From: Nostoc sp. FACHB-152
GTDB lineage: Bacteria; Cyanobacteriota; Cyanobacteriia; Cyanobacteriales; Nostocaceae
Direction: 5' to 3'
Assembly (NCBI RefSeq): GCF_014697475.1
Contig: NZ_JACJRV010000002.1
Span: 309,515-373,514 of the forward strand
DNA: 64,000 bases
Shown here: one piece after another, positions 1 through 64,000 of the stretch
Position numbering within the stretch: the first letter of the stretch is position 1
Layout: each line of letters opens with the position of its first letter
Position numbers and translations under genes: made by a program
The notes under the pieces: model-generated
The model's database searches: none
What the model was told of the DNA's origin: nothing
Seen by the model: the letters and a program-made list of their open reading frames with translations, nothing else

Positions 1-131
1 GTGAAAGCCGCGAATTAATTCCGGCGAAGATGGGAGGCCCGGTAACTTTAGCTTTCAGTTCTCAATGTCCTGCGAAAATTAGCCAGTCGCGCTGGGTAAC
101 ATTTGTAGAAGAATTAACCACTACGCCATGA
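1..131 (+). CDS. C-terminal end of an unidentified protein (partial)
   Basis: An open frame enters from the left edge (first full codon at base 3) and encodes about 42 residues ending ...VEELTTTP before TGA at 129-131. Its stop overlaps the start of the adenylate cyclase gene in an ATGA overlap (128-131), the usual sign of translational coupling within an operon. The visible tail has no motif I can assign to a family. Its composition and absence of stops over the whole visible stretch, plus the coupling, argue that it is a real gene. Function unknown; the rest lies outside the window. Confidence 0.6.
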   Translation, partial: ESRELIPAKMGGPVTLAFSSQCPAKISQSRWVTFVEELTTTP

Positions 132-1582
132 AATTATTTAGTTTCCGTTCGATTCGTACCCGAATCATGACTGCGACGACACTATTAAGTGTGGCGTTAG
201 TGGGTTCAGTTGTTTTGGTATGGGCAAAAACTGAAAGTACTCTTTATCGAGAACAGAAATTAAATGAAGCCAGATTCTTATCTAGAGTGTTAGGAACCTC
301 CACCTTTGCTAATCACCTGGATGAACGCAACTGGAGTCAAGTCCGCCTCAACTTGAATGCAATGCTACGGGAAAACGAAGACTTTGTGTATATTTTGGTT
401 ACTGATGCACGTTTAGGAAATCAGATTATTGCGGCTTCTCCTGAGTATTTACAAGGACAATACATTCCCGATATTGTGCCAGTGACCGTGAGCAATGCAG
501 CGCAGAAAGTGTCGCAAAAGTCTAGTTCTATTGAAACGTTTGCATTGGCAGATATCCACTTTGCCAATCATATCAGGGCTAAACGTGGCGATCGCATCAT
601 CGAAGTAGCTACATCTATTCAAAGGCTATCCGGTGAAAAAATCGGTACTTTGCGGTTAGGTGTGTCTCTACATCAGGTTAACCGGGCTGTAGCTCATGCA
701 GTCAATCAAGCATTAATAGTTGGTGCTATCGGACTGTTGATTAGTTGGGTATTCGCTTATATTCTGGCTAGACGCTTGAGTAAACCTATTCGTCGCTTGC
801 AAACGAGTGCTGCTCAAATTGCGGCGGGAGATTTACAACACCGCGCAGAAGTTACCAATACAGATGAAATTGGTGCGTTAGCAAATTCGTTTAATGAAAT
901 GTCTGCTGCATTGCAAAATTCATTTAGTAAATTACAAAGAACTTTAGACTCATTTAAATTGTTTGTGCCAAATAAATTTATTTTAGCGATCGCACCCCAA
1001 GGAATTGAAAATATTGAAGTAGGTATCGCTGTCACACGCCACATCACAATCTTATTTTGTGACATTCGCGGTTACACCTCCATGTCAGAGATGATGACAC
1101 CAATAGAGATATTTACATTCCTCAATGACTACCTAGCTTGTATTGGACAAGTAATTGATCAAGCCGGTGGTTTTATTGATAAATATATCGGCGATGCCGT
1201 GATGGCGTTGTTTGATGATGAAAACACTGATGGCGCACTTAAAGCAGCAATTTTAATGCACCAGTCACTAGATAAATTTAATAAAGAACGTATCGAAAAA
1301 AATCTACCCAGAATTAACATTGGCATTGGGCTACATCGTGGTGAAGTAGTCATGGGTACAGTCGGATTTACCTGCCGCATTGATTCTACAGTCATTGGTG
1401 ATGCAGTTAATATCGCTTCTCGAATTGAAGGGCTGACAAAACAATATGGTTGTAAAACTTTGGTAACGGAGTCGATAGTTAAGAGTTTAGCTCAACCCGA
1501 ATTATTTTCGTTGAAATTGATAGATAAAGCTGTAAAGTTAAAAGGCAAAGATGAAGCGATCGCTGTTTATCAACTTCTTTAA
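128..1582 (+). CDS. Membrane-bound class III adenylate cyclase with HAMP domain
   Basis: Makes cyclic AMP from ATP, probably in response to an extracytoplasmic signal. Order of parts: an N-terminal membrane helix (about 13-33), an extracytoplasmic sensor stretch of roughly 155 residues with no recognised fold, a second helix (about 195-213), a HAMP linker (about 212-270) and a class III cyclase domain (about 300-460). The catalytic domain shows the metal-binding motif FCDIRGYT, the second metal motif IGDAVMALF preceded by the adenine-selecting Lys (FIDKYIGD), and VIGDAVNIASRIEG with the adenine-contacting Asp and the transition-state Asn and Arg. Lys plus Asp point to ATP, not GTP, as substrate. 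It is coupled to the gene upstream by a 4-bp overlap. The 484-residue length is usual for HAMP-cyclases of cyanobacteria. Confidence 0.93.
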   Translation: MKLFSFRSIRTRIMTATTLLSVALVGSVVLVWAKTESTLYREQKLNEARFLSRVLGTSTFANHLDERNWSQVRLNLNAMLRENEDFVYILVTDARLGNQIIAASPEYLQGQYIPDIVPVTVSNAAQKVSQKSSSIETFALADIHFANHIRAKRGDRIIEVATSIQRLSGEKIGTLRLGVSLHQVNRAVAHAVNQALIVGAIGLLISWVFAYILARRLSKPIRRLQTSAAQIAAGDLQHRAEVTNTDEIGALANSFNEMSAALQNSFSKLQRTLDSFKLFVPNKFILAIAPQGIENIEVGIAVTRHITILFCDIRGYTSMSEMMTPIEIFTFLNDYLACIGQVIDQAGGFIDKYIGDAVMALFDDENTDGALKAAILMHQSLDKFNKERIEKNLPRINIGIGLHRGEVVMGTVGFTCRIDSTVIGDAVNIASRIEGLTKQYGCKTLVTESIVKSLAQPELFSLKLIDKAVKLKGKDEAIAVYQLL

Positions 1583-1589
1583 GAAACTA

Positions 1590-1622
1590 AGATCCCCGAC
1601 TTCTTAAAGAAGTCGGGGATCT
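1590..1622 (+). terminator. 16-bp perfect hairpin after the cyclase gene
   Basis: The arms agatccccgacttctt (1590-1605) and its exact complement (1607-1622) are separated by one base, and the stem is followed by tgtttgttc. It lies 8 bases after the cyclase stop. It probably ends that transcript, although the T-run is interrupted. The same palindrome is a familiar dispersed repeat in Nostocales intergenic DNA, so it may be a mobile hairpin reused as a terminator. Confidence 0.65.
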
Positions 1623-1717
1623 GTTTGTTCAGTAGATATGCAAATTGCAATAAATATAGCAACCCTAAATAAGCTTTAAACAAATCTATAGGACTAGTAT
1701 TTGATTTTTTCAAAAAT

Positions 1718-1805
1718 CAGTACATTGTTACTTGGCTTCTTTTGGGTTGCCTATTGCCTGACTACACAAGTATGTTCAGTAATCAAACCGGATTCCTATA
1801 TTAGG
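1718..1805. repeat. Dispersed intergenic repeat, copy 1 (partner at 60095-60187)
   Basis: This stretch, from cagtacatt to tcctatatta, is clearly similar to 60095-60187, including the shared cores gactacacaagtatgttcag and gattcctatatta. Both copies contain the gcctattgcct motif that recurs in many gaps of this window. No open frame is conserved, so it is treated as a non-coding dispersed repeat. Confidence 0.7.
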
Positions 1806-1806
1806 A

Positions 1807-2232
1807 TTACAACACATTGATCCTGCCATCATCCTGAATATATACCGAGCGATCGCCGGGAACGCGTGCAGTGGGACGCAGTTCTACCCGCAAGGTAGCT
1901 AAATTAGGTTTAGAGAGATTAGCTTGTATTGATCTACCTGTTTCATCCCAAAATATTAAAGATGTGTTTGGTTCAGTACCTTCTATCTGTTCCAATTTTA
2001 AAGTTTGTCCCGGACTGAGCGAAACTGGCTCAGTAATTGAAGGTTTTTGGATTTTTAGTACGCGGGGTGTACTGTTTACTACTTGTATGCGGATACGCTG
2101 GCCTGGTGTAAATTGAATGGGAGCTTTCCCACAATTAGAAGCACAGGTTCCAGCCAGTGAAATGTTTGAGTTATTACTTGCTGTCAATAGCAAAGTAGTG
2201 GTAATTAATAAAGCTGATATTAATTTAGACAT
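1807..2232 (-). CDS. Secreted protein of unknown function
   Basis: A 141-residue protein beginning MSKLISALL, with a signal peptide of about 27 residues (hydrophobic core LISALLITTTLLLTA). The mature part is a small, probably beta-rich domain with two cysteines close together (CASNC) that could form a disulfide, followed by the stretch FTPGQRIRIQVVNSTPRVLKIQKP. An earlier in-frame start at 2301 would place 23 charged residues ahead of the signal peptide, so the start at 2232 is preferred. I recognise no family. Likely periplasmic or cell-surface. It is transcribed toward the cyclase gene, from which it is separated by a dispersed repeat. Confidence 0.65.
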   Translation of the reverse strand: MSKLISALLITTTLLLTASNNSNISLAGTCASNCGKAPIQFTPGQRIRIQVVNSTPRVLKIQKPSITEPVSLSPGQTLKLEQIEGTEPNTSLIFWDETGRSIQANLSKPNLATLRVELRPTARVPGDRSVYIQDDGRINVL

Positions 2233-2441
2233 AGTATTAGATTTACACAGTTGGTGTTTATGTAGATTTGAATACCTCAGCGTAACACCATACTTAATCA
2301 AGTTATATTAGTGTAAATCCTGATACTACGAAAAACGCACCCTAGAGTACATCAGAGTTTTTGCTTCAGTTCTAATAATTACTATTGAGTAATGGCGCAA
2401 ACAGCAAATATTATGTATGCGCCTGTACCAACCTACAATCA

Positions 2442-3233
2442 CTATTTGCTTTCTTGCATACTTCTAACTATTTTGGTCACTAGCTTTCTGGGGGTGAATC
2501 TCACAGATTCAGAAAGTAGCTTATTTTTGACTCCAGTAACAACAACCGTTTTGTTATCGAACAAAGCTTTGTAACCGATTTTAGCTACAGTTTCCGCATC
2601 CATAATTTTTTGACCACTGACCATTTTGGAATTTTCCATCGCAGCACGTTTTTGGAACCCTGACTCTGTAGGGCCTGGACAAAGAGCAGTTACAGATACA
2701 CCTGTACCTTCTAATTCATTAGCGATCGCTTCTGAAAATGATAATACATACGCTTTACTTGCAAAATAAACCGCCATCAACGGGCCTGGCTGAAAAGCTG
2801 CGGTTGAAGCCACGTTTAAGATTCGCCCGTAACTTTGCTGCACCATGTCTTTCAGGAATAACTTTGTTAAATGGGTGAGACAGACCACATTTAACTGGAG
2901 CATTTGCAATTCAGCCGCTAAATCGGTTTCGTTAAATAAACCATAAGTGGCAAATCCAGCATTATTGATCAGAATATCAATCTTGATAGAAGCTTGTTGC
3001 AACTCACAAAATACTTCCTCTGGTGCAGAAATATTAGCTAAATCTTTGGCGATAACTTTAACATCAATACCAAACTTACTTTTTAATTCATCGGCAATTT
3101 GATTTAGTTTTTGCTCACTTCTCGCAACTAAAACTAAGTTGTAACCATCTTGAGCAAATAACTTGACAAATTCATAACCAATACCACCAGATGCACCAGT
3201 AATAAGAGCAGTTCTTTTGCCATTACTCTGCAT
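2442..3233 (-). CDS. Short-chain dehydrogenase/reductase (SDR)
   Basis: A 263-residue NAD(P)-dependent oxidoreductase with a Rossmann fold. The cofactor-binding glycine motif TGASGGIG is at 13-20, with VARSEQKL after the second strand suggesting NADP preference (Arg38). The structural NNAG motif is at 90-93. The catalytic residues are Ser143, Tyr156 and Lys160 (VASTAAF, YFASK). This is the classical SDR layout, similar to the DltE/YqjQ-like group of general acyl-ketone or aldehyde reductases. The substrate cannot be read from the sequence. An AGGAAG ribosome site lies just before the ATG. It is a single gene with no obvious operon partner. Confidence 0.92.
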   Translation of the reverse strand: MQSNGKRTALITGASGGIGYEFVKLFAQDGYNLVLVARSEQKLNQIADELKSKFGIDVKVIAKDLANISAPEEVFCELQQASIKIDILINNAGFATYGLFNETDLAAELQMLQLNVVCLTHLTKLFLKDMVQQSYGRILNVASTAAFQPGPLMAVYFASKAYVLSFSEAIANELEGTGVSVTALCPGPTESGFQKRAAMENSKMVSGQKIMDAETVAKIGYKALFDNKTVVVTGVKNKLLSESVRFTPRKLVTKIVRSMQESK

Positions 3234-3336
3234 AACTCTTCCTTAAAACACGAATAGATAATTACTGGCTTTCCACTATTAAGATTACTTATTTTTTTTC
3301 AGGCTTCTGGACATTGCACAGTAAATAACACATGGA

Positions 3337-3452
3337 TAAGCTAATCAGCATTTAAGCTGCACTATTGAAATTGTGAATCAATGACTTAAACCCTCTCCTC
3401 TGCCCCTCTGCTCCCCTGCGGTTTAAACTGCAAATTAGGTGCTTAACAGCTT
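3337..3452 (+). mobile_element. TAAGCT-type MITE-like element, intact copy (116 bp)
   Basis: The ends are imperfect inverted repeats: taagctaatcagcatttaag at the left, and at the right a complement reading taagctgttaagcacctaat (18 of 25 terminal bases agree). The interior has a C-rich tract (ctctgctcccctgcgg). An inverted copy lies at 17277-17385. A third copy at 20084-20416 is exactly 116 bp once a nested insertion is removed. There is no coding capacity, so it would have to be moved by a transposase encoded elsewhere. Confidence 0.75.
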
Positions 3453-3674
3453 ACAACCCCTCCCCAACCCTCATGCCAATGCAGCTTATGCCGGTAAACC
3501 CGTCCACCGCCAGTTGCGCCAGGGTGCCGTGAAAGACATCACATCACCATCTGGGGGCTTGTATCCCCAACCCTACACTCCGCCCCAACGGTGCTGCACA
3601 TCTTGTTCAGTTGTGATGAAGCGATTTTTAAGAGTTAATGAGTACTCTTAGCATTCAATTTTATCAATGGTAGT

Positions 3675-3761
3675 ATGAACTCATATACCGAAACAACTAT
3701 ATTTAACCAGAATCCTCAGATTCTAAACCTAAACTCATCAACGATCTGCCTACCTCCATAA
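3675..3761 (+). CDS. Candidate 28-residue small ORF ending inside a terminator
   Basis: ATG at 3675 opens a frame of 28 codons (start MNSYTETTIFNQ, end STICLPP) whose TAA falls in the loop of the hairpin at 3752-3772. I see no ribosome site of note and no known family. It is listed because the terminator immediately downstream has no other plus-strand gene to serve. A non-coding small RNA ending at the same terminator is an equally good reading. Confidence 0.2.
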   Translation: MNSYTETTIFNQNPQILNLNSSTICLPP

Positions 3762-3779
3762 ACAATGGGGGTATTTTTT
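3752..3779 (+). terminator. Orphan intrinsic terminator
   Basis: The stem acctcca / tgggggt (7 pairs, one G-T) has a 7-base loop and is followed directly by attttttt. This is a canonical Rho-independent terminator on the plus strand. The nearest plus-strand gene upstream ends more than 2 kb away, so it implies an unannotated short transcript starting somewhere around 3600-3680. Confidence 0.7.
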
Positions 3780-4340
3780 TGTCTATTTTCTTATACACGC
3801 CGCATCTTCCGAGTCAAGCACATAAGCAATACTTTGCATCAATGCCAGAAATTGTCAGATAGGAGGATAAATGCTACTGTATGCCAAAGCTTGAGTTAAA
3901 AGTTGCGTTCTTAATAAGAAAAAATGCAACACACATACACTATTTTCTTACCTTAGGCCGATTAATAAAAATAGATTTTAAATTAAAAAGACATTAAGCA
4001 AGATCAATCAAGATCAATAATGATTTAAAAAGTTGTGTAATAAACGACAAAAATTTTTCAGATGCCATGATATTGTCTTACTTGATCAAGCAAATATGCA
4101 GATATTAATAGTTTATATCAGTTGTAATAAAAAAATATGCAAAATCTATAAGTAAAAAAATATGCATCCAAAGTGGGTTGCCAAAAAAAATATTTTGTGT
4201 AATTTCAGGTTTTAAAAGTATGCAATGAAATTGCCAAAACATAACACAACTCGAATTTTTGTGAATTGACAAAATAGATACAGGAAAGCATTTACCACCA
4301 GTTTTGACAACCAAATTAAGTTACTCAGGAAGACTCACTT

Positions 4341-5465
4341 ATGAATGCACTCTCCATTACGAAGCTTGCTGCTCCAGATCGATTTTGGTATACAGGAGTT
4401 GGGAAAAAAGTCTTGATTGACGTAGGTAGCGATCGCCCAAAAATAATTACTACAGCTGGACAGAGTTCGGGTTTTGAGGCAACTGCCAGCTACACTGATC
4501 CACAGACAGGCAAACTCCGGTTATACAGCGATGGTCAGCTAATCTTCAATGGACAAACTCATCAAATTTTAGAAGATGGGGTTTGGGGTGCAACTAGTTG
4601 GTCTGCAACACAGGCAGTGGCAATAGTCCCATACCCTGATGGTAATCCTGACAGATTCTACATCTTTACAAACAACAACCAGACGATATACTACTCGATT
4701 GCCGATTTATCCCAAGGGACTAACGGCTCAGTTATTCTTTTAAACCGAAAATTAACAAGCAAAGCGGATAATCCAGGGGAAGCTTTGGGTGTCGCGCCGC
4801 ATAGCGATGGCAAATCTTTTTGGCTACTGATTTATAACGGTAGAACTGAGATCCGTTCCTACTTAGTAGACAAAAATGGTATTAATAGCAAATATGTTTC
4901 CTCTGCAACTAGGTTTCCCGAAAATCGGCTTAACTCCTTAGTAGGTAAAAGAGTTCACAAAGGTTCAATTATTTTCAGCCCCAACTGGAACAAAGTAGCC
5001 TTGGGTGTAGCAGGATTAGGAATTGCGATCGCTAAATTTGACCGCACCACTGGCAAAATTAGTCACAGCGATTTTTTAATTCGTGGTTCTGCTGGGTACT
5101 CCTGCGCCTTCTCACCTGACAGTACAAAGTTGTATTACGCTAAAGGTGATTGGGAATTTGGACAGTGGAACAAACATACCTTAGAAGGCTGGAGTGCTAC
5201 ACCACACCAAATGGACTTAGTTACTGAGATAGAAACAGAGATTGATACATTAGCAATTGGCGATATCACTGGCTATTCTGGGTCAAGGTTAGCTCCTGAC
5301 GGCAAAATCTACTGGACAGGACAGGGCAAATCTTTTCTGGCTGTGGTGGAAAATCCCAACGCACCAGGAGACGCTCTGATGTTTAATCCTCATGGCTTAT
5401 CCTTAGGAACTGGTGTTTGTGCTAGCTGGAATCTGCCAACACAGACATTTAGCTTCCAGAAATGA
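4341..5465 (+). CDS. Beta-propeller-like protein of unknown function
   Basis: A 374-residue protein without a signal peptide or membrane helix. It is built of short beta-rich blocks containing repeated phrases such as PYPDGNPDRFYIFTN, APHSDGKSFWLLIYN, FSPNWNKVALGV, FSPDSTKLYYAKGDW and LAPDGKIYWTG. The recurring SPD/DGK turns followed by a hydrophobic strand are what WD40/YVTN/TolB-type propellers look like, so I infer a propeller used for binding. No catalytic residues can be named. It stands alone after a long AT-rich leader and is followed by a good terminator hairpin. Confidence 0.7.
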   Translation: MNALSITKLAAPDRFWYTGVGKKVLIDVGSDRPKIITTAGQSSGFEATASYTDPQTGKLRLYSDGQLIFNGQTHQILEDGVWGATSWSATQAVAIVPYPDGNPDRFYIFTNNNQTIYYSIADLSQGTNGSVILLNRKLTSKADNPGEALGVAPHSDGKSFWLLIYNGRTEIRSYLVDKNGINSKYVSSATRFPENRLNSLVGKRVHKGSIIFSPNWNKVALGVAGLGIAIAKFDRTTGKISHSDFLIRGSAGYSCAFSPDSTKLYYAKGDWEFGQWNKHTLEGWSATPHQMDLVTEIETEIDTLAIGDITGYSGSRLAPDGKIYWTGQGKSFLAVVENPNAPGDALMFNPHGLSLGTGVCASWNLPTQTFSFQK

Positions 5466-5517
5466 TGAGGATTTATATCGTGTTCGGTGAAAGACTTCTC
5501 ATTCAGTCCGCACAGAG

Positions 5518-5545
5518 AGCAGAGGAAAGGATTCCTCTGCTTTCT
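5518..5545 (+). terminator. Terminator after the propeller-like gene
   Basis: A perfect 10-bp stem, agcagaggaa / ttcctctgct, with a four-base loop (agga), is followed by ttctaaat. It lies about 50 bases after the stop codon at 5465. Hairpin strength and position support a terminator, although the T-run is short. Confidence 0.6.
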
Positions 5546-5609
5546 AAATATGCAAATTAGATTTTTAACAGCTTATACTAAGTTGCGTTCAGAAATAGCA
5601 TTCCTACTC

Positions 5610-5719
5610 CAATACGTTTCGGTTAAAGGGGAAAGGCGAAGAAAGAACCTTTAACTCAAACCCAGTAACCTTCTCCCCAAACCAATTCTTAGTTCAAAAT
5701 GCTTATCTGAACCGTATTG
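5610..5719 (-). mobile_element. CAATAC-type MITE-like element, degenerate copy
   Basis: It starts caatacgtttcggttaaagg and ends gaaccgtattg. Read in reverse it aligns along its length with the two 124-bp copies at 12967-13090 and 13120-13243, sharing cggttaaaggggaaagg, accttta, caaacca and aatgctta. At 110 bp it is shorter, and I see no flanking direct repeat, so it is probably an older, decayed insertion. Confidence 0.65.
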
Positions 5720-5799
5720 GATGCATATTTGTGTTTTTCCATCCATTGGCGCATTTCCTCTTCAATACATTATTGGCAACTTAATTTGTTGCTCAAAAC

Positions 5800-6264
5800 T
5801 TACCATTGCGAAAAAGGAACCTTTGCTAAGTTGCTGTTGAAATACCTAGGATCATCGGAAACTTCTTCACCAATCCAATCTGGTAATTCAATTTGTTGTT
5901 GTTTATCACTTAGTTCAACTTCTGCTATTATCAATCCTTTATTAGCACCATCAAACTCATCAATTTCCCAAGTTAAACCCGCCCAGTCTATTTTGTAGCG
6001 CACTTTCTCGATTAATGGGCGATCGCATAATGTATCTAGCATTTCTTGAGCATCTGCCACCGGAATTACATACTCAAATTCAGCGCGAGTATATTTCTCG
6101 CTGCGCCCTTTAATTGTTAAATAACCTCTGTTATCAGCAATCCGAACTCGGACTGTAGCTGCTTTTTGTGTAGAAATATATCCTTGACGATAAACACTAC
6201 CCTGAGCTAGTTGTCTCCAACTATCTGATTTGACTAAAAACTTTCGCTCTATTTCTTTTGCCAT
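5800..6264 (-). CDS. CYTH-domain protein (triphosphate tunnel metalloenzyme family)
   Basis: A 154-residue single-domain protein. The N-terminal strand MAKEIERKFLV carries the family's ExExK signature (Glu4, Glu6, Lys8), which binds metal and triphosphate. Charged strands follow that build an eight-stranded tunnel: TVRVRI, YLTIKG, RAEFEYVIP, RYKIDW, TWEIDEFDG and GLIIAEVEL. Small bacterial members are most often inorganic triphosphatases; class IV adenylate cyclases share the fold, so the exact reaction is open. It is divergent from the ABM-like gene across a 233-bp AT-rich promoter gap and is probably soluble in the cytoplasm. Confidence 0.9.
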   Translation of the reverse strand: MAKEIERKFLVKSDSWRQLAQGSVYRQGYISTQKAATVRVRIADNRGYLTIKGRSEKYTRAEFEYVIPVADAQEMLDTLCDRPLIEKVRYKIDWAGLTWEIDEFDGANKGLIIAEVELSDKQQQIELPDWIGEEVSDDPRYFNSNLAKVPFSQW

Positions 6265-6497
6265 ATTATACCTTTTTATTGAATTTTAAAGCATAGATTA
6301 TGTAAGATTTTGAGTCTTTAATTGTTGTAATTAAAGTTAAACAAAGTAAATTTTAAGTTTTGCTTATTTTTTGGTTTTTTCTACTTTTTCTTACTATATT
6401 CATCTTATCGTTTTAACCAATGGAAATATCAGCTAAAACACCAAAAAAAGTACACTTATTGCTATATCACAATACTTAAAAAACGGAGTAAAATTTT

Positions 6498-6842
6498 ATG
6501 GATTTTCAAGATTTTCTTCGGCATCAATTTAGCCATGTTGTTATGGGAGAATTTAAACCAGGTAAATTTGAAGCCGCAAAAAAAATATATGAAGAAGCAG
6601 TATCAACTTATACAACAGGTTTCAAAGGAGCCTATTTGTTGCAAGAACCAGGAACCGATAAAGGCATCTCCATAATTTTTTGGGAGAGTGTCGAAGATAT
6701 GGAGGCAAGCCACAATGAAGTTTACCAAAACATTTTAAAAAAAATGATGCCTTTATTTGCCGAGCCACCACACAGTTTAGTCTATGAACTGGTTTGTGAA
6801 ATTCAACCGAAAGAGGAAAAGCAAGAGAAAGAGGAAGTCTGA
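6498..6842 (+). CDS. Small ABM/dabb-fold-like protein
   Basis: A 114-residue protein. The stretch FSHVVMGEFKPGKFEAAKKIYEE, then GFKGAYLLQEPGTDKGISIIFWESVEDMEASHN, has the strand-helix-strand pattern and WES.EDM.A phrase typical of the antibiotic-biosynthesis-monooxygenase (ABM) / dimeric alpha-beta barrel superfamily. Members range from quinol monooxygenases and heme-degrading enzymes to stress proteins. No catalytic Asn/Trp/His set is clear, so only the fold is proposed. The Lys/Glu-rich tail (about 102-114) looks disordered. An ACGGAG ribosome site lies about 10 bases before the ATG. Confidence 0.6.
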   Translation: MDFQDFLRHQFSHVVMGEFKPGKFEAAKKIYEEAVSTYTTGFKGAYLLQEPGTDKGISIIFWESVEDMEASHNEVYQNILKKMMPLFAEPPHSLVYELVCEIQPKEEKQEKEEV

Positions 6843-7107
6843 AATCTAAAATTTTATCTTTTAGGCTGCTGCGTTTTGAGTTGAAAGTGTCGAGTGCCGA
6901 GTAAAAATACTAAACTCTAGTAGTTCACCACACAAACTTTGTACAGTGGTAAGCCCAGGAGCGGAGGAGAGGTTACAGTTCAAGCTCCTCCGCTCCCCTG
7001 CTCACGCCAGTCGCTACAAGTCGGGAAACGCGCCCAACGCGCTGGCTCCCCTGCCGCCTATTTTTATCAAACTTAAAGTGAAACGGTATTACTGCTAGGA
7101 TTTAGCA

Positions 7108-7123
7108 TAGTACAAGAGAACTA
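7108..7123. promoter_or_regulatory. LexA-like palindrome just before the photolyase start
   Basis: TAGTACAAGAGAACTA is a near-palindrome (TAGTWC-N4-GWACTA) lying 12-27 bases before the photolyase ATG. It differs by one base from the cyanobacterial LexA-box consensus RGTACNNNDGTWCB as I know it (GAAC in place of GTWC in the right half). Placement over the start region fits a repressor operator for a repair gene, but the match is imperfect. Confidence 0.35.
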
Positions 7124-7134
7124 TAAGGTATGGA

Positions 7135-8571
7135 ATGTCTGAGTTAATTCTGTTTTGGCATCGCCGTGATTTACGCATTTCTGATAACACCGGGTTAGCT
7201 GCGGCAAGAAGGCAGAGTCCTCAAGTAGTCGGTGTATTTTGCCTCGATCGCAATATTCTCGAACGTGATGATGTTGCTCCTGCAAGAGTAACATACATGA
7301 TTGGTTGCTTACAGGCATTGCAAGAGCGATATGCCCAAGCTGGCAGTCAACTGTTGATTCTTCATGGCGATCCTGTACAAGCAATTCCAGAGTTAGCAGC
7401 AGCTTTGAATGCTAAAGCCGTGTTTTGGAATTGGGATGTTGAACCATATTCCCAAATCCGCGATCGCACTATAATTGATGCACTCAAAGAAAAAGGTATT
7501 GAGTTTCTGGAAGAAAATTGGGATCAAATTCTGCATTCCCCTACAGAAATTCGCACAGGTGGCAATGCACCTTACACGGTTTATAGTCCGTTTTGGAAGA
7601 ATTGGAGTAGCAAGCCAAAAGCCAAACCTGTAGAGAACTTGGAAGCGGCGGAAGGACTAACAGCAGCTGAACAAGAAATTGCTAAAAAAACAGGTGCGAT
7701 CGCATTACCGACAGCTAAAGATTTAGGATTTATTTGGGAAGTTGGCGACTTAGTAATTCAACCAGGTGAAGCCGCCGCCCAAGAAAGATTAGCAGAATTT
7801 ACTGATAAAGCCATTACCGAATACCAAGAACAGCGCAACTTTCCAGCAGCTGACGGCACATCGCAATTGAGTGCTGCTTTGAAATTTGGTGCAATTGGCA
7901 TTCGCACCATCTGGCAAGCCACTGTTGAGGCGCAAGAAAATAGCCGCAGTGAAGAAACAGCAGCCAGTATCCGCACTTGGCAACAAGAACTAGCATGGCG
8001 GGAATTTTATCAACACGCTATGTATCATTTTCCAGCATTAGCCGAGGGTGCTTACCGCGAAGCCTTTAAAAACTTTCCTTGGGAAACCAACGACGAACAT
8101 TTTCAAGCATGGTGCGAAGGTAGAACAGGCTACCCCATCGTTGATGCAGCCATGCGCCAATTAAATGAAAGCGGCTGGATGCACAACCGTTGTCGGATGA
8201 TTGTGGCTAGTTTCCTTACCAAAGACTTGCTCATCAGTCCGCAATTGGGCGAAAAATATTTTATGCAAAAACTCATCGATGCAGATTTATCGGCGAATAA
8301 TGGCGGCTGGCAATGGAGTGCTTCGAGTGGGATGGATCCCAAACCTGTGCGAATTTTTAACCCAGCTAGTCAAGCACAAAAATTCGATCCTGATGGCGAA
8401 TACATCCGGCGATGGTTGCCAGAATTACGATCTATAGATACAGAATATTTAGTAACTGGTAAAATTACTCCTTTAGAGCGTCGTGCTGTTGGTTATCCTG
8501 AACCTATCGTGGATCATAAAATACGGCAACAGCAGTTTAAACAGCGTTATCAAGAGCAAAAAAGTTTATAG
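7135..8571 (+). CDS. phrA: Deoxyribodipyrimidine photolyase, class I, deazaflavin type
   Basis: Repairs UV-induced cyclobutane pyrimidine dimers using light, with FAD as catalyst. It has 478 residues, normal for the family. The N-terminal photolyase domain opens [21 protein letters not shown] and would bind the antenna chromophore; in cyanobacterial relatives this is 8-hydroxy-5-deazaflavin. The C-terminal half is the FAD-binding helical domain, with the conserved blocks [64 protein letters not shown] and RIFNP. An AAGG ribosome site precedes the ATG at 7135; an ATG five bases upstream is out of frame and stops at once. A LexA-like palindrome lies just upstream. Confidence 0.95.
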
Positions 8572-9055
8572 CAGGTGATAGGTGATAGCAGGCGACAGGC
8601 AATAGGGTTAAAAGTCTTCTAGTATATGGCTTTGTTCTTAAAATCTGTACTTCATTTACCTGCAATCTGCTGTATATGCTTTGGCTATTGCTATAACACT
8701 AGAACTATAGCAGGGAACAGGCTTAAAAGCCTCTGAAGAGCTATCCAGCCACTGCTACCTTATACCATTTCACGCACAACCCGATACACATACATCATGT
8801 AGAGACGTAGCATTGCTAAGTCTCTACAAAAAGATATAGCAGTCGAAGTAAAGGTTAGGACAAGCACTAATCATAGAATATAGACACTGACTTTCAAACC
8901 TATTCCCTGTTGCCTATTGGCTGCTATGGGTTTCATATTTATGGAAATTGGTATTAAAACATTCTAGAGATAGCTCCCCTAACTGGCATAACCTAAGCCA
9001 AAATATACTTTTCCCAAGACAAGATTTTAAGTATATACTCACACGGCTGCCGCTT
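8572..9055. other. Repeat-rich gap between the photolyase and the large membrane protein gene
   Basis: The gap contains several copies of short dispersed motifs: tatagcag fragments at about 8569 and 8706, and a 13-bp imperfect hairpin at 8798-8828 (tgtagagacgtag, near-identical to 46950-46980). An element running atagcag...ctgctat lies at 8836-8937. I see no gene in it. The start of the next gene may lie a little upstream, at a TTG at 8948. Confidence 0.6.
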
Positions 9056-12000
9056 ATGTCATCATCTCCGGAGCGCCCGTTAAAAATTCATCTGACGCTG
9101 CCATCATCTCATCCCCAATTACTCGAAGGCTTAGATTTATGGCTGCGTTTAGGTTTGATATCTGATGCCCAAGTTAGGCAGTTGTGCCGCGAATTTCTGA
9201 CTTGTACAGTTGTGTTACAACCGCAAACTCAGCAAGAACCACAGGTAGCGGTTGCAACTACGAGACAGCCAGAAAGACCACTAATTGCTTCTTTACCACC
9301 ACAGCCACAAAAAGCGACTCAACCCAACTTTGTAACGAGAATGTTGCAATCTCTAGGGGAAGAATTAAGCGTGCGTTGGCTGCTTTTTTTAGGCGTGTTT
9401 TTAGTAGTGCTGTCCTCTGGGGTGTTAGCAGCAAGCCAGTGGGAAAGATTTCCCGCAGCCGGACAGTATGGAGTGCTATTTGCTTATACTCTCACTTTTT
9501 GGGGCTTGAGTTTTTGGACTGGTAGGCAAGATAACCTAAGATTAACAACTCAGACATTGCTGATTGTGACTCTATTTCTCGTGCCTGTGAACTTTTGGGC
9601 AATGGATAGCTTCGGGTTGTGGCAGAATCCTGTGAATTTATTGGCAGTTGCGATCGCTGCTCCTATCCTCACAATTATTACAGTTTTACTCTGCGACAAT
9701 CGCACAGTTTTACCCAACTCCCGCACCAGAAGATTACCACTCATCAATATTCTGGCGTTGAGTTATCTGCATTGGGGTTGGCAATTACCAAATTTCCCCT
9801 TAATTGCTGTGTATGCAGCGATGATCGGCACAACTATTATTACCATCTTTCACAATCGCCAGCGACCACCCACAATCCCAGAAAATCAAGGTGAACAACG
9901 CAGCAACATCAGTAAAAGTTTATTTGTCACTGTCATTGTTTATTCACTCATATTGTTACTATCACGGGCAATTTTTGTTGCTGGAGTGAATGTAAATCAA
10001 CTGGGGTTAGCGATAGGGATTTGCGGTTGGTTGATTAATTGGTTGGCTCAGGAGAGGCAGGGGAGCAGGGGAGCGGGGGAGCAAAGCCTCTCGTTACCTT
10101 GGGAACTGTTGGGTAGTATCTTACTGTTTCTGGGTTGGGCTGTAGCGGTAGTAGATTATCCTTGGCAAGCTTTGGCTGTGAGTGGTTTGGCTTTGTGGTA
10201 CGTCAGTCAACATTTGCAGAGATATAATCTTCAATTTGACTTAGCAGTCATTTTCACAATCGGTTTACAGTCGATTTGGCTGGGTTGGCGGTTAGTACCT
10301 GCGGGAATGCAACAATGGGCGATCGCAACTGGTATTTATCTCACCAAAGCACAAAATGAACCTTGGGCGTTGCTGAGTGTGGCGTTATTTCCATATTTAA
10401 TATTGATGTTGGCGTTGTGCGATCGCTTGCGTCGTTCTGAAAAACGAGATTTAGCTGATTTTGGTGAAGCACTAGCTTTATTATTTGGTACTGCTTTAAC
10501 GACAATCTCCACAGTCAATCCTACATTGCGATCGCTGAATTTAGTTTTTTCTACAATTACCCTGGCTGTTGTCACTAAACGCCGTTCACCATCCCCCACG
10601 CCTCTGATTTACCTGACGCACTTTATCGGCGTGCTGGCATTGTTTTCTACCATTGATTGCCTATTGCCGAATTTACCTAACTACCTGTGGGCAGGTATTG
10701 TATTAGCGGTGATGGTTGCAGAATGGATATTCAGTCTTGGCAATAGTGTATGGCAACGGAGTGCATGGCATATTGGCTTAGGACTATCTATTTTAAGTTT
10801 TGTGCTGTTGGCGGTAACTCTCGAATCTGCTTGGTATGGTGTAAATCCTAAGCAAGAAAATTGGGGAGCGATTTGGTTAATTACGCCGTTAACGCTAACA
10901 GTTTTAGCGAGTCGTACCACTGCACAACGTCGTAATACTCGAAGTTTCTTAAGTCTGTTAGCTGTAGTAATGGCACAGTTTCTCACTCTCCCAGTACTGG
11001 AAACGAGATTAATTGGTTTGGCTGTGGGTACGGGAGTGATGTATGCCAACACACGCTATTTAAGGAATCAACCAACGGCGGGATTCACCATCGGTTTAGG
11101 ATTGAGTTTGCTGGAGGCGTTGCTGTGGCGAGGAATACCGGGATTACCCCGCCTAGCTGTGGCTGGGTGGTTTGTAGTAGGTGCGATCGCTACTTTAAGT
11201 TTATGGTTAGCGCGAACAGTATTACAGCGACGTGAGAACGAGTTAGCAGTTATCTATGCAGATGCTAGTGATAAATGGGCGATCGCTTTATGTAGTGTTG
11301 AGTTAGCAATGCTGACACTACACTCAACGTTAGTTTATCAGGGAGCCGTTGCACCAGGATTATGGTATCTAGTTGCTATAGCTATTACCTTGAGTGCAAT
11401 TGTTTATCGGAGTTGGCGCGAACCGACAAACTGGGCATTTTACGGCATTGGTTGGTGTGTAGAACTGTTAATTGCCGAGGTGCTAGGCTTTGGAGAACGC
11501 TCTATAATTCGAGTGGCGATCGCAAATATCGCCTTAGGTTTATGTACTCAGCTTTTAGGGGAATGGTGGCGACGCAGATCTCATTCCGAAAGGCTTCCTA
11601 GCAGTTTGCACATTTTGCCATTAATGTATGGCGCATTTAGTGTCTTACTGCGGTTGAATAGTTTTACCGAAACCACAGGTTTATTTACCTTGGGTGTAGC
11701 GTTAATCGTCATCGGTGTAGGTAGAAGACACCCAGACTTTAAACCCCTACTTTACTTAGGAATTATCGGCGTATCAATTTCTGCCTACGAACTCTTGTTC
11801 TATCAAATGTCTCAAGCAAAGGGAGGCGCAATAGGTGATGGTTTGATTGCGATGTCAGCCTTGGGTACAAGCATCATGTTAGTTTACAGCAGGTTAGCTC
11901 CTTGGTTGAGTCAATACTTGCGCCTTACCTTGCAAGAAATTAAAGGCATTGCTCATCTTCATTGGGCTTGGAGTAGTCTACTATTAATGGCCGCTATTAG

Positions 12001-12940
12001 TCTGCCGATTCAAAACAACCGTTTGGTGGGATTGGGTACAGGTGGATTATTAATTATTTATGCCATCATGCAAGGACGGCGTTCTGCTGATTATCTGCCG
12101 CCTGTTTTTGGCAGAATTAGCATAGAAGATATGTGGGTTTACCTCGGTTTATTAGAATTAGCCGGGATGAGAGTGTATTGGCGAGAAACCGCCGTCGGGC
12201 AGTTGATAACTGGGTCGTTAGTACCTTGGAATGGTGCGATCGCTTGTTTAATAGCTTACTTTTTATACAGCTTACCCTGGGAAAATTGGGGTTGGTCAAA
12301 AAAACCTTGGCAACTCGCCGCATATATTCTGCCGTTAGTAATTCTGTGGGAAACCAGACTGCAAGTTTACTCGATTACTTTGGTACTTGCAGCAGTGTTT
12401 TATATCATCCTATCCAAGGTGAGTGATAATATTCGCGTTAGCTATATCAGCGTTGCCTTAATTGATTGGGCGTTGTTTAAATGGTTTTATGATTTACGCC
12501 TGATAGATAGTTTATGGTATGTTGGCGCGATCGCTTTATCCCTACTGTACATTGCCCAAGTCGATACTCAACTAAGACTGCCTGAATATAAAGCATCTCG
12601 GCATACATTAAGGCTTTTAGGTAGCGGTTTAATTTGTGGATGGGCAATTTTATTTCATCAACATCTACCTTTCATCCCCGGAATTTTTAGCCTCATCGCT
12701 ATTTTTGCCGGACTAGCTTTAAGAATTCGGGCTTTTCTTTATATTGGTACAGCCACTCTTTTAATTACTAGTGTCTATCAATTAGTAATTCTCAGCTTAA
12801 GTTATCCCTTTTTAAAATGGATTATTGGCTTACTAGTGGGCATTGCCCTAATTTACATAGCTGCTAACTTTGAAACTCGCCGCACCCAACTTAATAACCT
12901 ACTTCGCAACACTAGCGGTAACTTTCAAGAGTGGGAATGA
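9056..12940 (+). CDS. Very large multi-spanning membrane protein (DUF2157-like N-terminus)
   Basis: A protein of 1,294 residues made almost entirely of hydrophobic helices, by eye well over 30 transmembrane segments. About 100 soluble N-terminal residues come first: SHPQLLEGLDLWLRLGLISDAQVRQLCREFL, then a Gln/Pro-rich linker. That N-terminal pattern and the first helices (SVRWLLFLGVFLVVLSSGVLAASQWERF) resemble predicted DUF2157-type membrane proteins; I know no demonstrated function for the large cyanobacterial forms. The frame is also open from TTG 8948, but ATG 9056 gives the sensible start MSSSPERPLK. Several HIP1 sites lie inside. A short Glu/Gly-rich loop (about residues 345-358, QERQGSRGAGEQ) is encoded by gaggcaggggagcagggg-like repeat DNA, suggesting in-frame insertion of intergenic repeat sequence. 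Confidence 0.85.
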   Translation: MSSSPERPLKIHLTLPSSHPQLLEGLDLWLRLGLISDAQVRQLCREFLTCTVVLQPQTQQEPQVAVATTRQPERPLIASLPPQPQKATQPNFVTRMLQSLGEELSVRWLLFLGVFLVVLSSGVLAASQWERFPAAGQYGVLFAYTLTFWGLSFWTGRQDNLRLTTQTLLIVTLFLVPVNFWAMDSFGLWQNPVNLLAVAIAAPILTIITVLLCDNRTVLPNSRTRRLPLINILALSYLHWGWQLPNFPLIAVYAAMIGTTIITIFHNRQRPPTIPENQGEQRSNISKSLFVTVIVYSLILLLSRAIFVAGVNVNQLGLAIGICGWLINWLAQERQGSRGAGEQSLSLPWELLGSILLFLGWAVAVVDYPWQALAVSGLALWYVSQHLQRYNLQFDLAVIFTIGLQSIWLGWRLVPAGMQQWAIATGIYLTKAQNEPWALLSVALFPYLILMLALCDRLRRSEKRDLADFGEALALLFGTALTTISTVNPTLRSLNLVFSTITLAVVTKRRSPSPTPLIYLTHFIGVLALFSTIDCLLPNLPNYLWAGIVLAVMVAEWIFSLGNSVWQRSAWHIGLGLSILSFVLLAVTLESAWYGVNPKQENWGAIWLITPLTLTVLASRTTAQRRNTRSFLSLLAVVMAQFLTLPVLETRLIGLAVGTGVMYANTRYLRNQPTAGFTIGLGLSLLEALLWRGIPGLPRLAVAGWFVVGAIATLSLWLARTVLQRRENELAVIYADASDKWAIALCSVELAMLTLHSTLVYQGAVAPGLWYLVAIAITLSAIVYRSWREPTNWAFYGIGWCVELLIAEVLGFGERSIIRVAIANIALGLCTQLLGEWWRRRSHSERLPSSLHILPLMYGAFSVLLRLNSFTETTGLFTLGVALIVIGVGRRHPDFKPLLYLGIIGVSISAYELLFYQMSQAKGGAIGDGLIAMSALGTSIMLVYSRLAPWLSQYLRLTLQEIKGIAHLHWAWSSLLLMAAISLPIQNNRLVGLGTGGLLIIYAIMQGRRSADYLPPVFGRISIEDMWVYLGLLELAGMRVYWRETAVGQLITGSLVPWNGAIACLIAYFLYSLPWENWGWSKKPWQLAAYILPLVILWETRLQVYSITLVLAAVFYIILSKVSDNIRVSYISVALIDWALFKWFYDLRLIDSLWYVGAIALSLLYIAQVDTQLRLPEYKASRHTLRLLGSGLICGWAILFHQHLPFIPGIFSLIAIFAGLALRIRAFLYIGTATLLITSVYQLVILSLSYPFLKWIIGLLVGIALIYIAANFETRRTQLNNLLRNTSGNFQEWE

Positions 12941-12966
12941 TTCTTTACAGTAGGCAACAGGCAATA

Positions 12967-13090
12967 CAATACTTTTCGGTTAAGCATTTTTAACTTGTAA
13001 TCTGGTTTTGGGAAAAGGTTAAAGGGTAAGGGATAAAGGTTTTCTTCTACTTTTTACCCTTCCCCTTTCCCCTTTAACCGAAAGGTATTG
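12967..13090 (+). mobile_element. CAATAC-type MITE, copy 1, with 10-bp target duplication
   Basis: A 124-bp element running caatacttttcggttaagca to ttaaccgaaaggtattg, with inverted terminal repeats of about 17 bases. It is flanked on both sides by the same 10 bases, acaggcaata (12957-12966 and 13091-13100), a clear target-site duplication. The interior can fold back over much of its length (aaggttaaagggtaaggg against cccttcccctttccc). There is no coding capacity. Confidence 0.85.
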
Positions 13091-13119
13091 ACAGGCAATA
13101 GGGTTGAAAGTCTTTTAGT

Positions 13120-13243
13120 CAATACTGTTCGTTTAAGCATTTTTAACTTGTAATCTAGTTTTGGGAAAAGGTTAAAGGGTAAGGGTTAAAGGTTTTCTTC
13201 TACTTTTTACCCTTCCCCTTTCCCCCTTAACCTAAAGGTATTG
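13120..13243 (+). mobile_element. CAATAC-type MITE, copy 2, with 10-bp target duplication
   Basis: Also 124 bp, in the same orientation and nearly identical to copy 1, running caatactgttcgtttaagca to ttaacctaaaggtattg. It is flanked by the direct repeat gtcttttagt at 13110-13119 and 13244-13253. Different target duplications show that the two copies are independent insertions, not one tandem duplication. Confidence 0.85.
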
Positions 13244-13383
13244 GTCTTTTAGTGACAAGGCTAAAATGTTGCATTATGAATCTCTTGTGGGATGGGCTAG
13301 AAGCCCCACCATAAAAGTTATATTTATGTACTACTTTAGTCTAGACAATCCACTACTTAAAATACTATTGCCTATTGCCATTC

Positions 13384-13959
13384 CTATAGCAGCTTAAGTT
13401 GCTCACCCCACTTCTTTAGCCGTAAAGCAAAAACCAACATAACAACGCCAAAGAAAATAGCATAAGCCGCAATTATCCATACAATATTCATCGTTTCAGC
13501 CAAAGGCCAAATAACTAATAAAATACCAAAGACGATGGATGCAATACCGGCTCCTACCAGTAACCATTCATTTTCAACTTCTCGTCGTACATAATTGGCT
13601 GCAATAATTTCAAAAATGCCAGTGATAATTGCCCAAGCTGCTGTTAGATAAAGCAGAACTAATGCAGTAATATCTGGCCAAATAAAAGGCAGAACTCCGG
13701 CTGCAATACCAATTGCCCCTTCGATTAACAAAAACCATCCGTGAATATTGTTTAGATGTTTCAATGCAGCGATCGCTAATAATATTCCACCACCCAGGGC
13801 AAAAGCAGCAAATAAAAATACTAATATTGGCAAAGTAAATTCTGGCCAAAATAGCGCGGCTGAACCAAATATGATAGCAAGTATTCCCCGCAATGCGAGT
13901 GTCCACCAATTTCGCGCTAAACGTTTTCCTATTCTTAAATGCCCTAGGTTTTTTTTCAT
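13384..13959 (-). CDS. HdeD/DUF308 family membrane protein
   Basis: A 191-residue integral membrane protein with six predicted helices arranged as three helical hairpins. It contains the family's repeated phrases LRGILAIIFGSAALFWPEFTLPILVFLFAAFALGGG, IEGAIGIAAGVLPFIWPDITALVLLYLTAAWAIITG and GIASIVFGILLVIWPLAETMNIVWIIAAYAIFFG. The internal threefold 'G...G...WP' repeat is diagnostic of HdeD, named for acid resistance in enteric bacteria. In cyanobacteria the role is not established; membrane stress protection is an inference. It is transcribed in the same direction as the erythromycin-esterase-like gene upstream (69-bp gap), so the two may share a transcript. Confidence 0.9.
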   Translation of the reverse strand: MKKNLGHLRIGKRLARNWWTLALRGILAIIFGSAALFWPEFTLPILVFLFAAFALGGGILLAIAALKHLNNIHGWFLLIEGAIGIAAGVLPFIWPDITALVLLYLTAAWAIITGIFEIIAANYVRREVENEWLLVGAGIASIVFGILLVIWPLAETMNIVWIIAAYAIFFGVVMLVFALRLKKWGEQLKLL

Positions 13960-14027
13960 AGCTTGAGGTCATTGGTCAAAATGCAGGAAACTAAAAAATA
14001 AATTTTCAAACTTATACTTCAATACTT

Positions 14028-15374
14028 TTAAACTCCAGAAGGAAAAGTCTCTGGTGGTTCACCCATTTCTTTATACTTGATTCGGTCTAAAGGTTGAACG
14101 CCTTTAGTATCATCAATATGAATTAGGGCATCAAATTGGTCAGGAAGACAAACATCAAAATAATGGCTGACGCGCTCAGTTTTTGGTCGGTAAATTACAC
14201 CAATTGCTCTTTGTAGGCGGTTTTTTTTGAGAGCTTCAATGGCAGGATGCGCACCTCTTAAGATTAATAAAAACTGTGTTATTCCAGTCTGATGAAATAC
14301 TGCTTCGTAACTTTCTGGTAAAGCAGAGCGAACTTGCTTGAGTTCGGCGCTTCCTCCCCAATGAGAAGCAGCAATAACTGTACCAGTATATGTACTAAAC
14401 CCAATTAACACTGCATCATTACCATAGCGTTCACGCACTAACTGACCAACATTTAGTTCACCCATTCTTTTCATATCAGTTGCTCTTGCATCTCCTAGAT
14501 GAGAGTTGTGTTCCCAAACAACAATTTTGGTTTGTTGTCCTTGCTGATCAAAATGGGCTATTAGTTGGTCTAGAGTTTCTGCCATATGGCGATCGCGTAT
14601 ATTCCAAGATGATTCCCGTTCGTGGAACATTGTGCGATAATACATCTCAGCATTTTTCACTAGGCGCGCATTCTGTTCGGCGTAAAAATATTCATCCGCC
14701 GCCAAACAACCATCTTTGTGAAAGTACTCGTTTGTCCGGTTTTGTAGTTCCCGCAGCTGATTGATGACTTCTTCCTCACAGGGTTGGGCTAGTCCCAGAC
14801 CAGTAGCATACCCATAATTTTGAGTGTCTTCACCAAAATGCTCTAAGCATGAGTAACGCTGACGAGCGCGATTTGCTGCTTCTGGGTCAATGCGATCGAG
14901 GTATTCAATAACTGCGTCTATAGAGCTATACATACTGTACAAATCTAGCCCATAGAAGCCAACTTTCATTCTATCTCTCGGCAACTTATCATTATATTCA
15001 CGTAGCCAGTAGACAAAGTTTAAAACATCAATATTTCGCCACATCCAGGCAGGAAATTGTCGAAACCCAGCCAATGCTGCTTCTGGTGTTTGGTCATGAC
15101 TAACACCCTGCACATAACGATTCACACGATAAGCATCAGGCCAGTCTGCTTCTACTGCTACCGCCGTAAAGCCTTTCTCTTGAATTAGTCTTTTAGTAAT
15201 TTCGGCCCGTTGTTGATAAAATTCATGAGTTCCGTGGGAAGCTTCACCAATTAGAACGAAACGAGCATCACCAATTAAGTTCATCAATTGGTCATAGTCT
15301 TGGGCTGCACCTGTGAGCGGATATGCAAATTCACGCACCACATCGACGAGGTTGGTTATGGTTGCGTCTGGCAT
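14028..15374 (-). CDS. Erythromycin esterase family protein
   Basis: A 448-residue soluble protein of the EreA/EreB-like superfamily, hydrolases some of which open macrolide lactones. The N-terminal catalytic block FVLIGEASHGTHEFYQQRAEITKRLI holds Glu44 and His47, and VAVEADWPD holds Glu75, matching the residues known to be essential in Ere enzymes (Glu43, His46, Glu74). Further conserved phrases are VGFYGLDLYS, RDRHMAETL and WEHNSHLGDAR. Most environmental members are not proven resistance enzymes, so 'esterase family' is safer than antibiotic resistance. It probably shares a transcript with hdeD-like 13384-13959 downstream. Confidence 0.88.
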   Translation of the reverse strand: MPDATITNLVDVVREFAYPLTGAAQDYDQLMNLIGDARFVLIGEASHGTHEFYQQRAEITKRLIQEKGFTAVAVEADWPDAYRVNRYVQGVSHDQTPEAALAGFRQFPAWMWRNIDVLNFVYWLREYNDKLPRDRMKVGFYGLDLYSMYSSIDAVIEYLDRIDPEAANRARQRYSCLEHFGEDTQNYGYATGLGLAQPCEEEVINQLRELQNRTNEYFHKDGCLAADEYFYAEQNARLVKNAEMYYRTMFHERESSWNIRDRHMAETLDQLIAHFDQQGQQTKIVVWEHNSHLGDARATDMKRMGELNVGQLVRERYGNDAVLIGFSTYTGTVIAASHWGGSAELKQVRSALPESYEAVFHQTGITQFLLILRGAHPAIEALKKNRLQRAIGVIYRPKTERVSHYFDVCLPDQFDALIHIDDTKGVQPLDRIKYKEMGEPPETFPSGV

Positions 15375-15832
15375 AAGAATTATTTGTTAGTCAGAATTTT
15401 ACGAGTTCTTAGTCAGCATTACTGCGTAAGCTAATACTGATATTTATGACACATATTTAATGAAGTCACTTACTCAACTCAGCATAAGAATTTCTTAATT
15501 CTTTTCCATCTGGCTAACGGTGCATGGTGTTAAATAGTTTAATCTCCCTAAGGGAAGACATAGCCGAGAAAACCTAAGTAAAATCAGCCTGTGGCTGTCG
15601 CGTTCTTATGTTGAATATCCTCGTGCTAATACCATTTCATTCAATTAAAAACACATACAGCAGTTTTCATCCCACTGAGGTACATTCCTCTCGCCCCTAT
15701 CTACTTGTACTGTACTCAACCGAGAAACGCTGTAATTTTTCTAGCGGCAATTATAGTTTGCTAACCCTCTAAATAATTGTTGGTTGAGTGTAGCTCTGGA
15801 AGACTTATGCATTTACACTCAACCAACAATTC
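15375..15832. other. Gap downstream of the lectin gene and upstream of the esterase gene
   Basis: No gene is seen. The left part carries the promoter region of the minus-strand esterase gene. The right end carries the strong hairpin at 15775-15831. The central part (about 15530-15620) has the phrase ctccctaagggaagacatag but no recognisable RNA gene. Confidence 0.5.
15775..15831 (-). terminator. 18-bp perfect hairpin after the lectin gene
   Basis: aattgttggttgagtgta (15775-15792) pairs perfectly with 15814-15831 around a 21-base loop, immediately after the stop of the minus-strand lectin gene. In the direction of transcription the stem is followed by an A/T-rich but not T-pure tract. Likely a terminator, possibly bidirectional. 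Confidence 0.6.
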
Positions 15833-16420
15833 TTAAAAGCTTGATTGCCATCCCCACCTCTGATCGGTGGTTCTACCAAGAGAGCTCAATCCAGATAGTT
15901 CGCAATCAGAAAGTATCAATCGTGTACTATTACGCGAACCAGGCTGTCCTTCTACATCTATGCATTTGTTGGATAATCCATTCCTCAGAAATCCTGCACC
16001 AATGTATTCCCACCTTTGATCTGTGGCACTACCAAGAGAGCTAAATCCAGATAGTTCGCAATCAGAAAGTATCAATCGCGCACCATTAGTAATACCAGGT
16101 TGTCCTTGTACATCAATACATTTGTTGGATAATACGTTTCTGATAAATCCCCCACGAATAAATTCCCATTTCTGATCTGTGGTTCTACCAAGAGAGCTAA
16201 CTCCAGATAGTTCACAAGTATAAATTTGCAACTGCGCGCCATTAACTGCGCCAGGCTGCCCTTGTACATCAATGCACGTGTTTGATAGTTCGTTTTTTAT
16301 AAAAATTCCTCCTACTTGAGCAAGAGCATTTTGATTTTCTAAAACGCTGGTTGCTCCCCATAAAAGTGACCCAACGAAGCCAACCGTAAGCACTGTAAGC
16401 TTGTTTAAAATAGGTTTCAC
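15833..16420 (-). CDS. Secreted ricin-type beta-trefoil lectin of three near-identical repeats
   Basis: A 195-residue protein with a signal peptide of about 33 residues (VLTVGFVGSLLWGATSVL core). The mature part is three repeats of about 50 residues, each opening with a phrase like FIRNVLSNKCIDVQGQPG. Each continues NGARLILSDCELSG.SSLG and ends with a QxW signature (DQKW, DQRW, DQRW). QxW boxes and the CIDVQGQ turn are hallmarks of RicinB lectins, so the chain forms one trefoil, probably binding sugar outside the cell. Cysteines in each repeat (CIDV and DCELS) could form repeat-internal disulfides. The repeats are also very similar in DNA sequence, which suggests recent internal duplication. 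No enzymatic domain is attached. Confidence 0.85.
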   Translation of the reverse strand: MKPILNKLTVLTVGFVGSLLWGATSVLENQNALAQVGGIFIKNELSNTCIDVQGQPGAVNGAQLQIYTCELSGVSSLGRTTDQKWEFIRGGFIRNVLSNKCIDVQGQPGITNGARLILSDCELSGFSSLGSATDQRWEYIGAGFLRNGLSNKCIDVEGQPGSRNSTRLILSDCELSGLSSLGRTTDQRWGWQSSF

Positions 16421-16517
16421 AAGTTTTATCTCCTTGAGCGAAATGTTCCTGAGACATAAAGCCGTTGATAAGCTGAAACATACATTTATTGCATAATCAC
16501 TTCATAGAGGTTTTGAC

Positions 16518-16560
16518 TGTTGAGGGTTGACTCTCTACATTTAACAGTCAACCCTCAACA
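16518..16560 (-). terminator. 15-bp perfect hairpin between the lectin gene and the next minus-strand gene
   Basis: tgttgagggttgact (16518-16532) pairs perfectly with 16546-16560 around a 13-base loop. It lies about 100 bases downstream of the minus-strand secreted-protein gene ending at 16657 and ahead of the lectin gene. It would separate the two transcripts. The T-run is weak. Confidence 0.5.
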
Positions 16561-16656
16561 TCATTCAATATGCAAATTAAATATGGAGCAGCTGATTAAT
16601 TCTCTTTTGTAAAGCAACTTGTGTGCAGCAAAGCCACACTTCAATTAGGAATTTAC

Positions 16657-17136
16657 TTAAAAGAAGACAAATTCAGCTGTACCTTTCAACGGGGTAAGTT
16701 GATAAGTCTGTGTTTGCCCTTGGTTAAATTGCGGAATTACAGAAAAACGGTTAGTTGTTGTAATGCCATAAGTTTCAATCTTGGCATTATTGGCTTGTCT
16801 AAGATTTATCCGGGGTAAAAGCAAACTAAATGTTGTGGAACCAGTATCGACTGTTCGGCGGATAATTACAGTCACTAATGTGCCAATTTCTGATTCTGTA
16901 GTTTGGATTTGATCTCCGGCAAAATCTAATTTTTGTTCTTTGTCTTCATAATGGAAATGCGGCTTTCCAGTAAGGCTTGACGCTGAGTAATTGACTTTGA
17001 CTTGCTGCCCTCTGGAATTATAACCACTGAGATTGTACAAGTTTGGTGTTTTTTCTTGGGCATAAGAAGGGATTACAGGTATTGCTGTTAACGTCATACC
17101 TAATGCTAATGAAGCAATTAAATTTCTTGCTTGCAT
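16657..17136 (-). CDS. Secreted protein of unknown function
   Basis: A 159-residue protein with a signal peptide of about 26 residues (ARNLIASLALGMTLTAIPVIPSYAQ, cleavage after the Ala before Gln likely). The mature part is beta-rich (QVKVNYSASSLTGKPHFHYEDKEQKLDFAGDQIQ) with no cysteines and no motif I can assign. The frame is open from GTG 17154, but ATG 17136 puts the basic n-region right before the hydrophobic core. It is probably periplasmic. It has its own start region and is separated from the lectin by a hairpin. Confidence 0.65.
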   Translation of the reverse strand: MQARNLIASLALGMTLTAIPVIPSYAQEKTPNLYNLSGYNSRGQQVKVNYSASSLTGKPHFHYEDKEQKLDFAGDQIQTTESEIGTLVTVIIRRTVDTGSTTFSLLLPRINLRQANNAKIETYGITTTNRFSVIPQFNQGQTQTYQLTPLKGTAEFVFF

Positions 17137-17276
17137 AGTTAAAAAAGTTCTCACGAATTAATTCATTAAAACAACTACACAGAACTTACAAGCGATTTCG
17201 GAATTGCCAATAAATTATTTGAAACACGACGAACTACATTGCGACCAAGTTCACACAAACCATCTACTTTCCCAAG

Positions 17277-17385
17277 TAAGCTGTTAAGCACCTAATTTGC
17301 AGTTTAGACCGCAGGGGGGCAGAGGAGATGGTTTAAGTTATTTATTCACAATTTCAATAGTGCAGCTTAAATGCTGATTAGCTTA
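17277..17385 (-). mobile_element. TAAGCT-type MITE-like element, inverted copy
   Basis: Running taagctgttaagcacctaat to ttaaatgctgattagctta, this 109-bp stretch is the reverse complement of the element at 3337-3452 over its whole length, including the interior purine/pyrimidine tract and the motif cacaatttcaatagtgcagc. It lies in the divergent gap between a minus-strand secreted-protein gene and the plus-strand TPR gene. Confidence 0.75.
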
Positions 17386-17393
17386 TTCATGCC

Positions 17394-17438
17394 AAAACAG
17401 GTAATGCCATCAGCTACACCAATGGCATTACCTGTTTT
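17394..17438. terminator. 17-bp perfect hairpin with T-runs on both strands, not next to a gene end
   Basis: aaaacaggtaatgccat (17394-17410) pairs perfectly with atggcattacctgtttt (17422-17438) around an 11-base loop. Both flanks give short T-runs, so it could act in either direction. No gene ends here: the nearest plus-strand start is 159 bases downstream. It may be a leader attenuator of the TPR gene or the end of an unannotated short RNA. Confidence 0.5.
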
Positions 17439-17596
17439 GTCTTGAGCATGGTCTTGCAATTTCAACCCCAGTTATGACATACTCAGGTAAATACGGTAAA
17501 TTAGTCGATTTAGTGGTGTTTAATTGTTGACTCAGAAGTTTGGCGGGTTGATAAGCGTTTAACCCCCATTGCTCATACTTAAGCCAGGAATAAACA

Positions 17597-18859
17597 ATGC
17601 TAAAAGACGCGCAAGGACTTGATGTTACAACAGACTCACCAGAAGCGATCGCTGCTATCAACCAGTTTATAGATCAATCTCTGAGTTATGGCAAAGATGC
17701 TGAAACTGTAATTCTCAAAGGTGTGAAGGCAGATCCGGGCTGTGCAATGGTTTATGCCTATGCGGCGGCCTATTACCTAACTCAAGAAAATGCTCAGGCT
17801 TGGAAACAAGTTAGACCATTACTAAAAGCGGCTCAATGTAATTTAGTAGGAATAACGAAACGAGAACGGTTGTATATCCAAGCGATCGCAGCTTGGGCGA
17901 TGGGAGCTATTGATCAAGCGATCGCATTACATGAAGAAATAGCGCGTAACTATCCTCGTGACCTGATTTCTGTGCAGCAGGGACAGTATCACTACTTCTA
18001 TTTAGGTGATAAAGAAAGATTGCTCAATATTGCTCAACAGGTTCTAAGAGCTAATCAAGAAAATCATTATCTCTATGGTATGGTTGCGTTTGGTTTAGAA
18101 CAATGCCATCAACTAGAAAAAGCCGAAGCAATGGGTCGAAAAGCAACTGCAATCAATCGTCGCGATCCTTGGGCGCATCATGCAGTTGCCCATGTCATGG
18201 AAACCCAAGGCAGAGTAGATGAGGGCATCGCTTGGATGGAAAGCCTTGCTGATACTTGGGAAAACTGCAACTCTATGCTGTATACACACAATTGGTGGCA
18301 TATAGCTCTTTACTATCTAGAGCGAGGCGATGCACAAAAAGTATTGAGTCTATACGATACTCATGTGTGGGGTAAGGCGAGAAAAGAATCTCCCAAAGAT
18401 CAGGTAGGGGCGATCGCATTGTTGTTAAGGTTAGAATTGCGTGGTGTTGATGTGGGCGATCGCTGGCAAAATTTAAGTGATTATCTTTATGCACGTATTG
18501 ACGAACACGCTTTGCCTTTCCAAGATTTGCACTACATCTATGCCTTAGCTAGAGCTAGAAAATCTGACTGGGTGAACCAAATGCAGCGCAGTATGCAAAA
18601 TCATGCACTAATGGTGAATCCATACTTGCGTCAGAACTGGTTAGAAATTGCGATTCCGGCTGCTAGAGGGATGGTTGCTCATGCTCAAGGTGACTATTCA
18701 ACAGCTAAATTCCAATTAAAAACTGTATTGCCACTATTGCATAGAATCGGTGGTAGCCATGCTCAAAGAGTCTTATTTGAGCAAATATATCGAGATGCCC
18801 TATGGCGCAGCGAAAAGCAAAGTCAGATGTATGCAATTGCTGTCTCAACCAGAGGATAA
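17597..18859 (+). CDS. Tetratricopeptide-repeat protein, TTC38-like
   Basis: A 420-residue soluble, helix-rich protein. Helical-repeat units run through the chain. The stretch RRDPWAHHAVAHVMETQGRVDEGIAWMESLADTW followed by CNSMLYTHNWWHIALYYLERGD matches the conserved core of the TTC38 family (HAVAHV.E..GR...G..WM, HNWWH.AL). The invariant His and Trp residues in that core suggest a binding or even catalytic pocket, but no function is established. The ATG at 17597 gives the only sensible start. It is convergent with the PhnD-like gene across a 27-bp gap holding a HIP1-based hairpin. Confidence 0.85.
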   Translation: MLKDAQGLDVTTDSPEAIAAINQFIDQSLSYGKDAETVILKGVKADPGCAMVYAYAAAYYLTQENAQAWKQVRPLLKAAQCNLVGITKRERLYIQAIAAWAMGAIDQAIALHEEIARNYPRDLISVQQGQYHYFYLGDKERLLNIAQQVLRANQENHYLYGMVAFGLEQCHQLEKAEAMGRKATAINRRDPWAHHAVAHVMETQGRVDEGIAWMESLADTWENCNSMLYTHNWWHIALYYLERGDAQKVLSLYDTHVWGKARKESPKDQVGAIALLLRLELRGVDVGDRWQNLSDYLYARIDEHALPFQDLHYIYALARARKSDWVNQMQRSMQNHALMVNPYLRQNWLEIAIPAARGMVAHAQGDYSTAKFQLKTVLPLLHRIGGSHAQRVLFEQIYRDALWRSEKQSQMYAIAVSTRG

Positions 18860-18877
18860 AAGCTATTGTGCTAAATC

Positions 18878-18900
18878 AGGCGATCGCTAGCTGATCGCCT
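18878..18900. terminator. HIP1-based hairpin between convergent genes
   Basis: aggcgatc (18878-18885) and gatcgcct (18893-18900) form an 8-bp stem around gctagct. The hairpin overlaps the stop codon of the minus-strand PhnD-like gene and lies just after the plus-strand TPR gene. Position suggests a shared terminator, although no T-run follows. Confidence 0.4.
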
Positions 18901-19693
18901 CATATCCAGCCTTGATTGCAGTATTGTAGATTGTAGCGATCGCCTCATATTCTGATAAATCTACAGCCGCAAAACGTCTCACACCAACTTGTTTCATTGC
19001 CGTTTGTAGTTCTGCATCTGGATGAAGCAGAGCCGCTTGAATCTGCTGAGTTAGCAATTTATCTAGATGCTGATTTGCTACCAAAGGAGGCATTGGACAT
19101 GGCCCGATTACTTCCACCACGCGCAGATAATGAGATAAATCAGGACTTTCCCGTAGTTCCTGCTCTAACACTACACTATCAATACCTGCACAATCTGCCA
19201 GCCCTTCTACTACCCAACGAATTGAACGCTGGTGAAAGCCTGATTGAATTGTCTGGGCAAAAAAGTTTTTCGGGTGTCCGCCTTGTAATAATCGATGTCG
19301 GATCAAATTGTAGCCACTGTTAGATCCAGGGTCGTTATAACAAAAGGTTTTACCTGCTAAATCTGCAAAACTGAACAGATGACTCTCAGCATGGACAATC
19401 ACATCCGTAAAGTAAATCGGACGGTTTTGATAACGTGGTGCTTCCATGACGGGAGCAACTACAGGTTGTAATGTCACGACTGGACTAGATCTAACTAGAG
19501 GTAATCCACAAATAAACGCTAAGTCTAGTTGATCTGTTAATAGTATGGGATCTGCTAGTGGATCATATTTGCTTTGGTGAAACTGAGTTTCAATTCCCAA
19601 CACACGACCTAAATAAGTCAGTATTGCTTCGTAAAACCAGAACCAATTGGGAGCTAAGTAAGATATAACTCGCAGCTTTGTTGGTTGGCTCAC
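18887..19693 (-). CDS. PhnD-like (phosphate/phosphonate-type) solute-binding-fold protein without signal peptide
   Basis: A 268-residue protein with the periplasmic-binding-protein fold of the PhnD family. It opens TKLRVISYLAPNWFWFYEAIL and continues DLAFICGLPLV, then VIVHAESHLFSFADLAGKTFCYNDPGSNSGYNLIRHRLL with the ligand-loop Ser/Asn residues, and SVVLEQELRE. It has no signal peptide or lipobox, unlike transport receptors, and no permease or ATPase genes adjoin it. Its start overlaps the stop of a one-helix membrane protein gene (19690-19956) by ATGA, so the pair is translated together. I infer a cytoplasmic sensor or carrier acting with the membrane partner; the ligand is unknown. Confidence 0.75.
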   Translation of the reverse strand: MSQPTKLRVISYLAPNWFWFYEAILTYLGRVLGIETQFHQSKYDPLADPILLTDQLDLAFICGLPLVRSSPVVTLQPVVAPVMEAPRYQNRPIYFTDVIVHAESHLFSFADLAGKTFCYNDPGSNSGYNLIRHRLLQGGHPKNFFAQTIQSGFHQRSIRWVVEGLADCAGIDSVVLEQELRESPDLSHYLRVVEVIGPCPMPPLVANQHLDKLLTQQIQAALLHPDAELQTAMKQVGVRRFAAVDLSEYEAIATIYNTAIKAGYEAIS

Positions 19694-19956
19694 TTGCTAC
19701 TCTCTAAATCTAATTCATCTTGCTGTGTTGGAACTATCAACAGCTTGCGGGAAGACCAATGAATACTCACGAAAATCAAACTCATCAACGTTAAAAGCAT
19801 GATGCTAAAAACTATGCCGTAGCCTTTAGTGTGCCACCATAGACGCTGGAGAGATATTTTAACCAGTCGCACAGGTCGCCACAGGTCTTGATTAACGCTT
19901 TGAGAATTATCCATACTGATAGTTAAGGATACTGTGTTCTGTGGCGCGATTGTCAT
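19690..19956 (-). CDS. Small single-helix membrane protein coupled to the PhnD-like gene
   Basis: An 88-residue protein: a polar N-terminal arm, a basic stretch (RPVRLVKISLQRLWWHTKGYG), one membrane helix (about 49-68, IVFSIMLLTLMSLIFVSIHW) and a short acidic tail (DELDLESSK). It has no family I recognise. Its stop overlaps the start of the PhnD-like gene (ATGA at 19690-19693), which supports it as a real gene and suggests the two products act together at the membrane. The charge pattern favours a cytoplasmic N-terminus. Confidence 0.6.
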   Translation of the reverse strand: MTIAPQNTVSLTISMDNSQSVNQDLWRPVRLVKISLQRLWWHTKGYGIVFSIMLLTLMSLIFVSIHWSSRKLLIVPTQQDELDLESSK

Positions 19957-20120
19957 TTTTACTACTCCTGAAAGTTATGAAAGTTAAATACGGTAATTCG
20001 ACTGGTTTAGTGGTGTATTTTAAATATGGCATAGCTTGATGCAACAGGCAATCCCTAATCTTTTTGATGCGATCTCTGGCTAGTAAGCTATTAGGCATTT
20101 AACTTGCACATTATTAATTT

Positions 20121-20332
20121 AACGTGAGTTCGACGGAGCTAAAAAACCCCTCTCCAAACCTCTCCCCCTGTGGGGGAGAGGCTTTGAAACCCTTATCTTT
20201 AGTTGAAATATCACAATGTTTTAGCCCCTCTCCGCGTCGGAGCGAAAAGTTGAGCCAGTGCGTTGGACGGGTTTCCCGGCGCAAAACTTTTCAAGACAGA
20301 GGGGTTGGGGAGAGGTTCATCGAACTCACGTT
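20121..20332 (+). mobile_element. AACGTGAG-type MITE inserted in the TAAGCT element
   Basis: Inverted ends are aacgtgagttcga and tcgaactcacgtt, flanked by aattt on both sides (20116-20120 and 20333-20337). The interior has facing C-rich and G-rich blocks (cccctctccaaacctctccc and ggggttggggagagg). It is 57 bp longer than its sister at 36784-36938 because of a further insertion near 20242-20292. There is no transposase or credible open frame inside. Confidence 0.85.
20242..20292. repeat. Small palindromic repeat nested inside the MITE
   Basis: gaaaagtt (20244-20251) and aacttttc (20285-20292) bracket a core gagccagtgcgttggacggg...tttcccggcg. The sister element at 36784-36938 has no such block here. 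Similar cores occur at about 7010-7050 (in reverse, cgggaaacgcgcccaacgcg) and 58082-58105 (gcgtgggcgggtttcccgac), so this is a dispersed repeat in its own right. Confidence 0.65.
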
Positions 20333-20523
20333 AATTTAAGGAAAAACGTCAATTTCTCTCCCCTGCTCCTCTGCGCCCCTGCGGTCTACACTGCAAATTA
20401 GGTGCTGAATAGCTTATTAAGTGCATCACCTCAAAACCTCTCCCCTGCTCCCTTCCCCCGTGCTTTTTCATGTGTCACGCTGGTAATGAAGATTTCAATG
20501 CCTTGTTTCAAGTCCCAGTGAGA

Positions 20524-21156
20524 ATGTCTAATCAAGTTTGGTTATCACAGTTGCGAAAAAACAGAGCGATCGCTGTCATCCGTGCGTCAAAAATGGAAAT
20601 AGGCGAACAGATGGCAATGGCGGTAGCATCTGGAGGAATGCAGCTAATAGAAATTACCTGGAATAGCGATCGCGCCGCAGAATTAATCGCTAAACTACGC
20701 TTAAAATTGCCAGATTGCATAATTGGTACAGGTACGCTGTTCAACGTGCAGCAGTTAAAAGATGCGATCGCCACAGGAGCGCAATTCTTATTTTCACCCT
20801 ATGTTGATGGTGCAATGATTGCCGCAGCAGTAGCAAAAGATGTGCCGATAATTCCTGGGGCGTTGACTCCTACAGAGATTGTTAGTGCTTGGCATCAAGG
20901 AGCTAGTTGTGTGAAAGTCTTTCCTGTGCAAGCAGTGGGGGGAGCCAGTTATATCAAGAGTTTACAAGGGCCACTGGGGCATATTCCTGTCATTCCTACA
21001 GGTGGGGTAAGATTAGATAATGCCCAAGACTTTATCCAAGCGGGGGCTGTGGCTGTTGGTTTAAGCAGTGAATTGTTTCCCCAGAAACTGGTAGCGGCAG
21101 AAAATTGGCAAGCGATCGCCCAAAATACAAGTCAGCTAATGCAGCAATTAGCGTAG
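20524..21156 (+). CDS. eda: KDPG/KHG aldolase
   Basis: Cleaves 2-keto-3-deoxy-6-phosphogluconate to pyruvate and glyceraldehyde-3-phosphate (Entner-Doudoroff pathway), and in many members also 4-hydroxy-2-oxoglutarate. It is a 210-residue TIM-barrel, the usual length. Read from ATG 20524: catalytic Glu43 in LIEITWNSD, the PGALTPTE loop at 111-118, Schiff-base Lys131 in SCVKVFPVQA and the phosphate-binding GG at 160-161 (IPTGGVRLDN). The frame is also open from ATG 20470, but that adds 18 residues not expected for the family. It is preceded by the nested repeat region and followed by an L,D-transpeptidase gene with an 80-bp gap. Confidence 0.93.
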   Translation: MSNQVWLSQLRKNRAIAVIRASKMEIGEQMAMAVASGGMQLIEITWNSDRAAELIAKLRLKLPDCIIGTGTLFNVQQLKDAIATGAQFLFSPYVDGAMIAAAVAKDVPIIPGALTPTEIVSAWHQGASCVKVFPVQAVGGASYIKSLQGPLGHIPVIPTGGVRLDNAQDFIQAGAVAVGLSSELFPQKLVAAENWQAIAQNTSQLMQQLA

Positions 21157-21236
21157 CAAAATACACACTTAATGAAGTCATAGGCTAAAAAGTAAAAAGG
21201 AAAATAATTCCCTAGACTCTTAGAGTGCAATAGATT

Positions 21237-21746
21237 ATGAAAAGCCTGATTAATTCTGAGCCGATGCGTCACTTAAAAAAAATTGTTCTAAGTGCAGCAA
21301 TATCTTTAAGTGTAATTAGCATTGCAACAAGTACAGCCGCAAGTGCAAAAACCGCGACAATTAAACAAACTATCCAAACTCTACAAAAATCAGACCAACG
21401 TTGGATTCAAGTTAATCTCTCAACACAAAGGCTAATCGCTTGGGAAGGAAAAAAACGAGTTTACGCAGTGGCTATTTCCACAGGTAAAAGGACTACTCCG
21501 ACGCGTGTTGGTAGTTTTAAAATTCAATCCAAGTACAAATCTGCTCGGATGCGCGGTAGAGACTATGATGTTGCCAAAGTCCCTTATACAATGTATTACC
21601 AAGGTAGCTACGGAATTCACGGAGCCTACTGGCATAAAAAATTTGGTACACCAGTCAGTCATGGTTGCATAAATGTTGCTCCTAATCATGCCAAATGGTT
21701 ATTCAACTGGGCATCACTAGGAACAGCCGTAATCATTCATAAATAG
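21237..21746 (+). CDS. L,D-transpeptidase (YkuD), first of a tandem pair
   Basis: Forms 3-3 cross-links in peptidoglycan or anchors proteins to it, using an active-site cysteine. It has 169 residues with an N-terminal signal peptide (VLSAAISLSVISIATSTAASA, about 17-37). The YkuD domain follows, opening with WIQVNLSTQRLIAWEGKKRVYAVAIS and ending in the signature YGIHGAYWH...TPVSHGCINV, with His128, His142 and catalytic Cys144. It acts in the periplasm. The second transpeptidase 594 bp downstream is clearly a paralog, about half identical by eye over the catalytic domain. Confidence 0.93.
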   Translation: MKSLINSEPMRHLKKIVLSAAISLSVISIATSTAASAKTATIKQTIQTLQKSDQRWIQVNLSTQRLIAWEGKKRVYAVAISTGKRTTPTRVGSFKIQSKYKSARMRGRDYDVAKVPYTMYYQGSYGIHGAYWHKKFGTPVSHGCINVAPNHAKWLFNWASLGTAVIIHK

Positions 21747-22340
21747 ACTAGCAAAAAATTTATAGCAGGGAATAGCTTTGAAAGCTTCGTTTGTTGATTA
21801 GCTTGTGTCCTAACCTTTACTTCGACTGCTATATAAACAAAAAGAAACAGTAAACAGTTATTAGTGAACTGTTTACTGCTATAACAACAAATCAAGATAT
21901 TACTAGAGTCGGCTCCGGAATCGCAACAATTTAACTTGAAGTAAGGAATAGCAGACTAGATTACTGTAGTCAGCCCACATCATACTGCGTAAATCCTGTG
22001 GAAAATTACAAGTGCAAATATCGAGCCAAGCAAGTTTGCACTATCTCAAATCACAAACCAAGTCTAGAAATCGCAAGCAGTAAAAGGCACATTTAAGCTA
22101 GATACAAAGGTAGAAATACTTCTGAGTCTAAAGGCGGAAAACCCTATCTTATCCCTTTAGACCTACTTACAAAATCCAACCTTAGTACGTAGCAGCTTAC
22201 TTTGTCATAGATAATACTGGTATTAATAGACGTTATTGGATGAGCCGTGTAGATTTTCCACAAACAACAGGGAATTAGTTTGAAAATTTGTAGTTCTGAA
22301 AACTACAACATATTTTTTTGTTGTTAAAAGGTGATGCATA
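21747..22340. other. Gap between the two L,D-transpeptidase genes
   Basis: The left part is a 73-bp TATAGCAG...CTGCTATA element at 21761-21833, followed by a short inverted repeat (aacagtaaacagttattag and gaactgtttactg). The rest looks like a leader/promoter region for the second gene, with an AAAGGTG ribosome site ahead of ATG 22341. No gene is seen. Confidence 0.55.
21761..21833. repeat. TATAGCAG/CTGCTATA dispersed element
   Basis: The ends tatagcag and ctgctata are inverted repeats. The right half, gtcctaacctttacttcgac, recurs at 55064-55090 (gtcctaacctatatttcgtc) and in reverse at 8836-8870 (gtcgaagtaaaggttaggac). At least three copies are therefore visible in this window. Non-coding. 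Confidence 0.7.
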
Positions 22341-22880
22341 ATGCAAACCCGGATTCGTAGTGTTGGACTTCGTCGCTCAGGGAATTTTTTGACAGGTATA
22401 GCATTGCTGTTAGCGACTTTTTTTTCTTCGTCGTTACCGACAACGGCTGATCCCAACTCTGTGATTGCAACAGCAGCGTCAGTCAATAACAAAAGCTTCA
22501 AAATATCTGACAGTCGGCAAGTTTCACAACCTCGGCGGATTGAAATTGATTTATCCCAGCAACGCTTACGTGCATGGGAAGGCAAAAAGCTAGTTTATTC
22601 GTTCCGCGTATCTACAGGCAAACGAGCCACCCCTACACCCGTTGGTAGATTTCGTATTCAGTCAAAGTATCGCACTAATAGAATGCGGGGTCAGGGCTAC
22701 GACATTCCTGATGTGCCTTATGCAATGTATTTTTATGAAGGCTATGCGATTCATGGTGCTTATTGGCATAACCGATTTGGCACTCCCGTCAGCCACGGTT
22801 GCGTAAATTTGCCAGTTAAGCAGGCGCGTAAGCTATACAGTTGGACAACGCCAGGGACTTTAGTATTAGTTCAACGTTAA
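22341..22880 (+). CDS. L,D-transpeptidase (YkuD), second of a tandem pair
   Basis: A 179-residue periplasmic cell-wall enzyme. The signal region has an Arg-rich n-region and the hydrophobic core FLTGIALLLATFFSSSLPTTA. The YkuD domain runs from about 66 to the end: RIEIDLSQQRLRAWEGKKLVYSFRVS, then IHGAYWHNRFGTPVSHGCVNLP with His138, His152 and catalytic Cys154. The shared phrases WEGKK.VY, STGKR.TPT.VG.F.IQSKY and HGAYWH..FGTPVSHGC with the preceding gene show tandem duplication. The 594-bp gap with its own leader suggests separate promoters. Confidence 0.93.
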   Translation: MQTRIRSVGLRRSGNFLTGIALLLATFFSSSLPTTADPNSVIATAASVNNKSFKISDSRQVSQPRRIEIDLSQQRLRAWEGKKLVYSFRVSTGKRATPTPVGRFRIQSKYRTNRMRGQGYDIPDVPYAMYFYEGYAIHGAYWHNRFGTPVSHGCVNLPVKQARKLYSWTTPGTLVLVQR

Positions 22881-23084
22881 GGTTAATTTTGATAACTTAA
22901 GGATGGGCTTTTGCCTGTCCTTGATGTTTTTCTGTATTGGAATTTGTGAATTTCATACTCAACGTAACTCAATATAGCAACCCGTGTAGGAGAGCCAAAC
23001 AAATCTATTGCCTATTGCCTATTCCCTATTGCCTGCTATATCTTGAGTGCGATCGCCTGGATGATTAGAGCATTGAAAATCACT

Positions 23085-24089
23085 TTAGTTATTGAACTGT
23101 TTACAATTCAGAATTCTGGTTTTTTTTTGGGTAAAAACCCAATTTCCTGGCGCAGTCCATTGAACACAATCTCGTCCTTTTGCCTTTGCTCCATACAATG
23201 CTTGATCTGCTGCCATAATTATTGCTTCAAAACTAGAATCAATTTGAGGAATGACTGTAGACAAACCAGAACTTATGGTGACACAAGAACTCACTGATGA
23301 ACTCTTATGGGGAATAGCAAGCGAGCGCACAGCAAAACAAATTTTCTGAGCAATTTGAGTTGCTCCCTGCTTGTTTGTATTAGGCAAAATTACTACAAAT
23401 TCTTCCCCACCATAACGAGCTACTAAATCGGTAGGACGCTGAACAACATTTTTAATAGCTTGGGCAATCTGAAAAAGGCAGCTATCCCCTAAAAGATGAC
23501 CATAAGTATCATTGTAAAATTTGAAAAAATCAATGTCGCAAAGAATAATAGAAATAGGCTGTTGCTCTCGGATCATGCGCTGCCATTCAACAGAGAGATA
23601 CTCTTCAAAGTGTCTGCGGTTAGCTACTTGAGTTAAACTATCAACATTAGCTAATTGTTGCAATTGTTGATTAGCAATAACAAGTTTTTGCTGTAGCTGC
23701 GATTGCTGAATCAACATTTTTACCCGTTGTCGCAAGGTTGTCCATTGAATAGGTTTAATCAAATAATCTACGACACCTAATTGAAATGCACGGTCAACTG
23801 ATTCTTGATCTTCAAGACCTGTAATCATTAAAACTGGAGTGTGGTTGCTAAAATCAAAAGACCGCAACTTATCGCAGAACTCGAACCCATCCATATCTGG
23901 CATGAGGGCATCAAGAAGTATAAGATCGGGGCGCACTTGCTGAAAAATACTTAAAGCCTCTGTACCATTGTTGGCTTCTGCTACTTGATACCCTACTTCC
24001 TCCAAATAAAGTCGTAGTAACGTTCGCATGGATGGTTCATCGTCAACAATGAGAATTAAACACTGATTTTCTTGAATAGTGGCTCTCAT
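23085..24089 (-). CDS. Response regulator with diguanylate cyclase output (REC-GGDEF)
   Basis: When phosphorylated, likely makes the second messenger cyclic di-GMP. It has 334 residues. The receiver domain (about 10-125) has the acidic pair Asp16-Asp17, phospho-acceptor Asp60 (LILLDALMPDMDG) and conserved Lys112. A Gln-rich coiled coil (about 125-148) leads to the GGDEF domain (about 150-320), with DSLTQVANRRHFEE, CDIDFFKFYND and an intact GGEEF at 227-231. An RxxD inhibition site (Arg218-Asp221) sits five residues before it, so product feedback is expected. It lies downstream of two sensor kinases on the same strand but 650 bp away. Confidence 0.93.
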   Translation of the reverse strand: MRATIQENQCLILIVDDEPSMRTLLRLYLEEVGYQVAEANNGTEALSIFQQVRPDLILLDALMPDMDGFEFCDKLRSFDFSNHTPVLMITGLEDQESVDRAFQLGVVDYLIKPIQWTTLRQRVKMLIQQSQLQQKLVIANQQLQQLANVDSLTQVANRRHFEEYLSVEWQRMIREQQPISIILCDIDFFKFYNDTYGHLLGDSCLFQIAQAIKNVVQRPTDLVARYGGEEFVVILPNTNKQGATQIAQKICFAVRSLAIPHKSSSVSSCVTISSGLSTVIPQIDSSFEAIIMAADQALYGAKAKGRDCVQWTAPGNWVFTQKKTRILNCKQFNN

Positions 24090-24740
24090 TATGAGGGGAA
24101 TGGCTAAATTTTTCCTATCTCAGCGTGTTACTTTGTATGATGCAAAAACTCTCGCTCCTTGATAAATAAATTATTGACTTATTTTATCGTCTTCAGAATT
24201 TAGCGCCTCATAAGTATTTTTGAGCATAATATTTATTGAAACGCAAGTAGTCTTGATTCTAGATGTAAATACTAACACGATAATAATGATGTAACTCAAA
24301 TTACGCCAATACCAAAAGAAGGATTTTCAGTTAATTATGTAGCCAGCAAGTATCAGGCTATATACTGAGACTAGCTCTGTCAAAGCAAGGAGCAGCGAAG
24401 AGTAGACTTCAGCAGCACCCTACACATAGCACACTGAAGCTAAGTAATAGTTTTTTTGACTTCGAGCTAGTTTTAACGTGAATTCGATTACACTAAAAAA
24501 TCCCTCTCCCTACCTCTGCCCGACGCGGCTACCGTGTACACACAAGTCTGATAAAATTGACTAATAGCATTTTGATCCCCTTAAGCCTTCAAAGGTTCAA
24601 AGTTCAGCCTTAGAAGCTCAAGTTTCACCATCAGAGGTTCAAGTTTTACCCCAGCACCCTCACTTCTCGCACTCCCAGCCCAAAGTACTCTCTTTGAGAG
24701 CAACTTGGTATCAGCAGATAACCTTAACTAAACCGTATTG
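24090..24740. other. Gap with a truncated MITE and degenerate TTCAAAG-type repeats
   Basis: At 24475 there is a left end of the AACGTGAG family (aacgtgaattcga) followed by the cccgacgcggctaccgtgtacacacaag block that also flanks the tandem repeat at 34 kb; no right end is found. From about 24585 to 24645 there is an imprecise repetition of aggttcaa/agctcaagtt-like units. No gene is seen. Confidence 0.55.
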
Positions 24741-25994
24741 CTACAAAGGCAACACGATCGCAAATTCAGTGCCTTGATTGAGAGTAGAATTTACCTGAAT
24801 CGTGCCACCATGCTTTTCTACTACAATTTGATGAGCGATCGCTAATCCCAGTCCAGTACCTTTACCTAGTGCTTTTGTGGTGAATAGACTATCAAAAATC
24901 CGTTGCTTTACGTCGTCTGTCATGCCCATACCATTATCTGAAATGCGAATCGTTACATATTCAGGGCTTAACTTCTGAGTGCAGATGTTAATTGTCAAGG
25001 AACCATCTACTCGTTTTCCCTGCTGCCAAACATCTTCTAAAGCATCAACGGCATTAGCCAAGATATTCATGAACACTTGATTGAGTTGTCCCGGATAACA
25101 CTCAATCTTTGGTAAAGAAGCATATTGTTTGATAATTTTGATTTCGGGTCGTTGCCCCAACCCTTTGAGACGATGCCGCAAAATTAATAATGTATCGTCC
25201 AGCCCCTCATGGACATCAAACATCACCTTTGTGAATGTGTCAGTGCGGGCAAAATTTCGCAGCGATATGGATATATCTTTGATTCGGTCTGTGCTGACCT
25301 GCATGGAATTGAGGAGCTTTGGTAAATCTTCTAAGATAAACTCTAAATCTGTTTCGGCGATCGCATTTTGAAGGACAAGTGGTAGTTGGGAATAATTTTG
25401 CTGACATAATTGCAGGACATGAGTGAGATCGGCAATATAATCTTGAGCCGGATGAATATTGCTAATAATGCAGCTAATAGGATTATTCATTTCATGTGCT
25501 ACACCTGCTACCAATTGACCAAGCATTGAGAGCTTTTCTTGTTGCACCAGTTGCACTTGTGCCTTTTGTAATTCTGTGGTGCGTTCTATAACTTTTTGTT
25601 CAAGGTTATCGGTCAATTGCTTCAGTTGTAAATGCATTCGCACTCTGGCAATTACTTCTGCTTGTTCAAAAGGTTTGGGAATATAATCAACGGCTCCTAA
25701 AGAGAGTCCTTTCAACTTATTTTCAGTATCCGCCAACGCTGTCATAAAAATAATTGGAATACTTTGCGTTAATGGATCAGCTTTGAGTCTCTGACAAGTT
25801 TCAAACCCATCGATTCCAGGCATTTGCACATCTAACAAAATCAGAGCAGGTAGTTTATGCCGTACAAGTTCAATTGCGCTTTCTCCATCTTCGGCAACTC
25901 GAACCGCAAAACCTGCACTTTTGAGTGCTTGTGATAGTATCGACAAATTAGTGGGATTATCATCAACAATTAATACAAAATCAGAGTTTTTCAT
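24741..25994 (-). CDS. Receiver-domain sensor histidine kinase (REC-HisKA-HATPase)
   Basis: A 417-residue soluble kinase. An N-terminal receiver domain (about 6-122; acidic pair Asp11-Asp12, phospho-acceptor Asp55 in LILLDVQMPG, Lys107) is joined by a coiled coil (about 123-157) to the kinase core. His167 in GVAHEMNNPI is the autophosphorylation site. The ATP-binding part shows NILANAVDALED (N box), DNGMGMTDD (G1), FDSLFTTKALGKGTGLGLAIAHQI (F and G2). The domain order, with the receiver first, is typical of cyanobacterial phosphorelay intermediates. It is 72 bp downstream of the hybrid kinase on the same strand, so the two probably form an operon. Confidence 0.93.
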   Translation of the reverse strand: MKNSDFVLIVDDNPTNLSILSQALKSAGFAVRVAEDGESAIELVRHKLPALILLDVQMPGIDGFETCQRLKADPLTQSIPIIFMTALADTENKLKGLSLGAVDYIPKPFEQAEVIARVRMHLQLKQLTDNLEQKVIERTTELQKAQVQLVQQEKLSMLGQLVAGVAHEMNNPISCIISNIHPAQDYIADLTHVLQLCQQNYSQLPLVLQNAIAETDLEFILEDLPKLLNSMQVSTDRIKDISISLRNFARTDTFTKVMFDVHEGLDDTLLILRHRLKGLGQRPEIKIIKQYASLPKIECYPGQLNQVFMNILANAVDALEDVWQQGKRVDGSLTINICTQKLSPEYVTIRISDNGMGMTDDVKQRIFDSLFTTKALGKGTGLGLAIAHQIVVEKHGGTIQVNSTLNQGTEFAIVLPL

Positions 25995-26066
25995 TAGTTA
26001 AAAAATTATTTTTATAGAGGAAATTGAAAAACAAATAATTACTATCTAATAGGAATTATTTACAAT

Positions 26067-28499
26067 TTATTTGACCTGGTTTATCCACTGCTCTAAAATC
26101 TCTCGCAGTTTTTTGATTTGGAAATTTTCAGCAAGTTGGATTACTTGTTGACTAAAATCAACATAAACAGGGTGATGAGTTTTCAAGTTATTGGCTTCCT
26201 GCAATATGCCATCAACATCGCCATGTTTTGCCAACTCATACAAGCAACTCAATATCTCAATCGCAGGTAAAAATATATCCTGAGAATCTGACTGAATAGT
26301 ATTTTGGTTACGCTTTAAAACAACTTCCGATTTTGGTGCATAAATCCAGACCAAATTCAGTTTGACTCGCAGTAATTCCAGCAAAGTTTCAGCTACAACA
26401 GGTTTAGATAAAAAGGCATCTGCACCGACATCTAAACTCTGATTTTGATCACTGTCAAACACACTGGCAGAGGAAGCAATGATGGCGATATTTTTTAACT
26501 GAACAGATTGCTTGATGTGTTGAATCAGTTCAAAACCATCCATTACAGGCATGACTATATCAGTAATGATTAAGTCAGGTTGAGATGCAACAGCCTGATC
26601 AATTCCCTCTTTGCCATTACTAGCTTCTAATAACTCAAATCCAATTGGTTCTAACAAATTTAAGATTACCGAACGGTTTTCCCACTTGTCGTCTACCACT
26701 AAAATAGTGCGTTTTTCACCTTGATAACCTGTGATAGCACCTTGTTGCATCACCCTAGAACTTGCAGCCCATTGTTTTGCTTCTCTTAATTCCACTTCAA
26801 ACCAGAAAAGGCTACCTTGACCAAGTTGACTTTCAACTTGCAAACTGCTACCCATGAGGTTAACAATTTTTTGACTAATAGCTAATCCTAATCCGGTTCC
26901 TTCAGACTGTTTTTTAATTTCTCCGACTTGCTCAAAAGGAAGGAAAATTTTCTGCAATTGGGCTGATGTCATTCCCACGCCTGTATCTTCTACTTGAAAA
27001 CGGATTTTATAATTAGTGATTTGTTCTTGATCATTTGTGAGTTGTTGTGTTTCTTGACTAATGACATTGACTTTTAAAGTTACTCCCCCTTTATCTGTAA
27101 ATTTGATTGCATTGCCTAAAAGATTAATTAGAACTTGCCGCAGTCTTTTCTCATCAGCATGAATACCAACCGGGATTTGAGCATCGGGCTGATAGTTGAA
27201 GGTAATCACTTTTTGATCGGCTTTAATGCGGCAGATTTCGACAACTCCTTCTATAAATGAGGGAAAATGGAAATCTATGGGATGTAACTCCATTTTGCGA
27301 GCTTCAATTTTAGACAAATCCAGCACGTCGTTAATTAAAGTTAATAGATGAAAGCCGCATTGATGGATGATTTCGATTCCTTTGTATCCTTTTTCTGTTA
27401 AGGTTTCAGTTCGTTGTAGGATTTGAGTATAGCCGAGGATGCCATTCAACGGTGTTCGTAATTCATGGCTCATACTGGCGAGAAATTCACTTTTGGCTTG
27501 ATTGGCAACTTCGGCAATATTTTTGGCTTCATTGAGTTGGGCTGTTCTTTCTTCAACTCGTCGTTCTAGTTCATCATTCGTTTGCCGCAATCTCATCGCT
27601 GATCTTTGGTTTTCGCTAGTTACGGCAAAAATCACAAAGGTAGTGATAGCGATAACACAAATAAATGATTGCAACAAAATGAGCGATTCATTCGGTGATA
27701 GTTGTTTGGCAAAAGAACCGAAGCCTTTAACAGTGCCAAAAACTGCGATCGCTGACACAATCAATACAGCTAGAGTCGAGATCCGCGCTTCAAATCGAAA
27801 TGCCATCCAAATCAACGGCGGAATGACCATGTATTCAATTGGGTATCCCCCAGAAAAGGCAACCCGCACAATTGCCATAATTGATAATAAAACAAATGCA
27901 AGTTCGAGAATTTGCTGCCGATGAAAGCTTCTGGGTGATGGGGATTTTTGCAACCATACCAGCACTAAAGGCGTAACAATCAAAATACCTGTACTGTCTG
28001 ATGTCAGCCAAGTTCGACAAATGTTGCCAAATGCTTCCCAAGGTGCAATACCACTAATACAAAGTGTCAGCGCAGCCAATATAGAACTGATGAGAGGGCT
28101 GGGTAGAGTCAGGACGATAAATTTAAAAATATCTTGCGATCGCTCTAAAAAATGGCGACGCTTAATAAACTTTTGAATTAAAAATGTTGCTATAAAAGGA
28201 GTAATTAGATTGACAGCAGGAATTATACTACTAATTAAAAGATTGTTTTTAAAAAAAAGAATATAACTTACAGTAAAATCACTCAAAAATATGATAGGCC
28301 AGATACGATAGCCTACCAATAACATTCCCGCTAAAAATACACCAAACGAAGGCCAAAATGCTGATGCACCATTAACAAATGTCATAGATAAACCCATGTA
28401 TCCCAGTCCGAGATGGACAATAGGAATAATTAACGCTGCTATGATAAATGGGCGATCGAGCTTGGCTAGAAATTGCCGCTTTAGCGAATTTAGCTGCAT
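26067..28499 (-). CDS. MASE1 hybrid sensor histidine kinase
   Basis: An 810-residue membrane-anchored hybrid kinase. The N-terminal MASE1-type sensor has about eight helices (from FIIAALIIPIVHLGLGYMGLSM to about residue 295). A coiled coil follows (RLRQTNDELERRVEERTAQLNEA), then HisKA with the phospho-His near 345 (SMSHELRTPLNGILGYTQIL) and a HATPase domain (NLLGNAIKFTDKGG, VEDTGVGM, GTGLGLAISQKIV). Next comes a receiver domain with phospho-Asp near 647 (IITDIVMPVMDG) and a C-terminal helical tail of about 110 residues. The start at 28499 is chosen because AAGGAG lies 9 bases before it; the frame stays open 15 codons further upstream. Likely phosphotransfer partner: the REC-kinase next to it. 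Confidence 0.92.
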   Translation of the reverse strand: MQLNSLKRQFLAKLDRPFIIAALIIPIVHLGLGYMGLSMTFVNGASAFWPSFGVFLAGMLLVGYRIWPIIFLSDFTVSYILFFKNNLLISSIIPAVNLITPFIATFLIQKFIKRRHFLERSQDIFKFIVLTLPSPLISSILAALTLCISGIAPWEAFGNICRTWLTSDSTGILIVTPLVLVWLQKSPSPRSFHRQQILELAFVLLSIMAIVRVAFSGGYPIEYMVIPPLIWMAFRFEARISTLAVLIVSAIAVFGTVKGFGSFAKQLSPNESLILLQSFICVIAITTFVIFAVTSENQRSAMRLRQTNDELERRVEERTAQLNEAKNIAEVANQAKSEFLASMSHELRTPLNGILGYTQILQRTETLTEKGYKGIEIIHQCGFHLLTLINDVLDLSKIEARKMELHPIDFHFPSFIEGVVEICRIKADQKVITFNYQPDAQIPVGIHADEKRLRQVLINLLGNAIKFTDKGGVTLKVNVISQETQQLTNDQEQITNYKIRFQVEDTGVGMTSAQLQKIFLPFEQVGEIKKQSEGTGLGLAISQKIVNLMGSSLQVESQLGQGSLFWFEVELREAKQWAASSRVMQQGAITGYQGEKRTILVVDDKWENRSVILNLLEPIGFELLEASNGKEGIDQAVASQPDLIITDIVMPVMDGFELIQHIKQSVQLKNIAIIASSASVFDSDQNQSLDVGADAFLSKPVVAETLLELLRVKLNLVWIYAPKSEVVLKRNQNTIQSDSQDIFLPAIEILSCLYELAKHGDVDGILQEANNLKTHHPVYVDFSQQVIQLAENFQIKKLREILEQWINQVK

Positions 28500-28752
28500 C
28501 TGTGGTCTCCTTGCAGATAGCCGAATGACAGTAACCCTCAACAAAGGTTGTCTAGCTTATGATTCCCAAAAGCGGTTGTGACTTTCATCATCAAGAAGAG
28601 ATATGGTATAGCTGTCAACCACTAGGCTAAGTGCAAAATAACTTCTGACACGAATATTGGAAAACCAGAATTTTAAAACTCGCGCAAAGAGTTACAGTTT
28701 TGTAGTTTTGTAGGGTGTGTTATCGCGCCAGCGTAACGCACCAAGGTAAATA
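28500..28752. other. Gap between the hybrid kinase start and the CRISPR array
   Basis: It holds the promoter and ribosome site (AAGGAG) of the minus-strand kinase gene. A dispersed palindromic fragment (gtagggtgtgtta...gtaacgcacc, about 28710-28742) touches the array's left end. If the array is transcribed leftward, this is its trailer side. Confidence 0.5.
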
Positions 28753-29728
28753 GTTTCAATCCCTAATAGGGATTAGTTAATGTTGCAACTCGGCGTAATC
28801 CTTCCCTAGCATCTTTGATTAGATGTTTCAATCCCTAATAGGGATTAGTTAATGTTGCAACACCTTGGAGGTATCTTAAATGTCTGAGTTATCCTACGTT
28901 TCAATCCCTAATAGGGATTAGTTAATGTTGCAACTGCCAGTAATCCTAAGAAAGGAAGAATAGGCACAGCGTTTCAATCCCTAATAGGGATTAGTTAATG
29001 TTGCAACTTTGCCCTTCTTCTTTAGTTTCGTCATCTTCAGTTTCAATCCCTAATAGGGATTAGTTAATGTTGCAACTCAATTGTGAGCGATGTAGATTTA
29101 AGTTGCTCACGTTTCAATCCCTAATAGGGATTAGTTAATGTTGCAACCTGCCCAGTCGGTGAACTACCAGTGTTAGAGGAAGAGTTTCAATCCCTAATAG
29201 GGATTAGTTAATGTTGCAACGAATGCTTGATTTTTCTATAGTTTCAGAGAGAATCGTTTCAATCCCTAATAGGGATTAGTTAATGTTGCAACGAGTGAAG
29301 ATTATTCTGGTAAGCAGCTACACGAATTGTTTCAATCCCTAATAGGGATTAGTTAATGTTGCAACGAGTCTTGGCGATTTTTGTCAATCACTGTAAGTTT
29401 CAATCCCTAATAGGGATTAGTTAATGTTGCAACAATCTACAGCCATCACCATCTTTCTCCCTGCAATGTTTCAATCCCTAATAGGGATTAGTTAATGTTG
29501 CAACGATGATGATATCCCGGTACTAGATGATGAGGATGTTTCAATCCCTAATAGGGATTAGTTAATGTTGCAACGCTGTATTCTCTCCGGTCAAGGGGTC
29601 AATACCAGTTACGTTTCAATCCCTAATAGGGATTAGTTAATGTTGCAACAAGCCTTCTTCGGCTTGTCCAACTATCAATTTTTGGGGTGAAGTTTCAATC
29701 CCTAATAGGGATTAGTTAATGTTGCAAC
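28753..29728 (-). CRISPR. CRISPR array, 14 identical 37-bp repeats, 13 spacers
   Basis: The repeats start at 28753, 28825, 28898, 28971, 29040, 29111, 29184, 29256, 29329, 29397, 29468, 29538, 29613 and 29692; all 14 read the same. On the plus strand each begins gtttcaatccctaataggga and ends gttaatgttgcaac. Spacers are 31-42 bp, mostly 33-36, the longest (42) at the right end. On the minus strand each repeat ends ATTGAAAC, the usual 5' handle of crRNA, and carries the palindrome aatcccta/tagggatt. Transcription is therefore probably leftward, with the leader at 29729-29976. The repeat type fits class 1 (type I or III) systems of Nostocales. No cas gene is present in the window, so it must rely on proteins encoded elsewhere, if active. 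Confidence 0.97.
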
Positions 29729-29976
29729 TGCGGGAGACTGAAAGTTCGTTAGTATGAGGTTTTCAAGGTTCAATTTCGCGGATGGGCTAATCATAACACA
29801 AGTAAATGTAAATCGATTTTCATAAAATACCTGAAATCCCTACACAGCATGGTGCGCGGGTAATCATAATTAAATTTTTCTGCAAAAGCCTGTATTGCAA
29901 GCCATACAGCGATTTGTTCTGAAAGCTAATTTTCTACACCTACCCATCCGCGCATTTGGTTAAGATAGACAGCCAA
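29729..29976 (-). promoter_or_regulatory. Probable CRISPR leader region
   Basis: This AT-rich stretch borders the right-hand end of the array, upstream of it if transcription is leftward as the repeat handle implies. On the minus strand, just before the first repeat, it reads aaccttgaaaacctcat. It also contains a 10-bp inverted pair, cgcggatggg (29777-29786) and cccatccgcg (29943-29952). No open frame is seen. Confidence 0.5.
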
Positions 29977-31365
29977 CTAATGAATTAAATTCTCCAACGC
30001 TACCTGCAAATCTTTGGTTAATGTACTGGCTGCTTGTCTGGCTGCATGACGGTTATTTTGCGATTTTTCCCAGCGTTCGGTTACAGAAATTGGCTCGCCT
30101 ACGGTGACTTTTACCTGTCGCAAACCTAAACGAGGTCTTCCGGGTAATGTTGATTCTTTAATACGTGAGAGCATATCATACATCAGTAATGCTGTCTCGG
30201 CAAACCTTTCGCTGGTGGGTTGTTCTTTGAGATAAGTTTCGGTAACGGCGACAAAACTTTCTACTATTCGCATATGCTGCATTCGCAAGTCGGCTTCTTC
30301 AGCAATCCAATCGGCCAATCCGCGTTTTAATGGTGGTAGGGCGTTGATGTCTGGAATGTCTTCGCGGTAAATGTAATTCCAGCCGGCTTCTTCTAAACGG
30401 CGACAACGGTCGATAAAGTTTCCCTGTGCTGGAATGTCAAAATATTGTTCGGCAACTTTTAAGCCTGTATCTAGTAAGCGGTGCAGTCGAGGAATGAGTG
30501 CTTGATTAGCTATTTCTGGTAAGTCTTGATGATAAAAGCGGCGATAAAATTCTTCCATCTCGGTGATGAGATGTTCGCCTAACCGACAAATGCGTTGATG
30601 ATATTCTGTGGGGTTGTTAATTGCTGAGTCTGCAATTGATTTTACTGATAAACCGCTATCAGCTTCTAATTTACGTAATAACCAATCTAGTTTTGCCCAA
30701 GGTGGCTGAACGTAACTATATTTAATAGCAATTGGCAAAATCAATACAGTTTCAGTACGGTTGGCTTTTTGTAAGTCTTCTACACACCAAAAACCCAATT
30801 GAGCAACGCCTGGTTCTAGAGGGCTGACAACGCCACTATGACCATTAGTACCACCTTCAGGTGCAACGGCGATCGGGATTTTGCCATTAGCAAATAAATC
30901 TCGCGCTGTTTGAATAGCTAGCCTATCAACTCGTCTACCACGCCGAATTGCAACTCCACCCACACGAGAAAATAACCAACCTAACCAATTTCCAGCCCAT
31001 AAGGTCATACCCCGTTCATAAAGAAAGTAACTATGGAGTGGTTGTTTTAACTTGATTCCATGCTGACGCGCTACTTTGGGGAGAATGCGCGACAGTAGGT
31101 AAAGCATACAAAGGGGGTCTTCTACTTCTGGGTGGCGAAATGCCAACAAAAACCGAATTTTCCCTGCTTGGAATTGTTGATAAAGCTCGGCTAATATCTC
31201 TGTGTTTTCGGCTTCAATTTTGACAATACCCGCAGTTAACCAAGGACGAGTCCGAAAGCGTAGCACAATTGGCAGTAACCATCGCATCATCTGGAGTGCT
31301 AGCGGGTTAAACCTTTGGGGAATAAATTTTAATGGTGGTTGAGTGGAATGTATCGTTTTAGGCAA
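29977..31365 (-). CDS. 1-acyl-glycerol-phosphate acyltransferase family protein
   Basis: Transfers an acyl group to a glycerolipid acceptor (PlsC-type fold). It is 462 residues from a TTG at 31365, chosen because GGAG lies 6 bases before it and the protein then begins MPKTIHSTQPPLKFIP; the open frame runs 59 residues further upstream through atypical sequence. The HX4D motif is in FRHPEVEDPL, followed by RGRRVDRL and VAPEGGTNGHSG, which resembles the family's PEG/EGTR block. A long C-terminal part (beyond about 250) has no assigned fold; with its Arg/Glu helices it may sit on the membrane. It is probably a lipid-synthesis enzyme at the membrane surface. Confidence 0.82.
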   Translation of the reverse strand: MPKTIHSTQPPLKFIPQRFNPLALQMMRWLLPIVLRFRTRPWLTAGIVKIEAENTEILAELYQQFQAGKIRFLLAFRHPEVEDPLCMLYLLSRILPKVARQHGIKLKQPLHSYFLYERGMTLWAGNWLGWLFSRVGGVAIRRGRRVDRLAIQTARDLFANGKIPIAVAPEGGTNGHSGVVSPLEPGVAQLGFWCVEDLQKANRTETVLILPIAIKYSYVQPPWAKLDWLLRKLEADSGLSVKSIADSAINNPTEYHQRICRLGEHLITEMEEFYRRFYHQDLPEIANQALIPRLHRLLDTGLKVAEQYFDIPAQGNFIDRCRRLEEAGWNYIYREDIPDINALPPLKRGLADWIAEEADLRMQHMRIVESFVAVTETYLKEQPTSERFAETALLMYDMLSRIKESTLPGRPRLGLRQVKVTVGEPISVTERWEKSQNNRHAARQAASTLTKDLQVALENLIH

Positions 31366-31672
31366 GCGGTTCTCCAGATGGTGTTTCTTGCGATTGTACA
31401 ATATCGATTTTATGTTGGACTGCGATCGCCTGATTTGAACAGGGTGTAGGGTGTAGTGAAGAAGACTGTTTATGAACAAACTAGATCTGCTACTCACGAT
31501 TAATCTATTCCCCCTACACCCGCCCCAACGGGGCTTGGTCATTATTTCTAGGCGGGGCGCTCTATTTTTTGTTTATTCCCTACCCCAAGAATAATTTAAA
31601 TTTTTAAGTAATAACCGCAGAAGAGTGTGTATAACAATAATAAGTCTTAATTAAAACTGCACTATCTTCAGT
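31366..31672. other. Divergent gap between the acyltransferase and the secreted repeat protein
   Basis: It holds two start regions facing apart. The left part could be read as extra N-terminal codons of the acyltransferase but includes dispersed-repeat text (cagggtgtagggtgtag, acccgccccaacggggc). The AT-rich part 31570-31660 is the likely promoter of the plus-strand gene. Confidence 0.4.
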
Positions 31673-33946
31673 ATGCGAAAATCTTATTCCCAGGTTTTTA
31701 TTTTAACGCTATCACTTTTAACTTTCTTAGATACTTTTAGTGTTGCTTTTTTATCGCCAACATTAGCCCAAACAACTACTTGTCAACAACAGCAGCAGCA
31801 AGATACACAAATTCAAATTAATATACTCGTGTCCGATTTGGAACAAGATATCCCTGCTGGTAGAATTGAACCTGCTATTTTGCGAATTAACCAAGCTCTA
31901 CAAATCGCTCTGAAAGCCAGAAATTCCACAATAACAACCAATTTACTCACTCAGCTTGTCGATAGTTATTTACCCCAAGAGTCACTTTTAGGAAGATTAG
32001 CGCAACAAGTAGAACCCAGTCACAAACCACAAGTAAGCCAATTGTTAACATCGGTTACAGCCTTAACGCAGAGTTTGAATAGTGGTTACAGCGTTGCCAA
32101 AACAAAGAGTTTCACCAGACTCGCTAATTATTTTCGGACAATTGGCGAACAACAGCAAGCCTTATCTTTGCTAACCCAAGCATTGACAGCCAGCCAGTTT
32201 ATTAAAGGTGCAGAATTTCAAACTAAAGCGTTAACTCCTATCGCTCAAGAATATTTAGCACTCAAGCAAACAGCACAAGCCGAAAAAATTTTGGCACAGT
32301 CGCTTGAGTTTGCCCAACAAAGTCAACCGAAAGAGCCAATTCGCAGAGTTTTAATATTAGAACCTATTGCTGTAACTTACGCTCAATTAGCTAAAACTGA
32401 AGCTGCTTTACAAATAGTTCCTGCAATATCTGATCCTTACTATCGTTCTAAGATTAGATTTGAAGTTGTTAAGCAGTTAATTAAAACTAACCAATTAGAT
32501 GCAGCCCAAAAATTAATACAAAATATAGAAACACCAGAGTTTAAAGGCAAAAGCTTAGTAGAAATTGCTCTTGCTGCTGCTAATCAAGGTCAAAATAAGT
32601 TAGCAGCCGATAATTTTGCCGCAGCACTGCAAGCAGCTGGCACTGATAGTAATGCAGTTTACACTCAAGCATTACTAATTCAAATATATGCTAAAGGTGG
32701 ACAGCGAGATGCAGCCTATACAGCAGCACAACAACTACAAAATCCCGAACAAAAAGCATTAACTTTAGGTATCATTGCCAACGAATACGGTAAAGCGGGA
32801 CAGGTACAAAAAGTTGAGCAAATTATTACTGAATTGACTCCTTTAATTCAAACGCCAGGGGCTATAGATAATGTTGGCTATTTGCAAAATATTTTGGCAA
32901 ATTCTCTGGCTGAAAAACAATATAAACTTGCTTTTGACTTAGTAAGTAAGACAAAACGTAATGATTTTATGGGTAGGGAAGATTGGATATCACGAATTGC
33001 AGATGCAGCAATTAAAGCCGGAAATATTGAATTACCTTTACAAATTGCTCAAAGTTTGGATAAAGCTGATATTGACCAGCGCAATAAATTATTACAACAA
33101 GTAGCTAATGGTTATGCTCAAAACAAACAACTAGACCGCGCTTTATCTATTATTGGGCAGATTGATAATTCTGGGAATTCACCTTATAAGGTGCAAACCC
33201 TAGCTTTAGTTGCGACTGCAACTGGTAAAACTGCACAAACAGATAAACTGTTAACCCAAGCAACTGCTGAAGCGAGAAAGTTACAACCACAACAGCGTGC
33301 TTTTGCTTTGGCTAGTATTGCACAGGCATTTCTGAAAATTGGCAACCAACCGCAAGCCCAGAAATTGATAGACGAAGCAATAAAAGCAGTTCAAATAGAA
33401 AAAGACTTTTCATTGCGGGAGAGTAACTTACAAAGAATATCAGAGCCTTTTATCGCAGCTAAACAATATAATGCTGCTGTGCAAATTATTCAGGCTATAC
33501 CTACAACAGCAAGAGATTATAGACTTCCAGAGGTGGCTAAATTAGTTATTGAAAATGGTGGTGATGCCAGTGATATAGTTAATATTCTTTATAAGAAGAC
33601 CAAAGAACCAGAGAGTAAAACCAGAGGGTTAATCAGTATAACTGATATATATTTACGCGCTCAAAAAATCCAGTCTGCTAAACAAGTTTCAGATTTAGCT
33701 TTTGCCGCAGCTAAAACAATTCCTAACCCAGAATCACGAGTTCTAACTTTTGGTAATCCGCCAGATATTACAGTTGTCGATGACGATGGTGATCGAGCTA
33801 GTTCTTTAGAAAGAATTGCTTTATTAAAGGCGAAATCTGGTGACTATAATCAAGCTTTGATTGTGGCTCAAGCTATTCAAGATAAAAAGCTTCGGGAGAA
33901 ACTCATGCAGCAACTTCTTTGTTATAGGAATTCGGGGAGGCAATAA
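31673..33946 (+). CDS. Secreted alpha-helical repeat protein (TPR-like)
   Basis: A 757-residue protein with a signal peptide of about 33 residues (VFILTLSLLTFLDTFSVAFLSPTLAQ). The rest is a long run of helical pairs with TPR/HEAT-like spacing and recurrent phrases such as LIKTNQLDAAQKLIQNI, EIALAAANQGQNKLAADNFAAALQAA, LALVATATGKTAQTDKLLTQATAEARKL and IAQAFLKIGNQPQAQKLIDEA. Such solenoids bind other proteins. No enzymatic domain is seen. A Gln-rich stretch (QQQQQQ, about 38-43) follows the signal peptide. Periplasmic location is inferred. It has a single promoter region and no operon partner. Confidence 0.8.
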   Translation: MRKSYSQVFILTLSLLTFLDTFSVAFLSPTLAQTTTCQQQQQQDTQIQINILVSDLEQDIPAGRIEPAILRINQALQIALKARNSTITTNLLTQLVDSYLPQESLLGRLAQQVEPSHKPQVSQLLTSVTALTQSLNSGYSVAKTKSFTRLANYFRTIGEQQQALSLLTQALTASQFIKGAEFQTKALTPIAQEYLALKQTAQAEKILAQSLEFAQQSQPKEPIRRVLILEPIAVTYAQLAKTEAALQIVPAISDPYYRSKIRFEVVKQLIKTNQLDAAQKLIQNIETPEFKGKSLVEIALAAANQGQNKLAADNFAAALQAAGTDSNAVYTQALLIQIYAKGGQRDAAYTAAQQLQNPEQKALTLGIIANEYGKAGQVQKVEQIITELTPLIQTPGAIDNVGYLQNILANSLAEKQYKLAFDLVSKTKRNDFMGREDWISRIADAAIKAGNIELPLQIAQSLDKADIDQRNKLLQQVANGYAQNKQLDRALSIIGQIDNSGNSPYKVQTLALVATATGKTAQTDKLLTQATAEARKLQPQQRAFALASIAQAFLKIGNQPQAQKLIDEAIKAVQIEKDFSLRESNLQRISEPFIAAKQYNAAVQIIQAIPTTARDYRLPEVAKLVIENGGDASDIVNILYKKTKEPESKTRGLISITDIYLRAQKIQSAKQVSDLAFAAAKTIPNPESRVLTFGNPPDITVVDDDGDRASSLERIALLKAKSGDYNQALIVAQAIQDKKLREKLMQQLLCYRNSGRQ

Positions 33947-34483
33947 GCAATAGATTTTGTGGTGTTGCTGAATTAACGTGAGTTCGACAGATCATCACCC
34001 ACTTCCATTCCTCTCCCCGAAGCGGGGCTACGGTGTACACACAAGCGGAAAACTTCATCTACCAAAGATTTGCAGTGCATTACGCTGGCGTGACCAAGCT
34101 AAATTGTTGCAATCATGTGATCGCAAAAGTAGTATTTGCGAACTCAAAAGCTATTTTTGCGAACTCAAAAGCTATTTTTGCGAACTCAAAAGCTATTTTT
34201 GCGAACTCAAAAGCTGTTTTTGCGAATTCAAAAGCTGTTTTTGCGAATTCAAAAGCTGTTTTTGCGAACTCAAAAGCTGTTTTTGCGAATTCAAAAGCTG
34301 TTTTTGCGAACTCAAAAGCTATTTTTGCGAATTCAAAAGCTATTTTTGCGAACTCAAAAGCTACTTTTGCGAACTCAAAAGCTGTTTTGATGTGTTCATA
34401 ACGCACCCTACGAGACTACTGGAAGAGTTGAAACCTATGCTGGTCATACTTGCGTGTACACCGTAGCCGAAGCGGGGAGAGGC
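33947..34483. other. Gap holding a truncated MITE, inverted repeats and a 21-bp tandem repeat
   Basis: It starts with an AACGTGAG-family left end at 33975 (aacgtgagttcgac). An inverted pair follows, ggctacggtgtacacacaag (34026-34045) and cttgcgtgtacaccgtagcc (34449-34468), matching at 19 of 20 positions. The 12-unit tandem repeat lies between them. Open frames through the repeat exist in most reading frames because the unit is a multiple of three without stops; none is credible as a gene. Confidence 0.75.
34133..34386. repeat. 21-bp tandem repeat, 12 units (VNTR)
   Basis: The unit is tttttgcgaactcaaaagct plus a/g. The gcgaa anchors fall every 21 bp from 34138 to 34369. Variants are systematic: gaactc or gaattc in the middle, and a or g at the unit end. 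Most of the g-type and gaattc units are in the centre, which suggests growth by block duplication. The array is flanked by the inverted repeats at 34026-34045 and 34449-34468. Confidence 0.95.
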
Positions 34484-35044
34484 TTAAAAAGCTGCTACAT
34501 CGGAAATTGTGGGAATAGGAGCTTTTTTAACGTAGTCTATGAGGACAGGTACTAATTTGCTTTCTAATTGAGTAATAATAGCGCGATCGCGTTCTGACCA
34601 AGTTCGCTGTTCACTAAATACACAAGGCTGCAAAATTCCCCACAGTTGACCATCTTGAGATAAGTGAGCATGAATTAACGCCCGATGACCAAAGTTTTGG
34701 CGTTCAAACTCTTTATTCAACACTTTTGGGTCTGCGGTTTCGACATCTTCAACATAAATAGATGGCGCAGTTCGCAGTGCAGCAGCAAACATTGGGTCTT
34801 CGTCTGGAAGTCCGGCTGGCTCTAATTTCCAGTCTGGGTCGCCAATTTCGGGAATATCTTGATTTCGCCGCCAACAGTGAGACACTCTGCCAAACTTAGT
34901 TTCAGGATTTCGGGAGTAGAGGAAACAGCGATCGCACTGTAAAACTTCTCCAAGTGCTGGCATTAAGTTAGATAATATCGCATCCGGCTCGCTGTGTTGG
35001 TCGAAAACACTTTGAATGGCTACTGGTAAAGCTAAGTCAGTCAT
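34484..35044 (-). CDS. GAF-domain protein
   Basis: A 186-residue single GAF domain: a helix (TDLALPVAIQSVFDQHSEPDAILSNLMPALGEVLQCDRCFLYSRN), the central strands, SIYVEDVETADP, and RALIHAHLSQDGQLWGILQPCVFSEQRTWSERDRAIITQLESKLVPVL. CDRCFLYSRNPE and the W.ERD helix are typical of cyanobacterial stand-alone GAF proteins. There is no conserved bilin-binding Cys-His motif that I can see, so small-molecule sensing or protein interaction is the safest inference. The open frame reaches a TTG at 35089, but ATG 35044 gives the family-like start MTDLALP. Confidence 0.8.
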   Translation of the reverse strand: MTDLALPVAIQSVFDQHSEPDAILSNLMPALGEVLQCDRCFLYSRNPETKFGRVSHCWRRNQDIPEIGDPDWKLEPAGLPDEDPMFAAALRTAPSIYVEDVETADPKVLNKEFERQNFGHRALIHAHLSQDGQLWGILQPCVFSEQRTWSERDRAIITQLESKLVPVLIDYVKKAPIPTISDVAAF

Positions 35045-35232
35045 GAGAAGGCAGGTTATCTTTTTGCATATCTTCTCAATCACGGGCAAATAAATACATC
35101 AACCCAACGATACAAACCGCACTTATATTGATTAAATCAATGTATTAATGTAACAAATTGATGACTGGGTAGAAGTAGAGGATAAAAAGTTGTACTTTAC
35201 ACTTATCCACAGCGAATTCAACAAATTTCACA

Positions 35233-36780
35233 ATGACTGAATACGATTACATTGTGATAGGTGCAGGCTCGGCAGGCTGTGTTCTGGCCAACCGCCTCAC
35301 AGAAGACGGTAAAACAACTGTGTTATTACTAGAAGCTGGTAATCCGCCTAGCTTACCAGAACATCAAGTACCTTTAGCCTGGGTAAAACTTTGGGGTACT
35401 GAAGCAGACTGGGCATATTTTACGGAAGAAGAACCGTACTTAAATAACCGTAAAATCTATTGTCCGCGCGGCAAAGTTCTTGGTGGTACTAGTGCGATTA
35501 ACGCCATGATTTATATTCGTGGTAGTCGGTATGATTATGACCACTGGCAAGAATTAGGCAATTCTGATTGGAGTTACCAAGATGTGTTGCCTTACTTCCA
35601 GAAATCTGAAAACCAGCAGCATGGCGCATCTCAATTTCATGGGGCTGATGGATTATTGAGTGTGACAGATCCCTTAGCACCTGCTGTAACATCACATCGA
35701 TTTGTAGACGCAGCAGTTGCATTAGGTTATGGGAAAAATCCTGATTTTAATGGCGCACAACAGCACGGAGCCGGACTTTATCAGTTGACTGTTAAAGATG
35801 GTCAGCGTCACAGTACAGCTTCGGCTTTTCTACTACCCATTTTGGAGCGTCCTAATTTAACAGTTACTACTGGTGCGTTAGTGACTCGATTATTATTTGC
35901 AGGAACGCACACAATAGGGGTGGAATACATACACCAAGGAACGATACACCAATCTTTTGTGGGACAGGAAGTAATTCTGAGTGCGGGTGCAATTGATTCG
36001 CCTAAACTGCTAATGCTCTCTGGCATCGGCAATGCAGAACATCTCAAGGCTTTAAATATTCCTGTGGTTGTTGATTTGCCTGGTGTTGGTCAAAACCTCC
36101 AAGATCATCTTCACGTTGCCGTGGCATACCAAGCAACTGTTGATTTACAACCTGACATAACCAGCAATATCGCCGAAGCAGGATTATTTCTGCATACTGA
36201 AGGTCGTTTAGATGTTGCCCCAGATTTGCAGTTTTTCTCTGGCCCTGTTTTGTGGGCGCATCCTGCCTATGCTCGTGAGGGGCCAGGATTCGGTGCTACA
36301 GCTTGTATAACTAATCCCCAAAGCCGTGGTAGTCTGACTTTGCGTTCTGCTTCTCCCCAAGACATCCCAATAATTCGGATGAATTATCTCCAGAGTGAAT
36401 CTGATTCACAAAAGTTGCTGGCGGGGATTAAAATCATTCGGCAAATATTGCAATCAAGTGCCTTTGATGAGTTCCGAGGCGAAGAAGTTGCCCCTGGCAT
36501 TGATAATCAAAGTGATGAATCACTTTTAGCTTATATCCGAGAAACTTGTGATACTGTGTACCACCTTGTCGGGACTTGCAAAATGGGAACTGACCAGAAT
36601 TCAGTCGTAGACCCAGAACTGCGGGTACATGGTGTTGAGGGTCTACGTGTTGTGGATGCCTCAATTATGCCAACAATTACTACAGGCAACACGAATGCAC
36701 CCACAATTATGATTGGGGAAAAGGCCGCAGATTTGATTAAAGCTGCCAAGCCAGTAGCTTTAACAAGTGCGATCGCTTAA
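35233..36780 (+). CDS. GMC-family flavin oxidoreductase (choline dehydrogenase-like)
   Basis: A 515-residue FAD enzyme that oxidises an alcohol. The N-terminal dinucleotide-binding motif YIVIGAGSAGCVLANRL has GAGSAG at 10-15 and LLLEAG after it. GMC signature 1 is in CPRGKVLGGTSAINAMIYIRG and signature 2 in LSAGAIDSPKLLMLSGIG. The active-site region near the C-terminus has the conserved His in VYHLVGTCKMG and the Asn/His-pair position in PTITTGNTNAPTIMIGEKAADLI. It is closest in style to choline/alcohol dehydrogenases; no betaine-synthesis partner is nearby, so the substrate is open. A MITE sits 3 bp after its stop. Confidence 0.9.
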   Translation: MTEYDYIVIGAGSAGCVLANRLTEDGKTTVLLLEAGNPPSLPEHQVPLAWVKLWGTEADWAYFTEEEPYLNNRKIYCPRGKVLGGTSAINAMIYIRGSRYDYDHWQELGNSDWSYQDVLPYFQKSENQQHGASQFHGADGLLSVTDPLAPAVTSHRFVDAAVALGYGKNPDFNGAQQHGAGLYQLTVKDGQRHSTASAFLLPILERPNLTVTTGALVTRLLFAGTHTIGVEYIHQGTIHQSFVGQEVILSAGAIDSPKLLMLSGIGNAEHLKALNIPVVVDLPGVGQNLQDHLHVAVAYQATVDLQPDITSNIAEAGLFLHTEGRLDVAPDLQFFSGPVLWAHPAYAREGPGFGATACITNPQSRGSLTLRSASPQDIPIIRMNYLQSESDSQKLLAGIKIIRQILQSSAFDEFRGEEVAPGIDNQSDESLLAYIRETCDTVYHLVGTCKMGTDQNSVVDPELRVHGVEGLRVVDASIMPTITTGNTNAPTIMIGEKAADLIKAAKPVALTSAIA

Positions 36781-36783
36781 GAT

Positions 36784-36938
36784 AACGTGAGTTCGACCGA
36801 TGATAAAGAACCCCTCTCCAAACCTCTCCCCGAAGCAGGGAGAGGCTTAGAAAGCTTAATTTTTTGTTCCTAACCAAGATATTAAAGCCCCTCTCCGAGA
36901 CGGAGAGGGGTTGGGGAGAGGTTCATCGAACTCACGTT
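36784..36938 (+). mobile_element. AACGTGAG-type MITE, intact copy with 5-bp target duplication
   Basis: A 155-bp element with inverted ends aacgtgagttcga / tcgaactcacgtt and facing blocks cccctctccaaacctctccc and ggggttggggagagg. The five bases aagat occur directly on both sides (36779-36783 and 36939-36943). The left duplication overlaps the stop codon of the GMC gene, so the element landed at the very end of that gene without changing its product. Non-coding. Confidence 0.88.
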
Positions 36939-36949
36939 AAGATAGTGCA

Positions 36950-36979
36950 AGTAGGGGCATACATCCGTCTGCCCCTACT
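36950..36979. terminator. 10-bp hairpin between the convergent GMC and dapL genes
   Basis: agtaggggca and tgcccctact pair perfectly around a 10-base loop. The hairpin lies 16 bases beyond the minus-strand dapL stop and after the plus-strand GMC gene, as expected for a shared terminator. The T-run is weak. Confidence 0.5.
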
Positions 36980-36994
36980 GTATTTGCTCAAAAG

Positions 36995-38230
36995 CTATGA
37001 TACAAAGCGGCTGGTAATCCGTTTCATTGCTTCTTCTACATTTTCTCTGCTGTTGAATGCAGAAATGCGGAAGTAGCCTTCACCCGCAGCACCAAAGCCA
37101 GAACCAGGTGTCCCGACAACATTGCAAGTATGCAGTAATTTATCGAAGAAATCCCAGCTAGAAAGTTCGTTGGGAGTTTTTAGCCAAACGTAAGGTGCGT
37201 TCACTCCACCATAAACTGCTATCCCGGCGGCTGTAAGTTGTTCTCGAATGATTTTAGCGTTTTCTAAATAGAAACTTACTAAGGCTTTGATTTGTGCCTG
37301 TCCCTCTGCGGAATATACTGCTTCTGCGCCGCGCTGCACGATGTAAGACACACCGTTGAACTTGGTAGACTGGCGGCGGTTCCACAACTTCCACAATTCC
37401 ACATCGGAACCATCAGCCGCTTTGGCTTTTAGGGTTTGGGGTACGACAGTTAAAGCGCAACGAGTTCCAGTAAAACCAGCATTTTTAGAGAAGGAACGGA
37501 ACTCAATTGCACAATCTCTTGCACCTTCAATTTCATAAATAGAATGAGGTAGCGACGGGTCTGTAATATATGCTTCGTAAGCAGCATCAAAGAAAATAAT
37601 CGAGTTATTAGCTTTGGCGTAGTCTACCCATGCTTTCAGGTGTTCTTTGGTCGCTGTTGCACCTGTGGGATTATTAGGGAAGCAAAGGTAAATTAAATCA
37701 ACTTTTTGGCTGGGAATTTCGGCGGTAAAGTTATTTTCTGCGGTAATTGGCAGATAAACTAAACCATCAAATTCACCTTTATCATTGGCTGGGCCTGTGT
37801 GTCCTGCCATAACGTTAGTGTCTACATATACCGGATACACAGGGTCGGTAACAGCGATAACGTTGTTGTTACCAAAAATGTCGAGAATGTTGCCTGTATC
37901 GCATTTAGAACCGTCGGAAATAAAGATTTCGGAAGCATCGACTTCTGCACCTCGTGCTTGGAAATCTTGGGCTGCAATTTTTTCCCTTAACCAAGCATAA
38001 CCTTGTTCTGGGCCATAGCCTTTGAAAGTTGCGCGATCGCCCATCTCTTCCACAGCTTTAATCATCGCTGTGCGGCAAGCTTCTGGTAATGGTTCGGTAA
38101 CATCGCCAATTCCCAACCGAATGATTTTAGCATCGGGGTTGGCTTCGGCAAAGGCATTGACTCGCCGCGCAATTTCAGGAAAAAGATAACCAGCTTTTAG
38201 CTTCAGGTAGTTGTCGTTAATCGTCGCCAT
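36995..38230 (-). CDS. dapL: LL-diaminopimelate aminotransferase
   Basis: Converts tetrahydrodipicolinate to LL-diaminopimelate in one step, the lysine/peptidoglycan route used by cyanobacteria and plants. It is a PLP enzyme of 411 residues, the standard DapL length, from ATG 38230 ([20 protein letters not shown]); a start 7 codons upstream is possible but not family-like. Conserved features are [13 protein letters not shown] near the N-terminus, [27 protein letters not shown] with the PLP/carboxylate-binding Asn, and [14 protein letters not shown] with the PLP-binding Lys. The C-terminal [20 protein letters not shown] holds the carboxylate-binding Arg. Cytoplasmic. It is convergent with the GMC gene. 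Confidence 0.96.
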
Positions 38231-38368
38231 AGTAGATAGTGAAACAGGCACTAAAACAGCTTACAGCTAATTGCTATTGGCGATCGTAGGGATACCCGTG
38301 CAAAAATCCGAAACTTTACACCTCTGGGGTCTTTATGAAAAGGCTTTAACTGGAGAATATCTCACTTG

Positions 38369-38650
38369 TTACTTTGGTTGAGAGCAATAAAATTGCATTT
38401 TTGCATCACCTTTTAATAACAAGCAATTGCTAATAGAATCGTTATTTTTTGCCAAACCTTCATTTGAATTACTATTTTCTCTTGCAGTTAAAATTTTCAC
38501 TGTTAACCCTGATATTATGGCAATAGATAATATAGACGCAATTGTTAATATAAGCCTATCGGGGGTTTTCTTCTGAGAACTGTGTTGATTGCATTGGATG
38601 CAAACTGTTTTAGGCGACCAAAAATGCTCATCAAAATCATAATAACTCAT
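38369..38650 (-). CDS. Small single-helix membrane protein
   Basis: A 93-residue protein. An N-terminal cytoplasmic arm has a CIQC motif (CxxC at about 17-20), which could be half of a metal-binding knuckle. One helix (about 33-52, LILTIASILSIAIISGLTV) is followed by an Asn/Ser-rich extracytoplasmic tail with two further cysteines. No family is recognised. Codon use and the membrane-protein layout make it plausible as a real gene, but it is short and stands alone. Confidence 0.45.
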   Translation of the reverse strand: MSYYDFDEHFWSPKTVCIQCNQHSSQKKTPDRLILTIASILSIAIISGLTVKILTARENSNSNEGLAKNNDSISNCLLLKGDAKMQFYCSQPK

Positions 38651-39314
38651 TTCTTAATTCCTTAACGCTAAAAAATACTCAACAGGATTGCTGGCATGGC
38701 AAATTCATCAATAATCTTTTGACATTTAGCTTTGAATAGCAATCAAATAGATTATGATTTAGTTCTTTGAGTTTTATGTATTTAATTTTTGGCATTAAAT
38801 ACAACAGCTTTTAGCTTATTTAGCAACTAATTATAAGTATTAAATCTAATTGTGTGTGAGAAGAAATACTTCTAGCAAAAGTCATAAATGCACTATGACT
38901 TTTGTCATATTTTAGTTGAAACTGCTAAAAGTTTTATAAATCATCGCTGATTTATAGTGTTTTTATAGTCTAAAATCACCATTAAATAATCAGTAATTTT
39001 GACTAAATTCCCATACAATTTCAGCAAGAAACATATGGAAAATACTATATGAATAAACAGGTCAATGTTAACTTTACTGTTGATTCCTAACGAAGATTGA
39101 GACAATTTGCAACAAACTACAACAACTACATCATCTTGCAGTGATGTCTGGTGAGAAGACTCACAGCGCACCATCTGGATAGGGTTAGGCTAGGAAAAAT
39201 ATATAAGATTAAAAAGTTAAAGGCTAAGATAAGTATTCCCAGGTTGTATTGCGAATTAACATGAGATATAACTTGGAAAATTATTTATTTATAGAATATT
39301 AATGATTATCGGTT
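38651..39314. other. AT-rich gap upstream of the glycosyltransferase cluster
   Basis: It is about 660 bases with no repeat family noted elsewhere and no convincing gene. The open frame at 38941-39174 (minus) has low-complexity hydrophobic text and no ribosome site. A partial inverted repeat, aaaagtcataaatgcac / atgacttttgtc, lies at 38877-38906. This is the likely promoter region of the plus-strand cluster. Confidence 0.45.
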
Positions 39315-40007
39315 GTGAATCAAAATCTGACTAAAGCCACGATTTCGATTATTATTCCAACTCTCAACGAAGCAAAAAATGTCAAAGAAGCGATCGCTAG
39401 CACTCAACCTAGTGCCAACATAGAAATTATTGTGGTAGATGGTGGCTCTAGTGATGACACAGTACAAATATGTCAGTCATTAGGTGTCAAAGTTATTTCA
39501 TCATCTTCTGGCCGTGCTGTGCAAATGAATGCGGGTGCGGCGGTGGCTAGTGGCGAAATTTTGTTATTTCTCCATGCAGATACTCGCTTAAGCGTTGGGT
39601 TTGATGTCCAAATTCGTCAGGCACTATCACAACCAAAAATTGTCGCGGGTGCATTTGATTTGCAGATTGATGCGTCGCCTTTTGTTTTCAGATTAGTCGA
39701 ATGGGGAGTAAAATGGCGATCGCGTCTTTTCCAAATGCCTTACGGCGATCAAGCAATATTTTTAACTAAAAAAGTATTTCAGGAAATTGGTGGTTTTCCA
39801 GAATTACCGATTATGGAAGACTTTGAACTCATACGGCAGTTACATTCCACAGGGCGCATTGTAATTCTTAGCACTCCAGTCATCACTTCCGCTCGGAGAT
39901 GGTTGCAAAAAGGGGTTTTTAAAACTACCTTACTGAATCAAATAATTATCATTGCTTATTTATTTGGAGTTTCCCCCCAACAAATTCGTAGCTGGTATCG
40001 TCGGTAA
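39315..40007 (+). CDS. Family-2 glycosyltransferase, TIGR04283 type
   Basis: A 230-residue GT-A fold enzyme. It opens with SIIIPTLNEAKNVKEAIAS, then EIIVVDGGSSDDT (nucleotide-sugar binding), GRAVQMNAGAAVASGEILLFLHADTRL (DxD-like metal site as HAD), and GDQAIFLTKKVFQEIGGFPELPIMEDFELIRQL (acceptor-side ED motif). This matches the TIGR04283 group, annotated as arsenosugar-related glycosyltransferases. The start is a GTG at 39315; the nearby ATG at 39302 is out of frame. It is the first of four same-strand genes (glycosyltransferase, two VTT proteins, flavin disulfide reductase), a grouping that suggests one pathway, substrate unknown. Confidence 0.87.
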   Translation: MNQNLTKATISIIIPTLNEAKNVKEAIASTQPSANIEIIVVDGGSSDDTVQICQSLGVKVISSSSGRAVQMNAGAAVASGEILLFLHADTRLSVGFDVQIRQALSQPKIVAGAFDLQIDASPFVFRLVEWGVKWRSRLFQMPYGDQAIFLTKKVFQEIGGFPELPIMEDFELIRQLHSTGRIVILSTPVITSARRWLQKGVFKTTLLNQIIIIAYLFGVSPQQIRSWYRR

Positions 40008-40122
40008 AAATTTAGCAGGATTTAAGCTGTTTCTCATTTACAGAGCATATTTTAATTAAAAATTGCTTGTAGGATGATAATTACTACCTGCTGGTAAACT
40101 TTGTGGCGTTTTCCTAGTAAAT

Positions 40123-40869
40123 ATGATATTTACAAAGAACAAATTACGATTCAAGGGCAAATTTAAATTTTGTCTATTAATTTTTCTGATTGCAGTTCTG
40201 ATAATTGCTGCTAAATTTTTGAATATTCAAGAATTTTTACATAGTTTAATAAATCAAGTTAACAGTCTTGGCATTTGGGGGCCTGTTGCCTACATAGGCA
40301 TTTACAATTTAGCAACATTGCTGTTTGTTCCTGGTTCACTTCTAACTTTAAAAGGTGGCTGTTTATTTGGTTTATTTTGGGGTTCGGTTTATGTATTGAT
40401 TGCTGCACTTATTGGGGCAACTTTAGCTTTTTTGGTTGGGCGATATTTGTCACGAGATTGGGTAGCTAGCCAAATTGATAAACATCCTAAATTGCAAGCA
40501 ATTGATTTAGCAGTTGCTCAAGAGGGATGGAAAATTGTATTGTTAACTCGCTTGTGTCCTATTTTTCCATTTAACTTATTAAATTATGTCTTTGGAGTAA
40601 CGCAAGTTTCCCTCAAAGATTATATATTAGGTTCTTTCGGAATTATCCCTGGAACTGTTATGTATGTTTACATTGGTTCTCTAGCAGGTAATTTAGTTAT
40701 GTCTAATGTACCAATGACTCCAGAAGCCCAAATCTACGAACAATCCATGCAAGTGATTGGATTAATTGCTACGGTAGCAGTAACTATTTATATAACAAAA
40801 GTCGCTCAAAAAGCTTTACATCAAAGCATGGTAATTACAGAAGCCAAAAAACTAGAGAGTAGAGATTAG
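40123..40869 (+). CDS. TVP38/TMEM64 (VTT-domain) membrane protein 1
   Basis: A 248-residue polytopic membrane protein with the VTT (DedA-like) domain. The core phrases are FVPGSLLTLKGGCLFGLFWGSVYVLIAALIGATLAFLVGRYLSRDWV and LLTRLCPIFPFNLLNYVFGVTQVSLKDYILGSFGIIPGTVMYVYIGSLAG. The two re-entrant segments with FxPGS and the R-x-x-P-x-P-F-N-x-x-N-Y motif are the family hallmarks. Relatives are lipid scramblases or undecaprenyl/lipid carriers. It is a tandem paralog of the next gene (68-bp gap) and probably co-transcribed with it and with the glycosyltransferase gene 115 bp upstream. Confidence 0.93.
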   Translation: MIFTKNKLRFKGKFKFCLLIFLIAVLIIAAKFLNIQEFLHSLINQVNSLGIWGPVAYIGIYNLATLLFVPGSLLTLKGGCLFGLFWGSVYVLIAALIGATLAFLVGRYLSRDWVASQIDKHPKLQAIDLAVAQEGWKIVLLTRLCPIFPFNLLNYVFGVTQVSLKDYILGSFGIIPGTVMYVYIGSLAGNLVMSNVPMTPEAQIYEQSMQVIGLIATVAVTIYITKVAQKALHQSMVITEAKKLESRD

Positions 40870-40937
40870 AGGCTAGGGCTAAGGACTGCTGATAAACTGT
40901 GGGATTAGTTATCTAAATATTTTGGTATTTACAAAAT

Positions 40938-41720
40938 ATGCGAAATCAAATTTTAATCCATCCGCGTTATACACAACAATTAAAGAAGTTTTTTCAGTTA
41001 TTGATGTTAATGCTTGTAACTTTAGCGATCGCTATCTTCTTTCTACCAGAATTTGCCCTAGCACAAACAGCATCATCAACAAATTCCTTCAATCCCCAAA
41101 CTCTTTTACGTGATGCCTTGCAATGGATTGATAGCTTGGGAACTTTGGGAGCCATAGCCTTTATCGGACTCTATATTATTGCCACCGTTGCATTTTTACC
41201 AGGTTCCATTCTCACTCTTGGTTCCGGCGTTGTCTTTGGTGTAGTTTGGGGTTCTATTTACGTATTTATTGGGGCAACTATTGGCGCGACGGCTGCATTT
41301 TTAGTTGGACGTTACTTAGCAAGGGGATGGGTTGCTAAAAAAATTGCAGATAATCAAAATTTTGCAGCCATTGACAAAGCCGTTGGTCGAGAAGGCTTAA
41401 AAATTGTTTTATTAACTAGACTTTCGCCGATATTTCCCTTTAACTTATTAAACTACGCCTTTGGTGTGACAGGCGTTTCTTTAAAAGATTATTTTATTGG
41501 GTCTGTGGGGATGATTCCTGGCACAATTATGTATGTATATATTGGTTCTTTGGCTAGTAATTTAGCTCTGATTGGCACAGAAGCTCAACCTACGAACCCT
41601 GCACTACAATGGGCAATTCGCATCATTGGTTTTATTGCCACAGTTGCAGTCACAATATATGTCACCCGCATTGCCCGGAAAGCTTTAGAAGAAGAGGTAA
41701 AAATGAAAGATGAAGTATGA
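40938..41720 (+). CDS. TVP38/TMEM64 (VTT-domain) membrane protein 2
   Basis: A 260-residue paralog of the preceding protein, with an added N-terminal segment resembling a signal peptide (LLMLMLVTLAIAIFFLPEFALAQT). The VTT core has FLPGSILTLGSGVVFGVVWGSIYVFIGATIGATAAFLVGRYLARGW and LLTRLSPIFPFNLLNYAFGVTGVSLKDYFIGSVGMIPGTIMYVYIGSLAS. Core identity to copy 1 is high by eye, so this is a tandem duplication, diverged mainly at both ends. Inner membrane or thylakoid location; lipid-transport role inferred from the family only. Confidence 0.93.
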   Translation: MRNQILIHPRYTQQLKKFFQLLMLMLVTLAIAIFFLPEFALAQTASSTNSFNPQTLLRDALQWIDSLGTLGAIAFIGLYIIATVAFLPGSILTLGSGVVFGVVWGSIYVFIGATIGATAAFLVGRYLARGWVAKKIADNQNFAAIDKAVGREGLKIVLLTRLSPIFPFNLLNYAFGVTGVSLKDYFIGSVGMIPGTIMYVYIGSLASNLALIGTEAQPTNPALQWAIRIIGFIATVAVTIYVTRIARKALEEEVKMKDEV

Positions 41721-41750
41721 AGGATAAAATTTTACACTTCATACTTCATC

Positions 41751-41840
41751 TAGCAACCCATGTAGGAGATTCAAATAAATCTATTGCCTGTTGCCTATTG
41801 CCTGCCTCCACAAGTAGTTTGTAAATCAAATATGATTGCT
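41751..41840. repeat. Dispersed GCCTATTGCC-type repeat reaching the start codon of the flavoprotein gene
   Basis: It runs tagcaacccatgtaggagat...ctattgcctgttgcctattg...ttgtaaatcaaatatgattgctat and stops exactly where the flavoprotein's ATG begins. The same end, ttgtaaatcaaatacgatcgctat, abuts the GH3 start at 55320. Related pieces lie at 22972-23041, 54313-54370 and, reversed, 60330-60383. It creates a false upstream reading frame (from TTG 41784). Confidence 0.7.
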
Positions 41841-43376
41841 ATGGAAAGAGTTATCGTTCGCCCAGTGGATGAGTATAACCAGAAGTTAGTTTCTTATGTG
41901 CATCCGCCAAATTGGGTCAATCCACAACCTGCTGATTGTTATGATTTGGTAGTAATTGGTGCTGGAACTGCGGGATTAGTCGTAGCCGCAGGTGCAGCCG
42001 GTTTAGATTTGGGTTTAAAAGTTGCATTAATCGAAAAGCATCTCATGGGTGGAGATTGCTTGAATGTTGGTTGCGTACCCTCTAAATGTATGATTCGCTC
42101 ATCGCGGGTGTTAGGCGAAATTTGGCAGGCGAAAAATTTTGGCATTAATATTTCTCAGCAACAAGTTGAAGTTGATTTTCCCGCAGTTATGGCGCGAATG
42201 CGGCGTGTGAGGGCAGATATTAGTCCTCATGATTCGGCTGAACGGTTTAAAAATCTGGGTATTGATGTTTTCTTAGGTAGCGGTCGATTTGCCAGCAACA
42301 ACACTGTGGAAGTTGACGGAAAAACTCTGCGGTTCAAAAAAGCGGTAATAGCTACAGGTGCAAGGGCTGTGCGTCCGCCAATTCCCGGAATCGAAACAGT
42401 CGGTTATTTGACTAATGAAACGGTTTTTTCGTTAATTCAACGGCCGGATAAATTAGCAGTAATTGGTGGCGGGCCAATTGGTTGTGAATTAGCGCAAACT
42501 TTTCGGCGTTTGGGTTGTGAAGTGACGCTGTTCCATAGCGGTTCTCACCTGCTAAATAAAGAAGATGCTGACGCGGCAGAAATTGTGCAGAATGTCTTGA
42601 TTAGTGAAGGCATTCGCGTAGTATTAAATTGCCAGTTAGAAGAAGTGGTGTCAGTAACGGAAGGGAAGCGGCTTTACTTTTCTGCTAACGGTAACAGAGA
42701 TTCTGTAACAGTAGATGAGATTTTGGTAGGTGCGGGACGTGCGCCGAATGTCGAAGGTTTGAATTTAGAAGCTGTAGGAGTAGAGTACGACACGCGTCAG
42801 GGGGTGAAGGTCAATGATTACCTCCAGACAACCAATGCCAAAATTTATGCGGCTGGTGATATCTGCATGAACTGGAAATTTACCCATGCTGCTGATGCGG
42901 CGGCGCGAATTGTCATTAAGAATACGCTATTTTCTCCCTTTGGATTAGGTCGTTCTAAACTCAGCAGTTTAGTAATGCCTTGGGTAACATATACAGACCC
43001 AGAAATTGCTCATGTGGGAATGTACGAACATGAAGCACAAAAAAGAGGTATTGATGTAGCGACTATTACAATTCCTTTTAATAGTGTAGACCGAGCGATC
43101 GCAGATGGTGAAGAAGCAGGATTTCTCAAAATTCTCCACAAAAAAGGGTCTGATGAAATTCTCGGTGCTACTATCGTTGCTGCCCATGCAGGTGAGATGA
43201 TTTCCGAAGTCACCACTGCAATTGTGAATAAAATAGGTTTGAGCAAGTTAAGTAGTGTGATTCATCCTTATCCCACCCAAGCCGAAGCCATTAAAAAAGC
43301 TGCCGATGCTTATCGTCGCACCCTGCTGACTGCAAATACTAAACGGATTTTGGGATTTTTAACCAAGCTGTCTTAA
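41841..43376 (+). CDS. Mercuric-reductase-like FAD/NAD disulfide oxidoreductase
   Basis: A 511-residue flavoprotein. The FAD motif is VVIGAGTAGLVVAAG (GAGTAG at 40-45). The redox-active disulfide is Cys73-Cys78 in GGDCLNVGCVPSK, the NAD motif is AVIGGGPIGCELAQTFRRLG, and GDICMNWKFTHAADAAARI follows. A C-terminal dimerisation domain has the catalytic HPYPTQAEAIKKA His-Glu pair. It lacks both the N-terminal metal-binding domain and the C-terminal Cys-Cys pair that deliver Hg(II) in true MerA, so mercury reduction is doubtful. It also has an extra N-terminal 35 residues. ATG 41841 is preferred over upstream starts lying in repeat DNA. Context suggests it works with the VTT and glycosyltransferase proteins. 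Confidence 0.88.
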   Translation: MERVIVRPVDEYNQKLVSYVHPPNWVNPQPADCYDLVVIGAGTAGLVVAAGAAGLDLGLKVALIEKHLMGGDCLNVGCVPSKCMIRSSRVLGEIWQAKNFGINISQQQVEVDFPAVMARMRRVRADISPHDSAERFKNLGIDVFLGSGRFASNNTVEVDGKTLRFKKAVIATGARAVRPPIPGIETVGYLTNETVFSLIQRPDKLAVIGGGPIGCELAQTFRRLGCEVTLFHSGSHLLNKEDADAAEIVQNVLISEGIRVVLNCQLEEVVSVTEGKRLYFSANGNRDSVTVDEILVGAGRAPNVEGLNLEAVGVEYDTRQGVKVNDYLQTTNAKIYAAGDICMNWKFTHAADAAARIVIKNTLFSPFGLGRSKLSSLVMPWVTYTDPEIAHVGMYEHEAQKRGIDVATITIPFNSVDRAIADGEEAGFLKILHKKGSDEILGATIVAAHAGEMISEVTTAIVNKIGLSKLSSVIHPYPTQAEAIKKAADAYRRTLLTANTKRILGFLTKLS

Positions 43377-43410
43377 ACTTAAACAAATTGATATCGAGTA
43401 TAGGTGCGTA

Positions 43411-43441
43411 AAGGTGTAAGTCAGCAAAATCCTTACACCTT
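43411..43441. terminator. 10-bp hairpin between convergent genes
   Basis: aaggtgtaag (43411-43420) and cttacacctt (43432-43441) form a perfect stem with an 11-base loop, between the plus-strand flavoprotein gene and the minus-strand small membrane-protein gene. Likely a shared terminator. Confidence 0.55.
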
Positions 43442-43475
43442 CACACCCAATCTCAATGTTACTAACTAATTACGA

Positions 43476-43745
43476 TTAAGAATTGAAAAGTTCATTTAGT
43501 GAAACGAAACTTTGCTGTATTGCCTGAGATAAATAATTTCTGATCAAATCCGCAGTTTCGACTGGAAAATTACCTCCTGAAAGGGCAAAAGCTAAACTAG
43601 CAACACCGAGAAATAATGCTAATAATCTGCCGAAACAACCTGGATTAATTTCCAGAAAGAATAGTTTTGCTTGTCCTAAAACAGCAATTACTAAAAAAGC
43701 AATACCTAGAATTAAAAAAATATTGGTTAAAGGTAAAGTTGTCAT
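43476..43745 (-). CDS. Small two-helix membrane protein
   Basis: An 89-residue protein with two membrane helices (about 7-25, NIFLILGIAFLVIAVLG, and about 38-56, FGRLLALFLGVASLAFALSGG) joined by a short loop with one Cys, and a polar C-terminal tail. I recognise no family. The open frame extends 44 codons upstream to 43877 through basic, non-hydrophobic text. The ATG at 43745 is preferred because the first helix then starts close to the N-terminus; no clear ribosome site supports either. Confidence 0.5.
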   Translation of the reverse strand: MTTLPLTNIFLILGIAFLVIAVLGQAKLFFLEINPGCFGRLLALFLGVASLAFALSGGNFPVETADLIRNYLSQAIQQSFVSLNELFNS

Positions 43746-44007
43746 ATTAATTAAGCTGCTAAAACTTTGTTTATCCAAATATCTATTATAGATATTTTTA
43801 ATTTCAATTTCTATTCTTAATACTGACAAAGATAAAAATTGGCGTATTGGTCTTAAGAAGCGATCGCAGCACAACAACCTCTCACTTCTAGAATCAAGGC
43901 TGATTACCTCGCTCAGACATCAAAATTTGAATTCTATCAAGGTTGTACTAGACCATATGCCCCTTCTTAGGTTAAACTACACTAAGTTGGGAGGAATAGC
44001 GGATTTT

Positions 44008-44475
44008 ATGACAAGCGTGCGAAATGTTAGCGAAAAATCGGTTTCATCTGTAAACACAGCCTCAGAGTCTTTATCACAGACTGTTCCTCAAGAAGCCTCA
44101 ACCAATCTTTTCAAAAGGCTGAGAGGCGGATTTTTGCTGGTACTAGGATATTTATTATCCCCGCTATGTTGGTGGAATGACCTTTTATTCAATCTACCCA
44201 TTGCTTACTTTTTTGGGTATTTATGCAGTTTAATTTCACCAAATTTGCTCATACCTTGTTCAATTATAGGTTACTGGCTTTCCAATGTTGTAGGAATTCT
44301 CTTAATGCAATTTGGTTCTAAAGATATCTTTCAGAAGGACTCCCAAGAACGTAATCTGAAAAAAGAACTGTTATCAGGTTTAGTTTCTTCAACTGTTTAT
44401 ACCATAGTAATTATCTTATTAATTCAGTTCAAAGTTCTTGAAACTCCTGCCTTATTCTCTATCGCTAATAGATAA
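44008..44475 (+). CDS. Membrane protein of unknown function
   Basis: A 155-residue protein. A Ser/Val-rich soluble N-terminus of about 35 residues is followed by about four hydrophobic segments (GGFLLVLGYLLSPLCWW, LPIAYFFGYLCSLI, LLIPCSIIGYWLSNVVGILLMQFG, and TVYTIVIILLIQF near the end), with a charged loop between the last two. No family is recognised. ATG 44008 follows a GGGAGGA ribosome site about 13 bases away; the frame remains open to 43927. It is convergent with the SPFH gene. Confidence 0.6.
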   Translation: MTSVRNVSEKSVSSVNTASESLSQTVPQEASTNLFKRLRGGFLLVLGYLLSPLCWWNDLLFNLPIAYFFGYLCSLISPNLLIPCSIIGYWLSNVVGILLMQFGSKDIFQKDSQERNLKKELLSGLVSSTVYTIVIILLIQFKVLETPALFSIANR

Positions 44476-44540
44476 TTCTTGGTAAGAATTTTATCATCAT
44501 GAGTCAGAGACATAAATCGATTATTCTGGCTCTTGAATTC

Positions 44541-45347
44541 TTACTTATAGGCTTTAAGAAGTTCACTAAAATCCCAAATTTTAGGACTTTCTTTACCAAT
44601 AACTAATGGTAGTTTGCCATTCCACTTCTCTATTGCTTGCTTTTGCAGTAACTCTGGTGTTAATCCATCACGTAGTAATCTATAAGCTTCAGCTTCTCCT
44701 CTAGCTAGATTAACTTTAGCTTCTGCTTCCCTAGCTGCTTTCAAAGCTAGAAATTCTGCTTTTTTAGCGTCTTGTTCAGCAATTTGCTTTGCTTCTACTG
44801 CTTCACCAAATAGCTCAGAAAAATGGATATGGACTAGTGAAACATCATCAACAGCAATATGATAGTTACGTAAACGAGTAGTTAAAGCATGGTCTACTTC
44901 TAGTTTTACTTCTCCTCGTTTAGTAATAATTTCTTCAGCAGTATATTGGGCGATTACTGCTTTCAGCACTTCTTCAATTGCTGGATTAATAATTTTAGCA
45001 ATAATATTTTGCTCGTTGCCGATTTGTTGATAAATAATATTAGACTCCTCTGGTAGGATATGCCAATTTAGAGCAACTTCAGTAAACACATCTTGTAAAT
45101 CTTTAGAAGAAGCCTCAGCAGATATTTCCTGTTTTTGAACACGCACACTTAGCTTCGCAACTGTATTTACTACCGGAATAATTAAATGAAATCCTTCTCC
45201 TAATATTTGCTCTTGTACCTCCCCAAACCTCATTAATACTCCGCGTTCTCCGGCGTTAACAATGACACATGGCGTGAGAAAAATAGTAATTAAACATAAA
45301 AGTGCTGTTAATTTACCTGGGTTAGTAAAGATTTTGTTATTTTTCAT
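44541..45347 (-). CDS. SPFH/prohibitin-like protein
   Basis: A 268-residue membrane-anchored protein. The N-terminal signal-anchor (about 13-31, LTALLCLITIFLTPCVIVNA) is followed directly by the SPFH domain (AGERGVLMRFGEVQEQILGEGFHLIIPVVNTVAKLSVRVQKQ, then SKDLQDVFTEVALNWHI). An Ala/Glu-rich coiled coil comes next (about 190-235, AVEAKQIAEQDAKKAEFLALKAAREAEAKVNLARGEAEAYRLL). This is the prohibitin pattern; such proteins form large ring assemblies that organise membranes or protect proteases. The start at 45347 is preferred over a TTG ten codons earlier. Neighbouring CadD genes give no functional hint. Confidence 0.9.
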   Translation of the reverse strand: MKNNKIFTNPGKLTALLCLITIFLTPCVIVNAGERGVLMRFGEVQEQILGEGFHLIIPVVNTVAKLSVRVQKQEISAEASSKDLQDVFTEVALNWHILPEESNIIYQQIGNEQNIIAKIINPAIEEVLKAVIAQYTAEEIITKRGEVKLEVDHALTTRLRNYHIAVDDVSLVHIHFSELFGEAVEAKQIAEQDAKKAEFLALKAAREAEAKVNLARGEAEAYRLLRDGLTPELLQKQAIEKWNGKLPLVIGKESPKIWDFSELLKAYK

Positions 45348-45465
45348 ATTTATATTAAATATTATTCTGTCAAACAAGAAGAAAATTTGAATAGATTTTA
45401 ATGTTAATTTTATAAGAAAATAGAGAATAACAAATCATTAAATCCGAATAAGTATTGAACTATAA

Positions 45466-46140
45466 TTATTTTTTTAATAAAACTATTAAACAACAGCAAC
45501 TTGCAGCTAGTTTTATCAAGCTCAAAGCTTCAGTTTTGAAAATAATAAAAGCACCTAAACATATCAAAATAAACGGCACAAAATTACTAATGTAGCGAGT
45601 TATGGCATCTGCGATCGCTTGCTGATGGGTTAATTTATATGCTGTATAACATAAAACACCCAACAATAAAAAAAATACGCCAATAATTACCCAAAAGCTA
45701 GTTAAATTACTGCTAGCAAATAAAGGAATATAAATACTGATATTATCCCCACCATTGGCAATTGTCACCGCAGCCACAGTATAAGTTTGAGGTGCAATAA
45801 TAAAATTAGCACCTAGTTCTTCTGAAGATGGCATAGTTTCTACTACCAACTCTTCTATATCATCATCTTCATGATTAACTAAACTACTAATACCTATGGC
45901 AATGGGAATTAACCCCAATAATCCAATCCAGTTTGCTCCTAACACAAAACCACCCAATAAACCAGATAAACTCAGAACTACTAGTACAATAAAACCTAAA
46001 TACTGCCCAAAAAAAATATGCTGTGGTCGAAAGTGGGCATTTATTTGCGAAAAAAACAACAACAAAATCGCAATATCATCAATATTGGTAGATATAAACG
46101 CAACTACACCTGTACTAATTGCAGTGATTATTTCATTCAT
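45466..46140 (-). CDS. CadD-family cadmium-resistance transporter, copy A
   Basis: A 224-residue membrane protein of the Cad (cadmium resistance transporter) family, with about six helices in two halves. The N-terminal signature is AFISTNIDDIAILLLFFSQINAHFRPQHIFFGQYLGF, with a membrane-embedded NIDD. The second half has TVAAVTIANGGDNISIYIPLFAS. The paired acidic NxDD / NGGDN motifs in the two halves are the likely cation site. An acidic loop (NHEDDDIEELVVE) joins the halves. It is divergent from its paralog at 46163 with only 22 bp between the starts, so the two share a promoter region. Metal specificity is inferred from the family. Confidence 0.9.
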   Translation of the reverse strand: MNEIITAISTGVVAFISTNIDDIAILLLFFSQINAHFRPQHIFFGQYLGFIVLVVLSLSGLLGGFVLGANWIGLLGLIPIAIGISSLVNHEDDDIEELVVETMPSSEELGANFIIAPQTYTVAAVTIANGGDNISIYIPLFASSNLTSFWVIIGVFFLLLGVLCYTAYKLTHQQAIADAITRYISNFVPFILICLGAFIIFKTEALSLIKLAASCCCLIVLLKK

Positions 46141-46162
46141 TCCTTTTAACTAAAAACTCAGC

Positions 46163-46825
46163 ATGGATAAACTAGGCACATCTTTTATTGAAGGGATAAT
46201 TGCCTTCGCAGCTACAAACATTGATGACATCATGATTTTGCTTCTACTCTTCTCCCAGGTAGATGTTAATTTTCGACGGCGACATATTGTGTTTGGTCAA
46301 TATCTTGGTTTTGCCGCTATCATCATTGCTAGCTTACCAGGATTTTTTGGTGGTTTAGTTGTACAGCGCGAATTGATAGGTTTATTAGGACTATTACCAA
46401 TAGCAATCGGTGTAATGCAATTGCTAAACAGAGAACAAGAAACCATAGAAATTCAAGAAGTAACCACTGAATTTAAACAGTCTTCATCAGTTAATTCTTT
46501 ATTGTCTTTGATTTTAAGTATTTTGCATCCCCAAACTTATAAAGTTGCAGCGGTAACAATTGCCAATGGTGGGGATAATATCAGTATTTATATTCCTTTA
46601 TTTGCAGGTCAAACCCTTGCTAGCTTGGGAGTAATTTTAAGTGTATTTCTTTTAATGGTAGGGGTTTGGTGTACCGTTGCTTATATGTTAAGTCAACACC
46701 CTACCATAGGCTCTCTTCTAAGTCGCTATGGTAAGGTGATTGTACCTTTTATTTTAATAGGCTTGGGTTTATTTATTATGTACGAAAGAGGTACATTTAA
46801 CCTGCTACCTTGGTGGAAAAGCTAA
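46163..46825 (+). CDS. CadD-family cadmium-resistance transporter, copy B
   Basis: A 220-residue paralog of the gene it faces. It shares AFAATNIDDIMILLLLFSQVDVNFRRRHIVFGQYLGF and KVAAVTIANGGDNISIYIPLFAG, but its interdomain loop differs (NREQETIEIQEVTTEFKQSSS). It is an inner-membrane efflux candidate for divalent cations. Head-to-head placement with copy A, 22 bp apart, leaves little room for two separate promoters; overlapping promoters or promoters inside the opposite gene are implied. A strong 13-bp hairpin lies 125 bases downstream. Confidence 0.9.
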   Translation: MDKLGTSFIEGIIAFAATNIDDIMILLLLFSQVDVNFRRRHIVFGQYLGFAAIIIASLPGFFGGLVVQRELIGLLGLLPIAIGVMQLLNREQETIEIQEVTTEFKQSSSVNSLLSLILSILHPQTYKVAAVTIANGGDNISIYIPLFAGQTLASLGVILSVFLLMVGVWCTVAYMLSQHPTIGSLLSRYGKVIVPFILIGLGLFIMYERGTFNLLPWWKS

Positions 46826-46949
46826 CTAGTATATACGAACAATAGCAATAAATAACGTCAATCAGTAATTAACGATTCTGGCTTTGTTAAAGGTGCTATT
46901 AGTTGATTTATTCGTTATAGCAATTTTTGTAAATGTGAAACGTATCTTT

Positions 46950-46980
46950 TGTAGAGACGTAGCATTACTACGTCTCTACA
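46950..46980. terminator. 13-bp perfect hairpin between convergent cadD-like and pstB genes
   Basis: tgtagagacgtag and ctacgtctctaca pair perfectly around catta. A nearly identical hairpin occurs at 8798-8828, so this is a dispersed palindrome. Here it sits between two convergent genes and may serve as a terminator for both. Confidence 0.55.
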
Positions 46981-47012
46981 TGATTTATATGTATCTGTTA
47001 TTAACGCTGTAA

Positions 47013-47843
47013 TTAACCGAAGCGTCCACTAATATAGTCTTCGGCCTCTTTAGTTTGCGGAGAATTGAACATATGTTCTGTAGGACTAAACTCGACTAAT
47101 TTTCCGCGACGCTTGCTGTGTTCGTCTATTTCTGTATTGAAGAAAGCTGTCCAATCTGCAATTCTGGCGGCTTGCTGCATATTATGCGTCACCATAATTA
47201 TGGTGTATTGCTCCTTCAGTTCTAAGCAGAGTTCTTCGACTTGGCGGCTAGAAATAGGATCGAGTGCAGAGCATGGTTCATCCATTAATAATACATCTGG
47301 TTTCATAGCGATCGCTCTGGCAATGCAAAGTCGTTGTTGTTGTCCACCAGATAAAGCAGTACCTTTTTCTTTGAGTTTGTCTTTGACTTCATCCCAAATC
47401 GCAGCACGTCTAAGGGAATTTTCTACTAATTCATCAAGATTACCTTTATAACCATTTGCACGGGGGCCAAAAGCAATATTTTCATATATTGATTTGGGAA
47501 AAGGATTTGGTCTTTGAAAAACCATCCCTACTTGGCGGCGTAATTTTACGGAATTAATTTTGGGATCGTAAATATTGCGATCGCGGTAATTTAATCTTCC
47601 CTCTACCTTAGCTCCCGGAATCAAATCATTCATCCGGTTAAAGCAACGTAGTAAGGTACTTTTACCACATCCTGAAGGGCCAATAAAAGCAACTATTTGT
47701 TTCTCAGGAATCTGCAAATAGACATCTAAAAGTGCTAAAAATCCCCCATAATATACTTTCACACCTTCAACATTAAATACATGATTATTTTGATCTAGTG
47801 TGGTGCTTTCTGAGTGACTTCTACTATTTCTGGTATAGGGCAT
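47013..47843 (-). CDS. pstB: Phosphate ABC transporter ATP-binding protein
   Basis: A 276-residue ATPase that drives phosphate import. Walker A is GPSGCGKST (55-63), the Q-loop lies in [19 protein letters not shown], the ABC signature is [14 protein letters not shown], Walker B is [13 protein letters not shown], and the switch His lies in [16 protein letters not shown]. The RPNPFPKSI and FNRMND phrases are specific to PstB. An AGGAG ribosome site lies 9 bases before the ATG. It is the last gene of a five-gene minus-strand operon (sulfate-binding-like, pstS, pstC, pstA, pstB). It works on the cytoplasmic face with PstA and PstC. Confidence 0.97.
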
Positions 47844-47892
47844 TTTGCCAATCTCCTAGTGTCTATGCTTGCTTAATTAGAAAAAAATCCAA

Positions 47893-48792
47893 TTAATGGA
47901 TAGTGAAGCGTTGTCTAATATAAATGGCTACCCCATTTAAAGCTAAAATCAAGAGTAACAACGCAATAATTGTTGCGGCTGCTGCATTTGCAAAACCTGG
48001 TTCTGGACGAGAAATGTAACTATAGATTTGAATAGGTAACGCCATAAATCTCTGGAATAAACCAGGGTTAAATGTGAGAAAACCTACAGCACCTACAACT
48101 ATTAGAGAAGCTGCATCTCCGATAGCGCGGGATATAGAAATAATTACTCCTGTTAAGATACCAGGAACAGCATAAGGTATGACATGATGACTAACAGTTT
48201 TCCATTTAGTAGCACCTAATCCATAAGAAGCATATCTGAGAGAATCAGGAACGGCTCGAATTGCTTCTCTAGCTGTCACAATAATTACTGGTAAAGACAG
48301 TAAAGATAAAGTTAATGCGCCAGAAATTAAAGCAGGGCCAAACCCAAGCAAATAATTAAAAACTCCTAAACCTAGCAAGCCATAAACAATAGAAGGTACT
48401 CCAGCTAAATTACTGATATTAATTTCAATAATTGCTGTCCACCAAGCTCTTGGTGCATACTCTTCTAAATATAAGGCGGCTCCTACACCCACTGGCACTG
48501 TTACCAAAATCACAACAAGTCCTAAAACAACGCTGCTGATAATTGCCGGACGGATACCACCTTCTTCAGGAAAACGAGAAGGAGTTTCGGTTAAAAAACC
48601 AGGCGATAAAAATCTGGCTAACCCGTCTCTAAAAATATCAAAAAGGAGTAATGCTAGGACGAATAAACCAATCAATAAACCTAATAAAAAAAGTAGTTCA
48701 AATACCTTTCCTAAAATTTCCCTTCTATTAATATTATCAGTAAATTCTGTTGTCGAATCCAGATAATCATCTCGTTGATAACTTGTAGTCAT
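47893..48792 (-). CDS. pstA: Phosphate ABC transporter permease PstA
   Basis: A 299-residue membrane permease with six main helices. After a 25-residue polar N-terminus come FELLFLLGLLIGLFVLALLLFDIF, the conserved FLTETPSRFPEEGGIRPAIISSVVLGLVVILVTVPVGVGAALYLEEYAP, NLAGVPSIVYGLLGLGVF, and the EAA-type coupling loop EAIRAVPDSLRYASYGLGATKWKTVSHHVIPYAVPGILTG. All are standard for PstA. It forms the channel with PstC. It is 5 bp downstream of pstC, consistent with one transcript. Confidence 0.96.
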   Translation of the reverse strand: MTTSYQRDDYLDSTTEFTDNINRREILGKVFELLFLLGLLIGLFVLALLLFDIFRDGLARFLSPGFLTETPSRFPEEGGIRPAIISSVVLGLVVILVTVPVGVGAALYLEEYAPRAWWTAIIEINISNLAGVPSIVYGLLGLGVFNYLLGFGPALISGALTLSLLSLPVIIVTAREAIRAVPDSLRYASYGLGATKWKTVSHHVIPYAVPGILTGVIISISRAIGDAASLIVVGAVGFLTFNPGLFQRFMALPIQIYSYISRPEPGFANAAAATIIALLLLILALNGVAIYIRQRFTIH

Positions 48793-48797
48793 AGCTA

Positions 48798-49739
48798 TTA
48801 GTCGTATTTTTCTTTAAAACGATTAGCAATCCAGTAACTAATAATATTCAAAGCTAGAGTAATTAAAAACAACAGCGCGCCTACGGCATATAAAGTCTGG
48901 AAATTTAGACTTCCACGGGGACTATCGCCACCAGAAATTTGTGCCATATAAGCAGTCATTGTTTCTACTGATTCTGCAAAATTAATAGTGATTTTCGGTT
49001 GTTGTCCAGCAGCAATCACAACAGTCATCGTCTCACCCACGGCGCGAGAAATGCCCAGAATAATTGAAGCTATAATTCCAGAAAGTGCTGCTGGAAGAAC
49101 TACTTTAAAAATAGCTTCTAGTTTAGTAATACCTAAGGCATAAGCACCTTCTCGCAAAGAACGAGGAACTGATTGAATCGCATCTAAGCTAATAGAACCA
49201 ACCGTAGGAGTAATCATGACTCCCATCATTAAGCCTGCACTTAAAGCGTTAAATAATTCTAGGGGAATTACATTCCTTAGCAAGGGAGTAACAAAAAGTA
49301 GTGCGAAATAACCATAGACTACAGTTGGTATCCCTGCTAAAAGTTCTACTGCTGGGCGTAAAATTGCTGCTACTTTAGGTTGAGCATATTCACTCAAATA
49401 AATTGCTGAAGATAAGCCTAAAGGAATAGCAACAGCCATAGCGATCGCAGTTGTTAGGACTGTACCATTAATCAACGGCCAAACGCCGAAATGTCTATCG
49501 GCAAATAAAGGTGTCCACTTAGTATCAAAAAAGAATTGAGCCAAAGAAACTTGTTGGAAAAATCCAAATGCCTCCTGAAAAATAATTACTACAATTGCAA
49601 AAGTAGTTAAAACAGAAACTAAAGCGCAAGCAAATAAAATTACCGCAATCAATCTTTCTAAGATATCTTCTGAGACATTTTTATCTAGTGACTGTCTGAA
49701 TATTTGATATGAATCGTCTTGAGGATTTGTACTTCGCAT
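48798..49739 (-). CDS. pstC: Phosphate ABC transporter permease PstC
   Basis: A 313-residue membrane permease with about six helices. Typical PstC text includes [71 protein letters not shown], and the coupling loop [60 protein letters not shown]. It partners PstA in the inner membrane. The N-terminal 30 residues are polar and cytoplasmic. It lies 26 bp downstream of pstS in the same operon. Confidence 0.96.
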
Positions 49740-49765
49740 AAAAATTTTGGTGAAGAGACTTTACT

Positions 49766-50767
49766 TTAAATAAAATTGGTAATTGGTTCTCCTGGTTTCG
49801 CTTTTTTAAATTTTGTCCCAGTTTCACTTTTAGCAAATTTTTGTTTTACTTTAGCGTAGGCTTCATCTGGTAATGTAACATAACCAACACTATCTACCCA
49901 TTTCCAAGAATTGTCCAAATAAAAATCTACAAACTCTTTAACTGCGGGCTTACCATCTAAAGATTTTTTACTGACATAGATAAATAAAGGACGAGATAAA
50001 GGTGTGTATGTATTTTTAATGACGTTATCAATTGGCACAGGTTTTACACACTTTCCTGACGGGCTTTCTACAGCAACTAAATTTAATTTGTCTTGGTTTT
50101 GAATGTAATAAGATATGCCTACATAACCCAAGGCTGTCGCATCACCTGATACGCCTTGTACAAGGAGGTTTTGATTGTGGCTGGGAGTATAATCTGTTCT
50201 GCCGTTTTTAGCTTTGCCAGTCACAGCTTGAGTCATATAATCAAATGTTCCTGTATCAGAAGCAGGAGCATACAACTTGAGTTTTTGATTAGGAAACTTA
50301 GGATTCACTTGATTCCAATTCAATATTTTACCGTCTGATTTAGCACTCCAAATTTTATCTAACTCTTTAATAGTTAGACATTGAGCAAAATTGTTTTTAC
50401 GGTTAGCAATTACAGCAATTCCATCTAAAGCTATGGGTAACTCTACGAATTCAATTTTCTTACTTTTACATTTTTTGATTTCTTCATCTCTGATAGTACG
50501 AGAAGCACCAACAATATCAATATCACCATTACAAAACTTACTTATTCCACCACCAGTCCCGCTTGAGGCGACACTTACTTGTGCTTGGGGTTTTACCTTG
50601 CCATACTCTTCTGCAACTGCTAAAGAAATCGGAAAACCCACAGCAGCACCATCAATACTTACCTGGCTTCTTAGTTCTTCTCCACTGTTACAGGCAGTAA
50701 TACTGCTGAGAATCAGCATAGAATTTGTGATAGAAAAACTCGATTTAAATAGGCTACGAAAGCTCAT
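49766..50767 (-). CDS. pstS: Phosphate-binding lipoprotein (PstS/SphX type)
   Basis: A 333-residue periplasmic receptor that captures phosphate. A lipoprotein signal precedes Cys26 (lipobox ITAC). The mature domain has the phosphate-binding loop ASSGTGGGISKFCNGDIDIVGASR, then DGIAVIANRKNNFAQCLTIKELDKIW and YAPASDTGTFDYMTQAV, all contacts typical of PstS. Three Cys-containing segments may form disulfides. The sequence style (FCNGDIDIVGASR, PVPIDNVIKNTYTPLSRPLFIYV) resembles the cyanobacterial SphX branch. It is the second gene of the operon, 40 bp after the sulfate-binding-like gene. Confidence 0.94.
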   Translation of the reverse strand: MSFRSLFKSSFSITNSMLILSSITACNSGEELRSQVSIDGAAVGFPISLAVAEEYGKVKPQAQVSVASSGTGGGISKFCNGDIDIVGASRTIRDEEIKKCKSKKIEFVELPIALDGIAVIANRKNNFAQCLTIKELDKIWSAKSDGKILNWNQVNPKFPNQKLKLYAPASDTGTFDYMTQAVTGKAKNGRTDYTPSHNQNLLVQGVSGDATALGYVGISYYIQNQDKLNLVAVESPSGKCVKPVPIDNVIKNTYTPLSRPLFIYVSKKSLDGKPAVKEFVDFYLDNSWKWVDSVGYVTLPDEAYAKVKQKFAKSETGTKFKKAKPGEPITNFI

Positions 50768-50807
50768 AAACTATCCAATTTTAACTAATAAATTACGAGG
50801 CTTGATT

Positions 50808-51941
50808 TTATGCTTTTTTTGCAGCTTGCATTTGATCAAAAATTGCTCCATCAACAAAAAATTTCTTCTGTATTAAATCCCAACCACCCAAATCTTGCGA
50901 TGTAAATAAAGTACTGATTTTAGGATATTTAGCTGCTACTTCTTGGGTAACGGTAGGATTCACCGGACGATATTGTAATTTAGCAAATTCGCGCTGGGCT
51001 TCTGTGGAGTACAAGAAATCAACGAAGGCTTTGGCAACTTCTCTATTACCATGCTTATCGACGTTTTTATCAACTATCGCTACAGGATTGTCGATAGAAA
51101 TATTGACTTGTGGGACTGTATAAGGTAGTTTAACCCGATTGTTTTCTGCCAAAGCTATCTCGTTTTCGTAATTAATTAAGACATCCCCCTGATTTTTCTG
51201 AAAAAATAAATCGCTAGCTTCACGAGCATCTTTTGTCAGAGTTGGAGTATTTTTATAGACCTTAGTGACATAATTTAAAGCTGTGGCTTCATCACCACCA
51301 TTGAGAGTCACCGAACCCCACAAAGCTAAAAATTCCCAAATGGCAATACCAGAGGTTTTCGGGTTGGCTGCTATCAATGTCACATCATCTTTTGCTAAGT
51401 CTTGCCAAGTATTAATCCCTTTGGGGTTGCCTTCACGAGTAACGATCGCCGCAACAGATCTACTAACAATACCATTTCTTGGCACTCGGTTTTCCCAACC
51501 TTTTTTGATTAAACCTGCTTGCTGAATTCTGTTGACATCGAGAGGAAGTGCTAGATGTACTATATCCGCCTCTTGCGAACCAGCAATCACAGCTGCGGCT
51601 TGTGCGCCAGAACCTCCATAACTTTGCTCAAAAGTTACATTTTGATTATGTTCTTGCTTCCACTTCTGCACAAATTTAGGTATTATCTGGTCATGAGCAG
51701 CTTTAGTCACAGAGAAAGAAACTAGTTTGAGCTTGACATCAGACTCTCCCGCATATCTGCTTTGAGAACAAGATGCGATCGCTGTACTCAAAATAGTTCC
51801 GACTAAGAACAAACTCACAAAGCTGGGAATATGACGTGCTTTCCACCAAATTGAAACTATGTGTTGGTAACGCCGTATAGCTTGCAAAAATTTATTCACA
51901 ATTAAATATTCCAATTGCGCTAGATGTTGCGACTTGCTCAT
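50808..51941 (-). CDS. Sulfate-type ABC transporter substrate-binding lipoprotein
   Basis: A 377-residue periplasmic binding protein of the Sbp/CysP family. A long n-region of about 40 residues precedes the signal helix and lipobox, with the lipid-anchored Cys at 58 (AIASC). The mature part opens LKLVSFSVTKAAHDQIIPKFVQKW, then VTFEQSYGGSGAQAAAVIAGSQEADIVHLALPLDV, LIAANPKTSGIAIWEFLALWG and QGDVLINYENEIALAENN, all sulfate-binding-protein signatures. The start at 51941 is fixed by AAGGAG nine bases upstream. No sulfate permease or ATPase gene is nearby. Instead it heads the pst operon, so it may lend a second oxyanion receptor to that cell-surface system or be expressed with it. Ligand unproven. 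Confidence 0.9.
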   Translation of the reverse strand: MSKSQHLAQLEYLIVNKFLQAIRRYQHIVSIWWKARHIPSFVSLFLVGTILSTAIASCSQSRYAGESDVKLKLVSFSVTKAAHDQIIPKFVQKWKQEHNQNVTFEQSYGGSGAQAAAVIAGSQEADIVHLALPLDVNRIQQAGLIKKGWENRVPRNGIVSRSVAAIVTREGNPKGINTWQDLAKDDVTLIAANPKTSGIAIWEFLALWGSVTLNGGDEATALNYVTKVYKNTPTLTKDAREASDLFFQKNQGDVLINYENEIALAENNRVKLPYTVPQVNISIDNPVAIVDKNVDKHGNREVAKAFVDFLYSTEAQREFAKLQYRPVNPTVTQEVAAKYPKISTLFTSQDLGGWDLIQKKFFVDGAIFDQMQAAKKA

Positions 51942-52286
51942 CCGCACCTACTCCTTGATTCACGGTATGTTGAGCGGGATACCGTTGTTCACATTATTAT
52001 AAGCATCATCTAGTTGCATCTATGATTTAACTTTATTTTTTGTTACTGAGTCAGCAAATTACTATTAACCATAGAGTAAACATAGATGGTAATAATCGAG
52101 CGAATTTCTCAAGAATTCACTTGCTAGCTGGCATTTTCATCTTCGTGAAAGTACTTTCATAATTTTCCAGACTAATTACTTTTATTTATCGTTTTCAAAA
52201 CAAAGAATATTTGCATCTATCGTCAATAAAGCGTAATTTTAAAACATCGAGCCAAACAAATACTGAATTAACAAAACAGGTGCAGC
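51942..52286. other. Divergent promoter gap upstream of the sbp-pst operon
   Basis: 345 bases between two divergent starts. It is AT-rich with an AAGGAG ribosome site at its left end. I looked for a three-unit cyanobacterial Pho box (YTTAAYY spaced by 11) and found only isolated half-matches (atttaacttt near 52024, attaacc near 52064). No repeat or small gene is seen. Confidence 0.45.
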
Positions 52287-52919
52287 ATGAATACCAGCAA
52301 AAAAACATTATCAAATAACGTTGATGTACCAGTAGTTCAAAACACATCCACAGAGGAATTAACACGCGGACAAAAGCTTGCCGATAAATTAGCCAGCCAA
52401 GTAGGCTCTTGGAAATTTCTGATTTGCCAAAGCACTGTCTTAGCAGGATGGGTAGGATTGAACTTAGCACCAGGAGTTCCTCACTGGGATCAGTCTCCGT
52501 TCATCATGCTCAACTTAGTGTTTTCATTTGCTTCAGCCTATACAGCCCCAATTGTATTGATGAGTCAGAACCGCCAGTCTGACACCGACCGCAGAAATGC
52601 CGAAATCGACCATCAAGTGAATCTGAGAGCGGGTCAAAATATTGAACTGCTACATCAAAAATTAGATGAATTACACGCTCAAAAGCTCAACGAATTAACT
52701 CAAATCATCAAAGAGCAGCAACAAGTTATCAATGAGCTTAAAGTAACTTTAGTACATACTCCAAAAGAGCATAATGAAACTAAAGTAGCTATATTACCAG
52801 GCTTGCATCTTCAAACTAACAACAAATTCCCTAAAGAAAGTTCTAGCAACAAACTTTTTATAATTGACCAACCAGTAGGCGACAATCACAAAGTTGTAGA
52901 AAAGCTGAATCGCCACTAA
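52287..52919 (+). CDS. DUF1003 membrane protein with coiled-coil tail
   Basis: A 210-residue protein. A polar N-terminus is followed by the DUF1003 core: LADKLASQVGSWKFLICQSTVLAGWVGLNLAP, then WDQSPFIMLNLVFSFASAYTAPIVLMSQNRQSDTDRRNAEIDHQVNLRAGQNIE. This is two membrane helices and the RQ..DR signature. A coiled coil follows (about 116-155) and then a polar tail with no known domain. The family's function is unknown. The start has no strong ribosome site. It is transcribed away from the pst operon. Confidence 0.9.
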   Translation: MNTSKKTLSNNVDVPVVQNTSTEELTRGQKLADKLASQVGSWKFLICQSTVLAGWVGLNLAPGVPHWDQSPFIMLNLVFSFASAYTAPIVLMSQNRQSDTDRRNAEIDHQVNLRAGQNIELLHQKLDELHAQKLNELTQIIKEQQQVINELKVTLVHTPKEHNETKVAILPGLHLQTNNKFPKESSSNKLFIIDQPVGDNHKVVEKLNRH

Positions 52920-53208
52920 AAATCAGCAATAAGTAAGTTTTTGATTACCAAATAAGAGATTTTAGGTTACTTAAATCGATGCATTTAGAAGTTTGATCCC
53001 CGAATATCTGACGCTAAATCACATCTGTCCTGAAAGTTTTTTGAAAACAGAATATTTGCATTGCATCTAGTAGACACAGCGTTCTAATTGAGTTGGAAAT
53101 GTCATCTATATCTGCACGCTTCATGAAATAGCGATTTCCTGAAAATTTACAGACATCAACGAACGCTTCTAGAAACACTATCAGCCAAGAAATTGAGAAG
53201 AGATAGAA

Positions 53209-53913
53209 ATGAACGAACTTATTACAGCTATCCCCACCGGAATCACAGCTTTTACAGCTACCAATCTCGATGATTTAGTCATCCTCACGCTGTTATTCTC
53301 TCAGGCGAATGCCAATTTCCGCCGTCGGCATATTGTAATTGGTCAGTACCTCGGTTTCTGTACTCTGGTTATTGCTAGCCTAATGGGTTTTTTAGGAGGA
53401 ATGATATTACCATCTCATTGGATTGGTCTGTTAGGTTTAGTGCCAATAATTATTGGCTTAAATCGCCTGCTGAATTGGGAGAGTGATTCGTCGTCTGATG
53501 AAGAATCTGAAATAGAAATATCTCATACTTCTACTTTCGCTAGTTTTTTATCTCCTCAAGCTTGTAGTGTGGCAGCGATTACCATTGCCAACGGTAGTGA
53601 TAACATAGGCATTTATATGCCATTGTTTGCTCACAGTGCGATTTATGAATTGCTAATTATTATTACAGTGTTCTTATTGCTGGTTGGTGTTTGGTGTTAC
53701 GTGACTTATAAACTAACTTGTCAGAATGCGATCGCTAATTTATTAACTCGCTACGGTAATAATTTTGTGCCCTTTGTCTTAATCGGCTTAGGTGTGTTTA
53801 TTATCTTAGACAGTGCTTCCCTAACTCCAATTGCCTTGACAGCTACTTGTGTATGTTTAACGGGACTAATTAAAATAATTCAAACTTCTAAATTCAAAAC
53901 TCAAAGTTTGTAA
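53209..53913 (+). CDS. CadD-family cadmium-resistance transporter, copy C
   Basis: A 234-residue third paralog of the 45466 and 46163 genes. It contains AFTATNLDDLVILTLLFSQANANFRRRHIVIGQYLGF and SVAAITIANGSDNIGIYMPLFAHS. The second-half motif is NGSDN, where the other two have NGGDN. The acidic interdomain loop (NWESDSSSDEESEIEIS) is Ser/Glu-rich. It has an extra hydrophobic C-terminal helix (PIALTATCVCLTGLIKII), also seen in copy A, so A and C may be closer to each other than to B. An AGAGATAGAA purine run precedes the ATG. The next gene starts 12 bp after its stop. Confidence 0.9.
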   Translation: MNELITAIPTGITAFTATNLDDLVILTLLFSQANANFRRRHIVIGQYLGFCTLVIASLMGFLGGMILPSHWIGLLGLVPIIIGLNRLLNWESDSSSDEESEIEISHTSTFASFLSPQACSVAAITIANGSDNIGIYMPLFAHSAIYELLIIITVFLLLVGVWCYVTYKLTCQNAIANLLTRYGNNFVPFVLIGLGVFIILDSASLTPIALTATCVCLTGLIKIIQTSKFKTQSL

Positions 53914-53925
53914 TTATCACAATAT

Positions 53926-54240
53926 ATGAAAATCTTCTCCATATCCTTTACAGTGCTAGTGCTTTTAATCAATTTAGCAGTTGCATTTCCCTCTTCAGCA
54001 GACACTCTTACTTCTATAGTCAATAATCCTAAATACTTTGAAGTAGGTCAAAAAGTTATCTGGCTTTACAAAGCACGTTCTGACTCTGCTGAAGTTCAAA
54101 AAATACCTGCCGAGGTAGTCAAAATAAGCTCTAAACAAGTTAAAATTCAAATCCGCAAAGACAATCAATTCATAAATCGTTGGGTCAATCCTAACAGACT
54201 GGAAAGTTTTCCTAAGATTCACGACTCAGCATTAAATTAA
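53926..54240 (+). CDS. Small secreted protein downstream of CadD copy C
   Basis: A 104-residue protein with a signal peptide of about 25 residues (ISFTVLVLLINLAVAFPSSA). The mature 79 residues form a likely small beta barrel: YFEVGQKVIWLYKARSDSAEVQKIPAEVVKISSKQVKIQIRKDNQFINRWVNPNRLESF has the strand spacing of SH3/Tudor-like barrels. No family is named with confidence. Only 12 bp separate it from the CadD gene, so it is probably co-transcribed and may act in the periplasm with that transporter. Confidence 0.65.
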   Translation: MKIFSISFTVLVLLINLAVAFPSSADTLTSIVNNPKYFEVGQKVIWLYKARSDSAEVQKIPAEVVKISSKQVKIQIRKDNQFINRWVNPNRLESFPKIHDSALN

Positions 54241-54397
54241 ATATAAATGCTTGCAAAAATTATCAACAATGGCAATAGTTATACCCTTTTACTCTTTAAA
54301 TCTAACCATTAATATAGCAACCCTAAATACATTCCAAATACATCTATTGCCTATTGCCCATTACCTATTATTCAGAATCTCAAACTAGGGAGAAAAT

Positions 54398-55021
54398 ATG
54401 CAGTTCATCAAAATTATTCTTGTCGCTCTCGTATTTATCGTTAATTTGACAATTGCTCAACCTTCTTGGGCAAGCAAAGATTTCACCAAAGGGGCTGACT
54501 ACGCAGAAGTAACTCAGGCACTCAATCAGCTTTTAACTGTTAGGGATAACCCTGAACAAGCTGGCTATACACCTGAACAATTTCAACAACAACTATCACA
54601 ATTACAGTCTCAAAAGTATGTAATGGAAACAGCTATCAAGCGGGCGCAATGTCAGAACGAGACTGGCAGAACTTTGGGGATTTATGCCAATAAACCGAAA
54701 AAATCTCCCACCCAACTTTACTATTTAGCAGCAGGGCAAATTACAGATGATGATTGGGATTGCGATGGCATATACTTACCCGCAGGTTCTCAGGTAGTGT
54801 TAACTCCGAATGGTCAAGTACAAGAGTTAACTGAACCTATTGCTGTCAAGTTTGTCGATGGTACCCAATCAATTGCTAGAACTAATCCCGCTACTGGTGC
54901 AATTGAATTGAATGTTGCACCTGCCAAAGTTTTCAAAGCTGGTGAAGGCACTTGGTTGCTTCCTACGTTATCTCAGGCAGATATTGACGCGCAAGTTCCA
55001 AGCCCACAAATCATCGACTAA
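54398..55021 (+). CDS. Secreted protein of unknown function
   Basis: A 207-residue protein with a signal peptide of about 25 residues (IILVALVFIVNLTIAQPSWA). The N-terminal half is helical (DYAEVTQALNQLLTVRDNPEQAGYTPEQFQQQLSQLQSQKYVMETAI). The C-terminal half is beta-rich and contains two Cys (CQNETGRT, DDDWDCDGIYLPAGSQVV). An Asp-rich DDDWDCDG loop could bind calcium. I know no family. A good ribosome site (GGGAGA) precedes the ATG. It is followed by a dispersed repeat and a terminator hairpin. Confidence 0.65.
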   Translation: MQFIKIILVALVFIVNLTIAQPSWASKDFTKGADYAEVTQALNQLLTVRDNPEQAGYTPEQFQQQLSQLQSQKYVMETAIKRAQCQNETGRTLGIYANKPKKSPTQLYYLAAGQITDDDWDCDGIYLPAGSQVVLTPNGQVQELTEPIAVKFVDGTQSIARTNPATGAIELNVAPAKVFKAGEGTWLLPTLSQADIDAQVPSPQIID

Positions 55022-55023
55022 GA

Positions 55024-55090
55024 TACAGCAGGAAACAGACAATAGGTTTAATAATTAGTTTTTGTCCTAACCTATATTTCGTCTGCTATA
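55024..55090. repeat. TATAGCAG/CTGCTATA dispersed element, second clear copy
   Basis: It runs tacagcaggaaacagacaat to cctatatttcgtctgctata. The right half matches 21807-21833. The left end has one mismatch to the consensus tatagcag. It starts 2 bases after the stop codon of the secreted-protein gene. Confidence 0.6.
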
Positions 55091-55105
55091 TCCCAAAATA
55101 CAGTA

Positions 55106-55134
55106 CCTCACCCTAACAAGGGTGGGGTATTTAG
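55106..55134 (+). terminator. Terminator after the secreted-protein gene
   Basis: cctcaccct and agggtgggg (nine pairs, one G-T) close on an aaca loop and are followed by tatttagtt. It lies 85 bases after the stop at 55021. Good hairpin, modest T-run. Confidence 0.6.
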
Positions 55135-55220
55135 TTAATATTTGCAAGTTTTTATAGAACTGGAATAAGTCAAGGTGGCTAATAATTTAGTATTTAAAAT
55201 TAAACTAGTTTAATTTGACT

Positions 55221-55319
55221 ATAGCAAACCTAAATGGAATACAAACAAATCTATTGCCTATTGCCTCAAACCTATTGCCTGCCTGCACCAGTATTTTGTA
55301 AATCAAATACGATCGCTAT
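55221..55319. repeat. Dispersed GCCTATTGCC-type repeat abutting the GH3 start
   Basis: It runs atagcaaacctaaatggaat...ctattgcctattgcc...ttgtaaatcaaatacgatcgctat and ends at the GH3 ATG, just as the copy at 41751-41840 ends at the flavoprotein ATG. The last 24 bases of the two copies differ at only two positions. Confidence 0.7.
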
Positions 55320-56825
55320 ATGATGCATCCAATTATTCAGCTTTTTGGGCAACTGCTTGCACCAACTGCCAGACGATTTTACCAAGCATTGAATGACCCT
55401 AAATCAACGCAGATATCTGTGCAGAAAGAAATTTGCGATCGCCTAATCGCCAGCGACTATGGCAAAGCTTTGGGTATTAGTTCTGTAACAGATTGGCAGC
55501 ATATCCCGATTGTGGATTACGATGCACTCTCACCTTTGATTTTAGGGCATGAAAAACGTCAGCAAATCCCCCTGACTCCTGAAGCTATTTTATTTTATGA
55601 GAAAACCTCTGGTAGTAGTGGAGCAGTAAAATGGATTCCTTATACTCAATCTTTAAGGCGATCGTTTAATCAAATGTTTTGTGTATGGGCGCATGATTTG
55701 ATTATCAATGGGCCGAAATTCTCTACAGGTAAACTTTACGCTTGTATTTCACCGCAATTAAATGCAACTGAAACCCAATCTTTACAAGATGATTTAGATT
55801 ATTTGGATGGTTGGTTGCGTTGGTTTTTGCGTCCTTGGTTGGTGATGCCCAATGGACTTAATCGCTTGCATAATGCACAGGTATTTAAACATCAACTGGC
55901 GTTGGCATTATTGCAGGCTGAGAAGTTAGAAATTATTTCGATTTGGAGTCCGAGTTTTCTCCAAGTACATTTAAAGTACATTCAAGAACATCGGCAATTA
56001 TTACAAGCAGAATTAGAAAAACGAATATCACGCACAAGGCTGCAACTTCTGGGCGAGGATCATATTTCCTGGACGCAACTTTGGCCAAATCTCAAGTTGA
56101 TTTCTTGCTGGGATAGTGCTAATGCAGCAGATCAGGCTAAGGGATTGCGATCGCAATTTCCCGGAGTTTTAATTCAGGGTAAAGGCTTGCTAGCGACAGA
56201 AGCCCCAATGACGATTCCATTAATTGCGGCGGGGGGCTATGTTCCGGTTTTAGATGAGGTGTTTTTTGAGTTTGAGGATGATGCTGGTTCCCTACATAAG
56301 TTACATGAACTCAGCATTGGCAAGGAATATACAATTATTTTGTCGCAGAAAGGCGGTTTATATCGTTATCGAATTGGCGATCGCATTCTCGTAACGCACT
56401 ATTATCGTCATACTCCTTGTTTAGAGTTTCTCGGACGACATCAAGCTATCAGCGATTTAGTGGGCGAAAAGTTACACGAAACTTTTGTAAGTCATGCTTT
56501 AAATAGTATCAATTTGTCAGGAACTGGTTTTAAGAGCTTAGTTCCCGTTGCAAATCCACCTTATTATGTTCTGTTACTCGATTCAGCAACAGAACCATCA
56601 GAAATTATTGCTCAAAAACTAGATCAAGCTTTATCAGAGTCACATCATTATTATCGTGCGCGATCGCTCGGTCAACTTGCACCGCCGCAGGTTTTCATCT
56701 CTAACGAAATTTCAGAAGTCTTGGCCATGCATCGCGTCCGTAGTGGAAGTGTCTGGGGTGGTATTAAGCATTCAATTCTGACCACATCACCTATTACCAC
56801 TGAACTTTTACAAAAATTCAAATAA
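55320..56825 (+). CDS. GH3 family acyl-acid-amido synthetase-like protein
   Basis: A 501-residue adenylate-forming enzyme of the GH3 family, whose plant members join amino acids to jasmonate or auxin. The ATP-binding motif region FYEKTSGSSGAVKWIPYTQSLRRS corresponds to the family's SSGT-type loop. Other conserved blocks are LISCWDSANAADQAKGLRSQFPGVLIQGKGLLATEAPMTIP and YEFE-like EVFFEFEDD, then YRYRIGDRILVTHYYRHTPCLEFLGRHQAISDLVGEKLHE, which holds the hinge and catalytic Lys region. The bacterial substrate is unknown. Two ATGs lie back to back at the start. The gene directly follows a dispersed repeat, so its promoter may lie within or before that repeat. Confidence 0.88.
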   Translation: MMHPIIQLFGQLLAPTARRFYQALNDPKSTQISVQKEICDRLIASDYGKALGISSVTDWQHIPIVDYDALSPLILGHEKRQQIPLTPEAILFYEKTSGSSGAVKWIPYTQSLRRSFNQMFCVWAHDLIINGPKFSTGKLYACISPQLNATETQSLQDDLDYLDGWLRWFLRPWLVMPNGLNRLHNAQVFKHQLALALLQAEKLEIISIWSPSFLQVHLKYIQEHRQLLQAELEKRISRTRLQLLGEDHISWTQLWPNLKLISCWDSANAADQAKGLRSQFPGVLIQGKGLLATEAPMTIPLIAAGGYVPVLDEVFFEFEDDAGSLHKLHELSIGKEYTIILSQKGGLYRYRIGDRILVTHYYRHTPCLEFLGRHQAISDLVGEKLHETFVSHALNSINLSGTGFKSLVPVANPPYYVLLLDSATEPSEIIAQKLDQALSESHHYYRARSLGQLAPPQVFISNEISEVLAMHRVRSGSVWGGIKHSILTTSPITTELLQKFK

Positions 56826-57084
56826 TAATTTTTGTTTGTAACTTTAATTCTGATTAGATACAGAGGTAATTTACTACCCAAACTTTAATTTTGTCTGTCC
56901 TAAGATAGATGGAAAAATATTAATTTAAATTAACAAAAAGCAAAAATGTAAATCAACATTAAATATGTAATTTAAATGTTTCATATTTTGTTTTCCAACT
57001 AAAATTGAAATAGTCAAAAATTTGACATTAGTTAAGTAATCATCTTATTGAATGGCAAACATCAGTCAATTTTAGGAGAAAGTC

Positions 57085-57960
57085 GTGAACCTCTTACAAG
57101 ACAATCAAACAGCACAATTAAAAGAAATAAGTAAGCATTTACTACAAGTAAGAGAAGCAAAGTCTATACGGCTTGAAGAAGTAGCGATGAAAACAAACAT
57201 TCGACTAACTTTATTGAAAGCCCTAGATGATGAGAGATTTGATGAATTGCCTGAACCTGTCTACATCCAAGGATATATCCGTCGTTATGCAGATGTCATC
57301 GGGTTAGACGGTGCTAGTTTAGCAAAAACCTTTGCCACTCAAGTTGTAACTCCAGAATTTGATAGTCACCAAAGTCCCAATTTCGAGAATAAACTAAACA
57401 TTCGTATCCCTCTTTTTATCCCTTACGCTGCCCTATTATTAGTCTCGGCAATTGGGCTGGTTTATTTACTTAATCCCAAATTATCTGCGGAATCTTTAGT
57501 CAAAAAACTCAACTTCGGAACCCCTCAAAAACAAACCGCAGCAGTTTTATCTAAACCTTCATTATTACCAACAGCCGAATCTTCTCCATCTTCAACTCAG
57601 GCACAAACCTCTGTAACCAGCCAAAATTCCACTACTGGACTACCTCTAGCCGCATCCCCCATAGCATCCCCTAACACCCCCACTAATCAAGCTGTAGCCG
57701 TCAGCTTAGAATTGCAAGGCACATCTTGGTTACAAGTAAAAGTAGATAGCAAAACGGAATTTGTAGGCAATTTAAATCAAGGAGAACGCAGAACTTGGAC
57801 AGCAAAAAAACAATTGACTGTCCGTTCTGGGAATGCGGGCGCGGTACTAATTTCTGTCAACAATCAACCAGCAAAACCCTTAGGAGAGTTGGGTAATGTC
57901 AAAGAAGTGACATTTACCCCAGAAATAGACACTCAAAAGTCAATAGTCAATAGTCAATAG
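57085..57960 (+). CDS. RodZ-like helix-turn-helix membrane protein (HTH_25/DUF4115)
   Basis: A 291-residue protein. The N-terminal HTH (about 13-78: LKEISKHLLQVREAKSIRLEEVAMKTNIRLTLLKALDDERFDELPEPVYIQGYIRRYADVIGLD) is the RodZ type. One membrane helix (about 109-129) is followed by a Ser/Thr/Pro-rich linker and a C-terminal beta domain (about 205-285, LELQGTSWLQVKVDSKTEFVGNLNQGERRTW) typical of DUF4115. RodZ links the MreB cytoskeleton to the wall; cyanobacterial members may share that role. GTG start, with AGGAGA six bases ahead. The last residues (KSIVNSQ) are encoded by heptamer repeats that run through the stop codon. Confidence 0.9.
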   Translation: MNLLQDNQTAQLKEISKHLLQVREAKSIRLEEVAMKTNIRLTLLKALDDERFDELPEPVYIQGYIRRYADVIGLDGASLAKTFATQVVTPEFDSHQSPNFENKLNIRIPLFIPYAALLLVSAIGLVYLLNPKLSAESLVKKLNFGTPQKQTAAVLSKPSLLPTAESSPSSTQAQTSVTSQNSTTGLPLAASPIASPNTPTNQAVAVSLELQGTSWLQVKVDSKTEFVGNLNQGERRTWTAKKQLTVRSGNAGAVLISVNNQPAKPLGELGNVKEVTFTPEIDTQKSIVNSQ

Positions 57961-57972
57961 TCCATTGTCAAT
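57938..57972. repeat. Heptamer tandem repeat (STRR type) across a stop codon
   Basis: agtcaat occurs three times in direct succession (57938-57958), followed by degenerate units agtccat and tgtcaat. Short heptamer arrays of this kind are a known feature of heterocystous cyanobacteria. This one encodes the end of the RodZ-like protein, including its TAG, so array length changes would alter its C-terminus. Confidence 0.75.
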
Positions 57973-58411
57973 TGTAATTGGACATTGATTACTAAGTAGG
58001 AAGGCACAAATAAACTTAACTAGATAAGTCTTGGGCAAAATAGCTAAAAACCTCTTCCCTCCTGCCCTCTGGAGACACTTGCGTGGGCGGGTTTCCCGAC
58101 TTGAGCAAAGTTTCGTCCTCCTGCCTTCTCCTAATTACAATTATTTATGTCCCTCTACTTATCAGTAGACCGAAAACTTTTTCGTGTTCGCGTAGCGTCT
58201 CTTCAGAAGAAGACAAGGTGTTGGGGGTCGGATGTAGGTGACAAATGCGCGAATTGTTAGGTTTTAATAACGGCTAATTAGGTAAATCATGGCTTTTTAA
58301 TCATGAAAGGTTGAATTTACTCATGCTAATTAACTTTTATAGCGACTCATCAATGCAAATATTCCCTACACCCCACACCCAGCCTAAACAGAGAACTTTG
58401 TAATCTACTAA
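57973..58411. other. Repeat-bearing gap between the RodZ-like gene and gatA
   Basis: The two genes are convergent. The gap has fragments of dispersed repeats (gcgtgggcgggtttcccgac near 58082, related to the core nested at 20.2 kb; cgtgttcgcgtagcgtctct near 58180). No clear terminator was found and no gene is seen. Confidence 0.45.
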
Positions 58412-59869
58412 CTATAGTTGCGGTTGGCGTAAGTGCCAATTAGTAGCTTGTTCATAAGCGTAAGCTACTTGGAATAATTGGTCTTCTCGCAACACCTTGC
58501 CAATTAATTGCAGTCCAATGGGCATACCGTTGTCATCAAAACCGCAAGGTAAGCTGATACCCGGTAACCCTGCTAGGTTTACCGGAATAGTCATCAAGTC
58601 GTTTAGGTACATACTCAAGGGATCAGTGGTTTTTTCCCCAGCTTTGAATGCCGTAGTAGGAGCAGTAGGAGTAACTAAGACATCAACTTTTTTAAACGCA
58701 TTTTCAAAGTCTTGCTTAATTAAAGTACGGACTTTTTGCGCTTTAAGATAGTAAGCATCATAATACCCCGCCGAAAGTGCATATGTGCCAATCATGATTC
58801 GGCGTTTGACTTCCGCGCCAAAACCTGTTGCACGGGTACGAGTGTACATAGACAACAAATTCTCTGCGTCAGGTGTACGCAAGCCATATTTCACGCCATC
58901 GTAACGAGCTAAGTTGGCAGATGCTTCTGAAGGAGCGATGATGTAGTAGCTTGGTAAACCGTAGCGGAAACGAGGACAGGAGATAACATGAATCTCTGCG
59001 CCCAAAGCTTGTAATTGGTCAATAGCTTTGGTAACAGCTTGTTCAACAACAGAGTCTAAACCTTCGCCAAAAGTTTCTGTAATTACGCCAATTCGTATTT
59101 TGCCTCTAGCTTTGAGGTCTGGCCTGAAGCTAGCTGTGTAGTCAGGAATTTCTACTTTTAGGCTAGTGGAATCTTTAGAATCATAACCTGCGATCGCTCT
59201 CAACAAAATTGCGGCATCTTCTACTGTGCGTCCAAAAGGCCCAATTTGATCCAAAGACGAAGCATAAGCCACCAAACCATATCGAGAAACTAAGCCGTAG
59301 GTTGGCTTCATCCCCACTACACCACAAAAAGACGCTGGTTGACGAATTGAGCCACCAGTATCAGAACCAAGGGAAACAACGCATTCTCCCCCTGCTACAG
59401 CTGCGGCTGACCCTCCAGAAGAACCACCAGGAACCCGCGATAAGTCCCAAGGATTGGCTGTCACTTGGTAAGCAGAACTTTCTGTAGAACTACCCATTGC
59501 AAACTCATCCAGATTGGTTTTGCCCACCATGACAGCCCCAGCATCAAACAATTTTTGTGTCACAGTTGATTCATAGGGTGGCACAAAATTTTCTAAAATC
59601 CGAGAGGCACAGGTAGTCGGAATTCCCTTAGTACACATATTGTCCTTAATTCCGATCGGAATTCCAGCCAGTATGGAGATTTCTTCACCAGCTGCGATTT
59701 TGGCATCTACTGCACGAGCCTGCTCTAACGCCTGTTGCGCTGTCACGTGCAAGAAACTGTGCAATTTCGGCTCTAACGCTTGAATTTTATCTAAAGCTTC
59801 TTGGGTAATTTCAACAGCAGAACGTTCTTTTTTAACTAGCTGTTCGTGCAACTCGCGTATGGATGCCAT
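58412..59869 (-). CDS. gatA: Asp-tRNA(Asn)/Glu-tRNA(Gln) amidotransferase subunit A
   Basis: The glutaminase subunit of GatCAB, which turns Glu-tRNA(Gln) into Gln-tRNA(Gln) (and Asp-tRNA(Asn) likewise where needed). It has 485 residues, the usual length. The amidase-signature catalytic triad is visible: Lys75 (GIPIGIKDN), Ser150 ([11 protein letters not shown]) and Ser174 ([16 protein letters not shown]). Other conserved text includes [41 protein letters not shown] lies six bases before the ATG. Cytoplasmic, essential in cyanobacteria. gatB and gatC are not adjacent, as is common in this phylum. Confidence 0.97.
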
Positions 59870-60491
59870 GACTGCTCCCTTTGTAACTCAAGTCCTTGAT
59901 TTTAGTACATATTGCAGAGTATTAGGAAAGTAGGAAGCGTAAAGTGTGAAGTATAAAATATAAATTTCAGATACCCTACCTTCGCAGACTACCCCAGACT
60001 TCAGTCTGATGGGCTATTTTCTAGCTAGCAGCAATGCCAAGCGGGAACAGCCTTTAACCTTAATACTTCACAGTTCCTAATCTTGGAAAAAAACCAGTAC
60101 ATTATTACCTGCCTTCTTTGCTATTGCCTATTGCCTATTACCTGACTACACAAGTATGTTCAGCAACAAACCAGATTCCTATATTACAGTTTAAATACAG
60201 CAAATATATACTTGATAACCGTATGTTTGCAAATCATCAAATTTGAATTGTTAACTTAGATATAAATATCAGTTATTGTCGTGTTATAGGACAGATGTAG
60301 CAATCCTATTGGATTTACAAATTACTTATGGAGGCAGGCAATAGGCAATAGATTTGTTTGAATCTCCTACAGGGATTGCTATAGCAGTCAATGTTAGCAG
60401 TCAATTTCTTCTTTTTGTGTTTCCCTAAAATATCATCTTGCTCACTGGCGCAATATTCAATTATATAAAGTTTGTTTTGGAGGTTAGAGAA
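59870..60491. other. Gap between gatA and the dnaE C-half, rich in dispersed repeats
   Basis: It contains the partner of the 1718-1805 repeat (60095-60187) and a reversed GCCTATTGCC-type copy (60330-60383). The promoter region for dnaE C-half is at about 60380-60478, with a GGAGG ribosome site at 60479-60483. I looked for the intein N-half coding sequence here and did not find it, so that half must lie elsewhere. Confidence 0.55.
60095..60187. repeat. Dispersed intergenic repeat, copy 2 (partner at 1718-1805)
   Basis: It shares cagtacatt, gcctattgcc, gactacacaagtatgttcag and gattcctatatta with 1718-1805 in the same order and spacing apart from small insertions. Same strand orientation. Non-coding. 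Confidence 0.7.
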
Positions 60492-61838
60492 ATGGTAAAA
60501 ATAATGACTCGTCAATATGTAGGGCAAGAAAAAGTATATGACATTGGAGTAGAAAACAACCATAATTTTGTAATTAAAAATGGATTAATTGCTTCTAATT
60601 GCTTTAATAAATCTCACTCTACCGCTTATGGCTATGTTACTTATCAAACTGCATATTTAAAAGCTAATTATCCGTTGGAATATATGGCAGCACTGTTGAC
60701 AGCAAACAGTGGCGATACAGACAAGGTGCAGAAATATATCTCCACCTGTTTAAGTATGAATATTCAAATTGAACCGCCGGATATTAATAGATCGGGTGTA
60801 GATTTTACGCCATTAGGAGACAAGATTTTATTCGGATTTTCCGCAGTACGTAACGTTGGACAAAATGCGATCGCTTGTATTTTAGAAGCGCGAGAAGCAA
60901 CCGGAGAGTTTAAATCACTGTCAGATTTTTGCGATCGCGTAGATTTGCGCTCCGTCAACCGTCGAACTTTAGAATCTCTGATATACTGTGGAGCCTTTGA
61001 CAAAATTCAACCCAATCGCCATCAATTAATCAAAGACCTAGAATTGGTTTATGATTGGGCGCAATCGCGCGCAAAAGATAGAGCTAGCGGTCAAGGAAAC
61101 TTGTTTGATTTATTAGGTGGATTTTCTACTACTGTAAAACAAACTAATAACGTTTTTGATTCTGCACCTAAAGCCCAACCTGTACCAGACTTTCCACCGC
61201 AGAAAAAGTTGCAGATGGAAAAAGAACTGCTGGGATTTTATGTATCAGATCATCCCCTCAAAGCTATCAAGTCTTCATCTTCTGTTCTAGCACCGATAAA
61301 CCTTTCCCAACTTAATGAACAGAAAGAAGACGCATTACTTTGTGCGGTTGTGATGTTAAACAATGTGAAAAAAGTCACAACCAAAAAAGGCGACCAAATG
61401 GCAATATTGCAAATAGAAGATTTATCGGGACAATCAGAAGCAGTTGTCTTCCCTAGAACTTATGAACGCATTAGTGAATTACTACAAGTTGATTCTCGAT
61501 TAATTATTTGGGGTAAAGTTGACCGACGAGATGAACAAGTGCAATTAATTGTCGAAGATGTAGAAGCAGTAGAAACAGTTCAAATGGTCATGGTAGAGTT
61601 AACACTCCAACAAGCAACCGCCATTGAAGAACGCGATCATTTAAGAAAAATTTTAAAAGAACTTGCCGGTGAGAAAGAAAAAGCAAAAGTTCCTGTAATT
61701 GGAATTATCCAGGCTGGTAACTCTCGTCAACTTGTCCGCTTTGGACGGCAATTTTGGGTGCAAGATGCACGTTCAACTGTTGTGTTACTTCAGAATGCTA
61801 AATTTCCTGCTCATGTAAAACATTTGACAGGTAATTAA
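60492..61838 (+). CDS. dnaE: DNA polymerase III alpha subunit, C-terminal half with split-intein C-fragment
   Basis: The second half of the split replicative polymerase gene of cyanobacteria. Residues 1-36 are the DnaE split-intein C-fragment: MVKIMTRQYVGQEKVYDIGV then ENNHNFVIKNGLIASN, ending in the required Asn36. They are followed by Cys+1 of the extein (CFNKSHSTAYGYVTYQTAYLK). The remaining 412 residues hold the end of the polymerase domain, the helix-hairpin-helix region (SLSDFCDRVDLRSVNRRTLESLIYCGAFD) and an OB-fold (VMLNNVKKVTTKKGDQMAILQIEDLSGQSEAVVFP). The start is set by GGAGG eight bases before ATG 60492. Protein trans-splicing with an N-half made elsewhere would yield full-length DnaE. 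Confidence 0.97.
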   Translation: MVKIMTRQYVGQEKVYDIGVENNHNFVIKNGLIASNCFNKSHSTAYGYVTYQTAYLKANYPLEYMAALLTANSGDTDKVQKYISTCLSMNIQIEPPDINRSGVDFTPLGDKILFGFSAVRNVGQNAIACILEAREATGEFKSLSDFCDRVDLRSVNRRTLESLIYCGAFDKIQPNRHQLIKDLELVYDWAQSRAKDRASGQGNLFDLLGGFSTTVKQTNNVFDSAPKAQPVPDFPPQKKLQMEKELLGFYVSDHPLKAIKSSSSVLAPINLSQLNEQKEDALLCAVVMLNNVKKVTTKKGDQMAILQIEDLSGQSEAVVFPRTYERISELLQVDSRLIIWGKVDRRDEQVQLIVEDVEAVETVQMVMVELTLQQATAIEERDHLRKILKELAGEKEKAKVPVIGIIQAGNSRQLVRFGRQFWVQDARSTVVLLQNAKFPAHVKHLTGN

Positions 61839-62058
61839 TTTAGATTGCTAAGAAAATAAGTAACGTTTATTACCTCTTTTTGGACACACAAAAACTAGTT
61901 GTAAGTTAAAAAGTGCTTCGTCAACAGTAGATTGCCGTAGCAACGTTGTAGTCGGTTCATTTTTTTAGTGGCTTATGCGGATGATGTTTTTCTGTAGATG
62001 AGAGTATCTTTTTATGCCATAGGGTGTTGGTATAAGCTAGGGAAGGAGTTAAAACTTG

Positions 62059-62598
62059 ATGATTGCAAATGATCTATATAAATTTGTTTCTTATTGTAAA
62101 AAAATTCAACCTCAAACCCAAGAAGATATTAAACAGTTCTTTGAAGGTGTGATTGTTTTTCCTTACGATAAGGAACTTCTTTTGCAAGCTTACTTGTTTT
62201 TAAACATTAAAACTCTATTTCCTAATTGCTGCGAATTACTGTTATTTGAAAAATCTCCAATTGCAGATTATACAGATTTAGGTAAGTGTGATTTTGTTTA
62301 TCTGACATTACAAGGGAATTTATTTTTAATTGAAACTAAATTTATCGATACAGAAGCAACAGGAGCAACAGAAAGAAAAAGAAGAAACAAACACAGAAAC
62401 AAAGTATTTGAACAAGTTATGACTTTAAAAAACAGATTTAGTGAATATTGGGATATTCGGTTGGAACAATTAGAATGTGGGGTTTTTACTACAGATGCAG
62501 AGGTTGACTGGCGAGGCACTGGCGTGAATGTGATCACGAAATCAGTATCAATTGAGCAACTGGAAAAGTGGCGCAGAAATTATAGAAGAATTAACTAA
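62059..62598 (+). CDS. PD-(D/E)XK nuclease-like protein of unknown function
   Basis: A 179-residue soluble protein. The centre, LGKCDFVYLTLQGNLFLIETKFIDTEA, has the spacing of a PD-(D/E)XK nuclease core: an Asp, a hydrophobic strand, then ExK (Glu-Thr-Lys). Basic text follows (RKRRNKHRNK). Such folds occur in restriction enzymes, repair nucleases and defence proteins. The N-terminal third is helical with two adjacent Cys (NCCELLLFE). No partner methylase or helicase is beside it. GGAAGGAG lies 10 bases before ATG 62059 (a TTG one codon earlier is also possible). Fold assignment is by motif only. Confidence 0.6.
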   Translation: MIANDLYKFVSYCKKIQPQTQEDIKQFFEGVIVFPYDKELLLQAYLFLNIKTLFPNCCELLLFEKSPIADYTDLGKCDFVYLTLQGNLFLIETKFIDTEATGATERKRRNKHRNKVFEQVMTLKNRFSEYWDIRLEQLECGVFTTDAEVDWRGTGVNVITKSVSIEQLEKWRRNYRRIN

Positions 62599-62672
62599 AT
62601 ATTGTTCTAGTTATATTTATCTAAAATTTAATTTTTATTTAAGTGTAATTTTATGCCAATATCAAAATTAAT

Positions 62673-62704
62673 AGAGACGCGAAACTTCGCGTCTCTAATT
62701 TTTT
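62673..62704. terminator. 11-bp hairpin with T-run between convergent genes
   Basis: agagacgcgaa and ttcgcgtctct pair perfectly around two bases and are followed by aattttttgg. The T-run serves the plus-strand nuclease-like gene. In the other direction the flank is tattaattttg, so it may also end the PEP-CTERM transcript. Confidence 0.75.
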
Positions 62705-62835
62705 GGTTATTTCTTTAAATCACAAGTGGCTTTTTATTGCCAAAGACACAAGAATACAGCAATTGAAGCAAGATGCTACCAGATTTAAAGAATATTGCTA
62801 TTTTCTCTAAATCATGGTTTTGGAAGTTTCAGCAG

Positions 62836-64000
62836 TTATTCAAAACTAACGTTTTTCCGACCTTTGCGTCTGGCTACAACTAAACCACCAATAGCCATCA
62901 AACCAATTAATGCAGATGGTTCTGGTACGGGTGCAGTTTGATAATTTTTGTAATTTTTAGTCCAGGAGTAGATACCAGTATGAGATGTTGTATCAGTTGC
63001 CGCGCGATCGCCTGCTATTGCACCTGAATCTACAGCTGAAAAGCCATAGGCATAACTAACTTGGTTATTGAAATTAACTTTGGCAATTTCACTAAATTGG
63101 AACGGAGTATTTTGTTCTAATGCTGTTTTTGCTAATTTAAACAGCATAGTATCAAATACTACATTTCCTGTGGAGTTACGGCTAAAATCAGGTGAGACTC
63201 CTAAATAATTTGGATTAGTTACGCTTTTGTTGTAAGTTGGGTTGGGAATGCTTTTGTTGTAAGTCGGGTTAGCAACAGTTTTGCCACTTACAACTATAGT
63301 TTTTCTTGTATCTATAATTGTTGCGCGGGTATCTATAACTGTTTTGCGGGTATCTACAATTGTTGGACTTAAATCTAAATGTCCAACTAAGTCAATTTTC
63401 AAATCTTTAGTTGCTTGATTGTATGATACATCTCCAATGTTAGGGTCACCAGCCGCGTTAAAACCATTGGTGCTGAGATAACTAACTAGGGAAGTAAAGT
63501 TGGAATTAAAATCTTTAAGCATATTAGAACCAGGAGTGGTTGTAATACCTGACATTAAGCCGCCGTAAGTGTCACGAAATCCTGTTAGCCACCCTGTTGC
63601 TAATGTACCATCAGCCCAATCAGCCTTAGTTACACTTTCAATTTTGATAGTATTCTTGCCCAGATTTGCTGTAAACCCTACATGGTCTGTGACTGTTTCA
63701 CCTGATGTAAATAGTTCAACGTTGGTAGTTCTATCGTTATCTGTTAAAGCTGCGGTGGCTTTACTGATACTGCCTTTGTTGCTGTAATCGTTTAAAACTT
63801 GTCGGTTCACACCACCGATGCCAGTGTTATCGTATACAGCAGCACCGGGGGCATAATTCCAGCTGTTGATGTTGGGTGCTGATGTATTAGCGACACCGTT
63901 GGTGGTGAATTGAATATTAGTAGGTCTAGTAAGGCCAGTAGCGAAAGCCGCACTGGTGGAGAGTGTAGTTATGCTTGCGGCGATTGAAGTACCAATCAAA
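62836..64000 (-). CDS. PEP-CTERM exported protein (N-terminus outside window)
   Basis: About 387 visible residues; the frame is open to the right edge, so the true start and probably the signal peptide begin beyond 64000 (the visible text SIAASITTLSTSAAFATG looks like the end of a signal peptide). The C-terminus is a classic PEP-CTERM sorting signal: VPEPSALIGLMAIGGLVVARRKGRK, with the PEP box, one helix and a basic end. Before it lies a low-complexity block of about 60 residues with repeats of VDTRKT/IDTRAT and NPTYNKS. Such proteins are processed by exosortase and exported to the surface or matrix. No enzymatic domain is seen. Confidence 0.88.
   Translation of the reverse strand, partial: LIGTSIAASITTLSTSAAFATGLTRPTNIQFTTNGVANTSAPNINSWNYAPGAAVYDNTGIGGVNRQVLNDYSNKGSISKATAALTDNDRTTNVELFTSGETVTDHVGFTANLGKNTIKIESVTKADWADGTLATGWLTGFRDTYGGLMSGITTTPGSNMLKDFNSNFTSLVSYLSTNGFNAAGDPNIGDVSYNQATKDLKIDLVGHLDLSPTIVDTRKTVIDTRATIIDTRKTIVVSGKTVANPTYNKSIPNPTYNKSVTNPNYLGVSPDFSRNSTGNVVFDTMLFKLAKTALEQNTPFQFSEIAKVNFNNQVSYAYGFSAVDSGAIAGDRAATDTTSHTGIYSWTKNYKNYQTAPVPEPSALIGLMAIGGLVVARRKGRKNVSFE

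Follow-up and report, generated by a model that had tools for sequence, protein, structure and literature searches.

Repeats nested within one another are often read as a clock in which the innermost element is the youngest. Does this reading hold in a spacer of Nostoc sp. FACHB-152 where three small inverted-repeat elements lie one inside the other? The original prediction, made from a 64,000-nucleotide stretch of this 8.6-Mb draft assembly (the window, to which all positions given without a contig refer), held that the order of three insertions could be read from the single locus. Flanking the nest are a divergent 88-aa ORF (19690-19956), for which a Pfam search returned 0 matches, and a KDPG/KHG aldolase gene (20470-21156); an Rfam search of 19900-20600 gave no structured-RNA match up to E 1. 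The spacer beside the locus reads alike in the genus relative G010 (L139) and Nostoc sp. CHAB 5844 (L129). The locus and its relatives within the window comprise the following features.

20084-20120, plus strand: outer 116-bp TAAGCT inverted-repeat element, left part, starting with TA
20116-20120, no strand: target-site duplication AATTT, left copy
20121-20332, plus strand: AACGTGAG MITE, 212 bp, with 13-bp terminal repeats AACGTGAGTTCGA; its ends match those of an IS982-family IS
20225-20241, plus strand: CCCCTCTCCGCGTCGGA, 5' side of the hairpin that belongs to the MITE itself and received the inner insertion; the 3' side, GAGGGG, is at 20299-20304
20242-20298, plus strand: hairpin element with ends GCGAAAAGTT and AACTTTTCAAGACA, 57 bp; most other copies are 48-49 or 92-97 bp
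20252-20268, plus strand: remnant, the first 17 nt of a second inner element, GAGCCAGTGCGTTGGAC, the remainder of which was lost in a 37-bp deletion
20269-20273, no strand: GGGTT deletion joint, where 37 bp of the 94-bp sister inserts are missing
20333-20337, no strand: target-site duplication AATTT, right copy
20333-20416, plus strand: outer TAAGCT element, right part, beginning with the second AATTT (20333-20337) and ending AGCTTA
3337-3453, plus strand: intact TAAGCT element; 117 bp, counting the TA at each end
17277-17385, minus strand: TAAGCT element, 109 bp
36784-36938, plus strand: sister AACGTGAG MITE without the insert, 155 bp, flanked by AAGAT

The outer element was confirmed with TAAGCT and AGCTTA at its predicted ends, 20084 and 20416, and its 116 bp do form a dispersed family, represented by 45 matching pieces across the own genome (171 candidates, of which 40 were scored; such piece counts, here and for the MITE, are not copy numbers, as several pieces may form one copy and each search scored 40 candidates only). 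Twenty two-ended copies were recognised among the loci examined, and TA stands at the start of 19 of them (TC in L021) and at the end of all 20, the search pattern having itself included the terminal TA letters and allowed 5 mismatches; the TA that starts the element at 20084 may be part of a TA target duplication, as expected of a TA-targeting MITE of the IS630/Tc1 type. Joining the two halves and removing one AATTT gives 116 bp, as had been calculated. The claim that this is exactly the length of the copy at 3337 does not hold, that copy being 117 bp when counted like for like (3337-3453), and since two-ended copies without an extra insert vary from 100 to 126 bp, the length match carries little weight and we rejected it as evidence. 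The joined halves align with other copies across the interrupted region, where one AATTT-like stretch is present; no MITE-free sister of the window's own subtype was found among the copies examined, and the single AATTT is therefore inferred from TAAGCT relatives. An empty site was also sought in nine relative loci (L129, L139-L146), which yielded 0 two-ended TAAGCT elements; only some of these keep the aldolase gene adjacent, and their spacer is too diverged to place the exact base. An inverted repeat, CAAAACAGGTAATGCCAT...ATGGCATTACCTGTTTTG, lies at 17393-17440, immediately beside the TAAGCT element at 17277-17385.

The MITE at 20121-20332 splits the outer element with AATTT on both sides, in agreement with the predicted coordinates and letters, and is indeed 57 bp longer than its sister (212 versus 155 bp). 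For its family the own-genome search gave 55 matching pieces, from 40 scored out of 120 candidates. Exact direct repeats of 5-7 bp flank 20 of the 25 copies with readable flanks and are absent at the other five; two more copies were left out of this count because their flanks are cut by contig ends. With 45 outer-element and 55 MITE pieces in the genome, the parts of the nest are not chance resemblances, and the dispersal of both families, the 5-7 bp direct repeats and the one AATTT-like stretch in relatives together show that the MITE inserted into the outer element.

A candidate source of the activity that moves the MITE is present in the same genome. A scan for the MITE ends (one mismatch allowed, positions taken from the first 100 places listed) gave 59 forward and 59 reverse ends, versus 17 and 13 for the reversed pattern. 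Among the matches listed, one end pair lies 1,089 bp apart (C1:504277-505365); both of its ends are AACGTGAGTTCGA, identical over 13 bp to the MITE ends, and the 303-aa protein encoded inside matches the IS982 model NF033520 (E=7.5e-73, 245 bits, cut-off 130). The left end of this IS (..CGATGAAC) matches the right end of the MITE and its right end (..CGACGGTTATAAAAA) resembles the left end of the MITE, the polarity of the sub-terminal letters agreeing between the two IS ends and the two MITE ends. This was the one IS copy found, and a direct repeat looked for at its ends was absent. Most likely, an IS982-family transposase recognising the same ends moves the MITE. Between the AACGTGAG ends of L353 (G000:C158:157621-157892) lie about 272 bp whose sub-terminal letters are IS982-like rather than MITE-like; L353 is possibly a second deletion derivative.

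By rough arithmetic, about 0.04 such nests would be expected from random hits, given about 59 MITEs (half of the ends found in the scan), a ceiling of about 45 copies of the 116-bp outer element (the matching pieces) and 8.6 Mb. The nest is therefore rare but, on this estimate, needs no special cause, and the expectation would rise if both families prefer AT-rich spacers. Alone, it is ordinary for a repeat-rich genome; the point of interest is the recurrent hairpin insertion.

Several contigs of the own genome (G000: C1, C16, C25, C51, C55, C109, C122, C130, C160 and C177) break inside the composite MITE, so the draft assembly probably understates its copy number. Contigs starting inside the MITE were also considered as signs of a long parent element whose end would coincide with the right end of the MITE; this candidate was rejected, as they look like composite MITEs split by the assembly. 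Longer AACGTGAG MITEs, of 198-244 bp, occur in Fortiea sp. LEGE XX443 (L130) and in G002 (L269-L271, L274); the other (left) hairpin arm of L130 contains a sequence related to the 45-bp unit described below, and the excess length of the G002 copies is similar. Just after a AACGTGAGTTCGA end at 33975, the window holds a 21-base tandem repeat (34113-34406) with FEFAKTA-type repeats in several frames.

The innermost piece had been described as a palindrome at 20244-20292. The palindrome is real, and the full inserted unit extends from 20242 to 20298 (57 bp). Such a palindrome is present in 9 of the 27 aligned own-genome MITE copies and absent from 18, always at CGGA^GAGGGG. Seven of the nine inserts in this alignment measure 94 bp, that of L005 is 49 bp long and that of the window copy 57 bp; a 92-bp insert occurs in further MITE copies. 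Taking 37 bp out of the 94-bp form, between two GGGTT repeats, yields the 57-bp form, and this loss is confined to the window copy among the copies examined. In L005, L040 and L041 the insert is a 49-bp hairpin, GCGAAAAGTTTGCGCGTCCGGGTTTCCCGGCGCAAAACTTTTCAAGACA, and the 94-bp insert consists of this hairpin with about 45 bp lodged inside it (GAGCCAGTGCG...CAACTGGCG). The third element of the nest is accordingly not the palindrome first seen: the intact unit is 94 bp long, comprises two nested elements and has lost 37 bp here. Close relatives of the 45-bp unit stand alone in heptamer-like repeats (C114, C117, C106), and a related unit occurs in 6 of 21 aligned outer-family copies. At one orthologous spacer, reading by eye shows relatives of this unit in G003 and G010 and none in G002 and G008.

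When did this insert reach the locus? In the MITE tree the window copy groups with L002, L003 and L004 (support 100/94), and all four carry the insert at the same base. Since these sisters share the palindrome, the insert is older than the jump of the window MITE, with which the palindrome would have arrived as a passenger. The geometry of the nest does favour the order originally proposed, an outer element entered by a MITE into which a palindrome was then inserted at this very locus; yet this order is very improbable given that L002-L004 hold the 94-bp insert at other loci and that the 57-bp form is a shortened 94-bp form, and the palindrome as latest event at the locus was rejected. The locus itself orders two events only, the outer element before the MITE, and to this extent the three-event order stands. 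The 37-bp loss, seen in the window copy alone among those examined, may precede or follow the MITE's jump. The rule that the innermost element is the youngest thus fails here because the inner element was a passenger.

Whether the insert came once or repeatedly was addressed with a tree of 53 MITE bodies from which the inserts were left out. Thirteen of 66 rows were excluded because they carried another insert, were ambiguous or had an odd length (L208, L280 twice, L130, L269, L270, L271, L274, L212, L255, L279, L204 and a second reading of L217). Fitting the insert state to this tree takes 14 changes (bootstrap range 12-14), of which the starred branches force no fewer than 6; as 25 of the 44 inner branches are weak, the 14 gains or losses are an estimate and 6 is the secure minimum. 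Shuffled labels gave a mean of 15.1 changes, 164 of 500 shuffles being as low as 14, so the presence of the insert hardly follows MITE kinship. L045, with the insert, and L077, without it, have identical MITE bodies. Among eight carriers of the 94-bp form the inserts are 95.7-100% identical, versus 78-88% for the cores of different lineages; in L148, which belongs to a different species, the insert matches that of L002 at 100% identity and the core at 81%. In 17 of 18 insert-free copies the insertion base is unchanged, and in the remaining one, L081, a changed base at this point (GGAGCGGGG) might be either a scar or a simple substitution. Precise loss is not separable from gain in every case.

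A single orthologous MITE provides a closer view. Its spacer is present in 11 of 11 genus genomes and holds the MITE in four of them, the MITE being absent in seven. The flanks are 88-97% identical among G001, G004 and G005, and those of G007 are 83% and 95% identical to G004. In G004 the MITE is empty, with an intact hairpin CGTCGGAGAGGGG; at the same base G005 carries a 48-bp insert and G001 a 49-bp insert with a different interior. In G007 (L208 / L284, C44 about 14690-15454) an unrelated palindromic element of a little more than 200 bp lies between copies of CTCCGCGTCGG, and since this 11-bp duplication repeats the intact hairpin, the hairpin of G007 was formerly empty. The MITE hairpin looks like an insertion hotspot. 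As the MITE-body tree, from which G007 is absent, groups G005 with the empty G004 and places G001 outside, two independent insertions are the explanation with the fewest steps. Gene conversion with tracts of about 20 bp to either side could also account for it. No second G005 copy of its variant was seen among matches of the end-fixed pattern, which the left end of this variant, GCGAAAAGTC, falls outside. In the own genome the orthologous spacer (L288, G000:C110, about 37277-37453) is without the MITE and keeps GACTTGTAGTTT, which matches the MITE left flank of G004 and G005 and may mark an empty site.

The hairpin is also found away from this MITE. A pattern with fixed ends, no mismatch and 0-30 free bases (22-52 nt allowed, absence therefore referring to these exact ends) matched 33 of 100 genomes, the own included; all 33 are among the 60 sampled from the same family, and the 40 others gave 0. 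With the pattern reversed as a control, none of the 100 genomes was matched. All but two of the matches listed are 47-51 nt long (the two being 38 and 39 nt). In 36 distinct matches, chosen from those listed and interrelated, hence not independent, interiors of equal length differ by 44% on average; 24 of the 36 fold with z below -2 (median -2.8, 200 single-base shuffles) and three with z near or above 0 (0.7, 0.3, -0.2). The family is thus one of fixed ends and a free, mostly foldable interior. L217 (G005:C1:363866-363992) has its interior in the opposite orientation to the common form, as though the segment between the arms had been flipped.

Same-ended elements occupy unrelated sites, for example ACGCA^GA/AAGG and TTTT^GGATTTTGG. 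Counting identical 12 + 12 neighbouring bases as one site, and with L175 assigned to the hairpins by eye, we typed the left neighbours at 44 of 53 sites: 15 in the MITE hairpin, 16 at GCA^ (mostly ACGCA^GA or ACGCA^AAGG arrays) and 13 at TTTT^ (mostly TTTTGGA arrays), the other 9 being different. Duplication at hairpin-element sites is 0-1 bp. A MITE whose ends differ carries this insert as well, in the same hairpin (L044, L165, L175). Of 31 own-genome right-end matches listed (L118 merged with L058; two further copies, on C113 and C155, lie outside the set), 25 sit in a MITE-type hairpin at the same base, including L120, whose left part is beyond the contig end; one is a whole element elsewhere (L121), and five have no left end and were taken as chance. 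The share of elements in MITEs is biased, as loci were chosen by similarity to the MITE and its insert.

How, then, does the hairpin come to be present in some MITEs and absent from their close relatives? The insert might be ancestral to the MITE and have been precisely lost many times. Palindromes favour deletion, the scattered distribution fits losses as well as gains, and the base change in L081 could be a scar; but the inserts are far less diverged than the MITE bodies that carry them, G001 and G005 differ in variant at one orthologous base, the duplication in G007 is of an intact hairpin, and all but one of the insert-free copies keep the insertion base, which leaves this explanation improbable. 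Spread of the insert among MITEs by gene conversion or template switching, rather than by movement of its own, deserves more credit and is still doubtful. Short homology is available, since all aligned MITE lineages have nearly identical hairpin arms, G000 has many insert-bearing copies as donors, and tracts covering about 20 bp or less of shared hairpin per side could carry the insert. Against this, at the orthologous MITE the locus-specific markers about 20 bp from the insertion are unchanged and the inserts of the two orthologues represent different variants, and same-ended elements stand in repeats unlike the MITE (TTTTGGA and ACGCAGA arrays).

A folded single-stranded intermediate is suggested by the lack of coding room and of a clear duplication, by the mostly foldable body and by fixed ends with the unpaired 3' tail AAGACA; the hairpin would then move as a folded single strand, RNA or ssDNA, and not by gene conversion. 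An RNA intermediate was reportedly suggested for small dispersed repeats (SDRs) when they were described, and movement as ssDNA, as in IS200/IS605, is an alternative single-strand route. We propose, tentatively and at somewhat less than even odds, that the hairpins of about 50 nt are self-spreading elements, restricted among the genomes sampled to one cyanobacterial family, with constant letters at their ends (GCGAAAAGTT / CTTTTCAAGACA) and an interior for which folding is the main requirement; they would move as a folded single strand, make no target duplication, re-colonise the same base of the MITE hairpin and ride the MITE.

For the locus as a whole we favour, with a probability of roughly 85%, a stack in which hairpins entered the MITE, the MITE multiplied and one copy jumped into the TAAGCT element, the hairpin being itself mobile and inserting repeatedly. 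A hairpin of about 49 bp (GCGAAAAGTT, AACTTTTCAAGACA) holding one of about 45 bp would have settled at CGGA^GAGGGG in the arm of a AACGTGAG MITE, and the composite lineage would have multiplied, most likely by the same-ended IS982-family transposase. One copy would then have jumped into the TAAGCT element between the 88-aa ORF and the aldolase gene, duplicating AATTT, and before or after this jump the window insert would have lost 37 bp between its two GGGTT repeats. Mobility of the hairpin in its own right would account for its repeated insertion at a fixed base of the MITE hairpin and in heptamer-type repeats. All evidence for movement is comparative, the transposition events being deduced from sequence.

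To our knowledge, how bacterial elements of about 50 nt spread has been an open question since SDRs were described. Such elements are too small to encode anything, and a single orthologous base that is empty in one genome and holds differing variants in others amounts to a natural experiment on their spread, by which the base-exact movement of micro-elements becomes testable.

Among known systems, IS1397 inserts into REP palindromes, and here too a palindrome within a repeat is the target; unlike IS1397, the inserted piece is a non-coding hairpin of about 49 bp and no IS. The AACGTGAG MITE resembles IS-driven type I MITEs in its 13-bp IS-identical ends, shared sub-terminal letters, 5-7 bp direct repeats and lack of a long coding frame, and differs in carrying a recurrent, base-exact hairpin insert. 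The MITEs of Anabaena sp. 90, called type II and without a matching IS in the accessible part of their description (PMC3542288), differ from the AACGTGAG MITE with its matching IS982-family IS. REPINs and REP sequences are, in the available portions of two accounts (PMC3116915, PMC3733652), short hairpins that spread as non-autonomous units, as the hairpin family would. None of the hairpin-element ends showed a GTAG or CGTC tag.

The hairpin element was not found in the literature searched, a comparison that the original SDR description of 2008 by Elhai lies outside. With SDRs the family was compared at the level of their general description. The SDRs of Nostoc punctiforme that Elhai et al. 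presented in 2008 are said to be very small hairpins, 21-27 nt long and of eight families, that reside in heptamer repeats and mini-transposons and nest in one another; three of the families reportedly combine a conserved hairpin with varying sequence. On this description they share with our elements the hairpin-forming body, the residence in heptamer repeats and mini-transposons, the nesting, and the conserved hairpin with a varying interior. Our family differs in being mostly 47-51 nt long against the reported 21-27, and longer with a second element inside, and in its fixed ends, free interior and other targets. Base-exact insertion has a precedent in SDR5, which, in the accessible part of the report, is inserted precisely between the third and fourth base of HIP1 (PMC4390886).
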